Part shown: in pieces, positions 1 to 64,000 of the stretch | Numbering within the stretch: the first letter of the stretch is position 1 | How the letters are laid out: each line of letters opens with the position of its first letter | NCBI GenBank assembly: GCA_947450545.1 | Contig: CANFVU010000001.1 | Coordinates: forward strand, 62,001-126,000 | Direction of reading: 5' to 3' | From: Actinomycetota bacterium | GTDB lineage: Bacteria; Actinomycetota; Actinomycetes; Nanopelagicales; Nanopelagicaceae | DNA: 64,000 nucleotides | Made by a program: the position numbers and the translations under genes | The notes under the pieces: generated by a model | What the model was told of the DNA's origin: nothing | The model's input: only the letters and a program-made list of their open reading frames with translations | Databases searched by the model: none

Positions 1-1636
1 CGCCAATAACCATACCTTCATACACTTCATCGCCTGGCTCAACGAAAATGCTTCCGCGATCTTGTGTTCCATACAGTGCATACGATGTAACTGTTCCCAT
101 GCGATCTGAAACAAGTGATCCAGTTCCGCGAGTACGGATATCTCCGTGCCATGCTTCGTAACCATCAAAGACGTGGTGCAACAAACCAGTTCCGCGAGTT
201 TCTGTCAGGAACTCGGTACGGAAACCAATCAAACCACGTGCTGGAACTCGGTAATCCAAACGGATCCATCCAGTGCCATGGTTAACCATCTGTTCCATGC
301 GACCCTTACGAAGTGCCATGAGCTGTGTGAGAACTCCAAGGAATTCTTCTGGTGCATCAATAGATAGGCGCTCCATTGGTTCGTGGACTTTTCCATCGAT
401 CTTCTTCAAAACAACTTGAGGCTTTCCAACAGTAAGTTCGAATCCTTCACGCTTCATGATTTCGACAAGAACAGCGAGCTGTAGCTCTCCACGGCCTTGT
501 ACTTCCCATGTATCTGGGCGCTCTGTGTTGAGAACGCGTAATGAAACGTTACCGACAAGCTCTGCATCCAGACGGCCCTTTACTTGGCGAGCAGTCAGCT
601 TGGTGCCGCTCTTACCTGCAAGAGGAGAGGTGTTGATACCAATTGTCATCGAAATAGAAGGCTCGTCCACTGTAATAAGTGGCAGCGCATAAGGGTTTTC
701 TGTATCTGCAAGAGTCTCGCCCAATGTAATGGTTTCGATACCGGCAACAGCGATGATGTCTCCAGGATGCGCTTCGAGTGCAGGAACGCGCTCGAGTGCT
801 TCGGTCATCAAGAGTTCAGAGATTTTCACGCGCTCTGTTGTGCCATCGGTCTTCATCCATGTGACTTGTTGGCCCTTTTTGATAACGCCTTCGCGTACGC
901 GGCAGAGTGCAAGACGACCAAGGAATGGAGATGAATCCAAGTTTGTAACGTGTGCTTGAAGTGGAGCACCTTCGTGATATTCAGGTGCTGGAATTGCAGA
1001 GAAGATTGTGTCGAATAGAACATCGAGGTTCTCTTCTTCTGGCATTCCACCGTCAGCAGGACGAGTCAATGATGCGCGACCTGCTTTTGCAGATGCGTAA
1101 ATGACTGGGAATTCAATTTGTTCTTCATTCGCATCAAGATCCAAGAACAATTCGTACGCTTCATCAACAACTTCTGCGATTCGAGAATCGGGACGGTCTA
1201 CTTTGTTGATCAAGAGAATGACAGGAAGATTCTTTTGAAGCGCTTTGCGAAGAACGAAACGTGTTTGTGGAAGTGGTCCTTCAGAAGCATCAACGAGAAG
1301 AATTACGCCATCGACCATTTCAAGTCCGCGCTCTACTTCGCCGCCGAAATCTGCGTGGCCTGGTGTATCAATAATATTGACGATTGTGTTGCCGCGCTTG
1401 ACCGCAGTGTTCTTAGCAAGGATGGTGATTCCCTTTTCGCGCTCTAGATCCATTGAATCCATCATGCGATCTTGGCCTTCATCTTGCTTCTTGTGTGCAG
1501 CAAATGCGCCGGATTGCCACAACATCGCATCGACGAGAGTGGTCTTTCCATGGTCAACGTGGGCAATGATCGCAACGTTACGAAGATCTTCGCGCTTCTT
1601 TACAGGCAGGTCTTTTAGATGTGGTTGCTTTTTCAT
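1..1636 (-). CDS. typA: Translational GTPase TypA/BipA (3' end cut by window edge)
   Basis: Ribosome-binding GTPase of the EF-G-like family, involved in ribosome assembly and stress or low-temperature growth. The reading frame is open to the window edge, so about 545 residues are visible and the C-terminal end (probably 60-70 residues) is missing. The G1 loop AHVDHGKT lies at residues 25-32, followed by the G2 region (GITI), DTPGH and NKVD, and later the EF-G domain III/V-like part and the TypA-specific region. The ATG at 1636 follows a GAGGGACG ribosome-binding site. It stands upstream of nothing visible on its own strand except ychF, whose stop is 32 bases away. Identification is secure. 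Confidence 0.95.
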   Translation of the reverse strand, partial: MKKQPHLKDLPVKKREDLRNVAIIAHVDHGKTTLVDAMLWQSGAFAAHKKQDEGQDRMMDSMDLEREKGITILAKNTAVKRGNTIVNIIDTPGHADFGGEVERGLEMVDGVILLVDASEGPLPQTRFVLRKALQKNLPVILLINKVDRPDSRIAEVVDEAYELFLDLDANEEQIEFPVIYASAKAGRASLTRPADGGMPEEENLDVLFDTIFSAIPAPEYHEGAPLQAHVTNLDSSPFLGRLALCRVREGVIKKGQQVTWMKTDGTTERVKISELLMTEALERVPALEAHPGDIIAVAGIETITLGETLADTENPYALPLITVDEPSISMTIGINTSPLAGKSGTKLTARQVKGRLDAELVGNVSLRVLNTERPDTWEVQGRGELQLAVLVEIMKREGFELTVGKPQVVLKKIDGKVHEPMERLSIDAPEEFLGVLTQLMALRKGRMEQMVNHGTGWIRLDYRVPARGLIGFRTEFLTETRGTGLLHHVFDGYEAWHGDIRTRGTGSLVSDRMGTVTSYALYGTQDRGSIFVEPGDEVYEGMVIG

Positions 1637-1668
1637 TTTCGTCCCTCGTTATCGGTTATAGCTAGAAA

Positions 1669-2754
1669 TTAGACGTTGAAACGGAATTCAACGACATCGC
1701 CATCTTGCATTACATAATCTTTACCTTCCATACGCACTTTTCCATGCGCACGTGCTTCAGTCATCGACCCTGCAGCGATTAAATCGTTGAAGGAGACAAC
1801 TTCTGCCTTGATAAATCCTTTTTGGAAATCTGTATGGATGACACCTGCAGCCATCGGCGCGGTATCTCCCTTATGGATTGTCCATGCGCGAGCTTCTTTC
1901 GGCCCTGCAGTGAGATAGGTCTGAAGACCCAAAGTATCGAATCCAACTCGAGCGAGTGTTGTGAGACCAGGTTCAGTTAACCCAATCGCTTCAAGCAGCT
2001 CCATCGCATCCGCATCATCGAGTTCTGAAAGTTCTGCTTCCGTCTTTGCATCCAAGAAAATTGCTTCAGATGGCGCAACGAGCGCTTGCAATGTGGTGCG
2101 AAGTTCTTGATCGCCAAGTTCTTGTGCATCGACATTGAAAACATAAAGGAATGGCTTGGTCGTCATTAATTGAAGTTCGGCGATTAACGCGAGATCAATC
2201 TTTGAACCGTAGAGAAGTTTGCCTTCGTTCAGAATGAGTTGAGCTTTCTTCACTTCTTCAAGAACTGCGCTCTTCTCTTTTTGAATGCGAGCCTCTTTTT
2301 CTAATCGAGGAATCGCTTTTTCAATAGTTTGAAGGTCAGCGAGCGCAAGCTCAGTGTTAATAACTTCGATATCCGATGCTGGATCAACGAATGCAGCTGT
2401 TCGTTCGCCTTCGCGAGTGACGTTCTCATCAGTGAAAACACGAATAACTTGGCAGATTGCATCTGTTTCACGAATATTTGCGAGGAACTTATTTCCCAGG
2501 CCAGCGCCTTCGGAAGCGCCTTTAACGATTCCAGCGATATCCACGAAAGAGACCACAGCAGGAAGGAGCTTTTCAGAGCCGAAAATTGTTGCCAGCGCAG
2601 CCAAGCGAGGATCCGGAACGCCTACGACGCCGACATTGGGCTCGATAGTGGCGAAGGGGTAGTTGGCAGCCAGAACGTTGTTCTTGGTGAGGGCGTTAAA
2701 TAGGGTCGACTTACCCACGTTTGGCAGTCCGACGATTCCGATTGAGAGGCTCAC
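1669..2754 (-). CDS. ychF: Redox-responsive ATPase YchF/OLA1
   Basis: OBG-family P-loop ATPase that binds ribosomes and is linked to oxidative stress control. The P-loop GLPNVGKS is at residues 9-16, and the usual NKxD guanine motif is replaced by an NVDAQE-type sequence, consistent with the family's preference for ATP over GTP. The C-terminal TGS domain is complete and ends in VVEFRFNV. At 361 residues it has normal family length. The start is GTG at 2754; a TATCCT box nine bases upstream would give an almost leaderless transcript. It is divergent from rmuC, and the ychF-DUF6542-ispH-xse neighbourhood is typical of actinobacteria. Confidence 0.96.
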   Translation of the reverse strand: MSLSIGIVGLPNVGKSTLFNALTKNNVLAANYPFATIEPNVGVVGVPDPRLAALATIFGSEKLLPAVVSFVDIAGIVKGASEGAGLGNKFLANIRETDAICQVIRVFTDENVTREGERTAAFVDPASDIEVINTELALADLQTIEKAIPRLEKEARIQKEKSAVLEEVKKAQLILNEGKLLYGSKIDLALIAELQLMTTKPFLYVFNVDAQELGDQELRTTLQALVAPSEAIFLDAKTEAELSELDDADAMELLEAIGLTEPGLTTLARVGFDTLGLQTYLTAGPKEARAWTIHKGDTAPMAAGVIHTDFQKGFIKAEVVSFNDLIAAGSMTEARAHGKVRMEGKDYVMQDGDVVEFRFNV

Positions 2755-2805
2755 AGGGGGTTAAGGATACGGGGCTTTGTCGGTGCTTCCTGCCACGATA
2801 CGTCT

Positions 2806-3981
2806 ATGAGCAACCTCTCTCTCCTGATTTCAGCCCTTATTGGCCTCGCCCTAGGCGTGCTTATCGGCCTTCTCTACGCACGCGGCCGCTCTAGCAATCT
2901 CTCTGGTGATCTCGCTGCGGAGGTGGCAAAGAGCAAAGTACTGACCGAACAGCTTGAATCACTGCGAAAAGAAGAGAGTGAAAAGGTTCGACTCGATCAA
3001 TCTCTCCAAGCTGTCACCCAAACCATCACCCAACTCTCCAAGCAATCTCAAGATGCTGAAATGAAGCGCGTTGAGGCTGAATCTGTGATGCGTACTCAAA
3101 TCGAAAATATGCGCACAGGTAACGAAACTTTGCTTCGTGAGACCACGCGCCTTGCTGGCGCGCTCTCTAACTCCCAAACGCGCGGAAAATTTGGTGAGAC
3201 CCAACTAGAGATGATTCTTGAAAACTCAGGACTCATTGAAGGTGTTCACTTCTTCAAACAAGATTATCGCTCGAAAGATGCAGAAATTTCCAAACCAGAT
3301 ATTCGTATTGCTATTCCTGGCGGCTCTGAAATCTTTATCGATTCGAAGTTTCCTTTCGATCGATTTCTCGAAGCAATTGGCGAAAGTGATCCTTCAGCCC
3401 GTCGATCATTGATGGAGCTTCACGCCAAAGATTTAATGGGCCATGTCAATGCACTTGCTAAACGTGGATACCAAGAAGGCTCCAACTCCCCTGATTATGT
3501 TGTTCTCTTCGCACCTTTTGAATCCATTCTCTCTGAAGCTCTTGAAGTTGATCCACAAATTCTGCACAAGTCTTTTGAAAAGGGCGTCACGATTGCCACT
3601 CCTACAACGATGATGGCTCTGCTTCGCACTGTTGCTTATGTATTTAATCAATCTGAAATGGCCCAAAATGCAACAGCTATCACTGACCTTGCTGGGCTAT
3701 TGCTCAAGCGCATCGGCGTCGTTCATAACAAGATTGCAGCTCTAGGCAAATCCATTAAGACCTCTGAGCGCGCTTTCAATGATCTGGTTCAAAGCGCTGA
3801 AGAAAATATGCTTCGCCCAGCTCGAAAGATGCTCTCACTCGGTGTTCCTGCATCGAATAAACTCAAATCAAATGAAGCGATTGACGATGAGCTTCGTGAG
3901 ATTAAACCGAAGCTTGCAATAGTGAATGGCGAGCTCTTTGATGAGCTCGACGAGGATGAAGAGAACGAGGAGTTAGAATGA
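2806..3981 (+). CDS. rmuC: RmuC-family DNA recombination protein
   Basis: RmuC limits inversions at short inverted repeats and has a PD-(D/E)xK-like nuclease fold. A single membrane helix (about residues 4-25) is followed by a charged coiled coil (about 30-120). Next come the conserved RmuC core with GKFGETQLE and the nuclease-like IDSKFP segment, then an acidic tail (DELDEDEENEELE). The 391-residue length is normal. The stop codon overlaps the ATG of the next gene (ATGA), so the two are translationally coupled. No strong ribosome-binding site is visible; CACGAT lies at the leaderless -10 position but matches poorly. Confidence 0.93.
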   Translation: MSNLSLLISALIGLALGVLIGLLYARGRSSNLSGDLAAEVAKSKVLTEQLESLRKEESEKVRLDQSLQAVTQTITQLSKQSQDAEMKRVEAESVMRTQIENMRTGNETLLRETTRLAGALSNSQTRGKFGETQLEMILENSGLIEGVHFFKQDYRSKDAEISKPDIRIAIPGGSEIFIDSKFPFDRFLEAIGESDPSARRSLMELHAKDLMGHVNALAKRGYQEGSNSPDYVVLFAPFESILSEALEVDPQILHKSFEKGVTIATPTTMMALLRTVAYVFNQSEMAQNATAITDLAGLLLKRIGVVHNKIAALGKSIKTSERAFNDLVQSAEENMLRPARKMLSLGVPASNKLKSNEAIDDELREIKPKLAIVNGELFDELDEDEENEELE

Positions 3982-4388
3982 GCACCATGGCAAGTAAACT
4001 TGAAGGCAAGATCAACAACCCCATTAAGGGTCCAGGGTTAAAAGCTCCTGGAGTTGTTCTGCTTCAATTTCTACTCATTCTCTTCTTTGAGACTTTTGAA
4101 TATTCAATCACTAAAGTCGGTTTCTTCACTGGAATCGCGATTGTCGTTGCATTTGCTGGAGGCTTGATTCTTGGCCGTGCCGGAACATCTTTTGCTGCAG
4201 TTGTGACTCCACCGCTCGCCTTTCTCGTTGCAACCCTCTTCCTCATCGCAACAATTGGCGGGGGCGGATTCAGCATCTCTCACTTAGGTTTAGATCTTGT
4301 TTCAACGCTCGGCGCAGTTGCACCATTTATGGTCACTGCTGCAATTGTTTCGTGGGGATATTACTTTCTTGCAGGCCGCAAGAAATAA
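3978..4388 (+). CDS. DUF6542-type small integral membrane protein
   Basis: A 136-residue protein with four predicted membrane helices (roughly residues 24-42, 46-66, 70-93 and 108-130) and a short basic N-terminus. It ends in a positively charged GRKK. The length, the topology and the position between ychF and ispH match the actinobacterial DUF6542 family, which has no known function. It is coupled to rmuC by an ATGA overlap and meets ispH tail to tail with only nine bases between. The domain call is from memory of the family and its context, not from a search. Confidence 0.75.
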   Translation: MSTMASKLEGKINNPIKGPGLKAPGVVLLQFLLILFFETFEYSITKVGFFTGIAIVVAFAGGLILGRAGTSFAAVVTPPLAFLVATLFLIATIGGGGFSISHLGLDLVSTLGAVAPFMVTAAIVSWGYYFLAGRKK

Positions 4389-4397
4389 GGCTCTCTT

Positions 4398-5363
4398 TTA
4401 GATCTGCCCCGCCACTTTAAGATCTTTACGAAGTTCCTGTGGCATTGCAAATGTGAGGCTCTCTTCCATCGCTGTCACAGTTTGAACATCGTCAAAGCCA
4501 CGTGCTGCAAGCCATTCAAGTAAGTCGTTGACGAGGTTTTCAGGAACTGACGCGCCACTCGTCACGCCAACAGTTTCAACACCTTCAAGCCACTTCTCAT
4601 CAACTTCATGAGCAAAATCCACAAGGTAGGCAGCTTTAGCGCCGTACTCCTTCGAGACTTCGACAAGACGCACAGAGTTAGAGGAGTTTGTGGAACCCAC
4701 CACAAGTACGAGATCAGCTTCTGGGGCAATCTGCTTAATCGCTTGTTGGCGATTCTGAGTCGCATAACAGATGTCATCGCTAGGAGGATCTTGAAGCAGA
4801 GGGAACTTCTGCTTTAGCGAAGCAACCGTTGCAAGAGTTTCATCCACGCTTAATGTTGTTTGGGATAACCAAATAACTTTCTTCTCGTCGCGAACTTTCG
4901 CGTTCTGGATATCTTCAATTCCATCAATGAGCTGGACATGGTCTGGGGCTTCCCCAGCCGTGCCTTCAACTTCTTCATGGCCTTCGTGACCAATGAGAAG
5001 GATGTCGTAATCTTCTTTGGCAAAGCGTCGCGCTTCGTGGTGAACTTTTGTTACGAGCGGACATGTTGCATCGATGGTCTTGAGATTTCGCTTCGCTGCG
5101 CCTTCATGAACTGCAGGAGAAACTCCGTGAGCAGAGAAGACTACGGTCGCACCTTCTGGGACATCATCGACTTCTTCGACAAAGATTGCGCCTTTTGCTT
5201 CAAGCGTTGAGACAACATGTTTGTTGTGGACAATCTGCTTGCGAACATAGACCGGAGCTCCATAGAGATCGAGCGCTTTTTGGACAGTGATAACGGCTCT
5301 ATCGACCCCCGCGCAATATCCGCGTGGTGCAGCGAGAAGGACGCGTTTTTTAGAGCTAGCCAT
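4398..5363 (-). CDS. ispH: 4-hydroxy-3-methylbut-2-enyl diphosphate reductase
   Basis: Last step of the non-mevalonate (MEP) isoprenoid pathway: HMBPP is reduced to IPP and DMAPP by an iron-sulfur enzyme. The three cluster cysteines are visible at residues 17 (RGYCAGV), 101 (DATCPLV) and 199 (DICYATQ), and the substrate-binding histidine and TNSSNS segments are present. At 321 residues it is full length. The ATG at 5363 has TAGTAT exactly six bases upstream, the leaderless arrangement. It is divergent from xseA across 25 bases. ispE, another MEP gene, lies at 33-34 kb. Confidence 0.97.
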
Positions 5364-5369
5364 GCTCGA

Positions 5370-5375
5370 ATACTA
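5370..5375 (-). promoter_or_regulatory. -10 box of leaderless ispH promoter
   Basis: TAGTAT on the minus strand, with six bases between it and the ispH ATG. If transcription starts at the A of the ATG, this box spans -12 to -7. No convincing -35 element is seen. Confidence 0.65.
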
Positions 5376-5376
5376 A

Positions 5377-5382
5377 TAGAGT
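5377..5382 (+). promoter_or_regulatory. -10 box of leaderless xseA promoter
   Basis: TAGAGT on the plus strand, six bases before the xseA GTG. It is separated by a single base from the opposing ispH -10 box, so the two divergent promoters should compete for polymerase. Confidence 0.6.
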
Positions 5383-5388
5383 TGGCGA

Positions 5389-6606
5389 GTGCTCGAGACA
5401 TCAGCGGAGAAGCCCCTACCGGTCCGCGTCATTTCAGAAGCTATTGGCGATTACATCAGCAAATTAGGCGCGGTCTGGATTGAAGGCGAGCTATCGGAAG
5501 TAACGGTACGCCCTGGCGCTCCAATGGTCTTCATGCGCCTTCGAGATACCAGCGCAGATATGTCACTTTCCATCATGTGTCATAAATCTGTGCTTGAGTC
5601 GGTTCAACCGCTTCCACAAAATGCCCGTGTTGTGATGCACTCTAAAGTTTCTTGGTATGCCAAGAATGGATCGCTATCGATGTCTGTCAAGGAAATTCGA
5701 CAAGTAGGAGTAGGCGAACTTCTCGCCCGATTAGAACTTCTCAAATCCACTCTTGCTGATGAAGGGCTCTTTACCGCAGATCGAAAAAAGCCACTGCCCT
5801 TCCTCCCTAAAAAAGTAGGACTTATTTGTGGTCGCAACAGCGACGCTGAAAAAGATGTTGTTGAAAATGCCAAACGACGTTGGCCATCTGTTGTGTTTGA
5901 AATTCGTGAAGTCGCAGTTCAAGGAGCTGCAGCTGTTGTGGAGGTTTCAGCAGCTCTTCGAGAGCTTGATGCAGATCCCGATGTGGATGTCATCATTATT
6001 ACCCGCGGCGGTGGCTCCTTTGAAGATCTCCTTCCTTTCAGCGATGAGAGTTTGGTTCGCTTAGCTTCAGAAGCTTCGACGCCAATCGTGAGCGCAATTG
6101 GCCACGAAAAAGATTCCCCACTCCTCGATCTCGTTGCGGATTACCGAGCATCAACTCCTACCGATGCTGGCAAGCGTGTTGTGCCCGATGTTCTAGAGGA
6201 ACTCACCAAAATAAGTAACCTCCAAGATCGAGCAAAGCGACATCTCGTTAACTTCATCGATTTTGAATTACATCGATTGGAAAATATTCGATCGAGGCCA
6301 ATATTTAAGGACCCGACCACCATTGTCTCTGTGCGCAAAGATGCTCTTGATTCGATGAGAGCCCGCTCGCTGCGAAGTACAGAATCGCGAGTTGCTCTTG
6401 CTCAAGAAGAATTAGCGACTCTTCGGACTCAAGTACGAACCCTTTCACCACAAGCGACTCTTGATCGTGGTTATGCCGTTGTCCTGACCCAATCTGGATC
6501 CATCGTCCGCAAAGCCTCCGCTCTCACCAAAGGCGAGAAAATCGCTATTCGCGTCGCACAAGGTGTGGTTGCCGCCACAACCGATGGCGTTGCAGAACAG
6601 GAGTAG
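5389..6606 (+). CDS. xseA: Exodeoxyribonuclease VII large subunit
   Basis: Catalytic subunit of exonuclease VII, which degrades single-stranded DNA to short oligonucleotides. The N-terminal OB-fold domain (about residues 10-105) is followed by the catalytic domain with RGGGSFEDL at 206-214 and the conserved GHEKD...DYRASTPTDA stretch at about 238-260, then a coiled coil. The 405-residue length is normal. The start is GTG at 5389, supported by a correctly spaced TANNNT box and by the lack of any upstream in-frame alternative in the short divergent gap. xseB follows 9 bases downstream. Confidence 0.96.
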   Translation: MLETSAEKPLPVRVISEAIGDYISKLGAVWIEGELSEVTVRPGAPMVFMRLRDTSADMSLSIMCHKSVLESVQPLPQNARVVMHSKVSWYAKNGSLSMSVKEIRQVGVGELLARLELLKSTLADEGLFTADRKKPLPFLPKKVGLICGRNSDAEKDVVENAKRRWPSVVFEIREVAVQGAAAVVEVSAALRELDADPDVDVIIITRGGGSFEDLLPFSDESLVRLASEASTPIVSAIGHEKDSPLLDLVADYRASTPTDAGKRVVPDVLEELTKISNLQDRAKRHLVNFIDFELHRLENIRSRPIFKDPTTIVSVRKDALDSMRARSLRSTESRVALAQEELATLRTQVRTLSPQATLDRGYAVVLTQSGSIVRKASALTKGEKIAIRVAQGVVAATTDGVAEQE

Positions 6607-6609
6607 ATT
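6604..6609 (+). promoter_or_regulatory. Possible internal leaderless -10 box for xseB
   Basis: TAGATT lies six bases before the xseB ATG, and its first three bases are the xseA stop codon TAG. Because stop codons supply the TA for free, this could be chance; co-transcription with xseA is also likely. Confidence 0.35.
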
Positions 6610-6615
6610 TAAGAA

Positions 6616-6810
6616 ATGGCCGAGAAGAAGATTTCCTATGAAGCAGCTCGCGATGAACTCGCAGAGGTAGTCACACAATTAGAAAGTGGCCAAGCCTCCC
6701 TAGAGGATTCACTCGCTCTATGGGAGCGCGGAGAAGATCTCGCAAAGATCTGCCAAGAATGGCTCGATGGAGCAAAAGCAAAACTCGATGCGGTGAAAAA
6801 AGATGCCTGA
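6616..6810 (+). CDS. xseB: Exodeoxyribonuclease VII small subunit
   Basis: Small helical subunit that binds the XseA helical region in several copies. At 64 residues it has the family's usual size and pattern: [17 protein letters not shown], then [15 protein letters not shown], then a charged tail. It follows xseA directly and its 3' end overlaps the fumarase start by 8 bases, so the three genes probably form one operon. Confidence 0.95.
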
Positions 6811-8455
6811 GTTTCATTACAGCGACTTACTCCCCCTGGGTGACGATAAGACGGAATATCGTTTACTCTCAACAGAGGGCGTCTCAACTTTTTCTGCCGA
6901 TGGAATTGAATTTCTCAAAGTTGCACCAGAAGCTCTCGAGCGATTAACTGCGGAAGCTATCCACGACATCAACCATTACCTTCGCCCAGATCATCTCCAA
7001 CAGCTCACCAACATTATCAACGATCCTGAAGCATCGCCGAACGATCGCTTTGTTGCCACCGATCTCTTGAAGAATGCCAATATTTCTGCAGGCGGAATTT
7101 TGCCAATGTGCCAAGACACTGGAACAGCGCTCGTCATGGGCAAGAAAGGTCAACATGTTTTGACCTACGAGAAAGATGAGAAATCAATATCTCGTGGTGT
7201 TTACGATGCCTACACAACTCTCAATCTTCGCTACTCCCAAATGGCACCTGTCACTACATGGGAAGAGAAGAACACCGGCAATAACCTGCCTGCCCAAGTG
7301 GAGATTTATTCAGACACTGAACATGCATCGGAATACAACTTCCTCTTCATCGCAAAAGGCGGCGGAAGCGCCAATAAATCATTTTTATACCAAGAGACAA
7401 AAGCAGTTCTCAATCCCAAATCATTTATGAATTGGTTGGATGAGAAGCTTCGCTCATTAGGCACAGCTGCTTGCCCTCCCTATCACCTGGCCTTTGTCAT
7501 CGGCGGCACGAGCGCTGAACACACTGTGAAAACAGCGAAATTAGCTTCTACCCATTACTTGGATGGCTTGCCAACAAAGGGTGATGCTGTAACGGGTCAT
7601 GGATTCCGCGATACAGAACTTGAAAAGGAAGTTCTCGCGCTGACTCGCACTCTCGGAATTGGTGCGCAATTTGGTGGAAAGTATTTCTGTCACGACGTTC
7701 GCGTTGTCAGACTTCCTCGCCACGGGGCATCCCTGCCGATCGCAATTGCAGTCTCCTGTTCAGCCGATCGCCAAGCTAAAGGAAAGATAACCAAAGATGG
7801 CATCTTCCTTGAGAAGCTTGAGCACGACCCTGCTCGATTCTTGCCTGAGACAACCGATGAGCACCTCGATGAGAACGTCGTTACCATCGACCTGAATCAG
7901 CCAATGGCTGATGTCCTCGAGGAGCTCAGCAAACACCCTATTAAAACCCGCTTATCCCTCAACGGCACCCTCGTTGTTGCCAGGGATATTGCCCATGCCA
8001 AGTTGAAGGAACTTCTCGATTCCGGCAAAGACCTTCCTGATTACATCAAGAACCATGCCGTTTATTACGCAGGTCCAGCAAAAACCCCTGAAGGTTTTGC
8101 TTCTGGTTCATTCGGTCCAACAACTGCAGGCCGCATGGATTCCTATGTCGACCAATTTCAATCTGCAGGTGGATCGATGATCATGTTGGCAAAAGGAAAT
8201 CGCTCGAAAGCTGTTACGGATGCTTGTAAGAAAAACGGCGGTTTCTATCTCGGTTCCATTGGTGGACCAGCAGCGCGGTTGGCTCAAGATTGCATTCGTA
8301 AAGTGGAAGTCTTGGATTACTCAGAACTGGGTATGGAAGCAGTCTGGAAAATTGAGGTAGAGAACTTCCCTGCATTTATCGTCGTGGACGATAAGGGAAA
8401 TGATTTCTTTGCTGAAACGTCCAAACCAATTCAGATTGGCGTCAAGCCAGCTTAA
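6803..8455 (+). CDS. Class I (iron-sulfur) fumarate hydratase
   Basis: Interconverts fumarate and malate in the TCA cycle. The 550-residue sequence belongs to the oxygen-sensitive [4Fe-4S] class I family (E. coli FumA/FumB), not to the class II FumC family. Candidate cluster cysteines are C103 (PMCQDTG), C224 (ACPPYH) and C319 (VSCSADRQ), matching the spacing of the E. coli enzyme (105, 224, 318). The C-terminal beta domain has [11 protein letters not shown] and [14 protein letters not shown]. It is coupled to xseB by an 8-base overlap and abuts the next, convergent gene with no gap. fumA or fumB would be the E. coli names. Confidence 0.95.
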
Positions 8456-9022
8456 TTAGTAGCCGTGGCTCCGGTGTTGCTTGCGAAGAGCTGCGCATGG
8501 AGTCCCATAACGCGCTTTGATGTATTTCAGTCCCCAACGAATCTGGGTCACCGGGTTTGTGCGCCAATCCAGAGCAACTGCTTCCATCTTCACGGCTGGC
8601 AGAGCTTGAGGAATTCCATGAGCGCCGCTTCGATAGTTGTGAGCTTTAAAGTTCCAATGGCTCTCGTTATTCCAGAGTTGGTCCAAGCAACTAATTTGGC
8701 TTGAATTCCAATCGGTGTAATTGGCAGCAACGAGATCGGCCGCAACCAAACGAGCCCCTTCTGGAGATTTCGCAGCTTCCACTTGTTTCGCCTGAAGTGA
8801 GACGAGCGCCATAACGTGGGCATCAACGGATGCAACCTGGCCCAAGTCCAAAAGTCCTGGCTCCAAAAGCGTGGAGGTGGGAATCGTTTGAGTTGGAAGA
8901 TCGGGAAGAGTCACTTCACGAGAGAGTGCCGATTGAGCAAAAGAGGTATCGACGGTCGCCAAGATTGCGATCGTGAAGGCAGCCGCTACGGCATAGCCTG
9001 GCTTACGAAACTTGTGAAGCAT
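8456..9022 (-). CDS. Secreted lytic-transglycosylase-like cell-wall protein
   Basis: A 188-residue exported protein. Residues 1-29 form a signal peptide (basic MLHKFRK, hydrophobic core, AQ near the end). The C-terminal half has a lysozyme-like fold signature: LWNNESHW with a candidate catalytic glutamate E120, then GIPQALPA (136-143, in place of the classical GxxQ) and WGLKYIKARYG. C112 and C176 could form a disulfide. The domain resembles small actinobacterial transglycosylase/aggregation-promoting-factor proteins that cut peptidoglycan. The ATG has a strong GGAAAGGAG ribosome-binding site. It is a single gene with a 204-base upstream region. Confidence 0.8.
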   Translation of the reverse strand: MLHKFRKPGYAVAAAFTIAILATVDTSFAQSALSREVTLPDLPTQTIPTSTLLEPGLLDLGQVASVDAHVMALVSLQAKQVEAAKSPEGARLVAADLVAANYTDWNSSQISCLDQLWNNESHWNFKAHNYRSGAHGIPQALPAVKMEAVALDWRTNPVTQIRWGLKYIKARYGTPCAALRKQHRSHGY

Positions 9023-9226
9023 CCTTTGCGACTCCTTTCCCTCTGCTCTTAACTATCACTTATCCATCTGGTAGTTATCAGTTCGTTATAAACCCCGAAC
9101 TGCATGGCAAAGGTTTCCAACTATGGCAAGGCAGGGCAAATTTAAACCCGCGTGGGGCGGAAAAAAGTTTTATGTCACAGTTTTGTGGGTCAACAAAAGT
9201 GCAGGTCAGACGGGGTACTGTCCGAA
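9023..9226. other. 204-base leader region upstream of the transglycosylase gene
   Basis: This is the longest gene-free stretch of the window, between phoH and the transglycosylase gene (both minus strand). On the minus strand it contains a TTGACC element, a run of A/T, three TTGCC-containing segments in about 40 bases, and several GATAA-like repeats (TATAACGA, GATAACTA, GATAAGTGATAG) ahead of the ribosome-binding site. A promoter and an operator are likely, but I cannot assign a regulator. I looked for the c-di-AMP (ydaO) riboswitch, common before such genes in actinobacteria, and did not find its conserved core. Confidence 0.4.
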
Positions 9227-10597
9227 TTATCCCTTTTGTCTTGCAGAGCTCTCCGAGGCTGCAGAATCGGGATACCAGCCACTGAAGTTCAAAGGCTCTT
9301 CCAACATCTCGGTGACGAGAGCTGCGATGGCAGATCGCTCAGATCGGGTGAGGGTGACATGGGCGAAGAGCGGGTGACCTTTGAGAGACTCGACGACAGC
9401 CACAACGCCATCATGGCGACCGACTCGGATGTTGTCTCGTTGGGCAACATCGTGAGTCAGGACGACTCTGGAGTTCTGGCCCATTCTGGAGAGGACGGTG
9501 AGCAGAACGCCTCGCTCCAAGGACTGAGCTTCGTCAACAATGACAAAGGAGTCGTGAAGTGAGCGGCCACGGATATGGGTCAACGGCAAAACTTCGATGA
9601 GTCCACGTTCAATGATCTCGTCGATGACTTGCTGGCTGACGAGTGCCCCCAAAGTATCGAAAACTGCTTGGGCCCAAGGCGACATCTTTTCGCCCTCAGA
9701 TCCTGGAAGGTAGCCGAGCTCTTGGCCGCCAACGGCATAGAGAGGTCTGAAGATGACAACCTTCTTATGTTGGCGACGTTCCAAAACTGCCTCAAGTCCG
9801 GCGCAGAGAGCGAGCGCAGATTTACCGGTTCCGGCGCGACCTCCCAAAGAGATAATTCCAATTTCATTATCCAAGAGGAGATCGAGGGCGATCCTCTGTT
9901 CAGCAGAGCGGCCGTGCAATCCAAAAGCCGAGCGATCCCCGCGAACTAATTGGAGGCGCTTATCGTTGGTGACTTTTGCCAGAGCACTTCCCTTTTCAGA
10001 GTGAAGCACAACTCCGGTGTGGACCGGATTTGTTTCTGCTAATTCATGTTTGATTTTCTCGCCCTCGTAGAGAGAATCGATCATCGCATGACCCACATTG
10101 GCTTCAACGATTCCGGTCCATCCAGAAGTCGGTGCCAATTCGGCGCGATATTCATCTGCTTCAACACCCACTGAAGAGGCTTTGACTCGAAGCGGCAAAT
10201 CTTTTGTTACGAGGACAACGTCAGCGCCTTCTGCCATGAAGTTGCGAGCCACTGCAAGGATTCGAGAATCGTTAGAACTATCGCGAAGAAAGCCTGCAGG
10301 AAGTGATGATGGATCTGTGTGATTGAGTTCTACTTTGAGAGTTCCGCCCTCATCATTGATGGAAATCTCTTCATCAAGACGACCATGTTTAACGCGAAGA
10401 TCATCGAGAGAACGCAGTGCTAGACGTGCAAAATAGCCTAATTCAGGGTGTTCGCGCTTTGTTTCAAGTTCACCGATAACAACAATCGGAATGATGACTT
10501 GGTGTTCTGCGAATCTGGAAATTGCTCCGGGGTCTGCCAAAAGTACGCTGGTGTCGATGACATATGTCTTGCGACCATCTTTTGGAGTTCTAGCCAA
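9227..10597 (-). CDS. PIN-PhoH fusion protein (PhoH2-type)
   Basis: Predicted RNA helicase/ribonuclease fused as in mycobacterial PhoH2. The N-terminal PIN domain shows acidic active-site candidates D15 (VIDTSVLL), E43, D110 and D133. The C-terminal PhoH ATPase has Walker [10 protein letters not shown] (252-260), Walker B FVIVDEAQ (351-358) and an arginine-rich HIRGR segment. At 456 residues the fusion is full length. The start is TTG at 10597; there is no in-frame ATG upstream before a stop and the PIN domain starts about ten residues in, but no good ribosome-binding site supports it. Confidence 0.93.
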
Positions 10598-10735
10598 GGT
10601 GGACCCGCATTCTTCGTTATAAGCGCCTCTCCGGGGGAATCGGACTTATACGTCATAAGGTAAATCTCGGACAGGTGCTTACCCTTTCGACACGCGAGAG
10701 CGCGTGTTAAATATTAGGTAACGGTTTCGTGTCAG
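10598..10735. other. phoH upstream region with perfect palindrome
   Basis: The 138 bases between uppS and phoH hold a perfect inverted repeat ACACGCG-AGAG-CGCGTGT (10690-10707) flanked by A/T-rich sequence. No T-tract follows on either strand as needed for a good terminator, so an operator or an mRNA hairpin are both possible. The phoH promoter is probably here (candidate TATAAG near 10650) but is not clear. Confidence 0.4.
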
Positions 10736-11518
10736 TTAAACACCGAAACGGCGATGGCGTTGGCTATAGGCACGGAGGGCTCGGAGGAAATCAACGCGAC
10801 GAAAGTCGGGCCAATATGCCTCGCAAAAGTAGAATTCTGAATGAGCCGATTGCCAGAGTAAGAATCCAGAAAGACGTTGCTCTCCTGATGTTCTAATCAC
10901 AAGGTCGGGATCGGGAAGGCCGGCTGTATAGAGGTGCTTTCCAATTTCATCACTGCTGATTAAATCGGCAATCTCATCAGCTGATTTTCCTGCGGTAACT
11001 CCGGTACGAATGTAGTTGCGGACAGCATCAACAATTTCTCTTCGGCCGCCATATCCAATCGCGACATTGACGACGATGGGAGTGACTCCCTTAGAGACCA
11101 CTTCAGCGTTCTTCAACTTCTCATGAAGCCAATCAGGTAAAAGATCGAGAGCGCCAAGAGGTCTGATCTCCCACATCTTCAATTCAACGAGTCGATCAAC
11201 GGCTGCGCCAATAATTCGAAGGAGTGGATCGAGCTCTTCTGCCGGGCGATTGAGATTATCGGTTGAGAGGAGCCAGAGCGTGATGATGTTGACGTTTGCT
11301 TCTTCACACCACTTAAGGACTTCAACGATTTTTTCTGCGCCTTTTTGATGGCCGCGTTCAGGGCTTGCTGCCAAAGTGCTTTTGGCCCAACGACGATTTC
11401 CATCAAGGATGATTCCCACGTGATGGGGAGTCTCGTCGTAATTGAGGCGAGCAAGAAGACGCCGTTCATAAATCGGAAAGAGCAGAGCCTTAATTGTTCT
11501 TTTAATAAAGGCTTTCAT
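10736..11518 (-). CDS. uppS: Isoprenyl transferase (cis-prenyl diphosphate synthase)
   Basis: Adds isopentenyl units in cis configuration to make the polyprenyl carrier lipid for peptidoglycan. The diphosphate-binding motif IILDGNRRWA is near residues 36-45 and the C-terminal RTSGEQRLSGFLLWQ signature is present. With the ATG at 11518 the protein has 260 residues; a TTG three codons upstream (11527) is less likely. The sequence has an N-terminal extension of about 30 residues before the domain, as in several actinobacterial Z-prenyl transferases. It follows DUF3817 and SURF1 in a minus-strand operon. Confidence 0.93.
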   Translation of the reverse strand: MKAFIKRTIKALLFPIYERRLLARLNYDETPHHVGIILDGNRRWAKSTLAASPERGHQKGAEKIVEVLKWCEEANVNIITLWLLSTDNLNRPAEELDPLLRIIGAAVDRLVELKMWEIRPLGALDLLPDWLHEKLKNAEVVSKGVTPIVVNVAIGYGGRREIVDAVRNYIRTGVTAGKSADEIADLISSDEIGKHLYTAGLPDPDLVIRTSGEQRLSGFLLWQSAHSEFYFCEAYWPDFRRVDFLRALRAYSQRHRRFGV

Positions 11519-11530
11519 TTCGTGCAATCT

Positions 11531-11881
11531 TTATTCGGGAAGGCTTTGGCCACCGGTAAGTGCTGCATATTCGGCACGTGCCCGACGATCTGCGATAAAT
11601 GATGCGACTGGCAGAGTTCCAGCTGCGAGGTAACCCAGCATGCTGAAGAAAGGTTTGCGGACTGAGAGCGAATAATTAAAGGCGGTCAGGACATAAATCA
11701 TGTACATAAAACCGTGCACAACTGCGATGAGGCGAATCGGAGTCGCCACGTTGTCGTTGACTGCCGTGAGCTTGATTGGGAGATAGACCAACCAGAGAAG
11801 CAGTGAAAGAACACCAGCCACGTTAGCCATAACACGGAATCGGGCAAGTGCACCTGCGCGGTTAAATTTAAAGAAATTCAT
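11531..11881 (-). CDS. DUF3817 small membrane protein
   Basis: A 116-residue protein with three likely membrane helices (about 17-39, 49-66 and 76-93) and the loop IRLIAVVHGFMYMIYVL typical of the actinobacterial DUF3817 family, whose function is unknown. Its ATG overlaps the stop of the SURF1 gene (ATGA) and uppS follows 12 bases later, so it is translated as part of that operon. The link to SURF1 hints at a respiratory-membrane role, but that is inference only. Confidence 0.85.
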   Translation of the reverse strand: MNFFKFNRAGALARFRVMANVAGVLSLLLWLVYLPIKLTAVNDNVATPIRLIAVVHGFMYMIYVLTAFNYSLSVRKPFFSMLGYLAAGTLPVASFIADRRARAEYAALTGGQSLPE

Positions 11882-12555
11882 CCTTGAACCTTAGTGGTTC
11901 GAATCCTGTTATAGAAAGGAAAGGAGAGAATTAATAGGCCCATAAACCACCAGGTAATCACGTAGGCGATGTGCTGCCAATAGAAAGCGCCACCTTGTGA
12001 GAGCAATTGAGGTGCCGCAATTTCTCCACCTGTTTGAATGACATATCCATCGAATAAGTTAAAACCAGTATCTCCTGTGACGAGAGCGGGATCGAGGCGA
12101 GAGAGTTTTCCGACTCCCCCTTCGCTCTGATCAACATTCTGTCGTGGATAGAGGCGTCCATAAATGCGAGTTTTGATATCGCCCCACCAAGCCGTTCCAG
12201 TGGAAAGACCGCGAACCACAAGTACGGCGCGGTTATCAGTGAGACGGGCAAGGGAAACGTAAAGATCCTTGCGGGCTTTACGTCCATCAGTAAAAGTCAC
12301 TAGTTGATTCGGGGCAACATAGCTTTTCTCAAAAGTTGCTTCGAAGGTGACCAAGCGATTGAAAGCGGTATTACGCAAATTTGATCCAGCGCTTGCTGCT
12401 TTTGCTAATTCAACAACAGGGCGTTCTGGCTGGGGCTTTTGAAGTTTGTGCATTCCTTGCGCACGATGCCATTGCCAGAGGCCAAGTTCAAAGCAGGTTC
12501 CCACACCAATCACAATGATGAGAGTGAAAGAGAAAAGTTTGAGGTACTTGCGCAT
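11878..12555 (-). CDS. SURF1-family cytochrome oxidase assembly protein
   Basis: SURF1 proteins help assemble haem a into cytochrome c oxidase. A first membrane helix (about 6-27) ends in the family signature LGLWQWHRAQ. A periplasmic domain with LVVRGLSTG and GGEIAAPQ follows, then a second helix near the C-terminus. At 225 residues it is normal. I use the ATG at 12555; the TTG just before it is a weaker choice. It begins seven bases after a 48-codon membrane-protein gene and overlaps DUF3817 by ATGA. Confidence 0.9.
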   Translation of the reverse strand: MRKYLKLFSFTLIIVIGVGTCFELGLWQWHRAQGMHKLQKPQPERPVVELAKAASAGSNLRNTAFNRLVTFEATFEKSYVAPNQLVTFTDGRKARKDLYVSLARLTDNRAVLVVRGLSTGTAWWGDIKTRIYGRLYPRQNVDQSEGGVGKLSRLDPALVTGDTGFNLFDGYVIQTGGEIAAPQLLSQGGAFYWQHIAYVITWWFMGLLILSFPFYNRIRTTKVQG

Positions 12556-12562
12556 CAATAAT

Positions 12563-12709
12563 TTATTGTTGGTCGAGATCTTTTTTATCTGCAGCGCGCT
12601 TATAGCGACGGTAGAAACTGACCATCAGAAGAGTTACAGCAGTCACCAAAAGAACCATCGTGATTGAGCCGGCTACTCCGACATTGACTGTTGCTGGTGC
12701 GTCATCCAT
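12563..12709 (-). CDS. 48-residue single-pass membrane protein
   Basis: A short reading frame at the head of the SURF1-DUF3817-uppS operon. It begins MDDAPATVNVG, has one hydrophobic helix of about 20 residues (GSITMVLLVTAVTLLMVSF) and then a strongly charged tail (YRRYKRAADKKDLDQQ). The clear N-out/C-in pattern, the position seven bases before SURF1 and the absence of a competing frame support a real gene. M. tuberculosis has a mycothiol amidase gene (mca) and then a small protein gene in the matching divergent position; this could be the surviving partner, but I cannot show homology. Confidence 0.7.
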   Translation of the reverse strand: MDDAPATVNVGVAGSITMVLLVTAVTLLMVSFYRRYKRAADKKDLDQQ

Positions 12710-12747
12710 GCAGTAATTAAACACCTTTCCAGCTTCGGCAATGACAC

Positions 12748-12753
12748 TAGACT
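12748..12753 (+). promoter_or_regulatory. -10 box of leaderless DUF4307 gene promoter
   Basis: TAGACT with a six-base spacer (TACGCC) before the ATG at 12760. It lies in the 50-base divergent gap shared with the 48-residue membrane protein gene. Confidence 0.65.
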
Positions 12754-12759
12754 TACGCC

Positions 12760-13173
12760 ATGAGCACGCCGAACGACCCAGAAGTGACCGCCTTTTTGAA
12801 AGAGCGCTATGGCGTGAAATCTAAAAAGAGCTGGGCTTCAGGATGGAAACTGCCTGCGTTATTGATTGCCGTTATTGGAGGGGCATGGCTGATCTGGAGC
12901 GGGACTCATGCATCACATCCAGAGATTCGCTCCACTCTTATTTCGTTTAAATCCACTTCCCCTGCTTCGATCGCCATCCGGTACACAGTGACGCTTGCTC
13001 ATCCCATTGGAAACCACCAATGCACTCTGATTGCGAGAGATAGCGATAAGAATGTCGTTGGTGAAGTCATCGACCAATTGCCACTTGGGCAGGCCAACCT
13101 CACGCGTGAAGTCGTTATTCCTACCCGCCTTCAAGCGGTCAATGCGGCAGTCCGTTCCTGCACAAGCCTGTAA
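12760..13173 (+). CDS. DUF4307 membrane-anchored protein
   Basis: A 137-residue protein with a cytoplasmic N-terminus containing the family pattern FLKERYG, one membrane helix (about residues 29-47) and an extracytoplasmic beta-rich domain with two cysteines (QCTLIARD and RSCTSL). This matches actinobacterial DUF4307, encoded next to greA in Streptomyces and Mycobacterium. The function is unknown. The start has a leaderless -10 box. greA follows 12 bases later. Confidence 0.85.
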   Translation: MSTPNDPEVTAFLKERYGVKSKKSWASGWKLPALLIAVIGGAWLIWSGTHASHPEIRSTLISFKSTSPASIAIRYTVTLAHPIGNHQCTLIARDSDKNVVGEVIDQLPLGQANLTREVVIPTRLQAVNAAVRSCTSL

Positions 13174-13185
13174 ACTTCGACTCCT

Positions 13186-13665
13186 ATGACTGATACTCCA
13201 AAGACTTGGCTCACTCAGGCTGCTGCTGATCGTCTCAATGCAGAGCTTGCCGAACTTGAAGGTCCTCGCCGTGCCGATATCGTGAAGAAAATCGAAGCTG
13301 CGCGCGCCGAAGGTGACCTCAAAGAGAATGGCGGCTACCACGCTGCTAAAGATGAGCAAGGAAAAATTGAAGCGCGAATTCGCCAACTCAAACATATGCT
13401 TGAAAATGCCCATATAGGTGAACCACCTGCAAGCGCCGACGGAATCGTTGGACATGGCATGCGCGTCATCGTCGACATCATGGGCGATGAAATGCACTTC
13501 CTTCTTGGATCACGCGAAATTGATATTGAAGGCCTCGACGTTTACAGCGAAAAGTCGCCACTGGGTTCAGCAGTCATGGGTCAAAAGATTGGCGAGACTG
13601 TTACATATACAGCGCCTAATGGCCGCGAAATTAAAGTCACCATCAAGGATGCGAAGTTCCACTAA
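13186..13665 (+). CDS. greA: Transcription elongation factor GreA
   Basis: Stimulates transcript cleavage by stalled RNA polymerase through its coiled-coil finger. The N-terminal coiled coil has the family signature [24 protein letters not shown] (given here as its core, [18 protein letters not shown]), with the acidic tip residues D and E, and the C-terminal FKBP-like domain ends in KVTIKDAKF. At 159 residues it is normal. It follows DUF4307 in the same direction. A TAAACT box overlaps the upstream stop codon, but its spacing to the ATG is nine bases. Confidence 0.95.
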
Positions 13666-13699
13666 ATTTCAAAAAATAGATGCATACATAAGGAGCACC

Positions 13700-15301
13700 A
13701 TGTCAGCCAAAGCTAGCGATGGACAACTAAGCCATAAAGAAATTATGGCTGTACTCAGCGGATTGATGATGGGCATGCTTCTTGCAGCGCTCGATCAGAC
13801 AATCGTCTCGACTGCGCTCAAGCGCATCGTCGAAGATTTCAATGGACTCTCCCATTACACATGGGTTGTCACCGCATATTTACTTACCTCAACAGCATCG
13901 ACACCGTTGTACGGAAAGATCTCCGATCTTTACGGCCGCCGCCCTGTATTTCAATTTGCAATCGTCACGTTCTTGATTGGTTCATTTGCAGCCGGCGCTG
14001 CTCAAACGATGAACCAACTCATTATTTTCCGTGCTCTTCAGGGACTCGGAGCAGGTGGCCTTATGGCTCTTACTTTCGTGATTATTGGAGATATCGTCTC
14101 TCCACGCGATCGCGGTAAGTACCAGGGTTACTTTGGCGGCGTATGGGGGCTCTCCTCAGTCGCTGGCCCTCTTCTTGGTGGTTTCTTCTCAGATCACGCC
14201 CATATCCTCGGAATTGTTGGATGGCGTTGGATTTTCTACATCAACCTTCCAATTGGATTAGCTGCCCTTGTCATTACATCAGCAAGCTTGCATATCCCGA
14301 AGGTAAAGCGCGAACACAAAATTGATTACCTCGGAGCTCTCATTATGGTCTCTGGAGTATCGGCTCTTCTTCTCGCTGTATCTGTATTCGGACCAGAAAA
14401 TGGCTGGACAGCTCCAAAGACGTTGACAGCATTTGGAATTTTTGCAGTTCTCTTCGTTCTCTTCCTACTTCAGGAGATGCGCGCTAAGGAACCAATTCTT
14501 CCACTTGGTTTATTTAAGAACCATACTTTCAGCGTCACATCGATTATGGCTTTCATCATCGGTGCAGGAATGTTTGGCGCCATCATCATGGTTCCTCTCT
14601 ACCTACAAATCGTTCAAGGTAATTCAGCAACCGCCGCTGGTCTGAAGTTGATTCCATTCATGATTGGTATCGTCTCGATGTCGATCTACAGCGGAAAGAC
14701 AATCTCAAAGCACGGTCATTACAAGCGCTTCCCAATCATTGGCCTGATTTTGATGGCTATCGGAATTGGCCTGATGACAACGCTTGCTGTCCATACTCCT
14801 TACTGGAAGCTCGCAATCTACGCTTGCTTAATTGGAATGGGCCTTGGATTCTCGATGCAGACAATCGTTATTGCACTTCAAAATGCGGTTGATTTCAAAG
14901 ATATGGGTGTCTCAACATCCGCTAACACCTTCTTCCGCTCAGTCGGCGGAACGATAGGTGTAACAATCTTCGGAACTGTGTATGCAAATAAGCTTGCGAG
15001 TGAGCTACCTAAGGCAATTGCGAGCGTTGCGACATCTAATCCAGCTGCTATGGCTGGAGCAACTCCTGAGAAGTTCGCTCAACTCAAGAACAACACATCG
15101 GTCTTGAAGAGCTTCACCCCTCAACTCCAAGAGAGCATCATGGGTGCCTTCGTAAAGGGCTTCCATTCAGTATTTATTACTGCTCTTCCTGTGGTCCTTA
15201 TTGGCTTGGTTTTCGCATTTCTTTTGCGCGAAACACCTCTTCGTACAGGCGCTGATCATGCAGCAGCCCGTGATGAAGCTGCAGGAGAATCTGTGGGTTA
15301 A
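13700..15301 (+). CDS. MFS transporter, DHA2 (EmrB/QacA) type
   Basis: A 533-residue, 14-helix drug:proton antiporter-like permease. The first helix carries [13 protein letters not shown], the family's motif D1, and the loop between helices 2 and 3 has [13 protein letters not shown] (motif A). A long helical C-terminal half ends in a charged tail. A much longer open frame exists upstream, but the ATG at 13700 has a clean AAGGAG ribosome-binding site and starts at the normal place for this family, whereas the upstream part overlaps greA in another frame. The substrate cannot be read from sequence. A strong terminator follows. Confidence 0.93.
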
Positions 15302-15311
15302 TCAGAAGATT

Positions 15312-15349
15312 AAAAAAGCCCCGCCGATATCTTGGCGGGGCTTTTTTTT
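15312..15349. terminator. Bidirectional rho-independent terminator
   Basis: A perfect 8-base-pair stem GCCCCGCC/GGCGGGGC (15318-15325 and 15334-15341) with an 8-base loop is flanked by six A on the left and eight T on the right. It can stop transcription of both the MFS gene (plus) and the convergent Bax-inhibitor gene (minus). Confidence 0.95.
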
Positions 15350-15367
15350 AATTTCTTGGTATAGAGA

Positions 15368-16159
15368 TTAACGATCGCGCAAAATGGAGAGCAAGCGAAC
15401 GATCTCAAGATAGAGCCACACAACGGTGACCATCAAACCGAAGCCTGCACGCCATGATTCCTCGTGAGGCGCCCCAGCACTGATCATCTTTTGAATCTGA
15501 TCAAAATCAACAATCAAAAAGAATGATGCAAGGCCTACGCCAGCAACACAGAGAAGAAGTCCTGTTCCACCTGTGTAAAGACCATAACCTTTGCCAACTC
15601 CGAACGCGCCAGCAATCATTGATACAAGTCCAAGGACCATATATCCAATCAAAGCGCCCATCATCGCGCGTTGGAATTGAGGTGTGACTCGAACACGTCC
15701 ACTGCGATACAAGAACAAGACGCCAACAAATGCAGCAACCGTTCCAATAATCGCTTGCGAAATAATTCCAGGATACGCAGATTCATATACATGGCTAATT
15801 ACGCCAAGCGCCAAACCTTCGAGTGCTGCATAAGCAATCGCAAGAGCTGGACGAACTTTTTGACTGAACGTATTGATCATGCCCACGACAAATGCGCCGA
15901 GGAAACCGATCATTGCAACGCCGCCGCCGAGGTTAGAAGCCCAGGCGAATCCGCCGACAGTTACCAAGACAGCGAAAAGAATTGATGTGCGAATGACAAC
16001 ATCTTCCATCGTCATGCGCCCAGTCTGAAGTGATGATGCAGCAGGTGCTGCATATGTCTCTTCAAGTGTTTGAGGTTCTACATACTCTGGTCGCGCTACA
16101 CCTTTACTTCCAGGCATTGCTGCGTATCCACGTGTGAGTACTGGGTTCGAACTTTGCAT
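15368..16159 (-). CDS. Bax inhibitor-1/YccA family membrane protein
   Basis: A 263-residue protein with seven hydrophobic helices starting around residue 55 and the family's late helix pair ending in a short basic tail (SILRDR). The FFLIVDFDQIQKMI and WRAGFGLMVTVVWLYLEIVRLL segments match the actinobacterial YccA-like group; the human homologues are calcium-leak channels. The N-terminal 45 residues are polar and likely cytoplasmic. The ATG has a GGAG ribosome-binding site five bases away. It stands alone between a terminator and the aminotransferase gene. Confidence 0.92.
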   Translation of the reverse strand: MQSSNPVLTRGYAAMPGSKGVARPEYVEPQTLEETYAAPAASSLQTGRMTMEDVVIRTSILFAVLVTVGGFAWASNLGGGVAMIGFLGAFVVGMINTFSQKVRPALAIAYAALEGLALGVISHVYESAYPGIISQAIIGTVAAFVGVLFLYRSGRVRVTPQFQRAMMGALIGYMVLGLVSMIAGAFGVGKGYGLYTGGTGLLLCVAGVGLASFFLIVDFDQIQKMISAGAPHEESWRAGFGLMVTVVWLYLEIVRLLSILRDR

Positions 16160-16231
16160 CTACTCTCCTATTGCAGGTCGGGAAAATCAGGCTTAGGCCT
16201 GATAGGAAGATTAACGCCGATTCCTGAGAAT

Positions 16232-17440
16232 TTATGCCCCTCGGGCGATTTCTGCCACTCCCGCGATAAGGCGCTCAACGTCTTCGAAAGTTGTGTACGG
16301 CGCTAACCCAGCGCGCACCGCTCCAAAATCCTCAAGCCCTAATTGGCGAGAAGCTTCCAAAGCATAGAAATTGCTTCCAGGTGCATTTACTTTCTTTGCT
16401 GCCAACTTCTTGTACACCTCTGCTGCTTCGATTGACCCTACAGAGAAGAAGATTGTCGGGGTTCGATCTTTCGCATCTCCATAAGTTTTAACACCAGAAA
16501 TCGCTTGTAACCCTGCTTCCATACGAGCGAACAGTTGGTGCTCGTACTCTTCAAGAGAGCTCATCGATTGGATGATGCGTTCGCGCCTCGAGGACTGAGG
16601 ATTGGAGTCAAGATCTGCCGTGTAATTAATTGCAGCGGTGGCTCCCGCCATAATTTCATAAGGCAAAGTTCCAAATTCAAATCTCTCCGGCACAACCATG
16701 GTGGATGGCAAGAGCTTGTCATTGTTGAGAGTTTCTAGGAAAGCGGGATCAGCAACCATTGCACCGCAATGTGGTCCCATCATTTTGTAAGACGAGAACC
16801 CAAAGAGATCAGCTCCAATATCTTTCACATCAATAACTGCGTGTGGAGTGAGATGTACGCCGTCCACACCAAAGAGTGCTCCGGCTGAATGAACCGCTTT
16901 ACCAATGGCTTTCAAATCAAGTTTAGTGCCCAAAAGATTTGAGGCACCAGTGACAGAAACAAATTTAGTTTTCGATGTCAGAAGTTTTTCGATGGTCGCG
17001 ACAGGAAGTTCACCCGTTTCAGTATCGAACTTTGCCCAGACCACATTGACGCCTCGAGCTTGAGCAGCTTGAATCCATGGGCGGACATTTGAATCATGAT
17101 CAAGAGTGGTGACGATGATTTCATCACCAGCGTTCCATGTCTTAGCAATAGTGCGTGAAAAATCGTAGACAAGTTGTGTCCATGATCGTCCATAAACAAC
17201 TCCGCCAGCCTTCCCACCGGTTAAATCAGCGACAGCAGATCGAAACTCACCAACAATTGCATCTGCATTTTTCTCAGATTCTGTGGTGACGCCGCGGTTG
17301 GAGAGTGGAGCAGTAATAGCAGCAGAAATTGCATCGCCTACTTGATGAGGGGTTTGCGTTCCACCAGGACCATCGAAGAAAGCCAGACCGGAATTTAGCG
17401 AAGGAAAGTCTTTGCGAACGCGCTCAACGTTGTATGCCAT
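16232..17440 (-). CDS. Class V aminotransferase, cysteine desulfurase-like
   Basis: A PLP enzyme of fold type I, 402 residues. The PLP lysine is K219 in SSYKMMGPH, with cofactor-binding H115 (DHDSN), D193 and the GASNLLGT stretch. The C-terminal segment that normally carries the catalytic cysteine of cysteine desulfurases reads GAVRAGLAPYTT, with no cysteine, so it may not be a desulfurase. It resembles the SufS-like 'cysteine desulfurase-like' subfamily of uncertain substrate. A longer frame runs back through the tRNA gene and cannot be real; the ATG at 17440 has a leaderless -10 box. Confidence 0.88.
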   Translation of the reverse strand: MAYNVERVRKDFPSLNSGLAFFDGPGGTQTPHQVGDAISAAITAPLSNRGVTTESEKNADAIVGEFRSAVADLTGGKAGGVVYGRSWTQLVYDFSRTIAKTWNAGDEIIVTTLDHDSNVRPWIQAAQARGVNVVWAKFDTETGELPVATIEKLLTSKTKFVSVTGASNLLGTKLDLKAIGKAVHSAGALFGVDGVHLTPHAVIDVKDIGADLFGFSSYKMMGPHCGAMVADPAFLETLNNDKLLPSTMVVPERFEFGTLPYEIMAGATAAINYTADLDSNPQSSRRERIIQSMSSLEEYEHQLFARMEAGLQAISGVKTYGDAKDRTPTIFFSVGSIEAAEVYKKLAAKKVNAPGSNFYALEASRQLGLEDFGAVRAGLAPYTTFEDVERLIAGVAEIARGA

Positions 17441-17446
17441 TTCGTT

Positions 17447-17452
17447 AGCATA
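17447..17452 (-). promoter_or_regulatory. -10 box of leaderless aminotransferase promoter
   Basis: TATGCT with a six-base spacer (AACGAA) before the ATG at 17440. It lies one base beyond the CCA end of the tRNA-Leu gene, so any -35 contact must fall inside the tRNA gene. Confidence 0.65.
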
Positions 17453-17453
17453 A

Positions 17454-17529
17454 TGGTGCCCCCGGTCGGACTCGAACCGACACTGGAAGGATTTTAAGTC
17501 CTCTGTCTCTGCCATTGGACTACGGGGGC
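17454..17529 (-). tRNA. tRNA-Leu (anticodon UAA), short variable arm
   Basis: A 76-base cloverleaf including an encoded CCA. The acceptor stem is GCCCCCG/CGGGGGC with discriminator A. The anticodon stem is GAGGA/TCCTT around the loop CTTAAAA, giving anticodon UAA, which reads UUA leucine codons. The T arm GTCGG-TTCGAGT-CCGAC is canonical. The variable region is only five bases (CCAGT), so this is a class I shape, whereas bacterial leucine tRNAs normally have a long variable arm. The D stem is weak, with three pairs. It lies between udg and the aminotransferase. Confidence 0.9.
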
Positions 17530-17574
17530 GCATGGCAATTTGGGAAGTCTACTAGGTGATTTCTGTAGTTCTTT

Positions 17575-18291
17575 CTAACAGTATTTCACGCAGGTTTTAA
17601 CTACTTGATCGAGCATTTTCTCGGTGAGTTTGCCGGTGAAAGTATTTTGCTGGCTTGGATGATAGCTCCCGACAACTAATCGCTTTACACCATCTTTGCC
17701 AACAAACGTAAAAGTACTTCCGTGTCCAAATTTGGGTCGTGGTTGAGGCAGAACCTCTCCCATCTCAACTAACGTTGCATAAATTTGTGTCCATGCAAGG
17801 CTTCCAAGAGCAAGAAAAGTTTTAGCTGTTGGCATGAGGAGTTCAATTTCATTTTTGAAAAATGGAGCACATGTCGCTTTTTCGTCAGTCGTTGGTTTAT
17901 TGTCCGGCGGCGCACATCGAACTGCACACAAGATTCGAGTGTTAATGAGTTCTTGTCCATCGTTGCGAGAGGTGCTGGTTGGAATTTTTGCGAGCTTTGC
18001 TTTATGAAGTGCGCGATAAAGCCAATCCCCTGATGAATCTCCAGTAAATACTCGCCCCGTTCTATTTGCACCATGCGCACCCGGTGCTAGCCCAAGAATA
18101 ATTATTTCTGCATCTGCAGGTCCAAATCCTGGAACAGGTTTGCCCCAATATTTCTCACTTTCGTATGCTTTTCGTTTTGTGATTGCTACATCTTCACGCC
18201 AATCGACAAGACGCGGGCAGAGAGTGCAACGGGTGATTGCCTTGTCGAGCAAAGGCAGAGATTTAGAGCGCAAGGCCCCAAGCAATTCCAT
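17575..18291 (-). CDS. Uracil-DNA glycosylase, iron-sulfur type (family 5-like)
   Basis: Removes uracil and related deaminated bases from DNA. The four cluster cysteines are visible as C22, C25 (RCTLCPRL), C126 (VRCAPP) and C141 (ATCAPFF). Motif A reads GLAPGAHGANRTGRVFTGD (67-85) and motif B contains YHPSQQN, the pattern of family 5 (UdgB) rather than family 4. At 238 residues the protein is complete. It overlaps the 3' end of ppx by 29 bases and is probably co-transcribed with ppx, DUF501 and ftsB. Confidence 0.92.
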   Translation of the reverse strand: MELLGALRSKSLPLLDKAITRCTLCPRLVDWREDVAITKRKAYESEKYWGKPVPGFGPADAEIIILGLAPGAHGANRTGRVFTGDSSGDWLYRALHKAKLAKIPTSTSRNDGQELINTRILCAVRCAPPDNKPTTDEKATCAPFFKNEIELLMPTAKTFLALGSLAWTQIYATLVEMGEVLPQPRPKFGHGSTFTFVGKDGVKRLVVGSYHPSQQNTFTGKLTEKMLDQVVKTCVKYC

Positions 18292-19174
18292 CGAGAATGT
18301 CTGACTCTGAAGCTACAAATTCACTCGCACCTGTAAGAGTCATAACTCGGGATAAGACAAGTGCGCCAGAGGTAATGACATCCACCCGCCCAGGATGCAT
18401 ATATCCAAGTGCTGCAATCTGATCGCGTGACATGGATTGGAACATCGCGGAAACCTCATGCACTTTTTCGGCGCTTATACGTGAGAGATGAATGGAATAA
18501 CGATCGTAAGCAGGCAGATTCAGCGCTGCCGCGGCCACTGTTGTGGCTGTTCCAGCAACGGCGACAAGAGTTCGGGACTGTGTGAAATCCACTGCTGTGC
18601 CAGCATCCTTGATAGCAGCATCAATATCTGCAGTTGCTTCAGCGATTTGTTGGGAAGTTGGTGGTTGAGAAGTCAGATGACGCTCGGACATACGTACACA
18701 ACCAATATTGACGCTTTTTGCGGCGCCGACTTTCTCAGTACCCAAAACAAACTCTGTTGAGCCCCCGCCGATATCGACAACAAGGAAAGGGCCATCTGCA
18801 GGAAGAAGTTCTTTTGTTGCACCCATAAAGGAAAGCGCCGCTTCTTCAGTTCCGGGAATAACTTCTGGTTCTACGCCAAGAATGTCGCGAACTCCATCAA
18901 TAAAAATCTGGCGGTTAGTTGCATCACGGGTTGCACTAGTCGCGCAAAAACGAATCTTCTCAACACCTTTTTGGCGAATAACATCTGCATATTTTTGAGT
19001 GGCAGATAAAGTTCGCCCGATTGCTTCGGGATCAAACTTTCCCGTTTTATCAACACCTTGCCCTAATCGGACAATTTCCATATTGCGAGCCACTTCACGG
19101 AAGTTCTCACCTGAAACATCTGCAATCAATAGGCGAATCGAATTAGTACCGCAATCAATAGCCGCTACTCGCAT
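18263..19174 (-). CDS. ppx: Exopolyphosphatase/pppGpp phosphohydrolase (Ppx/GppA)
   Basis: Actin-fold enzyme that hydrolyses inorganic polyphosphate or pppGpp. The N-terminal AAIDCGTNSIRLLIAD and later FLVVDIGGGSTEFVLG phosphate-binding loops are intact, as is TVAVAGTATTVAA (in part). It has about 303 residues, the short single-module form common in actinobacteria. I use ATG at 19174, which overlaps the DUF501 stop by 10 bases; a GTG six codons earlier is possible. Position after eno-ftsB-DUF501 matches the order in Mycobacterium (Rv1023-Rv1026). Confidence 0.93.
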   Translation of the reverse strand: MRVAAIDCGTNSIRLLIADVSGENFREVARNMEIVRLGQGVDKTGKFDPEAIGRTLSATQKYADVIRQKGVEKIRFCATSATRDATNRQIFIDGVRDILGVEPEVIPGTEEAALSFMGATKELLPADGPFLVVDIGGGSTEFVLGTEKVGAAKSVNIGCVRMSERHLTSQPPTSQQIAEATADIDAAIKDAGTAVDFTQSRTLVAVAGTATTVAAAALNLPAYDRYSIHLSRISAEKVHEVSAMFQSMSRDQIAALGYMHPGRVDVITSGALVLSRVMTLTGASEFVASESDILDGIAWGLAL

Positions 19175-19668
19175 GGAGAATCCATCCACCATTGAGGAAG
19201 TGCGGCAAGTGCTTCATCGCCAAAAGGATTGACACCTTCACCTGCACCCAAAGAATGAGCCACAAGTGAATGAAGGCACTTCACACGCGAAGGCATGCCT
19301 CCTGCGCTAATTCCATCTACTTCCGGAACTTCAATTCCAACTTCTTTGGCGACAGCGGTACGTGCTGCGATGAAATCATCATGGGCCGATGCATATTTAC
19401 CAGCGATGTCAGGGTCGGTAGTGAGCCGCCCTTCCATCTCTCGCATCATGCCCGTGGTTTCTAGCGTAGAAATTGCAGCAGTGAGACGAGGACAAGTTGC
19501 GTAGTAAAAAGTTGGAAATGGTGTTCCATCTGACAGGCGAGGTGGGGTTTCAACAACTGCAGGTTTTCCGCATGGGCAACGATATGCAATGGCATGCACA
19601 TTTCGTGGAGTGCGGCCTAATTGAATCTGAATTGCATCGAGATCAGCTTGAGTTGGCTTTTCACTCAT
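19165..19668 (-). CDS. DUF501 domain protein
   Basis: A 167-residue protein of the actinobacterial DUF501 family, with YRCPCGKPAVVETPPRL and FPTFYYATCPRLTAAIS, whose cysteines (in CPCG and TCPRL) may bind a metal; the C-terminal part has HSLVAHSLGAGEGVNP. Function is unknown. The ATG at 19668 overlaps the ftsB stop (ATGA); the longer frame upstream is ftsB in another phase. The conserved linkage with ftsB and ppx is the only functional hint. Confidence 0.9.
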   Translation of the reverse strand: MSEKPTQADLDAIQIQLGRTPRNVHAIAYRCPCGKPAVVETPPRLSDGTPFPTFYYATCPRLTAAISTLETTGMMREMEGRLTTDPDIAGKYASAHDDFIAARTAVAKEVGIEVPEVDGISAGGMPSRVKCLHSLVAHSLGAGEGVNPFGDEALAALPQWWMDSPCE

Positions 19669-20057
19669 GGCTGTTGAACCTGGTTGGTACTTGTTATCGA
19701 TGAAACTATTTTTGCGTACCAAGGAATACCAGTCGGGATATTTTCGGAGACAGGCGCAGCTGGGCCATTGGGATCTTTCGTCAACGAATCAGGTGCTCCG
19801 AGAACTATGTATTGACGCTCACCGGGATAGACGTAGTGCAAACGGGAACGAGCTTGTGCTGCGACGAATGCTGGATCATTCCATTGAGCAAGCTCCTGAG
19901 CAGCTTTCTTCAAAGTCTTATCGCTGTCGTGAAGCTGTGCGCTGAGTGCGCTGATTTGTGCGCGTTGTGTGAAATAACGCTGAAGAGGTGGAGCAAGTGT
20001 TACGCCAAGCAGCAGGAGAACAGTCGCAACTGCGAGCGTTCTCCCACTCTTGTTCAT
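19665..20057 (-). CDS. ftsB: FtsB/DivIC-family septum formation initiator
   Basis: A bitopic cell-division protein that binds FtsL and FtsQ. It has a membrane helix at about residues 8-24, a short coiled coil (AQISALSAQLHDSDKTLKKAA) and the family's conserved WNDPAFVAAQARSRLHYVYPGE stretch, mentioned here only in part (DPAFVAAQARSRL). At 130 residues it is slightly short at the C-terminus compared with mycobacterial homologues. It lies 9 bases after eno and overlaps DUF501. A leaderless-type -10 box overlaps the eno stop codon. Confidence 0.92.
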   Translation of the reverse strand: MNKSGRTLAVATVLLLLGVTLAPPLQRYFTQRAQISALSAQLHDSDKTLKKAAQELAQWNDPAFVAAQARSRLHYVYPGERQYIVLGAPDSLTKDPNGPAAPVSENIPTGIPWYAKIVSSITSTNQVQQP

Positions 20058-20066
20058 GAATTTAGA

Positions 20067-21425
<1,359 letters not shown>

Positions 21426-22085
21426 TTATCGTGTCGAAGAGCCCTCTTCGTGAGCGTGGATCTTGGCGATGTACGCCTTAGTAGCTGCCCGAAGTGCTGC
21501 TTCAGGGTCGATACCGCGCCCTTGAATAGCCTGAATTAAACCAAGGAGAAGTTCTCCCGCTTCATCGGAAGCAAGGCCTTCCTTGAGTTCGATGGGGTTT
21601 TCAACTGGAATTTCATATCCATATTTTTCTGCACGATACAAAACTTTGGATGCAAGTGGAAGAGCCGGTTGACCCATCGGCACGCCATCGGTTGCTGATG
21701 TTCGCCCTTTCTCTTCCTTCTTAATTGTTTCCCAGTTCTCCAAAACATCTTCGCTGCTGTTCACTACAACATCACCAAAAACATGTGGATGGCGGCGAAT
21801 TAACTTATCTGCAACGCCTTGCGCTACTTCTTCGATTCCAAATGGCTCTTCGCCGTCTTCTTCAGCCATACGTGCGTGGAAGAAAACTTGAAGGAGAACA
21901 TCGCCAAGCTCTTCGCGCATTTCTACACGATCGCCTTTTTCTACAGCATCGATAAATTCATAGGACTCTTCGAGAAGATACTTGAGAAGAGACTCGTGGG
22001 TTTGTTCTGCATCCCATGGACAACCGCCAGGCGAACGCAACCTATCCATGGTTGCGCGCAAGCGCTCCAACTGAGATTCAGACAT
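21426..22085 (-). CDS. mazG: MazG nucleoside triphosphate pyrophosphohydrolase
   Basis: House-cleaning enzyme that hydrolyses NTPs to NMPs. The single MazG core is at the N-terminal half: RLRSPGGCPWDAEQTHESLLKYLLEE (seen as GGCPWDAEQTH), EELGDVLLQVFFHA with metal-binding acidic residues, and the helix RRHPHVFGD. The C-terminal region is shorter than in E. coli MazG, and the 219-residue size matches the actinobacterial form (Rv1021-like). It sits between the lipoprotein gene and eno, as in Mycobacterium. Confidence 0.93.
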   Translation of the reverse strand: MSESQLERLRATMDRLRSPGGCPWDAEQTHESLLKYLLEESYEFIDAVEKGDRVEMREELGDVLLQVFFHARMAEEDGEEPFGIEEVAQGVADKLIRRHPHVFGDVVVNSSEDVLENWETIKKEEKGRTSATDGVPMGQPALPLASKVLYRAEKYGYEIPVENPIELKEGLASDEAGELLLGLIQAIQGRGIDPEAALRAATKAYIAKIHAHEEGSSTR

Positions 22086-22090
22086 TGAGA

Positions 22091-22711
22091 CTATTTTTTA
22101 ACTGAACCAGCAGCTAGTGGTGCTGCTGTAATTGTTGCTGCAGATGCATCCCAACTTCCATAACGTGGATTGATGGAAACTTTTAGCTTCTTTGCTTCAT
22201 CAGCAACGAGTTTCTGAACAGCTGCGTTCACATTATCTTTTGTAAAACCTGCAGAGAGAAGAGCTCGGCTGATTTTTGCTGAATAAAGATATGAGCGGAA
22301 ATACTCGCGAAGATTTTGTGGTGCAATTCCAGCGTTCACCATTGCAGCAGGAAGACTTGCCTCCCCACCAACTTGCTCAGTTACAGCCTTAATTTGATCT
22401 GTAATTTCTTGCTCTGTCACGGAAATCTTATTTGTTTTACCGATTTGGAAGAGAAGCTCAGAAATAACAAAGAAAGTGACTTGGCTGCGGTTGAGAGTTT
22501 CACCCGTTTCGAGTGAAGCGCTTGGATTAGAAATCTTTGAGCGCTCAGAAAGAATCTCTGAAACTGTGCTCTGGAGCTTGTTGATAGAAACAGAAGTCTT
22601 GCCGACTGTTGCAGCTGCGTTACCCGGGTTACTGCATGCGCTAAGAATGAAGAGTGCCGCAATCGCACCGATTGCAGTCACATAATTGCGCTTAGTCATA
22701 ACCTTCTTCAC
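22091..22711 (-). CDS. Lipoprotein with SurA-N-like helical domain
   Basis: The signal peptide ends in a lipobox LSAC, so the protein should be lipid-anchored outside the membrane. The mature part resembles the helical chaperone domain of SurA/PrsA-type proteins (GKTSVSINKLQSTV, FFVISELLFQIGKTNKISVTEQEI, AAMVNAGI...LREYFRSYL), but no parvulin prolyl-isomerase domain follows; the C-terminus is a short NPRYGSWD segment typical of this group. I favour the GTG at 22711 because GGAG lies six bases upstream; ATGs at 22723 and 22699 are alternatives. It follows mfd by 13 bases. Confidence 0.82.
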   Translation of the reverse strand: MKKVMTKRNYVTAIGAIAALFILSACSNPGNAAATVGKTSVSINKLQSTVSEILSERSKISNPSASLETGETLNRSQVTFFVISELLFQIGKTNKISVTEQEITDQIKAVTEQVGGEASLPAAMVNAGIAPQNLREYFRSYLYSAKISRALLSAGFTKDNVNAAVQKLVADEAKKLKVSINPRYGSWDASAATITAAPLAAGSVKK

Positions 22712-22724
22712 GTCAAACTCCATT

Positions 22725-25700
22725 TCATTTATTAAAAACGGTCTTGAGTACATCTCGCGCCCAGGACAGGGTTGAAGTATCTCCTACTTCCCCCGTTCCT
22801 TGCGAGTTGAGCTGGAGATTGAGAGGCGTGCCTTTCGCCACCATGACCGACTTTGTTGCCGCCTTAATGAGGGAACCTGGGAAAACGCGCATGGTGCGAA
22901 GCTGTGACGATTCAGGCAGAACAACTGGGGCAAGCTTCAGGAATTTGCCCTGCAAAACCACTTCTGTCAGACCCAAACTCTTTGCAAATGATCGTAATCG
23001 TGCAACCTCTATCAGATTTTTTGCGGGCTCTGGAAGTTCACCAAATCTATCTATCAATTCTTCAACGATTGAATCAAGATCTTTTTCGGTATGAGCATCT
23101 GCCATGCGGCGATAAATATCTAGACGCAATCTTTCTGATGGGATGTACTCCACTGGTAAATGAGCGGTTACAGGTAGCTCCACTTTACAATCTCGAACTC
23201 TTTCTTCGGTATCCACAATTCCAGTCTTGAAATCTTCTACGGCTTCACCCACCATACGCATGTAAAGGTCAAAACCAACTTCAGCAATATGACCTGATTG
23301 TTCACCACCCAATAGATTTCCTGCTCCACGAATTTCCAGATCTTTGAGCGCAACCTGCATTCCAGAACCCAGATCAGTGTTTGTCGCAATTGTTTTCAAT
23401 CGATCATGGGCAACTTCTGAGAGTGGTTTATCTGCTGAATACAAGAAATATGCATATGCGCGCTCTCGACCACGCCCGACTCGACCGCGAAGCTGGTGCA
23501 ATTGAGAAAGACCAAATGCGTCAGCGCGATCAACAATCAAAGTGTTTGCATTGGGAATATCGATTCCACTTTCAATAATTGTTGTGCAGACAAGTACGTC
23601 ATATTCCCGCTCCCAGAAAGCCAAAATGACATCCTCTAGCTCTCGCTCCCCCATTTGACCATGAGCGATACCGATTCGAGCTTCAGGTACTAATTTATGA
23701 AGATGCTCTGCGATCGCATCAATGGAATCCACTCGGTTGTGAACAAAGAAAATCTGTCCATCTCGAAGGAGCTCGCGGTGAATAGCTGCGGTTACTTGCT
23801 TATCGTCATAGAAACCAACGTAAGTAAGCACGGGGTGCCGCTCTTCAGGTGGGGTCGTGATGTTCGACATTTCACGGATACCGGTAATTGCCATCTCGAG
23901 AGTTCGTGGAATGGGTGTCGCTGACATCGATAAAACATCGACATTCGTGCGGGTTTTCTTCAATTCCTCTTTATGTTCTACGCCAAAGCGTTGTTCCTCA
24001 TCAACAATTACTAATCCCAAATCCTTGAACTGGATATCTTTTGAGAGCAAGCGATGTGTACCGATAGCGATGTCGATAGAGCCATCCGATAAGCCTGCAA
24101 CAATTTCTTTGCTCTCTTTCGCAGTATTAAATCTCGACAACCCAGCGACGCGCACGGGGAATCCCACATATCGATTCATGAAAGTGGTGAGGTGCTGCTG
24201 TACCAACAACGTTGTAGGGACTAATACTGCAACTTGTTTACCGTCCTGCACTGCTTTAAACGCGGCACGAATTGCAATTTCGGTCTTTCCATATCCAACA
24301 TCTCCACAGACCACTCGATCCATGGGATGTCGTGCTTCCATATCTTTCTTCACTTCATCGATAGTGGAGAGCTGATCAATTGTTTCAACGTATGGGAACG
24401 CTTCTTCAAGATCGCGCTGCCACGGAGTGTCAGGTGAAAATGCAAAGCCCGGAGCTGCCATTCGAGCTGCATACAGTTGAATTAATTCGGCAGCGATTTG
24501 TTTGACTGCTTTTCGAGCTTTTCTCTTTGCATTTTGCCAATCAGCACCGCCAATGCGATGTACCGCTGGAGCTTCGCCGCCAACGTACCGCGTCACTTGT
24601 TCTAAGGTATCCGTGGGAACAAAGAGTCGATCCGCAGGTTGACCTCGCTTGGATGCGGCATATTCGATCACCAAATATTCACGTGATATTCCGCCAGCAG
24701 TTCGTTGAATCAATTCAATATATCGGCCGACTCCATGTTGCTCATGTACAACAAAGTCACCTGTGCGAAGCTCAAGGGGGTCGATCGCTTTCTTACGCCG
24801 CGATGGCATTCGTGCCTGGTCCTTATTGGATGTTCGCTGACCAGATATATCTTTTTCAGTGATGAGAATTATTTTTGATGAAGCTGCAATGAATCCATGC
24901 TCGATTGGAGTCATGGTCAAATAGAGAGCATCGCGAGTGAGTGGACTATCGATTGTAGAAACTATGCGAGTCGGAATTTCAGCTTCGATAAATATCTGAT
25001 TGAAGCGATCGATGGTTCCGGGACCAGTTCCGCTAAATATGACGAGATTTCCAGAAGAAAGCCACTCCTTCATTTCAGCTACGGCAATTTCAATTTTCCC
25101 TGCATAAATCGGGATAGCTTCAAACTCATCGAGGCTGCTCTCATCGCTGCCCTCGCTTCGATAGGGATTGATCGAGCTCCAGGACATTCCGCGCGAGGAA
25201 GTAAATTTCTCCAGCTCCGAAATGGAGTAATAGCCCCCTAGTTCCAACGCAGATGAGATATCAATCGGAGCTGCGGCACCGAGCGCTGCATTCGACCAGG
25301 ATGCATCGAGGAATTCCTTATTGGTTTCAATTAAATCCAGAGCTCGTGATGTTATTCGTGGTGCATCAATAACCATTACTTCATATTCACGTGGAAGAAA
25401 TTCAATGAGGTTGTGCAAATCATCAGTAAGTGCCGCTGTTAAAGATTCCATTCCATCAACAGTGATGCCTTCTGAAAGCTTGTGACACATCTCTGAAAGT
25501 TGGGGAAATTCAGCAGCGAGATATGCTGCGCGCTTTTTAATCTCATCTGTAAGTAGGAGTTCGCGACATGGATAAATGATGAGCTCACCCACAACAGGTG
25601 AAAGGGTTCTCTGATCTGCGACGGTGAAGTGTGCAAGTTCTTCAATTGTGTCGCCGAAGAAATCCACGCGAATGGGATGCTCGTGATCGGCTGGGAAGAA

Positions 25701-26210
25701 ATCGACAATACCTCCACGGACTGCAAAATCTCCGCGCTTCTCGACTAAATCGTTTCGCACAAATCCAAAGAAAGAGAGTTTCTGAATGAGATTCTCCATA
25801 GAGAGTTCAGAGCCAATTTCCAAGCGAATGAGTTCCGTTTTTAGCAGCGCTCCGTTGATGGGTTGAATCAGTCCTCGTACTGAAGTGACAACGACTTTAA
25901 TTTTCGCGTCACCTTGAATGGAGTGAAGAGCTTTATAGCGCGCAGCAACAGTGTCGCTCTTTGGACTTAAGCGTTCGTGGGGAAGAGTTTCCCACGGAGG
26001 AAAATTGATGACGTGTGAGCTACCAATGTAGGTTTGAATTTCAGCAGTTAACTCATCGGCTCGGCGCGACGATGACGTCACAATTAAAACTGGATGATCC
26101 TGTGATCTTTTCGCGATCACCAATCCTTGTGCGGCCGTGATAGAGGAAATTACTGAATCACCGGGCGAAACAGGGAGAGCTATATCGTTGAGCGCGCGCA
26201 ATAAGGCCAT
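22725..26210 (-). CDS. mfd: Transcription-repair coupling factor Mfd
   Basis: ATP-dependent DNA translocase that removes RNA polymerase stalled at lesions and recruits UvrA. The UvrB-like N-terminal part is followed by the RNA-polymerase-interacting domain (RTGDFVVHEQHGVGRY), the RecG-like helicase with VCGDVGYGKTEIA and VDEEQRFGVEHKE, and the C-terminal TRCF domain. It has 1161 residues from the ATG at 26210, which follows a GAGAGGGGGAG ribosome-binding site; the ATG six codons earlier is possible. It heads the lipoprotein-mazG operon. A hairpin upstream could regulate it. Confidence 0.97.
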   Translation of the reverse strand: MALLRALNDIALPVSPGDSVISSITAAQGLVIAKRSQDHPVLIVTSSSRRADELTAEIQTYIGSSHVINFPPWETLPHERLSPKSDTVAARYKALHSIQGDAKIKVVVTSVRGLIQPINGALLKTELIRLEIGSELSMENLIQKLSFFGFVRNDLVEKRGDFAVRGGIVDFFPADHEHPIRVDFFGDTIEELAHFTVADQRTLSPVVGELIIYPCRELLLTDEIKKRAAYLAAEFPQLSEMCHKLSEGITVDGMESLTAALTDDLHNLIEFLPREYEVMVIDAPRITSRALDLIETNKEFLDASWSNAALGAAAPIDISSALELGGYYSISELEKFTSSRGMSWSSINPYRSEGSDESSLDEFEAIPIYAGKIEIAVAEMKEWLSSGNLVIFSGTGPGTIDRFNQIFIEAEIPTRIVSTIDSPLTRDALYLTMTPIEHGFIAASSKIILITEKDISGQRTSNKDQARMPSRRKKAIDPLELRTGDFVVHEQHGVGRYIELIQRTAGGISREYLVIEYAASKRGQPADRLFVPTDTLEQVTRYVGGEAPAVHRIGGADWQNAKRKARKAVKQIAAELIQLYAARMAAPGFAFSPDTPWQRDLEEAFPYVETIDQLSTIDEVKKDMEARHPMDRVVCGDVGYGKTEIAIRAAFKAVQDGKQVAVLVPTTLLVQQHLTTFMNRYVGFPVRVAGLSRFNTAKESKEIVAGLSDGSIDIAIGTHRLLSKDIQFKDLGLVIVDEEQRFGVEHKEELKKTRTNVDVLSMSATPIPRTLEMAITGIREMSNITTPPEERHPVLTYVGFYDDKQVTAAIHRELLRDGQIFFVHNRVDSIDAIAEHLHKLVPEARIGIAHGQMGERELEDVILAFWEREYDVLVCTTIIESGIDIPNANTLIVDRADAFGLSQLHQLRGRVGRGRERAYAYFLYSADKPLSEVAHDRLKTIATNTDLGSGMQVALKDLEIRGAGNLLGGEQSGHIAEVGFDLYMRMVGEAVEDFKTGIVDTEERVRDCKVELPVTAHLPVEYIPSERLRLDIYRRMADAHTEKDLDSIVEELIDRFGELPEPAKNLIEVARLRSFAKSLGLTEVVLQGKFLKLAPVVLPESSQLRTMRVFPGSLIKAATKSVMVAKGTPLNLQLNSQGTGEVGDTSTLSWARDVLKTVFNK

Positions 26211-26243
26211 AACTCCCCCTCTCTCCATAGATAAACGCCTAAA

Positions 26244-26269
26244 ACCCCCACTTCTAAAAGAAGGGGGGT
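26244..26269 (-). promoter_or_regulatory. Hairpin in the mfd upstream region
   Basis: On the minus strand an ACCCCCCTTC arm pairs with GAAG(T)GGGGGT around a TTTTA loop, with one bulged base, and is followed by only three or four T. It lies 15 bases before the first possible mfd start. It could act as a weak terminator or attenuator in the mfd leader, or simply insulate the divergent mfd and ppc promoters. Confidence 0.45.
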
Positions 26270-26278
26270 GATGCGTAC

Positions 26279-26331
26279 ATGACCAGTGTAATCAATCCCC
26301 GACCCTCTTCTCACTATATGAATCTGGTCAT
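26279..26331. repeat. Inverted repeat between mfd and ppc
   Basis: ATGACCAG (26279-26286) and its exact complement CTGGTCAT (26324-26331) are separated by 37 bases in the divergent mfd/ppc region. The arms could be half-sites for a regulator, one on each side of the likely ppc promoter (TATATG near 26315). The regulator is unknown. Confidence 0.4.
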
Positions 26332-26363
26332 CAGACACAAAGTGGGAATGGAATGATTACCCC

Positions 26364-29039
26364 ATGACGCTACAAGAGGATGGAGCAGCACTCCGCAGTG
26401 ATGTGCGCCGCCTTGGCGACCTCTTGGGCCAAAGCTTGGTTCGCCAAGAAGGAAATGACCTTCTTGATTTAGTCGAAAGTGTCCGTCGAGCTATTCGCGA
26501 AGGTGGCGGAGAAAAAATCCTCGACAACCTCACATCTGATCAAAGCATCCAATTGGTTCGAGCTTTCAGCACATACTTTCACTTAGCGAATGTTGCTGAA
26601 CAAGTTCACCGAGCTCGAGTTTTATCTGAAGAGAGAATTGCCGGTGGCTCATGGCTCACTCGCGCAGTAGATCGCATCATTGAAGCACAAGAAACTCATC
26701 ACGAGTTTTCACGTGAAGATATTCAAGAATGGGTCGATAATTTTTCGGTTCGCCCTGTATTCACCGCGCACCCAACTGAAGCTGCACGACGTTCTGTCTT
26801 GAGCAAAATGGGAACGATTGCAGACTTGCTAGATGATCCAGATACATCAACTCGTAATCGTCGTCTTGCAGAAGCAGTGGATCTCTTGTGGCAAACAGAT
26901 GAACTTCGCCTAGGACGTCCAGAGCCTCTCGACGAAGCAACGAATGCGTTGTATTACCTCGATGATCTTTTCACTATGACAATGCCAGAAGTTTTGGATG
27001 ACTTCTCAACAGAGCTCAAGCGCCTTGGCGTGGAAGTTTCTCCGACAGCACGTCCATTCAGTTTTGGTACTTGGATTGGTGGAGACCGCGATGGAAACCC
27101 TCACATCACTCCGGAAGTAACAAAAGCTGCAATTACTCTCCAAACAGGGCATTTCATTCGTTCGATGTTGAAAGCAATTGATGAACTACGCCAAGCGCTC
27201 TCTATTTCGACCCGAATTGTGGGTGTATCACAAGCACTTCTGGACTCAGTAAAAAGTGACCTCAACCGACTCCCTGAAATTGAAGATCGTTATCGCCGCC
27301 TCAATGTCGAAGAGCCATATCGCTTGAAAGCTACCGCTATTCGCCACCGCTTGATTTTGACTCAACGCCGTCACGCAGCAGGTACTGCGCACGAAGTTGG
27401 ACGGGACTACAACAGCACGGAAGAGCTTTTAAGTGATCTTGGGCTAATGCGAAGCTCATTGATGGCGCATAACGGCGAACTTATTGCCACGGGCTTACTC
27501 GAACGAATCATTCGCACCGTTTCGTCATTTGGAATTACTCATGCAACCTTAGATGTGCGCGAACATTCCGACGCTCACCATCATGCTCTGGCTCAAATTC
27601 TGGGTGAGAAATATTCCAAGCGCACCGAAACCCTTATCGCCGAACTCAAGAGCCCATCTTCAGCAGATTTTTCTCACCTCGATGCTGATGGGTTAAAGAC
27701 ACTCAATACTTTTGTTGCTATTCGAGATCTCATCGTTAAATTCGGTCCTGAAGTTATCGAGACCTACATCATTTCGATGACTAAGAGCCACGAAGATGTG
27801 CTTGCCCCAGTCGTGCTTGCACAGATCGCTGGATTAATTTCGCTGCACGATTCTGAAAAGTTTGCCATGGTTGGGTTTGCACCTCTCCTAGAGACTGTTG
27901 CTGAACTGCGAGCAGCTGATGAAATTCTCGACGCTCTCCTTTCCAATCCTGATTACCGTTCATTGGTAAAACTTCGCGGTGACATCCAAGAAGTCATGTT
28001 GGGTTATTCAGATTCCAATAAAGATGCTGGTATTGCGACCTCACAATGGGAGATTCACAAAGCCCAGAGAAAACTTCGTGACGTTGCCAAAAAGCATGGC
28101 GTGAAACTTCGCCTCTTCCACGGTCGAGGTGGATCTGTCGGTCGCGGTGGCGGTCCTACATATGACGCGCTAATCGCTCTTCCTTGGGGAACACTTGATG
28201 GACAAATCAAGATGACCGAGCAAGGCGAAGTTATTAGCGATAAATATGCGCTTCCTGCTCTAGCACGTGAAAACGTTGAACTTACTCTTGCTGCAGCTCT
28301 AGAAGCTACAGTTCTTAATCGCTCAGCACGTCAAAGTGCTGAAGACCTCGCAAAGTGGAATTCCTGCATGGACATCGTCAGCGATAGTTCATTTGCTTCG
28401 TACCGCAAACTCATTGATCATCCTGATTTGCCTGCATATTTCTACGCCTCAACTCCTGTCGAGCAATTGGGCGATCTCTTCTTAGGTTCGCGCCCATCGC
28501 GTCGCCCTGATGCATCTGGTGGATTAGCAAGTTTGCGCGCTATTCCATGGGTATTTGGATGGACCCAGTCACGTCAGATTATTCCTGGTTGGTTCGGTGT
28601 CGGCTCGGGGTTGAAAGCAGCTCGTGAAGCAGGCCAGACCGATACTTTGAAACATATGTTGAAAGAATGGCACTTCTTCCGCACATTCATCTCCAATGTA
28701 GAGATGACAATGGCGAAGACAGATCTTGCTATGTCCCGCAAGTATGTGGAGAAGCTCGTTGATCCTTCACTTCATCATTTCCTCGCTGAGATCGAAACCG
28801 AGTTTGCACTCGCTCGTCAAGAAATTTTGCTCCTCACCGACAAGCAGGAGCTTTTGGGCGATCAAGAGATATTGGCTCGCACGCTTCAAGTTCGCGATAT
28901 TTATCTAGCTCCGCTTCATTTATTACAGATATCGCTCCTCCAGCACGTACGTGATGGTGGAGATACAGATCCAGTTCTTCACCGCGCACTTCTTCTCACC
29001 ATTAACGGTGTTGCTGCGGGTCTGCGTAATACTGGCTGA
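26364..29039 (+). CDS. ppc: Phosphoenolpyruvate carboxylase
   Basis: Carboxylates phosphoenolpyruvate with bicarbonate to oxaloacetate, refilling the TCA cycle. The catalytic histidine motif FTAHPTEAARR is near residue 135, and the glycine-rich loop FHGRGGSVGRGGGP and LGYSDSNKDAG are present, with a C-terminal RNTG ending as in the family. At 891 residues it is complete. The ATG at 26364 has AATGAT at the leaderless -10 position, an imperfect match. It ends one base before the pth stop on the other strand. Confidence 0.97.
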   Translation: MTLQEDGAALRSDVRRLGDLLGQSLVRQEGNDLLDLVESVRRAIREGGGEKILDNLTSDQSIQLVRAFSTYFHLANVAEQVHRARVLSEERIAGGSWLTRAVDRIIEAQETHHEFSREDIQEWVDNFSVRPVFTAHPTEAARRSVLSKMGTIADLLDDPDTSTRNRRLAEAVDLLWQTDELRLGRPEPLDEATNALYYLDDLFTMTMPEVLDDFSTELKRLGVEVSPTARPFSFGTWIGGDRDGNPHITPEVTKAAITLQTGHFIRSMLKAIDELRQALSISTRIVGVSQALLDSVKSDLNRLPEIEDRYRRLNVEEPYRLKATAIRHRLILTQRRHAAGTAHEVGRDYNSTEELLSDLGLMRSSLMAHNGELIATGLLERIIRTVSSFGITHATLDVREHSDAHHHALAQILGEKYSKRTETLIAELKSPSSADFSHLDADGLKTLNTFVAIRDLIVKFGPEVIETYIISMTKSHEDVLAPVVLAQIAGLISLHDSEKFAMVGFAPLLETVAELRAADEILDALLSNPDYRSLVKLRGDIQEVMLGYSDSNKDAGIATSQWEIHKAQRKLRDVAKKHGVKLRLFHGRGGSVGRGGGPTYDALIALPWGTLDGQIKMTEQGEVISDKYALPALARENVELTLAAALEATVLNRSARQSAEDLAKWNSCMDIVSDSSFASYRKLIDHPDLPAYFYASTPVEQLGDLFLGSRPSRRPDASGGLASLRAIPWVFGWTQSRQIIPGWFGVGSGLKAAREAGQTDTLKHMLKEWHFFRTFISNVEMTMAKTDLAMSRKYVEKLVDPSLHHFLAEIETEFALARQEILLLTDKQELLGDQEILARTLQVRDIYLAPLHLLQISLLQHVRDGGDTDPVLHRALLLTINGVAAGLRNTG

Positions 29040-29040
29040 T

Positions 29041-29604
29041 TTATTTATTGAACTCTTGTTGAGCTACTTCTAATCCTTTTTCAATCAAGCGCTCGACTGC
29101 CAAAGCACCACGTGCGATGAAATCATCCAGCTCTTTCTTCTCGGTGGACGAGAACGGTTTTAATACAAAGTCAGCTGGATCTTGAGGAGCAGGTGGGCGG
29201 CCGACGCCGATTCGGACTCGGTAATAGTCGGGCCCTGAGAAATGCTTCGTAATATCTTTGAGACCGTTGTGGCCGTTATCCCCGCCACCTAGCTTCATGC
29301 GAATGGTGTTGAAAGGAATATCTATTTCGTCATGAACAACGATGATGTTTTTAGCTTCGACTTTATAGAAATCGGCGAGTGCTTTGAGAGGCGCACCAGA
29401 CTCATTCATATAGAGCTTTGATTTAGCGACCGTGACTGCGACCCCTGCAACTCGAATATCTGCAATGTCGCAACGAGATTTATGCGAGGAAAGTTTTATG
29501 CCACTGGCCAGATAGTTTGTCACCATCTGGCCAGCGTTGTGTCGTGTGGATGCGTATTGATCGCCTGGATTGCCTAGGCCGAAAACAATCCAGCGATCTG
29601 ACAT
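29041..29604 (-). CDS. pth: Peptidyl-tRNA hydrolase
   Basis: Releases tRNA from prematurely dropped peptidyl-tRNA. The catalytic residues are present: N12 in GLGNPGDQY, H22 in TRHNAG and the aspartate in VVHDEIDIP; KLGGGDNGHNGLKDI is also conserved. At 187 residues it is normal. The ATG has a GGAG ribosome-binding site five bases upstream. It follows rplY, with prs and glmU upstream in the same direction, as in Mycobacterium (Rv1014c-Rv1018c). Confidence 0.97.
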   Translation of the reverse strand: MSDRWIVFGLGNPGDQYASTRHNAGQMVTNYLASGIKLSSHKSRCDIADIRVAGVAVTVAKSKLYMNESGAPLKALADFYKVEAKNIIVVHDEIDIPFNTIRMKLGGGDNGHNGLKDITKHFSGPDYYRVRIGVGRPPAPQDPADFVLKPFSSTEKKELDDFIARGALAVERLIEKGLEVAQQEFNK

Positions 29605-29628
29605 CGTTACTCCACTAATTACTTGTTA

Positions 29629-30243
29629 TTACTTTGATTCTGCTGCAGGAGCTGCTGGGGCCGCTGCTGCATCAGCTGCTGGAGCTGCTGGTGTCTCTTC
29701 AACTGCTGTTGACTTCTCAGACAAGTGAACAACAACCATGTGTGGGTCAGAAACAAGCTTCATGCCTGCAGGAAGAGCAACATCTGAAGCGTACTTAGAA
29801 GTGTTTGCTTCCATACCTTCGATATTCAATTCAATAAATTGTGGAATTGAGGTTGCTTCAACTTCAACTTCGATTGAGTTGTTAACGTGCTCAAGGATTC
29901 CATCACGAGCATGCGCTCCAACTGTGTGAACTGGTACATCCACAGTCACCTTTTCGCCGCGACGAACAACGAGTAGATCGACGTGCTCGAGAATTCCTGT
30001 CAAAGGATTCTTTGTCACTGACTTTGGAAGTGTGAGTTCAACTTTGCCATCAAAATTGATGTCGAGAAGAACGTTTGAGGTCTTGAGTGCTGTGCCCATC
30101 TCCTTTGCAGGAAGGGAAACGTGTTGTGGCTCTGCGCCGTGTCCATAAATTACTGCCGGGACAAGTCCAGCTTTACGATCGCGACGTGATGCGCCTTTAC
30201 CAAAATTGGTGCGCTTTGTTCCGTTGATTGAAATCTCGGCCAT
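29629..30243 (-). CDS. rplY: 50S ribosomal protein L25/CTC
   Basis: Binds 5S rRNA. This is the long Ctc form of 204 residues: an N-terminal L25 domain (RTNFGKGASRRDRKAGLVPAVIYG, seen in part), the C-terminal TL5-type domain with VHTVGAHARDGILEHV, and a low-complexity alanine/proline tail (about 185-204). No clear ribosome-binding site or leaderless box supports the ATG at 30243, but the start fits the family. It lies 181 bases downstream of prs. Confidence 0.95.
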   Translation of the reverse strand: MAEISINGTKRTNFGKGASRRDRKAGLVPAVIYGHGAEPQHVSLPAKEMGTALKTSNVLLDINFDGKVELTLPKSVTKNPLTGILEHVDLLVVRRGEKVTVDVPVHTVGAHARDGILEHVNNSIEVEVEATSIPQFIELNIEGMEANTSKYASDVALPAGMKLVSDPHMVVVHLSEKSTAVEETPAAPAADAAAAPAAPAAESK

Positions 30244-30424
30244 GAGTTGCTGCTTTCTCTAATTATCCGTTCGGGGACCTGTGCGTTTACTACAGCACGG
30301 TTAGAGAGCAACCCGTCGATTACGGATACTGTAATTCAGACCAGTTATCCCTCGCCGTGACGTGGCATAAGAATAGCCGCGGGCTTCAGATTGAGCAAAA
30401 CGGGCTATTCAGGCTTGAAAAATA
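30244..30424. other. prs-rplY intergenic region with inverted repeat
   Basis: These 181 bases contain a perfect 8-base inverted repeat, GAATAGCC (30371-30378) and GGCTATTC (30403-30410), 24 bases apart and close to the prs stop codon. There is no good T-tract on the prs strand beyond a short TTTT, so termination is doubtful. The rplY promoter probably lies in the left half, but I cannot place it. No small gene is evident. Confidence 0.4.
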
Positions 30425-31405
30425 TTAGCTGTGGCCATCAAAGAGGCTTGTCACTGACCCATCTTCGAAAACTTCGCGAATTGCGCGCGCAAGGAGCGGA
30501 GCAATTGAAAGAACGGCAAGTTTGTCGAATTTGCGATCATCGGGAATCGGCAAAGTATTTGTTACGACAACTTCAGCTGCACCGCTATTTTTCAAACGAT
30601 CAGATGCAGGACCTGAGAGCACTGCGTGAGTTGCAGCAACGATAACTTCTGATGCGCCAGCTTCAAGACAAGCATCGACTGCTTTGACGATAGTTCCAGC
30701 GGTATCAATCATGTCATCAATAACAACGGCAGTGCGTCCTTTTACATCGCCGACAATGCGACCAACAGTTGCTTCATTAGGAATGCGAGGATCACGAGTC
30801 TTGTGAATAAAAGCGATTGGGCATCCACCCATGAGATCTGACCAACGCTCAGCAACACGTACTCGTCCTGAATCCGGAGAGACGATGGTGAGGTTGTTGC
30901 GATCGACTTTGCTGCCAACATAATTTGTGAGCAGTGGAAGTGCAAAGAGATGGTCTACAGGACCATCAAAAAATCCTTGGATCTGTGAAGTGTGAAGGTC
31001 TACAACCATCATTCGATCTGCGCCAGCAGTCTTAAAGAGATCTGCCATGAGGCGAGCTGAAATTGGCTCACGTCCGCGATGCTTCTTATCTTGACGTGCA
31101 TATCCGTAGAAAGGAGCGACGACAGTAATGCGTTTTGCAGATGCGCGCTTAAGAGCATCGACCATGATCAACTGTTCCATGATCTGCTTGTTGACTGGGG
31201 CCGCGTGGCTTTGAATCACGAATGCATCGCTTCCGCGAACGCTCTCTTCGAAACGAACAAAAATTTCGCCGTTGGCAAAATCGTAGGCCGATGTTGGAGT
31301 GACTGCGATTCCTAAATCAGCTGCCACTTCCTCAGCTAATTCTGGATAACCTCGTCCGGAAAATACGCGCAGGCGCTTTTCAGATGAGAGTCGTAGTTCG
31401 CTCAT
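30425..31405 (-). CDS. prs: Ribose-phosphate diphosphokinase (PRPP synthetase)
   Basis: Makes PRPP for purine, pyrimidine, histidine and NAD synthesis. The PRPP-binding signature VVIDDMIDTAGTIVKA and the catalytic loop around YARQDKKHRGREPISARL (seen in part) are intact. The protein has 326 residues from the ATG at 31405, which has a GGGGAG ribosome-binding site; the open frame runs further upstream into glmU territory but that extension is not part of the gene. It follows glmU by 29 bases. Confidence 0.97.
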   Translation of the reverse strand: MSELRLSSEKRLRVFSGRGYPELAEEVAADLGIAVTPTSAYDFANGEIFVRFEESVRGSDAFVIQSHAAPVNKQIMEQLIMVDALKRASAKRITVVAPFYGYARQDKKHRGREPISARLMADLFKTAGADRMMVVDLHTSQIQGFFDGPVDHLFALPLLTNYVGSKVDRNNLTIVSPDSGRVRVAERWSDLMGGCPIAFIHKTRDPRIPNEATVGRIVGDVKGRTAVVIDDMIDTAGTIVKAVDACLEAGASEVIVAATHAVLSGPASDRLKNSGAAEVVVTNTLPIPDDRKFDKLAVLSIAPLLARAIREVFEDGSVTSLFDGHS

Positions 31406-31434
31406 TGATACTCCCCTTACTCCAGTTGTTCGGT

Positions 31435-32871
31435 CTACTCCTGAAATCCTAATTCGTTGGCTCCCGCATCTCGTGCGACTTCTGCAGATTTCGTTCCCGA
31501 TCTGCGACGAAGGACCCAACCCAAAACATTTCGCTGTTTTCCACGGGCAACACCGATTGCACCCGCAGGAACATCCTCAGTAATAACCGACCCTGCTGCC
31601 GTGTAGGCGCCATCGCCGATAGTTACTGGTGCGACGAGCATAGTGTCACTGCCCACGCGGACATGGCTTCCCACAGTTGTGTGGTGTTTCTCAACGCCGT
31701 CGTAATTCACAAAAATCGTAGCTGCCCCAATATTGGTGCCTTCGCCAATCGTGGCATCTCCTACATAGGAAAGGTGAGGGACTTTTGATCCTTCTCCAAT
31801 AGAAGCATTTTTAGTCTCAACAAAAGCGCCGACTTTAGCTTTCGCAGCTAAGCGAGTTCCTGGGCGAATGAATGCGAATGGACCAACAGCTGCATCTGCT
31901 CCAATATGGGAATCAGTGACACGAGATTCAATAATCGAAGCTCCTGCTTCAACTTCAACGTTGACAAGTGTTGAGCGAGGTCCGATGACAGCCCCTGATT
32001 CAATTCGAGTCGAGCCGTGAATCGCACTACCAGGATAGATCGTGACATCAGGAGAGATCGATACTCCTGAATCAATCCATGTTGTCATGGGATCAATAAT
32101 GGTTACACCTGCGCGCATATATTCATCATTAATGCGATCACGCATAATGGCAGCGCATTCAGCGAGCTGAGAGCGATCGTTAATTCCAAGAGTCTCAGTA
32201 AAGTCATTGGACTGAATAGCTACAGCAACTTGCGCTGAATTCTTAATCAGTGAAATCACGTCAGTCAGATACAGCTCGCCTTGTGAATTATCCGCCGTAA
32301 GTTTTTGTGATGCAGAACGAAGAGCAGCGATATCAAAGAGATATACGCCCGTGTTGATCTCATCAATCTGCTTTTGATCATCATCAGCATCGCGCTCTTC
32401 CACAATACTGACGATTGCTCCGAGGTCATCGCGAACAATTCGACCATAGCCAAATGGATCAGGCAGCACTGCAGTCAATACTGAGGCAACGCTTTCAAGC
32501 TCGACATGTGCTTCGATAAATTCGTTAAGGGTAGATGTGCGAAGAAGAGGTGTATCTCCCGCAACAATAAGGACAACGCCTTCAGCTTTTGTGTCAGCAA
32601 GCGCAAGTTGCACCGCATGGCCAGTGCCCTTTCGCTCAGCTTGAAAAGTTTTAGATGCTGATGGAGCGATTGATGAGAGATGGCTTTCAACTTCTTCGCG
32701 ATGAGCGCCGACAACAACGTTGAGAGATTGCGCAACGGGGGCAACTGCATCGATCACGTGATGGATGACTGACTTGCCGGCGATGGGATGAAGTACTTTT
32801 GCGAGGGAGGATTTCATTCGCGTGCCTTCGCCCGCGGCGAGCACTATCGCAAGGTCTACTGCCTTACCCAA
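31435..32871 (-). CDS. glmU: Bifunctional UDP-GlcNAc pyrophosphorylase/GlcN-1-P acetyltransferase
   Basis: Two last steps of UDP-N-acetylglucosamine synthesis for peptidoglycan. The N-terminal uridyltransferase has LAAGEGTRMKS and the K22-like lysine. The C-terminal half is a left-handed parallel beta-helix with hexapeptide repeats and the acetyltransferase residues in GAFVETKNA and FVNYDG. At 478 residues it is complete. The start is TTG at 32871, supported by an AGGAGG ribosome-binding site five bases upstream. A tRNA-Gln gene lies 57 bases upstream on the same strand. Confidence 0.96.
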   Translation of the reverse strand: MGKAVDLAIVLAAGEGTRMKSSLAKVLHPIAGKSVIHHVIDAVAPVAQSLNVVVGAHREEVESHLSSIAPSASKTFQAERKGTGHAVQLALADTKAEGVVLIVAGDTPLLRTSTLNEFIEAHVELESVASVLTAVLPDPFGYGRIVRDDLGAIVSIVEERDADDDQKQIDEINTGVYLFDIAALRSASQKLTADNSQGELYLTDVISLIKNSAQVAVAIQSNDFTETLGINDRSQLAECAAIMRDRINDEYMRAGVTIIDPMTTWIDSGVSISPDVTIYPGSAIHGSTRIESGAVIGPRSTLVNVEVEAGASIIESRVTDSHIGADAAVGPFAFIRPGTRLAAKAKVGAFVETKNASIGEGSKVPHLSYVGDATIGEGTNIGAATIFVNYDGVEKHHTTVGSHVRVGSDTMLVAPVTIGDGAYTAAGSVITEDVPAGAIGVARGKQRNVLGWVLRRRSGTKSAEVARDAGANELGFQE

Positions 32872-32928
32872 AGTGCCCTCCTAGCTGTGTTCGTCTAGCT
32901 GGTGTAGCAAGTCTAGAAAGTCTATCGG

Positions 32929-33003
32929 TGGCTCCGCCACCAGGTATCGATCCTGGACCCTGGGCTTCAAAGGCCCATGTGCTAGCCACTACACAATGGC
33001 GGA
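32929..33003 (-). tRNA. tRNA-Gln (anticodon UUG)
   Basis: A 75-base cloverleaf including an encoded CCA. The acceptor stem TCCGCCA/TGGCGGA is perfect, the D stem is GTGT/GCAC, and the anticodon stem TGGGC/GCCCA surrounds CTTTGAA with anticodon UUG. The T stem is CCAGG/CCTGG; its loop reads ATCGATA, so position 54 is A instead of the nearly universal T. It lies between ispE and glmU, as in other actinobacteria. Confidence 0.93.
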
Positions 33004-33063
33004 ACCTGAATTCTCCCTTAAAAAGCCTCTTCCTGCAAAAGCGCGCAATTGCGCAGGAGGTTG

Positions 33064-33984
33064 CTAGAGAGTTTCGATGACTCGCGCTCCATGAACAGGC
33101 CCAGATGCCCTCATAACGCCTCCAACAACGCCACTGGCGCTGAGTGCAACAGTCAGATCAAGCGCTTTCTCCTCATCTTCGACGAGAAAAACAACAGTTG
33201 GACCAGATCCAGATACCAAACCACCAAGTGCGCCATATTCCTCGCCGACATCAAGAACGAGTCGCAGAGTTGGGCGCAGTGAGCAAGCTGCAGGTTGTAA
33301 ATCATTTGTCATCGCTTCACCAACACCACGAGCATCAGCTGCTCGAAGAGATTGAAGCAATAAATCACTTGTCTGCGGACGGGCTATATCTAACCCTTCG
33401 CGAAGGCGATCACATTCTTTGTAAACAGCTGGAGTGGAGAGTCCACTTCCAGACATCGCCACAACCCAGTGATACGTACCTCGGGAAAGTGCAGGAGTGA
33501 GTTGATCGCCGTGACCACGTCCAACTGCAATTCCGCCAGCGATTGCAAAGGGAACATCGCTTCCAAGTTCAGCAGCAATTCCTTCCATATCATCGCGAGA
33601 TAAATTCAGTGCAAAGAGCGCATCCATTGCAACAATCACTCCAGCAGCATCGGCGCTACCACCAGCCATGCCGCCAGCAACAGGAATCTCTTTCTTTAAA
33701 TGAATTGTTAAATCTTTACTTGTTCCATAACGAAGAGCCATTATCTCTGCTGCTTTATATGCAAGGTTTGATGAATCTGTGGGAACGCCATGAGATGTTG
33801 GACCCGAAACAGAAAGGGTTATTCCGTTGCCCTCGGGAGCATGACGCAATGAAACTTCATCAAAAATGGAAATCGCTTGGAAGACACTGACAACTTCGTG
33901 GTATCCATCGCTCCCTAAAGGCCCAACAGAAAGTTGCAAGTTCACCTTTGCGGGAACTCGAACAACAACGCCTCTAGTAATCAC
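33064..33984 (-). CDS. ispE: 4-diphosphocytidyl-2-C-methyl-D-erythritol kinase
   Basis: GHMP kinase of the MEP isoprenoid pathway. The N-terminal VRVPAKVNLQLSVG carries the substrate lysine/asparagine, the ATP loop is IPVAGGMAGGSADAAGV and the catalytic aspartate lies in LGSDVPFAI; SGSGPTVVFLV is the third motif. At 306 residues it is normal. The start is GTG at 33984, supported by TACGCT exactly six bases upstream. It follows rsmA by 18 bases, as in other actinobacteria. Confidence 0.95.
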   Translation of the reverse strand: MITRGVVVRVPAKVNLQLSVGPLGSDGYHEVVSVFQAISIFDEVSLRHAPEGNGITLSVSGPTSHGVPTDSSNLAYKAAEIMALRYGTSKDLTIHLKKEIPVAGGMAGGSADAAGVIVAMDALFALNLSRDDMEGIAAELGSDVPFAIAGGIAVGRGHGDQLTPALSRGTYHWVVAMSGSGLSTPAVYKECDRLREGLDIARPQTSDLLLQSLRAADARGVGEAMTNDLQPAACSLRPTLRLVLDVGEEYGALGGLVSGSGPTVVFLVEDEEKALDLTVALSASGVVGGVMRASGPVHGARVIETL

Positions 33985-33990
33985 ATCTAT

Positions 33991-33996
33991 AGCGTA
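33991..33996 (-). promoter_or_regulatory. -10 box of leaderless ispE promoter
   Basis: TACGCT with a six-base spacer (ATAGAT) before the GTG at 33984. No ribosome-binding site is visible, which fits a leaderless transcript. It lies between the rsmA stop and ispE. Confidence 0.6.
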
Positions 33997-34002
33997 TTGC
34001 TT

Positions 34003-34830
34003 TTATTGTGCTTGAGCGATTCTGATGTAGTCCGAAAGCGCGAGTGCTTCGCCTCGAATTGTTGGGTCTACCCCAGCCCGTTCAATAATCGCGCTTGCTT
34101 CGCTGCCCAAGAGCCCTGAGAGAGCGCTACGAAGCATCTTTCTGCGTTGAGCGAATGCTCCATCAATCAAAGCAAATGTCTTTAAGCGCAGGGTTTCATC
34201 TCCTGGGACATCACGGCGATCAAATCTGACAAGCGAGGAATCCACATTTGGTACTGGCCAAAAGATACTTCGACCAACGTTTCCAGCAGATGTGAGTTCT
34301 CCCCACCACGTGGCTTTCACTGAAGGCGATCCATACGCTTTGCTTCCTGGTTTTGCTACGAGGCGATCGGCAACTTCACTTTGAACCATCACAACGCCTG
34401 TACGCAAAGTTGGAAGTTTCTCAAAAGCACGTAGAAGGACTGGAACAGAGACGTTATATGGAAGATTCGCAACGAGAACTGTTGGAGATGGCGTGAGCGC
34501 TTCGAGGTTCATCGCATCTTCATTGATTACTGTTAAAAGTTGTGGATCAAATCCATGACGTTCGACAGTCATTGGAAGTTCTTCCGCTAGTCGAGTGTCG
34601 ATTTCAATCACGATAACTTCAGAAGCAGCTTCCATAAGAGCAAGAGTGAGTGAGCCCAGCCCCGGACCAATTTCAAGTGCAACATCGCTTTTCGCTACAT
34701 CTGCACTTTTAACAATTCGCCGACATGTGTTTGCATCAACAACGAAATTTTGTCCAAGTTTCTTTGTGGGATTTACTCCGATACGAGCTGCGATCTCGCG
34801 AATTTCAGCTGCGCCAAGAAGACCTGTCAT
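34003..34830 (-). CDS. rsmA: 16S rRNA adenine dimethyltransferase (KsgA)
   Basis: Dimethylates A1518 and A1519 of 16S rRNA, a late step of 30S assembly. The SAM-binding motif is ALEIGPGLGSLTLAL, preceded by KLGQNFVVDANT, and the catalytic motif is ANLPYNVS. The C-terminal helical domain includes FAQRRKMLRSAL. At 275 residues it is complete. The ATG overlaps the tatD stop (ATGA). In Mycobacterium and Streptomyces rpfB lies between tatD and rsmA; here there is no room for it. Confidence 0.97.
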   Translation of the reverse strand: MTGLLGAAEIREIAARIGVNPTKKLGQNFVVDANTCRRIVKSADVAKSDVALEIGPGLGSLTLALMEAASEVIVIEIDTRLAEELPMTVERHGFDPQLLTVINEDAMNLEALTPSPTVLVANLPYNVSVPVLLRAFEKLPTLRTGVVMVQSEVADRLVAKPGSKAYGSPSVKATWWGELTSAGNVGRSIFWPVPNVDSSLVRFDRRDVPGDETLRLKTFALIDGAFAQRRKMLRSALSGLLGSEASAIIERAGVDPTIRGEALALSDYIRIAQAQ

Positions 34831-35687
34831 CGTGCGAACTCGCCATAGACGCGGGTTGTATTTTCAACAATCGCTCTGCACAACTCGTCGATATCCATCT
34901 GGCGAACTTCTGCCATCAGTCGAAGTGTGTGAGGAATTTGGGCAGGAGTATTTAAAAGTCCGCGATTAGGGGTCGGAGTAAGGAATGGTGAATCAGTTTC
35001 GACAAGGATGCGCTCAAGAGGTGTCACAGCAAGTGCGTCGCGCAGGTGCGGCGCATTCTTGAATGTAACTGTTCCCGCAAAAGAGAGGTAATAACCATGC
35101 GTGGCACATTCGCGGGCCATCTCGGCATCCCCCGAATAGCAGTGAAAAACAACTCTCTCAGGCGCGCCAACTTCGAGCAAAGTATCGAGAACTGCGCGAT
35201 GTGCATCTCGATCATGAATCATAAGAGCTTTATTTACATCTTTTGCGATTTGGATATGACGCTTAAAAGAATAAATCTGTTTCTCTTGTCCTTCAGGAGC
35301 AGTGCGAAAGAAATCGAGCCCAGTCTCTCCAATGGCACACACGCGAGGATGTTTCGCAAGGTCTGCAATCTTCTCCAAATCACCTTCTAAATCTTTTGTT
35401 ACAGGCGCATCATTTGGATGAAGTGCAACCGCTGCAAGCACTCGCCCAGGAAAAGCTTCAGCACATCGAACTCCCCAAGCAGATTGTTCAGCGGAATATC
35501 CCACTTGGATAACTCGATCGATGCCAACGCTTTGTGCTTCATCCAGCACAGCGGCAATCAAAGGTGAATCAGGTTCTGATTCGGTGATGAGTTCGAGGTG
35601 GGCATGATTATCAATGCATACTGAAGTGAGGGGCGCAGGAAGCGGTGCAACTTCGCGTTCTTTGTCGAGCGAGAAGCGATCGGACAT
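34827..35687 (-). CDS. tatD: TatD-family metal-dependent DNase/hydrolase
   Basis: Amidohydrolase-fold nuclease. Metal ligands are seen as IDNHAHLE near residue 27, GETGLDFF, IHDRDAH, FHCYSGD and the final VETDSPFL. At 286 residues it is slightly longer than average because of a 20-residue N-terminal lead (MSDRFSLDKEREVAPLPAPL, which is polar). It is coupled to rsmA by ATGA and follows metG by 6 bases, so metG-tatD-rsmA is one operon. Confidence 0.93.
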   Translation of the reverse strand: MSDRFSLDKEREVAPLPAPLTSVCIDNHAHLELITESEPDSPLIAAVLDEAQSVGIDRVIQVGYSAEQSAWGVRCAEAFPGRVLAAVALHPNDAPVTKDLEGDLEKIADLAKHPRVCAIGETGLDFFRTAPEGQEKQIYSFKRHIQIAKDVNKALMIHDRDAHRAVLDTLLEVGAPERVVFHCYSGDAEMARECATHGYYLSFAGTVTFKNAPHLRDALAVTPLERILVETDSPFLTPTPNRGLLNTPAQIPHTLRLMAEVRQMDIDELCRAIVENTTRVYGEFAR

Positions 35688-35693
35688 TCTGAG

Positions 35694-37247
35694 TTATTGC
35701 TTCTCTTCAAGTCGAGGGAAAAGTACTGCTCCCTTTGTGACGATTGAACCAGGCTTTAACTGACCCCAGGTTGCAACGTCAGAGATTTTTTGTGAAGCAA
35801 GATCGGATTGAACTCCAAGGCTTTCCCATAAAATCTGCGTGGTAGCAGGCATGACGGGATGAAGAAGAATCGCTAACGCACGAATGGATTCGGCAGTGTT
35901 GTACAGAATTGCATCCAACTCTTCTTTGCGGCTCTCATCTTTTGCAACGGCCCATGGCTCTTTTTCGGTCACATAACCATTGACGCGCTTACAGAAATCC
36001 ATCACCGCATTGATTCCGCCTTGGAAATCTAAAGCACACATAGCTTTATCTGCTTTTGCCACAGTTTCGGCAAGGGCGCTCTCAAGTATTGGCTCGTGAG
36101 CAACTGCAGGAATAGCGCCACCACAGTACTTTTCAATCATGGCAATCAAACGTGAAGCCAAATTACCAAAATCATTGGCTAATTCACTCGTGTATCGCGC
36201 ATTCATATCTTCCCAAGAGAATGATCCATCCTGGCCAAAAGGAATAGCGCGCAAGAAGTAATAACGAAAAGCGTCAACGCCAAAGTGATCGGTGATATCT
36301 GCAGGAGCAATGCCGGTGAGCTTGCTCTTGCTCATTTTTTCTCCGCCAACAAGGAGCCAACCATGGGCAAAAACTTTGCGAGGAACAGGCAACCCGGCTG
36401 CCATCAACATTGCTGGCCAAATCACTGCATGGAAACGCAAAATATCTTTACCGACTAAGTGCACATCACAAGGCCAAGTTTGGGCGAACTTCTTTCCGCC
36501 TTCGCTTTGAGCCTCGTCTCCCACGCCAACTGCTGTTGCGTAATTAAGAAGGGCGTCGAACCAGACATAAACAACTTGCTTGGTATCCCATGGGACTGGA
36601 ATTCCCCAATCAAAAGTTGAGCGAGAAATCGAGAGGTCTTGTACGCCACCCTCTAAGAATGCAAGGACTTCATTGCGAGCGCTTGCAGGTTCACATGCTT
36701 CAGGGTTCTTCGTGTAATGCTCAATCAGTGCTGGAACAAAGTGGCTGAGCTTGAAGAACCAATTCTCTTCGCTGACATTCTCGACAGGAGTCGAGTGGAT
36801 AGGACACTTACCTTCGATGAGATCGCCAGGTAATTTAAATTCTTCACACCCAATGCAATAAGGGCCTTCATATTTTCCGGAATAGATAAAACCTTTATCT
36901 TTAAGATCAGAGAGGAATCGCTGTACGCGATCCATGTGGCGTGGCTCGGTGGTACGAATAAAATCATCATTCGCGATATTGAGACTTTTCCAAACAGGCT
37001 TCCATGCATCTTCAACTAAACGATCACACCAATCTTGCGGGGATACGTTGTTCTTTGTTGCAGTATTCAAGACTTTTTGACCGTGCTCGTCGGTGCCAGT
37101 CAAGAACCAAACCGATTCACCTTTTTGACGATGCCAGCGAGTGAGGACATCCCCAGCTACCGTCGTATATGCATGGCCAATGTGTGGCGCATCGTTGACG
37201 TAGTAGATAGGTGTCGTTAAGTAGAACGACTTATCGGCTGAACTCAT
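35694..37247 (-). CDS. metG: Methionyl-tRNA synthetase
   Basis: Class I aminoacyl-tRNA synthetase. The HIGH-like motif is in NDAPHIGHAYTT, the zinc knuckle reads CIGC followed by CPIH, and the KMSKS signature is in GGEKMSKSKLTG. The C-terminal anticodon-binding helical domain is present but the additional C-terminal tRNA-binding dimerisation domain found in E. coli is absent (517 residues, the usual actinobacterial length). The ATG has a TAAGAT box six bases upstream, so the metG-tatD-rsmA operon probably begins with a leaderless mRNA. Confidence 0.97.
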   Translation of the reverse strand: MSSADKSFYLTTPIYYVNDAPHIGHAYTTVAGDVLTRWHRQKGESVWFLTGTDEHGQKVLNTATKNNVSPQDWCDRLVEDAWKPVWKSLNIANDDFIRTTEPRHMDRVQRFLSDLKDKGFIYSGKYEGPYCIGCEEFKLPGDLIEGKCPIHSTPVENVSEENWFFKLSHFVPALIEHYTKNPEACEPASARNEVLAFLEGGVQDLSISRSTFDWGIPVPWDTKQVVYVWFDALLNYATAVGVGDEAQSEGGKKFAQTWPCDVHLVGKDILRFHAVIWPAMLMAAGLPVPRKVFAHGWLLVGGEKMSKSKLTGIAPADITDHFGVDAFRYYFLRAIPFGQDGSFSWEDMNARYTSELANDFGNLASRLIAMIEKYCGGAIPAVAHEPILESALAETVAKADKAMCALDFQGGINAVMDFCKRVNGYVTEKEPWAVAKDESRKEELDAILYNTAESIRALAILLHPVMPATTQILWESLGVQSDLASQKISDVATWGQLKPGSIVTKGAVLFPRLEEKQ

Positions 37248-37253
37248 CCGCGA

Positions 37254-37259
37254 ATCTTA
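37254..37259 (-). promoter_or_regulatory. -10 box of leaderless metG promoter
   Basis: TAAGAT with a six-base spacer (TCGCGG) before the metG ATG. It falls in the 15-base gap after rsmI, so rsmI and metG need not share a transcript. Confidence 0.6.
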
Positions 37260-37262
37260 TCC

Positions 37263-38108
37263 TTATTTACCAAGGCCTTTGTGCTGCACCATCGCGTCAA
37301 AAACAGTGCGCTTAGCGATACCAGTCTGCTTTGCAACGGCGGCAATAGCCTCTTTGCGAGACTCTCCTGCACTTTCTCGAGCTAATACCTGTTCAATTAA
37401 TTCACTTTCACTGAACTCGCGAAGTTCAGGATTGAATCCTTCAATCACAATTGTTATTTCGCCCAATATTTCTTTTGAAGCTGCCCATTCGACAATTTCT
37501 GAAACAGTTCCTCGTGCAACTTCTTCATATGTCTTAGTCATTTCGCGGCACACTGCAATCTGGCGATCGTTTCCGAAGGCGAGAGAAATGTCGTTGAGAG
37601 ATTCAATGAGGCGGTGCGGCGCTTCGAAAATAATGATTGTGCGCTCTTCAGTCGCACGTGCTTCAAACCAAGCGAGTCGAGCACCTGATGTTCGCGGTGG
37701 AAACCCATCGAAACAAAATGAATCTGTTGGAAGACCCGAAAGAAGCAGCGCCGTTGTCACTGCACTTGGACCCGGAAGCACAGAGATTTGAATATTTCGT
37801 GCTACAGCTTCACGCGCAAGTCGATATCCAGGATCACTGATGCCCGGCATTCCTGCATCTGTAACAACGAGCAAATCATGGCCCTCTTCTAATATTTGTA
37901 AAAGAGGTTCGAGACGTTCATTCTCATTTCCTTCAAAGAAAGAAATCACTTTCGCTTCGTGGCGAATTCCAAGATCCTGACAGAGGCGTCCAAAGCGCCT
38001 GGAATCTTCTGCAGCAACAAACTTTGCCTGCTCAATACTCTCTTTGAGGCGCGCTGATGCATCACCTGGGTTACCCAGTGGAATAGCGGCCAGAATTAAC
38101 ACAGCCAT
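37263..38108 (-). CDS. rsmI: 16S rRNA cytidine-1402 2'-O-methyltransferase
   Basis: Tetrapyrrole-methylase-fold enzyme that methylates C1402 of 16S rRNA. The N-terminal AIPLGNPGDASARLKE, the middle VTDAGMPGISDPGYRL and the FDGFPPR region match the family closely. At 281 residues it is normal; the C-terminal helical tail (VLARESAGESRKEAIAAVAK) is the usual RsmI_HTH-like extension. It is divergent from the mannosyltransferase gene with 26 bases between starts, the same arrangement as Rv1002c-Rv1003. Confidence 0.95.
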   Translation of the reverse strand: MAVLILAAIPLGNPGDASARLKESIEQAKFVAAEDSRRFGRLCQDLGIRHEAKVISFFEGNENERLEPLLQILEEGHDLLVVTDAGMPGISDPGYRLAREAVARNIQISVLPGPSAVTTALLLSGLPTDSFCFDGFPPRTSGARLAWFEARATEERTIIIFEAPHRLIESLNDISLAFGNDRQIAVCREMTKTYEEVARGTVSEIVEWAASKEILGEITIVIEGFNPELREFSESELIEQVLARESAGESRKEAIAAVAKQTGIAKRTVFDAMVQHKGLGK

Positions 38109-38122
38109 ATTCTCGCAGGCTC

Positions 38123-38128
38123 TAGGCT
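38123..38128 (+). promoter_or_regulatory. -10 box of leaderless mannosyltransferase promoter
   Basis: TAGGCT with a six-base spacer (GTAGGC) before the ATG at 38135, in the short divergent gap shared with rsmI. Confidence 0.6.
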
Positions 38129-38134
38129 GTAGGC

Positions 38135-39463
38135 ATGACCGGAACTCTCCTCAAAGGTTCGGAACGAGCCCGCGATAGCGCTACAGCTGTGGGGTTTGTA
38201 CTTATCGCTTTAGTTATGCGGATATGGCATCTCTCGAGACCAAAAGGCTTTATTTTTGATGAAGTTTATTATGCAAAGAATGCCCACTCACTTGTCCAGC
38301 ATGGGGTGGAGCTTCAAGCAAATGGAAACGCTGAATTCATCGTACATCCACCGGTTGGAAAGTGGTTGATTGGGCTTGGTATCAAAGCCTTTGGATTCAA
38401 TGAATTTGGGTGGAGGTTTTCTTCAGCACTTATCGGAGCGATATCAGTTGGATTAATTTTTCTCCTAGCAAGGAAACTTTTTGATAGCTACTACCTTGCT
38501 TGCACAGCATCTCTCCTCTCGTTGGTCGATGGATTGCACTTGGTGCACTCTCGTACAGCCCTACTCGATATCTTCCTAATGTTTTTCCTCCTCCTCTCTG
38601 TATATTTCATCGCAATTAGTAAGCCGTGGTTTGCATCTATATCTCTTGGTCTAGCTCTTGGAACTAAGTGGAGCGGGATTTATTACATGGTAGCTCTTGG
38701 CGCTTTCATGCTTTACGTAGATTTCCGAAATCAAAAAGCGCTTGAGACCGAATTCCCGATTCGCGAAGTCGTCAAAAAGAATCTCTTGAAGCGAATGTTG
38801 CAATTTGGAATTATTCCGATTGCAACATATATAGCTTCTTGGTCTGGTTGGTTTTTAACACGAGGTGGGTGGGATCGAACCTGGTCCAAATCTCCAATCT
38901 CCTCGTTCATTCACTATCACTCTGAGATGTGGAACTTTCATACAAACCTCACAGAGGCGCATTCGTATTCAGCTAACCCATGGAGTTGGCTCATTATGGG
39001 TCGGCCAACTTCCTTCTTCTATGCATCGCCTAAAAGTTGTGGAACATCTGCATGCTCGCAAGAAATTCTTGCTTTGGGGACTCCCCTGTTGTGGTGGAGC
39101 GCTGTCGTGGCAATTGTTGTAACTATTGGATATTGGTTGGCAAGGCGTGAATGGCAGAGCGGCTTTCTATTGCTCGCTGTTGCTGCTGGATATGCGCCAT
39201 GGTTCTTGATGCAGAAGAGAACGATGTTTACTTTTTATGCGATTGCATTTGAGCCTTTTCTTATACTGGTCATTGTGTATGCGCTCTCCAAGTTCCTCGA
39301 GAGAGATCAAAATGGGCTGATTCCACGACATCGCCTTTACGCGACATACGTGTGGTTAACGCTCGTTGTAGTGAATTTTTGGTACTTCTTGCCTCTATAT
39401 ACAGCAGATGTGATCACGTACACGGCATGGTTCAACCGCATGTGGCTTCCTTCGTGGATTTAG
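38135..39463 (+). CDS. Protein O-mannosyltransferase (PMT family)
   Basis: A multi-spanning GT-C glycosyltransferase that moves mannose from polyprenyl-phosphate mannose onto exported proteins. The first external loop has the catalytic FDEVYYAKNA (D42, E43) and a second conserved stretch is HSRTALLDIFLMFF. The domain is complete, with a hydrophobic C-terminal half containing WFLMQKRTMFTFYAIAFEPF in part. At 442 residues it is shorter than the mycobacterial enzyme (about 520), mainly at the N-terminus and in loops. It is convergent with the next gene (6 bases). Confidence 0.92.
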   Translation: MTGTLLKGSERARDSATAVGFVLIALVMRIWHLSRPKGFIFDEVYYAKNAHSLVQHGVELQANGNAEFIVHPPVGKWLIGLGIKAFGFNEFGWRFSSALIGAISVGLIFLLARKLFDSYYLACTASLLSLVDGLHLVHSRTALLDIFLMFFLLLSVYFIAISKPWFASISLGLALGTKWSGIYYMVALGAFMLYVDFRNQKALETEFPIREVVKKNLLKRMLQFGIIPIATYIASWSGWFLTRGGWDRTWSKSPISSFIHYHSEMWNFHTNLTEAHSYSANPWSWLIMGRPTSFFYASPKSCGTSACSQEILALGTPLLWWSAVVAIVVTIGYWLARREWQSGFLLLAVAAGYAPWFLMQKRTMFTFYAIAFEPFLILVIVYALSKFLERDQNGLIPRHRLYATYVWLTLVVVNFWYFLPLYTADVITYTAWFNRMWLPSWI

Positions 39464-39469
39464 CCCTGC

Positions 39470-40198
39470 TTATTCGTTAACGACGCGACCGTTCTCGCTC
39501 GCTGCTTCTTCTGCAAGTTCTTGATCAAAGAGATCAGTGCGAGAAGGTAAAGACATTGCTTGAAGCATTTCTTGCTCCGCGCTCCATGTTCCTGGAACTG
39601 TTAAATCAATAACGCGCTTTGGTGTAATCGCTTTTGCTGCAGTGACATATGTTGGTTTGGGAACATTTACCGGCTGCCAACCGCTGCGATCTTTAGGAAT
39701 GACGACAACGCCAGAAAGCTCATTGCGATCTGAGAGTGGAATCCAGTGATCGGTTGCTGCTTGCGCATCAAGAGAAATCAACGGAGATACGCGAACTGGA
39801 GCAGTTGTGACTTTTTCGAGAGCTTGAAGACGTCGTGCTTTGAGTTGAGCAGCGACAACTTGACGACGAACATTCACAAAATAAATTGCAAAACCTGAGA
39901 CCGGAATCAAAAGCATCGACCATGCAATAAATCCAAGTGCTGCGATGACAAATGATCCGACGAAGAGAGCGGTGAGTCCGGCAAAAATAGTTCTGCGTTG
40001 GGCAATGCGTTTACGCTTTTTCGCGGGATCTTCAAATTCAGGCAACATCGATGAAGGAGATGATCCAACGACTTTCATTGCGCTTCTGAATTTTTCACTG
40101 CTGCGACCAGAAGAATCTTCGTGAGTACTGATCCAGCGAGGTAAGAAGTAGGCGACCCACATACCAATGATGATGAGGTAGATGAGTCCGGACGCCAT
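39470..40198 (-). CDS. Membrane protein of unknown function (Rv0996-like position)
   Basis: A 242-residue protein with one N-terminal helix (about 4-19, LIYLIIIGMWVAYFLPRW), a polar stretch, and two further helices near 72-110. The cytoplasmic C-terminal half is soluble. The N-terminal pattern and the location beside a GNAT and moeA recall Rv0996 of M. tuberculosis. I do not recognise a domain and propose no function. The ATG at 40198 has a leaderless TATTTT box. Confidence 0.75.
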   Translation of the reverse strand: MASGLIYLIIIGMWVAYFLPRWISTHEDSSGRSSEKFRSAMKVVGSSPSSMLPEFEDPAKKRKRIAQRRTIFAGLTALFVGSFVIAALGFIAWSMLLIPVSGFAIYFVNVRRQVVAAQLKARRLQALEKVTTAPVRVSPLISLDAQAATDHWIPLSDRNELSGVVVIPKDRSGWQPVNVPKPTYVTAAKAITPKRVIDLTVPGTWSAEQEMLQAMSLPSRTDLFDQELAEEAASENGRVVNE

Positions 40199-40204
40199 GG
40201 GTAA

Positions 40205-40210
40205 AAAATA
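40205..40210 (-). promoter_or_regulatory. -10 box of leaderless promoter for the 242-residue membrane protein
   Basis: TATTTT with a six-base spacer (TTACCC) before the ATG at 40198. A/T-rich sequence makes a chance match more likely here than at other sites. Confidence 0.5.
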
Positions 40211-40256
40211 ACTTGCTATGACCCGAAAAATGGGGATTTAGACCGCTATGTCCGTT

Positions 40257-40826
40257 TTAAATTCCCGGATTTTCTCTGACAAAAGTACTGTGATCTCGCC
40301 AGTCTCCGTCGATATGTAAGTACCGAGGGCGAAGTCCTTCATAGATATAGCCAGCTTTTTCAGCGACTTTTCGCGAAGCTTCATTCTCGGGACGCAAATT
40401 AATTTCAATTCTATGAAGCTGCAATTGAGAGAACGCGAATTCTGTAACTGCAACGACGGCCCGAGTCGTAAACCCTCGTCCCGCAAAGCGTTGATCAATC
40501 CAATAACCAATGTATCCGCCTCGATATGCCCCCATCACAATTCCCCCGAGAGTGACTTGGCCGATAAATCGTTCATTTCCTTGATCAGAAATCCAGAGCC
40601 CAAAGGAATATGAGCGGCCGGCCTTCATCTCTTGATTTTGAAAAGCAACCATTCCGAAATAACTTGGCAACGGACCATCGCTGTCGAGGTCTGGGCGGGT
40701 AGCTTCCCAGGGAGTGAGCCAATCTCGGTTAACGCGTCGGACCTGCATCCAAATATCTCGATCGCGAAAACGAAGGGGGCGAAGAGTTAATTCACGGTCG
40801 CGAAGGATGGGACCGCGGGCAAACAT
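40257..40826 (-). CDS. GNAT acetyltransferase, RimJ/RimL type
   Basis: An N-acetyltransferase of 189 residues, similar to the ribosomal-protein N-terminal acetylases. The acetyl-CoA loop lies in the YWIDQRFAGRGFTTRAV region (Q/R-x-x-G-x-G/A pattern), followed by the NxASRKVAEKAGY motif near the end. The substrate may be ribosomal protein S5 or S18 or another protein; sequence alone does not say. Its ATG overlaps the stop of the MoeA-like gene (TAATG), so the two are translationally coupled, as for moeA-rimJ in Mycobacterium. Confidence 0.9.
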   Translation of the reverse strand: MFARGPILRDRELTLRPLRFRDRDIWMQVRRVNRDWLTPWEATRPDLDSDGPLPSYFGMVAFQNQEMKAGRSYSFGLWISDQGNERFIGQVTLGGIVMGAYRGGYIGYWIDQRFAGRGFTTRAVVAVTEFAFSQLQLHRIEINLRPENEASRKVAEKAGYIYEGLRPRYLHIDGDWRDHSTFVRENPGI

Positions 40827-41740
40827 TAGAGAGCCCGCTCTAGAACCATTACATCCACTATTTCACCTTTAAGAGCGCCAGGTGAATCTGAAGCAATAGC
40901 AATAAGTCCTTGAGCATCAGAAAGTGTTGCAAGCGTTTCTTGTTCAGCAAGCGGCGTAACCGTTAAGGAGTCTCCTTGAGCCAGAGATGCGCGGATCAAC
41001 GAAGTTACTCCAACAGGTGACTCGATGTTCTGGGTCACTTTTGCTTTGAGGACGGTGCGGTGAACGTTCACTGCTCCAAGCATTGTTCGAATCATCGGGC
41101 GAACAAATAGTTCGGCAGAGAGATACGCAGCAATGGGATCGCCAGGAAGAGTAATGACTGGAGTCTTATCTGGGCCAATCGTTCCAAAATTATGGCGGCC
41201 ACTATTTTCAATATTAGGCAGTACGGTCGTAATCTCGCCTAATTCGCTCAGCACAGCTGTGATGAGATCGAAAGATTCATCATGACTTTCACCGCTTATA
41301 ACAACGAGATCAGCACGAACGAGTTGATCTTCAACAACAGTTTTGAGTTGCTCGTGATTTTCAGGAATAGAGTGAACGCGATAACCCATCGCCCCCGCCT
41401 CTTTTACTGCAGTGGTGAGCATCCAGGAATTAGATTCAAATTCATCTTCGGAGCTCTGAAGTCTATTTCCAGGTTCTACCAAATCATCTCCTGCTGAAAT
41501 CACCACAACGCGAGGATGCGGCCGAGTTGGAAGATGATCTAAACCAATGGAAGCTGCCAAACCAATTTGAGTAGAACGAATTCGCGAACCCTTTTTCAGA
41601 ACATGGCGGTCGCCTGCGAAAATATCTTCAGCAAGGGTGGCTCCATGAGCATCCAGTAGTGGCATATCGAATGATTCGAGAGGCGCAGAGATAGCGAGCA
41701 GCTGCGTTAAGAGTTCGCTGACTCCTACCTTCTTTTCCAT
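40826..41740 (-). CDS. Shortened MoeA-like protein, probably without molybdotransferase activity
   Basis: Related to MoeA, which inserts molybdate into adenylylated molybdopterin, but only about 304 residues long against roughly 400. The N-terminal segment through TLAEDIF (36-41) joins directly to GDRHVLKKGSRI (43-54), so the region with NSAMDGYA and MTGAPLP is missing. The MogA-like domain is present (SAGDDLVEPG, 82-91) but key loops differ: SGESHDES where SGGVSxGxxD is expected and NSGRH where PGKP is expected. LPGDP (198-202) remains. ATG at 41740 is favoured over GTG at 41746 because of a leaderless box. Confidence 0.8.
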   Translation of the reverse strand: MEKKVGVSELLTQLLAISAPLESFDMPLLDAHGATLAEDIFAGDRHVLKKGSRIRSTQIGLAASIGLDHLPTRPHPRVVVISAGDDLVEPGNRLQSSEDEFESNSWMLTTAVKEAGAMGYRVHSIPENHEQLKTVVEDQLVRADLVVISGESHDESFDLITAVLSELGEITTVLPNIENSGRHNFGTIGPDKTPVITLPGDPIAAYLSAELFVRPMIRTMLGAVNVHRTVLKAKVTQNIESPVGVTSLIRASLAQGDSLTVTPLAEQETLATLSDAQGLIAIASDSPGALKGEIVDVMVLERAL

Positions 41741-41746
41741 GCTCAC

Positions 41747-41752
41747 ACCCTA
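41747..41752 (-). promoter_or_regulatory. -10 box of leaderless promoter for the MoeA-like gene
   Basis: TAGGGT with a six-base spacer (GTGAGC) before the ATG at 41740. The spacer itself contains the alternative GTG start, which would leave no room for a leaderless transcript from this box. Confidence 0.55.
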
Positions 41753-41805
41753 CCGAGTGGAGTGGCGCTTTCCAGTGAAGTAACTGCTTTTGTCGCGCAC
41801 TGCTT

Positions 41806-41811
41806 TAAAGT
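41806..41811 (+). promoter_or_regulatory. -10 box of leaderless promoter for 5-formyl-THF cyclo-ligase
   Basis: TAAAGT with a six-base spacer (AAACCT) before the GTG at 41818, in the 77-base divergent region with the MoeA-like gene. Confidence 0.6.
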
Positions 41812-41817
41812 AAACCT

Positions 41818-42330
41818 GTGAAATCGGATAAAGCAGCCCTTCGCAAAGAGATGCGCTGGCAGAGATCCGAACATTTCATTGAATCAAGTTGGCTTCATAT
41901 TCTGAGTTGTGCCGAATTAAAAGACGTGACCCACGTCGCAACTTATATTTCATATGGAGTAGAGCCGCAGACTCTTGATATTAATTCTGTTCTGCGAGAC
42001 AGTGGAAAAGTTGTTCTCGTTCCACGACTTCTCCCAGATAAGGATCTTGAATGGGTCGTATGGAATGGTGAAAGTGAAGCAATGGGTGAAGCTTTCACTG
42101 ATTTAGGAAAAATCGGAGTGGTCATTGTTCCCGCACTCCGCATTGATCGGGAAGGTAATCGACTCGGACAAGGTGGCGGATCGTATGATCGCGCTCTTCC
42201 TCGCTTAAATGCATGGAAAATCGCGCTGGTACATCATGGAGAGCTCACGAGCGAACCAGTTCCACATGAAGGACATGACCAAAAAGTGGATGCAGCTGCT
42301 ACGCCAGACCTTGTAGTTCGTTTTTCTTAA
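41818..42330 (+). CDS. 5-formyltetrahydrofolate cyclo-ligase
   Basis: Converts 5-formyl-THF to 5,10-methenyl-THF, salvaging folate. The N-terminal KxxLRKEMRWQR (KAALRKEMRWQR), the ATP-binding PALRIDREGNRLGQGGGSYDRALPR region (seen as GQGGGSYDRALP) and VPHEGHDQKVD match the family; 170 residues is a little short but complete. The GTG start is supported by the leaderless box. In Mycobacterium galU lies between this gene and moeA; here it is missing. It ends with overlapping stop codons against the acyl-CoA dehydrogenase. Confidence 0.9.
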   Translation: MKSDKAALRKEMRWQRSEHFIESSWLHILSCAELKDVTHVATYISYGVEPQTLDINSVLRDSGKVVLVPRLLPDKDLEWVVWNGESEAMGEAFTDLGKIGVVIVPALRIDREGNRLGQGGGSYDRALPRLNAWKIALVHHGELTSEPVPHEGHDQKVDAAATPDLVVRFS

Positions 42331-43466
42331 AGGTCACCGAAGTGGCGAGCCATAACAATTCTCTGAACTTGATTGGTTCCCTCATAAATTTGAGTTAATT
42401 TTGCATCTCTCATCATTCGCTCAACAGGGTAATCGCTCACGTAGCCGTATCCCCCAAGCACTTGAACTGCATCCGTTGTTACTTTCATCGCAGTATCACT
42501 AGCAAAACATTTTGACGCTGCTGAATAGAAAGTGAGGTCCTTCTCTCCTCGCTCACTTTTCACGGCAGCTGCATACGTTAATTCACGAGCTGCAGCGATA
42601 TTCATAGCCATATCTGCCAACATAAATTGAACGCCTTGAAAATCAAAGATAGGTTTCTTAAATTGCACCCGCTCATGTGAATACTTTTCAGCTGCATCAA
42701 ATGCACCTTGAGCAATTCCTAAAGCTTGAGCAGCAATTGTAATTCGCGTGTGATCAAGTGTTTTCATCGCAATCGAGAACCCAGCCCCAACATCACCGAG
42801 TCGACGATCGTCACCAACGACTACCTCATCAAAATAAACTTCACGAGTAGGTGAACCTCTAAAGCCCATCTTCTTCTCGTGTGCTCCGAATGAAACTCCC
42901 GCATCGCTTTTTTCTACGATAAATGCAGTAATTCCTTTTGCACCAGCCGCTGGATCTGTGGAGGCAAGCACGGTGTAGAAATCTGATTCACCGGCGTTGG
43001 AAATCCATTTCTTACTTCCCGAGATAACCCAACTTCCATCTTTATTTACTGCTCTCGTCTTCATCGCTGCAGCATCTGATCCAGCTTCTGATTCTGAAAG
43101 ACAATAAGAAAAACCTTTACCTTTAACGAGCTTCGGCAAATATTTCTTCTTCTGTTCTTCGCTTCCCGCCAATATAAGCGGTACTGAACCCAATTTATTT
43201 ACTGCAGGAATAAGTGATGATGCACCACACACTCGCGCAATCTCTTCGATGATTATGACTGTGGCAAGAGCATCAGCTCCTTGTCCGCCGTATTTGCTAT
43301 CCACATGTGCGGCAAAGAGATCTGCTGCGATGAGTGCATCCCACGCTTCTTGGGGGAAACGAGCAGCCTCGTCAACATCGTGAGCAAAAGGTGCAATCTT
43401 CTTTTCAGCAAGTGCCCGTACGCTTTCGCGCAGCTCTCGATACTCGTCTGGGATAAGTGGTTCCAT
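42327..43466 (-). CDS. Acyl-CoA dehydrogenase
   Basis: FAD enzyme that introduces a trans-2 double bond into acyl-CoA. The catalytic glutamate lies in YEGTNQVQRIVMAR at the C-terminus (the short/branched-chain type position), and the FAD region has YCLSESEAGSDAA and WISNAGESDFYTV. At 379 residues it is complete and resembles Rv3274c (fadE25), which is also encoded next to birA/accD5, suggesting a role linked to short or branched acyl-CoA and the carboxylase. A TATACT box lies six bases upstream within the birA 3' end. Confidence 0.94.
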   Translation of the reverse strand: MEPLIPDEYRELRESVRALAEKKIAPFAHDVDEAARFPQEAWDALIAADLFAAHVDSKYGGQGADALATVIIIEEIARVCGASSLIPAVNKLGSVPLILAGSEEQKKKYLPKLVKGKGFSYCLSESEAGSDAAAMKTRAVNKDGSWVISGSKKWISNAGESDFYTVLASTDPAAGAKGITAFIVEKSDAGVSFGAHEKKMGFRGSPTREVYFDEVVVGDDRRLGDVGAGFSIAMKTLDHTRITIAAQALGIAQGAFDAAEKYSHERVQFKKPIFDFQGVQFMLADMAMNIAAARELTYAAAVKSERGEKDLTFYSAASKCFASDTAMKVTTDAVQVLGGYGYVSDYPVERMMRDAKLTQIYEGTNQVQRIVMARHFGDL

Positions 43467-43469
43467 TCT

Positions 43470-44234
43470 TTAAGTATAAAGATGAATGACATCTCCGGAA
43501 TAGATGTGGCGAGCCCCATCTAGGACTAACTCTCCAAATAATCCAATGGATTCTGCAATTCCAGACTCGACTACCTCGCCAACGCCTCGGACTTCCACCT
43601 TCTTGCCCAGCGTTGAGGAGTGTGCCGAATAATCGTTGACAAGATCTGCTCCTTCTTCCCACTCAGCAAGAAGTGAGGCAAATTGAACAAGGAACCGTGA
43701 AAGGTAATAGTTGCGATCGCGTTGAGCAATATTCACAAGTGCAAGTGACGTTGCCGTCGGAACTGGCAGTTCGGACTCTGTCATCGCAACATTTAACCCA
43801 ATGCCAACAATCACTCCGGTAGATGTAGCTTCGGCGAGAATGCCTGCAACTTTTCCATCTCGTTCAGAACCTACAACCAAAATGTCGTTTGGCCACTTTG
43901 TATAAAAAACTTCTTTCTCGCTATTTAAAATTCTTTCGAGTGCGATGCCAGCAATGAGGGAAATCCATCCCCACTCATCGCGATTTCGTTGTGGTTCAAT
44001 ATAAAAAGAAAAAAGTAATGAACAAGATCTTTCTGCTTCAAATGTGCGATCTAAGCGGCCACGCCCTGCGCTTTGAAATTCTGCAGCGATCACTTCTCCG
44101 TGGAATGGTTTTTTGGATGCGAGATAGGTTTGTGTTGAATCAATTTCTTGTACGACAGATACCTGCCAGTAGCCATCTACTAGGAGGTAAGCGAGCTTCT
44201 TCACATCAAGTGGTGAAATATCTACGCCTGTCAT
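43470..44234 (-). CDS. birA: Biotin-[acetyl-CoA-carboxylase] ligase
   Basis: Attaches biotin to the carboxyl-carrier lysine of biotin enzymes. The biotinyl-AMP binding loop is AAEFQSAGRGRLDR (GRGR form), followed by KWPNDILV and GIGLNVA, and a small C-terminal SH3-like domain. At 254 residues it lacks the N-terminal helix-turn-helix of E. coli BirA, so it is a monofunctional ligase and not a repressor. It is divergent from the carboxylase operon whose alpha subunit (K540) is its obvious substrate. An AGGA ribosome-binding site precedes the ATG. Confidence 0.95.
   Translation of the reverse strand: MTGVDISPLDVKKLAYLLVDGYWQVSVVQEIDSTQTYLASKKPFHGEVIAAEFQSAGRGRLDRTFEAERSCSLLFSFYIEPQRNRDEWGWISLIAGIALERILNSEKEVFYTKWPNDILVVGSERDGKVAGILAEATSTGVIVGIGLNVAMTESELPVPTATSLALVNIAQRDRNYYLSRFLVQFASLLAEWEEGADLVNDYSAHSSTLGKKVEVRGVGEVVESGIAESIGLFGELVLDGARHIYSGDVIHLYT
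43473..43478 (-). promoter_or_regulatory. Possible leaderless -10 box for acyl-CoA dehydrogenase
   Basis: TATACT with a six-base spacer (TAAAGA) before the ATG at 43466. It sits in the last codons of birA, so it would be an internal promoter in addition to read-through from birA. Confidence 0.45.
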
Positions 44235-44269
44235 TACATTTCCTATTTCTAATAGGGGAGCTTCCCTAG

Positions 44270-44275
44270 TACCTT
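44270..44275 (+). promoter_or_regulatory. -10 box of leaderless promoter for the carboxylase operon
   Basis: TACCTT with a six-base spacer (AGACCC) before the GTG at 44282, in the 47-base divergent gap with birA. Confidence 0.6.
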
Positions 44276-44281
44276 AGACCC

Positions 44282-45844
44282 GTGACTGATGATATTCGCA
44301 CAACTAAAGGCAAGCTCAGCGATTTGCGTCGACGCGTCGAAGCATCTCAAAACGTAGCAACCGATGCAGCACTCGAAAAACGACGCGCTGCTGGAAAGCT
44401 CACTGCTCGCGAACGACTTGCTCTCTTGCTCGATCAAGGTTCCTTTGTTGAGTTCGATGCATTCTCAACTCATCATGCCGATCGATTTGGAATGGACAAG
44501 AGCCATCCTCTCGGCGACGGAGTTGTGACAGGTTACGGAACCATCGACGGACGAACCGTTGCAGTCTATTCACAAGATTTTCTGGTTCTGGGCGGAAGCC
44601 TGGGCGAGGTTATGGGTAAGAAAATCACCAAAGTCATGGACTTTGCTCTTAAGAGTGGCATCCCAATGATTGGCCTCAACGATTCAGGCGGCGCACGTAT
44701 TCAAGAAGGTGTTGCATCACTGAGCCAGTACGGTGAGATTTTTAAGCGCAACGTCCGCTCATCCGGCGTGATCCCTCAAATTTCAGTCATTCTCGGACCA
44801 TGTGCAGGTGGAGCTGTTTACTCTCCTGCAATCACAGACTTCACCATCATGGTGGATGAAAAGTCGCATATGTTTATCACTGGTCCTGACGTCATTAAAG
44901 CTGTTACCGGTGAGGAAGTCACCATGGAGGACCTCGGTGGTGCACGCGCTCACAATACGAAGACTGGAAATTCACATTACCTAGCGGAGAATGAAGAAGA
45001 AGCGCTCGAGTATGTCAAAGCAATTCTCTCGTATCTTCCTAGCAACAATTTAGATGACTCACCAATATTGCCTGCGACTGAATCAATGGATAGCGCTCCC
45101 ACAGATCGCGCGCTTGATTCCATCATTCCTGATGATGCAAATAAGCCTTACGACATTCGTACCGTTGTAGAAGCAATCGTTGATGAGGCAGATTTCCTCG
45201 AAGTCCACAGCCTCTTTGCTCCTAACATTCTTGTTGGATTTGGACGCGTGGAAGGCCACTCTGTTGGAATTATTGCAAACCAACCATCTCAATTTGCTGG
45301 AACGCTAGATATTGATGCCTCTGAAAAAGCTGCGCGCTTCGTTCGTACCTGTGATGCTTTCGGTATTCCTGTAGTAACAATCGTTGATACACCTGGATTC
45401 TTGCCTGGTACTGAACAAGAATGGAATGGAATCATTCGCCGCGGAGCAAAACTGCTTTATGCATACGCTGAAGCATCAGTTCCTCTTGTAACTGTCATTA
45501 CTCGCAAAGCATATGGCGGGGCATACATTGTGATGGGATCCAAGCATCTTGGTTCAGATATCAATCTTGCTTGGCCTACCTCACAAATTGCAGTGATGGG
45601 AGCGCAAGGCGCTATCAATATTCTCTATCGTAAAGAGATTGCCGCTGAACCTGCGAAATCAAAAGAACTTCTCGACACCTATGAAGAAGAACTTCTCAAT
45701 CCTTATATCGCTGCGGATCGTGGATTTATTGATGCTGTCATCGAGCCACATCAAACTCGCCAAGAGATTACAAAAGCTTTGAGAGCGCTCCGTAATAAGA
45801 GAGTGGATCTCCCAACTCGTAAGCACGGAAACATCCCTCTTTAA
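44282..45844 (+). CDS. Acyl-CoA carboxylase beta (carboxyltransferase) subunit
   Basis: Transfers the carboxyl group from biotin to acyl-CoA (acetyl-CoA or propionyl-CoA). The crotonase-like N- and C-domains are complete at 520 residues: [75 protein letters not shown] and [11 protein letters not shown]. It is closest to AccD5/PccB-type subunits. The GTG start is supported by a leaderless box. It overlaps the epsilon gene by one base (TAATG), starting a four-gene operon. Confidence 0.95.
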
Positions 45845-46047
45845 TGGCAATTATTCGTCGCCGGAGAAAGTTCCGAAAATTTACAGTTCTATCTGGCACT
45901 GCCACCGGACCTGAGATGAGCGCGCTTCAAATCGCTCTCGAAGAGATTGAGCGAAATCAAAATCCGAATAAGGCATATGGCGGTTCATGGAGTCGTTTAA
46001 AAGTTCAGAAGTCTTTGCCGAGAGAATGGGGCACCACAGCCTCATGA
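45844..46047 (+). CDS. Acyl-CoA carboxylase epsilon subunit (AccE-like)
   Basis: A 67-residue protein in the position of AccE5, the small actinobacterial subunit that stabilises the carboxylase. It has a basic N-terminus (RRRRKFRKF), the core LSGTATGPEMSALQIALEEI and a tryptophan/basic ending (WSRLKVQ...LPREWG). The sequence is poorly conserved in general, so context matters: it overlaps the beta gene (TAATG) and the maf gene (ATGA). Confidence 0.85.
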   Translation: MAIIRRRRKFRKFTVLSGTATGPEMSALQIALEEIERNQNPNKAYGGSWSRLKVQKSLPREWGTTAS

Positions 46048-46676
46048 CCCGTCGAATTATTTTGGCTTCAGCATCTCCATCGCGTAAACGTCTTCTTGAG
46101 TCCGTACAGATCAATTTTGATGTTCTCGTCAGCGGAGTTGATGAAGAGAACCCTGAAATTACCAAGCTCTCCCCTTCGGAAATGGTTCTCGCTCTAGCAA
46201 TTATGAAAGCTCATACTGTTAAGAGCAACCACGACTGCGGTTCAAACGCTCTCATCATCGGGTGTGACTCGACATTTGAATTTGAAGGTCAATCACTTGG
46301 CAAGCCAGGCACCCGCGAGAATGCGATTGCGCGAGCACACAAACTCAGCGGAAAATCTGGACTTCTTCATACAGGGCACTGCGTTATTGATACTGCTCAA
46401 GAGATTGAGGTCTCTGATATTTCTACTGCTCGTGTCCATTTTGCAAAGATGACTGATGAAGAGATTGAAAATTATGTTGACTCCGGTGAGCCGCTCAACG
46501 TTGCTGGTGGATTCACGCTTGATGGCCTCAGCGCACCATTCATTACTCACATCGAGGGCGATCCAAGCGGAATTATCGGACTCTCGCTCCCTACCCTTCG
46601 CAAAGCGATTCTCAATCTTGGTTTATCGTGGTCAGATGTAAGTTCAGCAGGAAGTAAAGAACAGGTGCTTGCATGA
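46044..46676 (+). CDS. maf: Maf-family nucleotide pyrophosphatase
   Basis: Hydrolyses non-canonical or modified nucleoside triphosphates. The start region is [15 protein letters not shown], followed by the E-rich [22 protein letters not shown] and [11 protein letters not shown]. From the ATG at 46044 it has 210 residues; the frame extends further up but that overlaps accE in another phase, and the ATGA overlap with accE marks the real start. It overlaps accA by ATGA. Its place inside the carboxylase operon is conserved in actinobacteria (Rv3280-Rv3285). Confidence 0.93.
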
Positions 46677-48406
46677 GTAAGAAGATTTCTGCTGTTCTTA
46701 TCGCAAACCGTGGTGAAATTGCAGTTCGCGTCGCTCGCGCTTGCCGTGATCATGGAATTAAATCCATCGCTATCTACTCTGACGAAGATCGCAATTCACT
46801 TCACGTAGCACTCGCAACTGATGCATATGCACTACATGGACTTTCTGCAGCAGAAACATATTTGGACCAAGATAAAATTCTTGCAATCGCAAAGGAATCT
46901 GGCGCTGATGCAGTGCACCCTGGCTACGGTTTCCTATCCGAGAATGCTGATTTCGCTGACCGCGTTATCGCTGCTGGTTTGGTCTGGATTGGACCCCCAC
47001 CTGCAGCCATTCGTTCGTTGGGAGATAAAGTCTCTGCACGAAAGATTGCTGCTGATGTAGGCGCACCGTTGGTCGCAGGAACTATCGATCCCGTCGATAC
47101 TGCAGAGGAAATTATTGCGTTCGCAAAAGAACATGGACTTCCCGTTGCAATTAAAGCTGCACATGGCGGTGGCGGTCGTGGTCTCAAAGTTGCATATAGG
47201 GAAGAAGATATTCCCGAACTCTTTGCTTCTGCTGTTCGCGAAGCTATCACCGGTTTTGGCCGCGGTGAATGTTTCGTAGAACGCTACCTCGATAAACCTC
47301 GCCACGTTGAAACTCAAGTATTGGTTGATTCACATGGCAACGCTGTCGTTGTAAGTACGCGCGACTGTTCTCTCCAACGTCGCCACCAAAAGCTTGTAGA
47401 AGAAGCTCCTGCTCCATTTTTGACGCCAGCGCAAGAAGAACAGCTCTACACATCATCCAAAGCAATTATGAAAGCAGCGGGTTATGTTGGCGCGGGCACA
47501 TGTGAGTTCCTCATCGGTTCAGATGGGACCATCTCATTCCTTGAAGTGAACACTCGTTTACAGGTGGAGCACCCAGTCAGTGAAGAAGTAACTGGTATTG
47601 ATTTAGTACGTATGCAATTTCGCATTGCTTCTGGTGAAGCAATTAGCCCAATCGACCCAGTCGTGCGTGGCCACAGTATTGAATTTCGTATCAACGGTGA
47701 GGATCCAGGTAATGGATTCCTTCCATCCCTAGGAACAATCACCACTTGGGAAGTCCCTGATGGTCCAGGTGTTCGCATCGATGCAGGTTTCGATCATGGT
47801 CATACAGTTGGGTCCCACTTCGATTCACTTCTCGCAAAGCTCATCGTCACTGCAGCTACGCGTGAAGAAGCAATCGAACGCGCACGTCGCGCGCTCAAGG
47901 AATTTGAAATTGGTGGCTTAGCGACTGCTCTTCCTTTCCACCGCGCCATCGTGAACGATCCTAATTTCACAGAAGAGTTCAAGGTTTATACAAGTTACAT
48001 CGAAAAGGAATTCAAAAATACAATTCCTGCATTTAATTACAAACAAGGTGTTGCAGAATCTAAATCTGCTGAGCAGAAAGTTGTGGCTGAAATCAACGGC
48101 CATCGCTTTGAAGTCGTTCTTCACACTCAAGAGCAAACCCAAAAGCGCCGCAAAATTAAGAGCAACATCCTTGGAAAAGCATCAGGTAATAGCGTTGATA
48201 GCCCTATGCAAGGAACCGTTGTTAAAATCATGAAAGCAAATGGGGATCGAGTCGTTCCTGGAGACTTGATTGTTGTGCTTGAAGCGATGAAGATGGAACA
48301 ACCGCTCATCGCTCACAAAGAAGGAATCATTGCAAAGCTCAGCGTTGGAGTAGGCCAAACTGTCGCGAGCGGACAAAATCTTTGCGTTATTGAAGACACT
48401 CCTTAA
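46673..48406 (+). CDS. Acyl-CoA carboxylase alpha subunit (biotin carboxylase and carrier)
   Basis: Carboxylates biotin with ATP and bicarbonate and carries it on the same chain. It has an N-terminal biotin carboxylase domain ([32 protein letters not shown] and the ATP-grasp GGGGRGLKV), then the C-terminal biotinyl domain with the EAMKMEQP site, lysine K540. At 577 residues it is the AccA3-type fusion. It is the last of the accD-accE-maf-accA operon and overlaps maf by ATGA. Confidence 0.96.
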
Positions 48407-48422
48407 ATCCTTCAATCTGCAG

Positions 48423-48428
48423 TAAATT
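48423..48428 (+). promoter_or_regulatory. -10 box of leaderless promoter for purine nucleoside phosphorylase
   Basis: TAAATT with a six-base spacer (GCTCGC) before the ATG at 48435, in the 28-base gap after accA. Confidence 0.6.
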
Positions 48429-48434
48429 GCTCGC

Positions 48435-49253
48435 ATGAGCGATCTCTACACCGACCCAATAAGCACCGCAGAAGCAGCAGCTAAGAAATTAGCCACTCTC
48501 ACCGGTAAACCACAACATCATGTCGCACTCGTAATGGGTTCTGGGTGGATTGATGCTGCCGATAGCCTCGGAACAGCAACTCATGAATTTGAAACAACTG
48601 AGCTTCCAGGTTTTCTCACCCCAACTGTTGTCGGACATGGCGGAAAAATTCGTTCCTATGATTTACAAGGTCCTCACGGAGTAATAAGTGCGCTGGTTTT
48701 CTTAGGACGTACTCATTTATATGAAGGAAAAGGGATAGAGCCCGTCGTTCACGGTGTACGAACAGCTGTTAAAGCTGGGTGCAAAGTTGTTGTGCTTACT
48801 AATGCATGCGGTGGTATCAATCGCGAATTCTCAGTCGGACAACCAGTTCTGATTCGCGATCATATTTCACTCACTGGCGTAAGCCCACTTATTGGTGGAA
48901 ACTTTGTGGATCTCACAGATTGCTACAGCAAAAGGCTACGCGCTCTTGTGAAAAATGAAGATCCAACACTTGTTGAAGGTGTGTATGCCCATTGGCGCGG
49001 CCCTTCATACGAAACACCGGCCGAAATCAACATGATTCGAACAATGGGCGCTGACCTTGTTGGAATGTCGACCGTACCTGAAGCAGTAGCAGCTCACGCG
49101 CTCGGCGCAGAAATTCTAGGAATTTCTCTCGTTACAAACGCTGCAGCTGGAATCACTGGTGAAAAATTAAGCCATGAAGAAGTTATGGAAGCTGGAAAAG
49201 CTTCTGCTGGAAGAATCGGTGGACTGCTTGCGAAAGTGCTTCCACAACTATGA
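48435..49253 (+). CDS. Purine nucleoside phosphorylase
   Basis: Phosphorolysis of purine nucleosides to base and ribose-1-phosphate. The sequence has the trimeric-type features VALVMGSGW, a GHGGKIRSYD stretch, RTHLYEG, LTNACGGIN and YAHWRGPSYETPAEI, with EVNMIRTMGADLVGMSTVPEA-like (seen as GADLVGMSTVPE). At 272 residues it is complete and corresponds to Rv3307. Its stop overlaps the ATG of the phosphosugar mutase gene (ATGA), so ribose-1-phosphate formed here could be converted by its neighbour. Confidence 0.94.
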   Translation: MSDLYTDPISTAEAAAKKLATLTGKPQHHVALVMGSGWIDAADSLGTATHEFETTELPGFLTPTVVGHGGKIRSYDLQGPHGVISALVFLGRTHLYEGKGIEPVVHGVRTAVKAGCKVVVLTNACGGINREFSVGQPVLIRDHISLTGVSPLIGGNFVDLTDCYSKRLRALVKNEDPTLVEGVYAHWRGPSYETPAEINMIRTMGADLVGMSTVPEAVAAHALGAEILGISLVTNAAAGITGEKLSHEEVMEAGKASAGRIGGLLAKVLPQL

Positions 49254-50890
49254 ATCAGAATTTAATTGAAGAAGTTAAGCGCTGGATTGAGTTAGATCCA
49301 GATCCTGTAACAGCACAACAACTTCAAAGCTGGCTTGATTCGGGAAATGAGGTAAAACTTAAAGAATCATTCTCTGGCTTTCTACAATTTGGCACAGCTG
49401 GGTTACGCGGACCGATCGGGCCTGGCCCTTCCTGCATGAACCGTGCTGTTGTTCAGCGAGCATCTGCAGGTATTGCTGCATATATGAAAAAACGCGGTCT
49501 CACGAGCGTCGTAATTGGACGTGATGCTCGATATGGATCTGAAGATTTCACAGAAGAATCTGCACAAATTTTTTCTGGTGCAGGCATGAAAGTCTGGGTA
49601 CTTCCACGTCCACTTCCTACACCTGTGTTGGCCTATGCAGTTAATTCTCTCAATGCAGATGTTGGCATTATGGTGACTGCTAGCCACAATCCACCACAAG
49701 ATAACGGCTACAAGGTATATCTCGGTGGCAGTGTCGACGGGGTTCGATACGCAGGATCGCAAATCGTTCCTCCTGCCGATTTAGAAATTGCAGCGGAAAT
49801 TGATGCAATTAACACGGCTCAACCCAAAGGTACTCATTGGGACATCTTGGATGACACTGTCTTCAATGAATATGTCGCTGCTACTGCCACATTGGCTCGC
49901 ACACGTGCTGATGTCAAAGTTGTCTATAGCGCAATGCATGGGGTCGGAACTGAAACTCTCGTAGCAACTTTCAAAGCAGCAGGATTTAGCGCACCTATCC
50001 TCGTAAAAGAACAAGCTGAACCAGATCCAGATTTTCCCACTGTTCAATTCCCAAACCCTGAAGAACCTGGCGCAATCGATCTCTCGCTCAAACTTGCTGC
50101 AGAAGTTGGCGCAGATATTGTTATTGCGAACGATCCAGATGCAGATCGTTGCGCTGGAGCAATCAATGATCCTGCTGTGGGATGGCGAATGCTTCGCGGA
50201 GATGAAGTGGGAGCGATTCTTGGCCACTACATCGCTACCACAATGAAGGAAAGTTGCTTTGGAAAATCATTTGGTAACTCAATCGTTTCCTCATCAATTC
50301 TAGGAAAAATCGCTCGTGCGCATGGAATTGAGTTCCACGAAACTCTCACAGGCTTCAAATGGTTAGCAAAGATTCCTAATCTGCGCTTTGGATACGAAGA
50401 AGCGCTTGGCTATGCTGTTGATGCGGTATCAGTCAACGATAAAGATGGAATCTCCGCTGCTTTAATGCTCGCCCAATGCGCAGCAGAACTTAAAGTGACA
50501 GGCCACACAATCGCTGGTTATCTCCAAAATATCTGGGAAACATATGGGTTTCATGGCACAGAACAGATCTCAATTCGCGTAAAAAATATTGCGGACGTCG
50601 ATTCAGTTCTCACAAAATTGCGCACATCTCATCCCCGTCAATTAGGCGGAACAACTCTTACGAGCTTTATTGATTTAGCTCAACCAACGAATGGACTTCC
50701 AGCAACAAATGGAGTGACGATGTGGTTTGGAGAGAGTATCCGAATCATCGTGCGACCAAGTGGTACGGAGGCGAAAATGAAGTGTTACATCGAAGTTGCA
50801 GCAAGCGGTGGCTCAGCCCAAGAAATCCAAGCGGTACAAGGGAAAATCGCTGAATTAAAGTCAGAACTCCTACAAATTCTTAAAGTTTAA
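49250..50890 (+). CDS. Phospho-sugar mutase (phosphopentomutase/phosphomannomutase type)
   Basis: Alpha-D-phosphohexomutase superfamily, 546 residues. The phosphoserine motif is TASHNPPQDNGYKVY, the metal-binding loop is ANDPDADRC, the sugar-specificity loop is GYEEALGYA, and the phosphate-binding RPSGTEAKMK is near the C-terminus. Rv3308 (pmmB) is the syntenic relative; linkage to purine nucleoside phosphorylase suggests ribose-1-phosphate/ribose-5-phosphate as a substrate, which is inference. The 3' end overlaps the convergent gene by 11 bases. Confidence 0.92.
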   Translation: MNQNLIEEVKRWIELDPDPVTAQQLQSWLDSGNEVKLKESFSGFLQFGTAGLRGPIGPGPSCMNRAVVQRASAGIAAYMKKRGLTSVVIGRDARYGSEDFTEESAQIFSGAGMKVWVLPRPLPTPVLAYAVNSLNADVGIMVTASHNPPQDNGYKVYLGGSVDGVRYAGSQIVPPADLEIAAEIDAINTAQPKGTHWDILDDTVFNEYVAATATLARTRADVKVVYSAMHGVGTETLVATFKAAGFSAPILVKEQAEPDPDFPTVQFPNPEEPGAIDLSLKLAAEVGADIVIANDPDADRCAGAINDPAVGWRMLRGDEVGAILGHYIATTMKESCFGKSFGNSIVSSSILGKIARAHGIEFHETLTGFKWLAKIPNLRFGYEEALGYAVDAVSVNDKDGISAALMLAQCAAELKVTGHTIAGYLQNIWETYGFHGTEQISIRVKNIADVDSVLTKLRTSHPRQLGGTTLTSFIDLAQPTNGLPATNGVTMWFGESIRIIVRPSGTEAKMKCYIEVAASGGSAQEIQAVQGKIAELKSELLQILKV

Positions 50891-51881
50891 CTTTCCCCGA
50901 CTTAATTAAGCTCTCAGCTTTAAGAACTGCAGGAATATATCTGCTGCCCAACGTTGGAACGAGGAAATCTAACCCGCCATCCTTGAAAGAATATTCTCGA
51001 CCAAAAATACTATTTGAAGAATCTAAGACATCAGAAAAGGATTGTTGGGCCACACCATAAGAGATCAAGTCGTATGTCGCGATATCTACGCGCTTTTGAA
51101 TAGCACCGAGTAGCACGCTCTTCGCTTTATTGTTCTTTAAGAAAAACTGATCTGGAAGTACGCCGATATAACGAAGTGGTTTCTTTGCTGTACTTGTCGC
51201 CACAACCGCATCAATTACATCGGAGCTCTGATTCCATGTAGAGTAAAAAACATCGGCGCCTCGTTTAGCCATCTCTTTGGCATCGGAAGCAGGGCTCATC
51301 CCCCAATTTTGTGCAAGTACCATAATCTTGGGTTTAACACTTTGTGCGCCTGCTAAAAAGGCTTTGTTAAGGTCACGTAGGTTGGTGCGATCAACATCCA
51401 GTAAGAGAGCAATCTTTCCAGTTTTGGATGCTGAGGCTGCCAGCACGCCGGCCAGGTAGCTTGATTGCGCTTCATTGAAAACCATACATTCAACGTTGAG
51501 TTGCCCAACATTTGAGTTATCAACAATTCCAAATTGAGTGCCAGGGAATTCGCTCATCGCCACTGCAAGCGATGACTGAAAACCATAACCAATCAAAAGA
51601 ATTGGGTCGTATCCAGCATTTGCGAGGAAACGAATTTTGAGAAGGCGATCTAGATCTGTGCCATCGGTTGCAATTTCACGTAACGCCAACGGGTTCAAAT
51701 TAAATTTCTTACGGGCTTTATCTACTCCAATAGCTGCTGCATCGTTAATACCACCATCCCCGCGACCACCAATGTCATAGATGACAGCCATTTTTGTTGT
51801 GGAGGCATGGGCTGCTGAAAGCGCAGGAGCCATCACTGCAACCAACGCCACAAGTACAAATGTGGCGCGGGTTTTAAGCAC
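50880..51881 (-). CDS. BMP/PnrA-family substrate-binding protein
   Basis: Extracytoplasmic binding protein of the Med/BMP family, which usually brings nucleosides to ABC transporters. The N-terminal signal peptide ends in SAAHA with no lipobox cysteine, so it may be soluble outside the membrane or anchored by the helix. The family signature [27 protein letters not shown] and the AGVLAAS stretch are visible. At 333 residues it is complete. The start is GTG at 51881, overlapping the trpS stop by 8 bases. No permease or ATPase gene lies nearby. Confidence 0.88.
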
Positions 51882-52878
51882 GAGGGATCAACCCCATAGC
51901 GTCATAAACCTTTTTCAACGTATCTTCAGCGACTGTATTTGCCTTATCCGCGCCTACTTTAAGGATTTTCGTTAGCTCAGCAGGATCTTTGAGCAACTCC
52001 ATTGTGCGCTCTCTAACGGGGCGGAAATATTCAACGACTACTTCAGCAACAGCGCCTTTCAAATCTCCATAGCCCTTACCTGCAAATTCACTCTCAAGAT
52101 CAGCAATGCTCTTGCCAGATAGCGCACTATGGATCGTGAGGAGATTTGATACACCAGGCTTTTCAGCTGAATCAAATTTAATCTCTCGACCTGTATCAGT
52201 AACCGCGCTCTTAATCTTCTTCGCATTAACTTCAGGAGCATCCAAAATATCCACAACGCCTGCTGGCGATGAATTGGTTTTACTCATCTTGGCGCTTGGA
52301 TCTTGAAGATCATTAATTTTCGCAGCTGCTTTGGTGATATATGCCTCTGGAATTGTGAAAATATCTTTGTAGGTGCTGTTAAAGCGTTGTCCAAGATCGC
52401 GAGTCAATTCAATGTGTTGACGTTGATCTTCTCCCACAGGAACATACTTTGCTTGATACAACAGAATATCTGCAGCTTGCAAAATTGGGTAAGTAAATAG
52501 ACCTACAACAGTTCTATCTGCACCGCTCTTCTGACTCTTATCTTTAAATTGAGTCATGCGTCCAGCTTCGCCAAATCCAGTGAGACATTCCATGACCCAG
52601 CCAAGCTGATTGTGCGCTGGCACATGCGACTGCATGAAAAGAGAACATTTCGCTGGATCTAGTCCGAGCGCAAGAAGTTGGGCAGTTGATGTCAACGAAC
52701 GTTCACGCAATATTTTTGGATCCACTTGTACTGTGATGGCATGTAGATCAACTACACAATAAAAAGCATCATGGCTTTCTTGTAAATCTACCCACTGTTT
52801 GAGCGCACCGAGATAATTGCCAAGGTGAAATGATCCACCTGTTGGCTGGATTCCAGAGAGGATGCGTTCTTTACTCAT
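51874..52878 (-). CDS. trpS: Tryptophanyl-tRNA synthetase
   Basis: Class I synthetase, 334 residues. The HIGH-like motif reads [11 protein letters not shown] and the KMSKS-like motif is in [23 protein letters not shown] binds the tRNA/tryptophan. I use the ATG at 52878, which overlaps the CNNM gene stop by 8 bases; a longer open frame upstream is not needed. It overlaps the BMP gene at its 3' end. Confidence 0.96.
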
Positions 52879-54214
52879 GGGAGGTATCTTTCCATTCATC
52901 GCGGGAGATCAATAACTGCCCTGCACGTTTACCCTCAACTGAGAGCACTGTTATTCGAAGATTTTCATGGCGAAGAACATCATGGATCTCAGGAAGGCGG
53001 CCAAGAGAGTGCATGACATATCCGCCAGCCGTCTCGTAGGGTCCTTCTGGAAGCGCAATTCCCGTCTGGTCGAAGAGATCTTCTAGGGAGATAAGGGCAT
53101 CTACTTCAAAATCACCAGTGCGACTTTGAGGGGTTACTTCATTATCAACTTCATCATATTCATCGTGAATATCTCCAATGAAGCACTCAACAAGGTCTTC
53201 TAAAGTCACAATTCCATCGGTTCCGCCATACTCATCAAGAACGATTGCAAGGTGTTGTCTCTTCGCCCTAAGTTCTGTGAGAGCAGGGAGAACTCCTTTT
53301 GTTCCAGGAAGAAAAGTGACGGGACGAATGATGTCTAAGAGAGTTGCTGTTGGGCGGCTTACATGAATATTGAGCAAGTCGCGCACATGCAGGAATCCAA
53401 TAACTTCATCGCTGTTGCCTCGAGTTACCGGATAACGTGAGTGGGCACTCTCAACCGCAATCTTCATTGCGTCATCAATGGAGGTTCCAACATCAAGGAA
53501 CTCAACTTCTGTGCGAGGCACCATGATTTCGTGAAGAGATAAATCACCAGAGTTAAATACTTCTTCTACGATGTCGCGTTCTTCATCAGTAAGCGCCGTA
53601 TGGCCAGTAACAAGATCTACTAATTCAGCTTCAGACATCTCGCTTCGAGATTCTTCAGCTTTCAATCCAAATAGCTTTACAACAGCATCGGTAGATTTTG
53701 AAAGTAACCAAATTGTTGGGCGAAAGAATTTTGCGAGTTGATCGATAATTCCAGCAGAAGCGAGCGCAATAGATTCGGTGCGATAAATCGCAAGTCTCTT
53801 CGGCACAAGTTCACCAAAAACAAGAGAGATATATGCAATAACAATTGTGACTGAAACGAGTGAGAGCGTTGTGGCTAACCCATGCGACAGCCCCCATTTT
53901 TCAAAAGCGGGAATAACAAAGGATGAGCCGAGCCTTTCCGATCCCAGCGCGGCCGACAGGAAGCCGCAGAAAGTTACGCCGATTTGCGCAGCAGCGAGGA
54001 AACGATTGGGATTTTGGGTGAGGTGAGCAACACGGGCGCCTCGCTTACCTTGCCCTTGCAGCTGGCGGACTTGGGAGTCGCGAAGGGAGAGGAGGGCAAT
54101 TTCAGCGGCCACAAAAAGGGCAGCCAAAGCGATAAAGAAAAGAACCAAGCCGATGTCGAGGAAGAGCTGGTTGGTAGACCCAAAAGCCAGATCCTCAGAC
54201 TTAACGTGGCGCAT
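52871..54214 (-). CDS. CNNM/CorC-type transporter-associated protein (DUF21-CBS-CorC_HlyC)
   Basis: A 447-residue membrane protein. An N-terminal DUF21 domain of three to four helices ([21 protein letters not shown] and following) is followed by a CBS pair (about 200-325, with [12 protein letters not shown] and GFLHVRDLL), and a C-terminal CorC_HlyC domain (about 345-430, [16 protein letters not shown]). Relatives export or regulate magnesium/cobalt. The ATG at 54214 is supported by a leaderless TACCCT box; the longer frame would start inside the divergent ABC region. It is the first gene before trpS. Confidence 0.92.
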
Positions 54215-54220
54215 GACCCT

Positions 54221-54226
54221 AGGGTA
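54221..54226 (-). promoter_or_regulatory. -10 box of leaderless CNNM gene promoter
   Basis: TACCCT with a six-base spacer (AGGGTC) before the ATG at 54214, in the region divergent from the sugar-ABC ATPase gene. Confidence 0.6.
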
Positions 54227-54317
54227 TCGTGAGCCCACTCGCGTCAGCGCTGACTTGAGAATTAGTTCCCTCCAACGGATCGTCGGGCACGTACCTGCCC
54301 GGAGAAGGAGCCTTGAA

Positions 54318-55400
54318 ATGGCATCAGTCGTATTCGACTCAGCTTCACGTATTTACCCAGGCACGACCAAGCCTGCAGTCGACAAACTCAATCTCACTAT
54401 CGCAGATGGTGAATTCCTTGTGCTTGTTGGCCCATCTGGTTGCGGAAAATCAACATCACTTCGCATGCTTGCGGGTCTTGAAGAGATCGATGCAGGAGCA
54501 ATTCGCATCGGTGATCGCGACGTTACACACGTTGCACCAAAAGATCGCGACATCGCAATGGTCTTCCAGTCGTACGCTCTCTACCCACATATGTCAGTTG
54601 CGGAAAACATGGGATTCGCACTGAAGATCGCAGGTATCGATAAAGAAGAGCGCGACCGTCGAGTTCTCGAAGCTGCAAAGCTTCTTGATCTAGAGCCATA
54701 TCTTGATCGCAAACCAAAGGCACTTTCTGGTGGACAACGCCAACGTGTAGCAATGGGACGTGCGATTGTTCGCGAACCACAAGTTTTCTTAATGGATGAA
54801 CCACTATCTAACCTCGACGCAAAGCTTCGTGTTGCAACTCGTACTCAGATTGCAGCGCTACAACGTCGTCTTGGAATCACAACTGTTTACGTAACTCACG
54901 ACCAAGTTGAAGCTATGACAATGGGTGACCGCGTTGCAGTGATGAAGGATGGCTTGCTCCAGCAAGTCGATACTCCTCGCAATCTTTACGATCGCCCAGC
55001 TAACTCATTCGTTGCTGGATTCATCGGATCACCTGCAATGAACCTTCTCATCGCTCCAGTAAGCGGTGGAAAAGGAAAGCTTGGCGATTACACATTTGAT
55101 GTCCCTTCAAGCGTTGGTTCATCAGTGATCGTCGGTATCCGTCCAGAAGGTTTCACACCAGCTTCAGAAGGCTTCCACGTTCACGTTGAAGTTGTTGAAG
55201 AGCTCGGTGCAGATGCATTCGTATACGGTAACCCTGGCGATGCAGATGTGAAGTTCGCAAACTCTGCTGATGAAGGCGCTCAAATCATCGTTCGTTGGGA
55301 TCCAAAGAACCCACCTAAGGATGGCGATCGCATTACTGTTTCAGCAAAGCAAGATGCAATCCATCTCTTTGATGTGAACACTGGTCTTCGCATCAACTAG
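54318..55400 (+). CDS. Sugar ABC transporter ATPase (MsmX/UgpC type)
   Basis: An ATPase of carbohydrate-importing ABC transporters, 360 residues. Walker A GPSGCGKS (38-45), signature LSGGQ (136-140), Walker B VFLMDE (156-161) and switch histidine H194 are intact, with a C-terminal TOBE/regulatory region (about 235-355). The ATG at 54318 follows GAAGGAG; the longer frame upstream overlaps the divergent gene's promoter. It stands alone with its own terminator, so it may power several sugar importers encoded elsewhere, as MsmX does in Bacillus. Confidence 0.95.
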   Translation: MASVVFDSASRIYPGTTKPAVDKLNLTIADGEFLVLVGPSGCGKSTSLRMLAGLEEIDAGAIRIGDRDVTHVAPKDRDIAMVFQSYALYPHMSVAENMGFALKIAGIDKEERDRRVLEAAKLLDLEPYLDRKPKALSGGQRQRVAMGRAIVREPQVFLMDEPLSNLDAKLRVATRTQIAALQRRLGITTVYVTHDQVEAMTMGDRVAVMKDGLLQQVDTPRNLYDRPANSFVAGFIGSPAMNLLIAPVSGGKGKLGDYTFDVPSSVGSSVIVGIRPEGFTPASEGFHVHVEVVEELGADAFVYGNPGDADVKFANSADEGAQIIVRWDPKNPPKDGDRITVSAKQDAIHLFDVNTGLRIN

Positions 55401-55410
55401 TAATCTCAAC

Positions 55411-55447
55411 AAAAAAAGCCCGGCCATTCGATTGGCCGGGCTTTTTT
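55411..55447. terminator. Bidirectional rho-independent terminator
   Basis: A perfect 9-base-pair stem GCCCGGCCA/TGGCCGGGC (55418-55426 and 55433-55441) with a six-base loop is flanked by seven A on the left and six T on the right. It can end both the ABC ATPase transcript (plus) and the icd transcript (minus). Confidence 0.95.
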
Positions 55448-55462
55448 CTTTAATACTGAGTA

Positions 55463-56677
55463 CTACGCCATTGCCTTCTTAAGGTTCTCGTCGATCGAGT
55501 TCAAGAATTCTTGGGTGGTTTGATACGGTGCATCTTTTGAGATGAGAAGAGCAAGATCTTTTGTCATCTTGCCTTCTTCAACAGTCTCAATACATACGCG
55601 CTCAAGTGTCTTAGTGAACTTTGCAAGCTCTTCATTATTATCGAGTTTTGCTCGGTGCGCTAAGCCTTGAGTCCATGCAAAGATTGATGCGATTGGATTT
55701 GTTGACGTCGCTTTTCCAGCTTGGTGATCGCGATAGTGACGTGTCACAGTTCCGTGAGCAGCTTCTGATTCGCAAACTTTTCCATCTGGAGTCATCAAAA
55801 CAGAGGTCATCAAACCAAGTGATCCATAACCTTGTGCAACGGTATCGGATTGAACATCTCCGTCGTAATTCTTACAAGCCCAGACATAGCCACCATCCAT
55901 GCGAAGTGACATGGCAACCATGTCATCGATGAGGCGGTGTTCATACCAAATACCCGCTGCTTCAAATTGTGCTTTGAATTCAGCCTGGTAGATCTCTTCA
56001 AAAATATCTTTGAAGCGTCCGTCGTATGCTTTCAAAATCGTATTCTTGGTGGAGAGATACACAGGGAACTTGCGGAGTAATCCGTAGTTCATCGATGCGC
56101 GAGCAAAGTCACGAATCGAATCATCCTTGTTGTACATCGCAAGAGCAACGCCTGAGGAATCAAAATCGTAGACTTCATGGGTTTGTGGAGCTGATCCATC
56201 ATTAGGAACAAATGAGATTGTGAGCTTTCCAGGACCATCTACGCGAAAATCTGTCGCTTTATATTGATCACCGAAAGCGTGACGACCGATAACGATTGGC
56301 TTCGTCCAATGTGGAACGAGGCGAGGAACGTTGCTGATGATGATTGGCTCACGGAAAATTACTCCGCCAAGGATGTTGCGGATTGTTCCGTTAGGAGACT
56401 TCCACATTTTCTTCAAGCCAAATTCCTTCACACGCGCTTCATCCGGTGTGATCGTCGCACATTTGATTCCAACGCCATGCTTCTGAATTGCGTGAGCAGA
56501 ATCGATAGTTACTTGATCATCTGTGGCATCACGGTTTTCCATGCCCAAGTCGTAATACTCAAGATTGACATCCAAATAAGGAAGAATGAGCGAATCCTTA
56601 ATGAATTGCCACATAATGCGAGTCATTTCATCGCCATCGAGTTCAACAACTGTTCCGGTAACTTTAATCTTGCTCAT
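55463..56677 (-). CDS. icd: NADP-dependent isocitrate dehydrogenase (dimeric, eukaryote-like type)
   Basis: TCA-cycle conversion of isocitrate to 2-oxoglutarate with NADPH formation. The 404-residue sequence belongs to the dimeric type II group with eukaryotic relatives, similar to mycobacterial Icd1: [49 protein letters not shown] and [12 protein letters not shown]. The ATG at 56677 is chosen for the family's usual start; a longer open frame upstream lacks any conserved sequence. It follows mdh by 28 bases. Confidence 0.95.
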
Positions 56678-56705
56678 GTTCTCTGCTTTCTTAATTGATA
56701 TGTTC

Positions 56706-57662
56706 TTAGAGATCTTTAACGTCAGCTTGCTTGGTGCGGACTGCTTCTGCTGCAGCTTTGAGCGCTTCAACTTCAGAGGGAGTCAACGAACCTTCAACAA
56801 CTTTACGAATGCCTTCTTTGCCGATTGTTGCTTCAACACCTAGGTAGACGCCGCTGATTCCATATTCGCCATCGACCCATGCGCAGACAGGCATTACATC
56901 GCCTGAATCTTCGATAACGGCTTTAGCCATTCGAGCTGCTGCAGCAGATGGTGCGTAATACGCAGAACCTGTCTTCAAAAGTGCAACAACTTCAGCGCCA
57001 CCGTTACGTGTGCGATCAACGAGTTCTGCAATTTCCGTCTCGCTGAGCAAGGTAGAGAGAGGCTTACCATCGACTGTGCAACGGCTTGGAACTGGAACCA
57101 TGGTGTCACCATGCGAACCAAGGGTGAGTGTCTTTACTGAACCTACTGATACGCCGAGTTTCTCAGCGACAAAATTGGTAAAGCGAGCGGTATCAAGCAT
57201 TCCAGCTTGACCCATGACTTTGTTCTTAGCGAACCCAGTTGCGATTTGTGCAAGAGCTGTCATTTCATCAAGTGGATTTGAAACTACAATGATGACTGCG
57301 TTTGGAGAATGCTTTGCAATGTTCTCAGCAACGCCACGAACAATTCCTGCATTCACTCCGATGAGGTCCATGCGAGACATGCCTGGTTTGCGTGGAAGAC
57401 CTGCAGTAATTACGACGACATCGGAATTAGCTGTTGCTTCATATCCGGCGCCTTCGGCAGTTGTGGTTGCTCCAACAACTTTTGTTTCAAATCCCTCGAT
57501 AGAGCGAGATTGATTCATATCGAGCGCCAAACCTTCTGGCTTACCTTCGACGATATCTGTAAGAACTACTGTTTCAAAAATATTGTATTCCGCTAAACGC
57601 AGAGCAGTTGTTGATCCATAAAAACCTGCTCCGACGACGGTGACTTTGCCTTTAAGTGCCAT
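56706..57662 (-). CDS. mdh: Malate dehydrogenase (LDH-like type)
   Basis: Oxidises malate to oxaloacetate with NAD. The N-terminal [16 protein letters not shown] is the dinucleotide fold, the substrate-specificity loop [13 protein letters not shown] has the malate-type arginines, and the catalytic histidine is in [12 protein letters not shown]. At 318 residues it is complete and belongs to the LDH-like [MDH3] group rather than the E. coli type. It lies between DUF3017 and icd; with fumarase and icd it covers much of the TCA cycle in this window. Confidence 0.95.
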
Positions 57663-57716
57663 TTCTTTGATGACCTTCCTACAGGATCGTGAGGTTATTG
57701 AAATACCGGTTGAATG

Positions 57717-57962
57717 TTACCCCGCGTGCGGGAGGGTTAAAGACACGATGAAAAGGGTTCCCGCTATGAGGAGTGGTAGAAATAACTCAATTCGGCGCTT
57801 CATCCCAAGAATGAGATATCGGGCGTATGAATATGCGCCCATTCCTATCGCAAGTACAAGGCTACCTGAGCGAACTTTTCCAAATAATGCAATAACAATC
57901 CCTAAAACGATGAGTGCTAGCCCAGCGTCGCGAAGCTTCTGTAAATTGAGAACGCGCTTCAT
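57717..57962 (-). CDS. DUF3017 small membrane protein
   Basis: An 81-residue protein with three hydrophobic stretches (about 14-28, 32-48 and 60-76) separated by short basic loops, matching actinobacterial DUF3017, which is generally encoded right after folD. Function is unknown. It starts 2 bases after the folD stop, so it is translated from the same message. Confidence 0.85.
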   Translation of the reverse strand: MKRVLNLQKLRDAGLALIVLGIVIALFGKVRSGSLVLAIGMGAYSYARYLILGMKRRIELFLPLLIAGTLFIVSLTLPHAG

Positions 57963-57964
57963 TA

Positions 57965-58798
57965 TTAAATACGGGATCCTTCTACAACGTTTGCAAGCAG
58001 CATTGCGCGAGTCATTGGCCCAACTCCACCTGGCATCGGAGCGATATATGACGCCACTTCTGCAACACCAGGATGAATATCTCCGAGCAATCCTTTATCC
58101 GTGCGAGTGATGCCAACATCCAAAACAACGACACCTTCTTTCACCATATCTGGAGTTAAAAGATGCGCACTGCCAACAGCTGCAACAACTATATCTGCGC
58201 GAAGAGTATGGGCTTTTACATCGCGAGTTCCGGTGTGTGTGATTGTGACTGTTGCGTCATCCCCGCGACGAGTCATCATTAATCCAAGAGGACGTCCGAC
58301 GGTAATTCCGCGACCCATGACAACTACCTCGGCACCTTTTGTTGAGATGTTGTAACGATGTAGAAGTTCAAGAATTCCGCGAGGTGTGCAAGGAAGAGGA
58401 GCTGGCTCCCCCAAAACTAATTTGCCTAAATTCAATGGATGAAGTCCATCAGCATCTTTTGCTGGATCGATCGCTTCAAGCACCTTATTTGCAGAAATCC
58501 CTTTTGGAAGTGGTAACTGAACAATATATCCGGTGCACTCTTGTGCGTTGTTGAGATCCTTGATTGCAGCAAGCACATCCTGCTCGGATGCAGACGCTGG
58601 AAGATCTACGCGAATTGATTGAATGCCAACTTCGGCGCAGTCGCGGTGTTTTCCACCAACGTAGGAGTGTGACCCTGGATCATCCCCCACAAGGACAGTC
58701 CCTAAACCTGGCTTAACGCTCATCTTCTCAACGAGCGCTTTGAGTTCACTCTTGATGATTGAGGCAGTTAATTTGCCATCCAGTATTTGTGCGCTCAC
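57965..58798 (-). CDS. folD: Bifunctional methylene-THF dehydrogenase/methenyl-THF cyclohydrolase
   Basis: Interconverts 5,10-methylene-, methenyl- and 10-formyl-THF, feeding one-carbon units to purN and purH. The catalytic lysine and tyrosine are in [17 protein letters not shown] (YxxxK), with the cofactor-binding [11 protein letters not shown] and [13 protein letters not shown]. At 277 residues it is complete. The start is GTG at 58798, with a leaderless box. The folD-DUF3017 pair is conserved in actinobacteria. Confidence 0.96.
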
Positions 58799-58804
58799 TC
58801 GTGA

Positions 58805-58810
58805 ATCCTA
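58805..58810 (-). promoter_or_regulatory. -10 box of leaderless folD promoter
   Basis: TAGGAT with a six-base spacer (TCACGA) before the GTG at 58798. It lies in the 21-base gap after the purH stop. Confidence 0.6.
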
Positions 58811-58819
58811 TCTACTCTC

Positions 58820-60367
58820 TTAAGCGTGAGAGAAATGGCGGGTGCCCGTGAAAAACATCGCTATCCCTGCAGCCTTAGCAGCAGCGATAACTTCCTCATC
58901 GCGGACAGATCCTCCAGGTTGAACGACTGCAGTGACACCTGCATCGATCAAGATTTGAAGCCCGTCAGCGAAAGGAAAGAATGCATCGCTCGATGCAACA
59001 CTGCCTTGCGCACGATTGCCTGCGCGGTTGACTGCAAGTCGCGCAGAATCGACGCGATTGACTTGGCCCATTCCTACGCCGACTGAAGCGCCTTCGTGTG
59101 CCAACAAAATTGCATTGCTTTTCACTGCACGGACCGCGCGCCAAGCAAATTCAAGATCTTTAAGCACTGCAGCTGAAACTGTGCTGCCACTCACTTGCTT
59201 CCAACTCGTTGCATAATCTCCATCGGCATCTACGAGATCGCTCTCTTGTGCCAACACGCCACCTGAAATTGGGCGAAGTTCAAGTGTAGGAATTTGGAAA
59301 CCTTCAACAGTTAAAATTCGAATCGATGGTTTCTTCATCAGAATAGCAAGCGCTTCTTTTTCAAATGCTGGAGCGACCACAACTTCTGTGAAAATTTCCG
59401 ATAGTTTCTGTGCCATCGCCAGATCCACAGTGCGATTGGCTGCAACCACACCACCGAAAGCTGAAACAGGATCACACTCGTGTGCGCGTGCATGTGCTGT
59501 GGCAATATCCTGGGCAATCGCAATTCCGCATGGGTTGGCATGTTTAATAATTGCAACACATGGTTCGCTGTGATCGAACGCTGCGCGCAGAGCCGCATCC
59601 GCATCGGTGTAATTGTTGAATGACATCTCTTTGCCGTGGAGCTGTACTGCACTTGCAATTCCGGATTTCTTTAAACCGGCATCGCGATAGACCGATGCAC
59701 TTTGGTGGGGATTTTCGCCGTAACGAAGTCCAGCAATGCGCTCCCAGACTTTGGCACGCCAATCATCAGCGGTATGTGTGCGCTCTCCAAGCCAGGTTGC
59801 AATCGCAACGTCGTATTCAGCTGTGCGGCGGAAAGTCTCCATCGCCAAAATAGTTCGCTCTTCAAGAGTAAAACCACCTTGTGAAAGAGCTTCGTAGAGT
59901 CGTCCATATTGGGAAGGATCAGAAACAACAGCGACAGAACCGTGGTTTTTCGCAGCGCCTCTGAGCATGCTTGGGCCACCAATATCAATTTGTTCAATAC
60001 ATTCTGCAAAATCCTGCGTTGAAGCAATTGTTTGAGCAAATGGATAGAGATTGATAACAATCAGATCAAATGGAGCGATATCTGCTTGTGCAATTGCAGC
60101 AAGATGCTCGGGATTATTTTGGTCCGCCAAAATTCCACCATGAATGCGTGGGTGCAAAGTTTTTACGCGTCCACCCATCATCTCTGGGAAGCCCGTGTAC
60201 TTCTCGACGGTAATAACTGGAATACCAGCATCAGCTAAAGTTTTTGCAGTGGAGCCGGTAGAGAGAATCTCAACGCCTTGCGCATGAAGAGCAGTTCCTA
60301 ATTCAACTAGTCCACTTTTGTCATACACACTAATGAGTACTCTGCGGATTTTTTTACGTGAGCTCAT
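58820..60367 (-). CDS. purH: Bifunctional AICAR transformylase/IMP cyclohydrolase
   Basis: Last two steps of de novo IMP synthesis. The N-terminal cyclohydrolase ([29 protein letters not shown]) is followed by the C-terminal transformylase with the catalytic KHANPCGIA and YATSWKQV-like segments and the C-terminal [11 protein letters not shown] (RHFSH). At 515 residues it is complete. It follows purN by 6 bases; the purN-purH pair and folD share the one-carbon supply. Confidence 0.97.
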
Positions 60368-60373
60368 GGCTAC

Positions 60374-60946
60374 CTACTTTTCGAGACCGGATTGGGCAAG
60401 CGTTTTGAGCGTCTCGACAATGAGGATGCGCTCCTGAATCTTAATGCGTTCGTGGAGTGACTCCTCAGTATCCCCTGGAATCACTGCCACTTTTACTTGA
60501 GAAATCACTTTTCCCGTATCTACGCCGGCATCAACCCAATGCACTGTTGTTCCAGTTTCGGTGGCGCCGCTGGCCAAGGCATCTCGCACCGCATGCGCAC
60601 CTGGGAAAAGTGGGAGAAGCGCTGGATGTGTATTGATGATGGGAAATCGGTCCACAAAATGTGAGGAGAGAATTCTCATGAAACCGACGCTGACAACAAG
60701 ATCAGGAGAATAGCTTTCAACAACTTTCTCTAACTCTTCACTCCACGTCTCTCGATCTGAGTAATCCGAAAAATTAACGAGCGCAGATGGGCAACCCTTA
60801 CGTTGAGCTAGTTCGAGAACGGGTGCTGGTCGATCGGAAATAACGGCCACAATCTGGCAATCGAGTTCTTTGCTAATAACAGCATCAATCACTGATTCTG
60901 CGAGAGTTCCTCCACCAGATGCGAGCAGAAGAATTTTCTTAGCCAC
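60374..60946 (-). CDS. purN: Phosphoribosylglycinamide formyltransferase
   Basis: Formylates GAR with 10-formyl-THF in purine synthesis. The P-loop-like ASGGGTLAESVID (GTLxESVID form), the catalytic NTHPALLPLFPGAHAVRDAL and the catalytic aspartate in VDAGVDTG are present. At 190 residues it is normal. The start is GTG at 60946, which overlaps the 3' end of the PerM-like gene by 8 bases. Confidence 0.95.
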   Translation of the reverse strand: MAKKILLLASGGGTLAESVIDAVISKELDCQIVAVISDRPAPVLELAQRKGCPSALVNFSDYSDRETWSEELEKVVESYSPDLVVSVGFMRILSSHFVDRFPIINTHPALLPLFPGAHAVRDALASGATETGTTVHWVDAGVDTGKVISQVKVAVIPGDTEESLHERIKIQERILIVETLKTLAQSGLEK

Positions 60947-62024
60947 GTTTAATATATTTCTTCACAAGTGTAGGGATGTAAAAGAAGGCAAGAGCTATCA
61001 CGAGGGCGCTCAGTGCGGCAATGCTCGTCGTACGTTCAGGAAGAATTCCCGTGCGACGCATCGCCGGAGTAAGAAGCTCTCCCGAAGCGAAGTACGAAAG
61101 TTCCCAAACAAAGAAAGTTGCCATAATAAAAGTTCTAAGCAAATCTTTATTGCGAGCGCTCCAATATCCATGGACGCGAATAATTACTTGATAGGAAGCG
61201 AGGAAGAGAAGCGGCCAGAAAATAATTCCAATTGTTAGGAATGGATGCGTTCCAGTCGGAAGACCACCGAAGATAGGAATTGCAGGGATTTGATGCAAGT
61301 TAAAAGTTGTTGGAGTGATCATTGTGTGAGCCCCAAGACTTAAACCTGATCCCGTGAAATATCCCAGCGAGGCGAGTGCAACATTGGGAAGGTAGAGAAT
61401 TTGAAGAGCAGTAAAGAGCAATCCCCCGATTATTCCCGGAGACACAACAATCGCTAGATCATTCAATATGCTCCAGTGTGCCAAGAATGAGACCGCGAGC
61501 AGAATCGATGCTATCCCCCATGCAATTGCGAATATATAAATGAGAATGGCGAGAGCTGGCCTTGGATTGAAGGTAAATGTTGATACAAGTGCAGTGATTC
61601 CTGCGCACAATCCTGCGTAGTACCACATGGGAGAAACGCTTGAAGTACTGGTAACCACTGCGAGAGCAACTGCAATGATGGTGTAAAAGAAAACATAAAA
61701 GATTCGCGCTGCACGAAGTTTGGGTGCTGCTTCAACTACGCGAGTGAATGTGCGACGCACTGCCCACATAGGAAGGATGATTGCGCCAAGGGGCAGTACT
61801 GAGAGAAATCCACTTCCTTGCGCTGCTGTTCCCGATAGCTCAAAGGGAGAGAGGTGAGCGCCGAGCCAAAGCCACACAGCCCCACGAATGGGATCTGTTG
61901 TATTTCCGCTCGTACTTCCTGCAGTTGCCCAAGCAAGCAAAGCAATAAATGCTGCTGGAAATAGAGTGAGCGCCACACCCTTTGCTGCTTGAATCAGCGA
62001 GATCGAAAGGACGCGGCGCAGCAC
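60939..62024 (-). CDS. PerM-like membrane protein (DUF6350)
   Basis: A 361-residue protein with about ten hydrophobic helices and a short basic C-terminus (KKYIKRG). Length, topology and the position between sucD and purN match Rv0955 (PerM) of M. tuberculosis, which is linked to cell division and magnesium-dependent survival, and the DUF6350 family. Homology is inferred from context and hydropathy, since the family evolves quickly. The start is GTG at 62024, 6 bases after sucD. Confidence 0.8.
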   Translation of the reverse strand: MLRRVLSISLIQAAKGVALTLFPAAFIALLAWATAGSTSGNTTDPIRGAVWLWLGAHLSPFELSGTAAQGSGFLSVLPLGAIILPMWAVRRTFTRVVEAAPKLRAARIFYVFFYTIIAVALAVVTSTSSVSPMWYYAGLCAGITALVSTFTFNPRPALAILIYIFAIAWGIASILLAVSFLAHWSILNDLAIVVSPGIIGGLLFTALQILYLPNVALASLGYFTGSGLSLGAHTMITPTTFNLHQIPAIPIFGGLPTGTHPFLTIGIIFWPLLFLASYQVIIRVHGYWSARNKDLLRTFIMATFFVWELSYFASGELLTPAMRRTGILPERTTSIAALSALVIALAFFYIPTLVKKYIKRG

Positions 62025-62030
62025 GGTTAT

Positions 62031-62912
62031 TTAACCTTTGAGAATTGCACGCATAAGTTCAGCAGTTTCACTTGGCGTCTTGCCAACTTTCACTCCTGCA
62101 GCTTCGAGAGCTTCTTTCTTTGCTTGTGCTGTTCCTGATGAACCAGAGACGATTGCACCAGCGTGACCCATGGTCTTACCTTCGGGCGCAGTAAATCCTG
62201 CAACATAACCGACAACAGGCTTGGTGACATATTCAGCGATGAATGCCGCAGCACGCTCTTCAGCGTCACCCCCGATTTCACCAATCATGACAATTGCATC
62301 AGTCTCGGGATCGTCTTGGAATGCACGCAAGCAATCGATATGTGTAGTTCCGATAATAGGATCTCCACCAATTCCTACTGCAGTGCTGAAACCGAAATCA
62401 CGAAGTTCATACATCATTTGATATGTAAGAGTTCCAGATTTAGAAACCAATCCGATACGGCCAGGACCAGTGATATCAGCTGGAATGATTCCCAGATTGG
62501 ATTGTGAAGGGCTGATGAGGCCTGGGCAGTTAGGACCGATGATTCGTGTCTTGCCCGTGCTCTGGCTGTGCGCAAAGAATGCAGCAGTATCGTGTACTGG
62601 AATTCCTTCAGTGATAACAACAACGAGAGGAATCTCAGCGTTGATTGCATCCATCACGGCCGCCTTCGCAAACTTGGGAGGCACGAATACAACAGAAGCA
62701 TTTGCACCTGTCGCTGCCATTGCTTCTGCAACAGTGTTGAAAACTGGAAGGGTTTTGCCACCGATCTCTACGCTTTGACCACCTTTGCCGGGAGTGACGC
62801 CCCCAACGACGTTCGTTCCGGATGCGATCATGCGACCAGTGTGTTTCGTTCCTTCAGAGCCAGTCATGCCCTGAACAATTAAACGAGTCTCTTTATTAAT
62901 GAAGATAGCCAT
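62031..62912 (-). CDS. sucD: Succinate-CoA ligase, alpha subunit
   Basis: TCA-cycle substrate-level phosphorylation from succinyl-CoA. The CoA-binding [15 protein letters not shown] (GSEGTxHT pattern), GPNCPGLI and the phosphohistidine region [17 protein letters not shown] (H in MGHAGA) are intact. At 293 residues it is complete. It starts inside the sucC stop (TAATG), so the two subunits are translationally coupled. Confidence 0.97.
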
Positions 62913-64000
62913 TATTTAGCCGCCAATTCCGCAGCTTTTGCAGCCGCTCCATCCATGGTGTCGAGCTGCTGCACAAGTGGATGCGCTGCTTCATTCAAAA
63001 TTCGACGACCTTCGAGAACGTTATTGCCATCTAGGCGCACAACGATTGGCTTAGTTGCCTTATCTCCCAAGATATTGAGCGCTTGAACGATTCCGTTTGC
63101 AACAGCGTCGCACGCTGTGATGCCTCCGAAAACGTTAACGAAAACGCTACGCACATCAGAGTCGCCCAAAATAATTGAAAGACCGTTAGCCATCACTTCT
63201 GCTGAAGCGCCACCACCGATATCCAAGAAATTTGCAGGCTTGACGTTGTACTTCTCGCCAGCATAAGCAACGACATCGAGTGTGCTCATGACAAGACCAG
63301 CACCATTTCCGATGATGCCAACTTCGCCATCAAGTTTTACGTAGTTGAGATCGAGCGCTTTAGCTTTTGCTTCCAATGGATTCGCTGCAGCATGGTCAAC
63401 AAGATCTGCATGGTTAGCATGACGAAATTCTGCGCTGTCATCCAGAGTCACTTTGCCGTCGAGGGCAACAATTCGACCATCTTCAGTTTTAACAAGTGGG
63501 TTGATTTCCATCAACGTTGCATCTTCGGCAACAAAAGCTGCCCAGAGCTTCACAAGAACATCAGCAACTTGATCTTGAACTTCTGCTGGGAACTGTCCAA
63601 GGCGAGCAATCTCTTTTGCTTTATCGAGAGTTACGCCAACGTTTGGATCAATTCCGACGCGAGCTAATTTTTCAGGTTGAGATTTTGCGACTTCTTCAAT
63701 TTCCATTCCACCAGCAACTGATGCCATGACAAGGAAATTGCGATTTGCACGGTCTAACAGAATAGATGCGTAATACTCTTCAACGATTGGAGCTGCTTGT
63801 GCAATCATCACTTTATGAACGGTGTGGCCTTTGATATCCATACCGAGAATTGCTTTAGCTTTTTCGCGCGCATCTGCTGCGTCTTGAGCAAGTTTTACGC
63901 CGCCAGCTTTACCGCGTCCACCAATTTTTACCTGAGCTTTTACGACAACTCGTCCACCCATAGCTGATGCTGCCTTTTCGGCTTCATCCGCAGTCGTAGC
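62912..64000 (-). CDS. sucC: Succinate-CoA ligase, beta subunit (5' end cut by window edge)
   Basis: ATP-grasp subunit of succinyl-CoA synthetase. The frame stays open to the right edge with [19 protein letters not shown], so the gene begins beyond the window and about the first 25-30 residues are missing; the ATG at 63961 that opens the visible part is internal. The ATP-grasp region [29 protein letters not shown] and [10 protein letters not shown] are present. sucC-sucD-perM-like-purN-purH is the usual actinobacterial order. Confidence 0.95.

Follow-up and report, generated by a model that had tools for sequence, protein, structure and literature searches.

Leucine identity in Escherichia coli lies in A73, the A15-U48 pair, G18G19 and A20a, the long arm not being needed, and an E. 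coli tRNALeu deprived of both the anticodon arm and the long arm is still active (passages on leucine in PMC9976931). The same passages of PMC9976931 describe the human mitochondrial tRNALeu(UUR), which, like the tRNA analysed here, reads UUR codons without a long arm and has A73 and A14 as determinants, but which is organellar, has a weak anticodon arm and is charged by the mitochondrial LeuRS. In actinobacteria, a short-loop tRNALeu(TAG) is reported from a Mycobacterium tRNA cluster (passage on the cluster in PMC6582537), and in M. tuberculosis it is tRNALeu-2, -3 and -5 in particular that have a long variable loop, comparable to that of tRNASer (PMC11541572, 2024). By implication the other tRNALeu of M. 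tuberculosis would be short-looped, as is the one described below, although in the passages concerned of PMC11541572 the subject is the MenT3 toxin and short tRNALeu as such is no topic. In the open-access literature searched, no paper was found that treats short leucine tRNAs as a trait of actinobacteria or of the whole phylum, and a repeated, isoacceptor-wise switching coupled to the 12:23 pair was not found in print either. The bldA tRNALeu(UAA) of Streptomyces, which shares anticodon and phylum with the present tRNA, is in contrast a class II tRNA with a long arm; the long UAA sequences of the family f19 genomes included in our survey were taken to be of this bldA kind.

The window, that is, the whole stretch of 64,000 nucleotides that was analysed, carries the following features.

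17454 to 17529, minus strand: tRNA-Leu(UAA) of class I form (ARAGORN, Rfam and base numbering).
17492 to 17498, minus strand: anticodon loop CUUAAAA (positions 32-38) with anticodon UAA (sequence and numbering).
17482 to 17486, minus strand: variable loop CCAGU (positions 44-48), its U48 predicted from the bases to pair with A15.
16232 to 17440, minus strand: putative protein gene directly downstream of the tRNA, cysteine desulfurase/aminotransferase-like by eye, with a presumed start.
54258 to 54316, plus strand: msiK RNA (RF01747), a cis-regulatory RNA family (57.1 bits, cut-off 33).

ARAGORN called a tRNA-Leu(taa) with ends at exactly 17454 and 17529 on the minus strand, and Rfam model RF00005 matched from 17457 to 17529, with the CCA outside the match (60.1 bits against a cut-off of 29, E = 1.7e-10). 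The acceptor stem has seven pairs out of seven and is followed by A73 and a CCA encoded in the gene, the T arm is GTCGG-TTCGAGT-CCGAC, and the D stem consists of three pairs (G10-C25, U11-A24 and C12-G23), with C13.A22 unpaired. The variable region is five bases long, whereas class II tRNAs have at least 10. Allo-tRNAs are defined by an 8/4 or 9/3 cloverleaf with non-standard acceptor and T-stem lengths, from which the present tRNA departs with seven acceptor and five T-stem pairs; it has instead all the features of the actinobacterial short tRNALeu (variable loop of up to 6 nt, C12-G23, C13.A22, A15-U48 and A73). The original prediction had named the UAA anticodon, the discriminator A and the five-base variable region, each of which was confirmed by ARAGORN and base numbering. 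It had also called the D stem weak, and three pairs with an unpaired C13.A22 agree with that description; the weakness is not decay, however, but part of the leucine pattern of this genome, because all four of the leucine tRNAs found in it, class II included, have it.

The likely ATG of the downstream gene lies 13 bases past the CCA of the tRNA, if its start is correctly placed, and a longer open reading frame (16232-17533) enters the tRNA only mechanically. Once the tRNA has been processed, the message of this gene may have a very short leader (window positions 17438-17454). Inspection by eye of the 12 other family loci did not show such an arrangement. Conserved synteny with the downstream gene was considered and rejected, as the 60 bases past the tRNA differ by eye among the 13 family loci, the present one included.

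The source assembly (1.31 Mb, 41 contigs, 88% complete) gave 38 Rfam tRNA matches, 37 of them above the cut-off, and ARAGORN runs on these loci yielded 36 distinct sequences. Four were leucine tRNAs: the short UAA, a short CAA (loop ACAGU), a GAG with a 15-base arm and a UAG with a 13-base arm. No CAG leucine tRNA gene was present among the tRNA matches of this 88% complete assembly. A class II UAA duplicate elsewhere in the genome, whose presence the original prediction had suggested checking along with the other leucine tRNAs, was likewise not found among the 38 matches, although at that completeness such a gene may lie outside the assembled part; the listing brought up the CAA tRNA as a second short form. 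By their anticodons, the UUR leucine codons would be served by short tRNAs and the CUN codons by class II tRNAs of the same genome.

All 36 distinct tRNAs were numbered for a comparison of identity elements. The combination of A73, A15-U48, (C/U)AGA after G18G19 and an unpaired 13:22 was found in the four leucine tRNAs (4/4) and in none of the others (0/32). The short UAA tRNA has A73, A15, U48 and A20a, with G18G19 followed by CAGA. The nearest non-leucine tRNA was Arg(acg), in which A73 and A15-U48 are present, but whose D stem has four pairs and whose G18G19 is followed by ATAG. An unpaired 13:22 also has a role in leucine identity.

Our reading, to which we give a probability of about 0.93, is that 17454-17529 encodes a functional leucine tRNA for UUA (and UUG by wobble), predicted to be charged by the ordinary LeuRS and inherited as an actinobacterial trait. 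It rests on the fold, the identity bases, the alignment of UUA and UUG with leucine, the conservation and the spread, all of which can be read in the sequence. Because the leucine identity set is kept without the long arm, the ordinary LeuRS of the cell would charge this tRNA with leucine, and the two short tRNAs, UAA and CAA, would between them cover the UUR leucine codons, with CUN left to the class II tRNAs. We infer that UUA is what it decodes in the cell, and that the arm was lost, not gained.

The original prediction had supposed that a short form would need atypical recognition by LeuRS, which is not borne out, as the leucine set is present and the E. coli enzyme needs no long arm. A LeuRS specially adapted in this lineage to arm-less tRNALeu is a possibility that we consider unlikely, even though UUR and CUN tRNAs of different arm length must share one enzyme. 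The LeuRS gene is split over two contig ends, the two pieces matching residues 1-113 and 102-859 of the 860 of E. coli LeuS and carrying the same 15 residues where the ends meet, so that the enzyme matches its E. coli counterpart almost end to end; in addition, the genome itself has leucine tRNAs of both arm lengths and switching is frequent among its relatives, which speaks against a dedicated adaptation. Judged by this alignment the C-terminal domain of the LeuRS is present, and a missing or shortened LeuRS was ruled out by the near end-to-end match.

Leucine codons numbered 1747 in the 46 open reading frames of the window (overlapping frames kept in), of which 440 were UUA (178) or UUG (262), UUA making up about 10%; the short tRNAs therefore do ordinary work. 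For a codon test, the window proteins were compared with ten chromosome stretches of E. coli K-12, and 12 of 23 open reading frames aligned with nine of the stretches (E < 1e-20), the tenth, with leuS, being used for the LeuRS comparison. Leucine was the commonest E. coli residue opposite UUA (21/57, 37%) and UUG (47/92, 51%), and stood opposite 51% of CUN codons (191/371), whereas it was found opposite 13-18% of AUU, AUC, GUU, UUC and UUU codons in the same alignments. Valine came second opposite UUA (10/57, a small sample). The lower leucine share of UUA may reflect sampling plus the less conserved sites of AT-rich codons, but it does weigh against the leucine reading.

These counts also bear on the idea that the gene is a tRNA of another isotype turned UAA by anticodon mutation, with a different amino acid inserted at UUA, which we regard as very improbable. 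Most other isotypes normally have a class I outline, a human short tRNA-Leu-CAA resembling tRNA-Met is mentioned by the tRNAscan-SE 2.0 authors (passage in PMC8450103), and leucine stands opposite UUA less often than opposite CUN. Leucine is nevertheless still the commonest residue opposite both UUA and UUG, the UAA and CAA tRNAs have the same form, and the D arm, A15-U48 and A73 jointly match the class II leucine tRNAs of the genome and no other isotype found in it. An anticodon mutant of another isotype was accordingly rejected on the D arm, the 15-48 pair, the discriminator and the codon alignment.

The reading of 17454-17529 as an inherited leucine tRNA was compared with its distribution in relatives. 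A blastn search with the UAA tRNA against 41 genomes, the present one (G000) plus 40 relatives, gave matches in 35, and the 29 further loci read from relatives were all short leucine tRNAs (24 UAA and 5 CAA). The comparison with related genomes that had been proposed with the original prediction revealed the short UAA tRNA in 20 of the 24 other genomes of the genus, the remaining four (63-94% complete) showing only short CAA. Among these 20 UAA tRNAs the acceptor stem was fully paired (7/7) in 17 and had one mismatch in three (L043-L045), with compensating changes within the genus (GCCCCCG/CGGGGGC, GCCCCCA/TGGGGGC and GCCCCGA/TCGGGGC). In 10 other genomes of the family (99-100% complete), every UAA match that is a tRNA was short, and eight further matches to the UAA pattern were not leucine tRNAs according to ARAGORN.

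The survey of the class covered 148 genomes with a pattern whose fixed positions are confined to part of the anticodon loop and the T arm, each row being classed by reading. Among the 120 genomes with a match, the UAA arm was short (up to 6 bases) in 73, intermediate (7-9) in six and long (13 or more) in 41; the other 28 had no match to the UAA pattern. In nine of the 120 (G000, another five from its family, G093, G111 and G129), additional matches unlike UAA tRNAs were left out, and ARAGORN found no leucine tRNA in those stretches. Outside the class, 109 genomes, likewise classed by reading, comprised 20 with short and 77 with long UAA tRNAs, seven without a match and five with only matches unlike UAA tRNAs, two of which, checked in part, contained tRNA-Sec (G278) and tRNA-Ser (G226). 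Seventeen non-UAA-looking matches were checked by ARAGORN: three were tRNA-Sec (f56), one was tRNA-Ser (G226), one in G115 lay at a Gly/Cys tRNA pair, twelve gave no tRNA and none was a leucine tRNA.

A scan of named genomes, whose pattern required the AGAG letters of the D arm and a short loop and hence gives no frequency, detected at least 117 short-form loci. Among the matches listed, 116/117 were tRNA-Leu(UAA) by ARAGORN (the exception being L155) and 98/117 were placed in Actinomycetota, with Mycobacterium, Nocardia, Rhodococcus, Gordonia, Corynebacterium, Bifidobacterium, Microbacterium and Nocardioides among the genera. The short tRNALeu(UAA) of other Actinomycetota resemble the present one in length, A73, the leucine-type D arm (CCAA..GG.AGAG in nearly all) and a variable loop of 5-6 bases, often ending in CAGT, a likeness partly selected by the pattern, and differ from it in their stem sequences. 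On the genomes compared, the short UAA tRNA is a lineage trait of Actinobacteria and not an oddity of one genome, a possibility that the original prediction had tentatively raised; 73 of the 120 class genomes have it. As grounds for refutation the original prediction had named a long list of identical short leucine tRNAs already annotated in relatives, and the list obtained is indeed long, though drawn from genome collections that carry no annotation.

Dense tRNA clusters, with 10-34 tRNAs in 1.5-8 kb, were met at eight loci (L137, L150, L154, L160, L170, L188, L209 and L214) from Cyanobacteriota, Chloroflexota, Planctomycetota, Bacteroidota and one Actinomycetes MAG, and hold short CAA, UAG, CAG and GAG leucine tRNAs besides UAA.

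That the present gene is a pseudogene, or belongs to a mobile, anti-defence type of tRNA array outside general translation, is the least probable of the explanations weighed. Short leucine tRNAs do occur in the dense clusters of other bacteria and in the Mycobacterium cluster (PMC6582537, same passage), but the window has just two tRNA genes 15 kb apart (the other, by ARAGORN, being a tRNA-Gln at 32929-33003), the gene is the sole UAA gene found in a genome with UUA at about a tenth of the counted leucine codons, and the covariation of acceptor stems between relatives, with one mismatch in 3/20, together with conservation, led us to reject a pseudogene.

Short and long UAA tRNAs were found within the same families, both in the class (f14, f28 and f39) and outside it (f40, f47, f48 and f49). 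CAA was uncoupled from UAA among the matches listed, G052 having a long UAA and a short CAA tRNA and G117 a short UAA and a long CAA. The UAG tRNA was long in most genomes read, including G164 of f14 (both among the matches listed), and short in at least nine genomes of f14, f23 and f35 (L304-L307 and L334-L338; loop CCAGU; 9/9 by ARAGORN); judged by these tRNA genes, some actinobacteria have the short form in an isoacceptor for CUN as well. In G027, a 30-base UAG-type match (L308) was not called as a tRNA by ARAGORN. In f49 the arm seems to have changed in place, since the long and the short UAA tRNAs have most of the T arm in common as well as the acceptor stem (GGGGGCG/CGCCCCU). A tree of Mfd from 30 genomes, of which 27 carried a label (8 short and 19 long), required a minimum of seven changes of arm length; 11 of its 27 inner branches were weakly supported, whereas the splits in f47 and f48 were starred.

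The coupling of arm and core was evaluated on 85 distinct leucine tRNAs from searches blind to the D arm, and the count over all 223 distinct sequences was set aside because the named-genome pattern fixes AGAG (positions 20a-23). C12-G23 was present in 62/62 sequences with loops of up to 9 bases and in 0/23 with loops of 13 or more (22 G-C and one A-U); the 85 derive from 88 loci, 58 of them hand-picked and many from mixed long/short families, so that 62 versus 23 is no frequency, and, the tRNAs being related to one another, it is sequences that are counted, not independent events. In the same 85, base 9 was A in 55/62 short or intermediate forms and G in 22/23 long ones. All six intermediate tRNALeu(UAA) with loops of 7-9 bases (L085-L089 and L260, from f9 and f26) had C12-G23, and five short UAG tRNAs outside the 85 followed the same rule of arm and core. 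The short UAA tRNA L229, with the same anticodon loop CUUAAAA, stood outside the 85, because ARAGORN assigned it to Phe(aaa). Class I and class II tRNAs differ in the core triple made up of position 9 and the 12:23 pair, and for this reason we read the coupling as a refitting of the core when the arm goes.

It is likely, in our estimate, that leucine tRNAs of the Actinomycetota have changed class, from I to II or the reverse, on many occasions, isoacceptor by isoacceptor (UAA and CAA, with UAG as a third in some families), each time with a flip of 12:23 between G-C and C-G and usually of base 9 between G and A. For the gene itself the result means little, as it is ordinary within its lineage, and the wider interest is in how the phylum has lost (or gained) the arm repeatedly, in step with the core. 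In annotation work, the UUR leucine tRNAs of many actinobacteria, Mycobacterium and Corynebacterium included, could be misjudged by isotype models or filters that take a long arm for granted in every bacterial tRNALeu. The phylum also offers many natural long/short pairs of one isoacceptor, those of f49 sharing the acceptor stem as well, and these allow the role of the arm for LeuRS and against SerRS to be asked without engineered mutants. If the switching is true, arm length would be a freely evolving trait of bacterial tRNALeu and no class marker.
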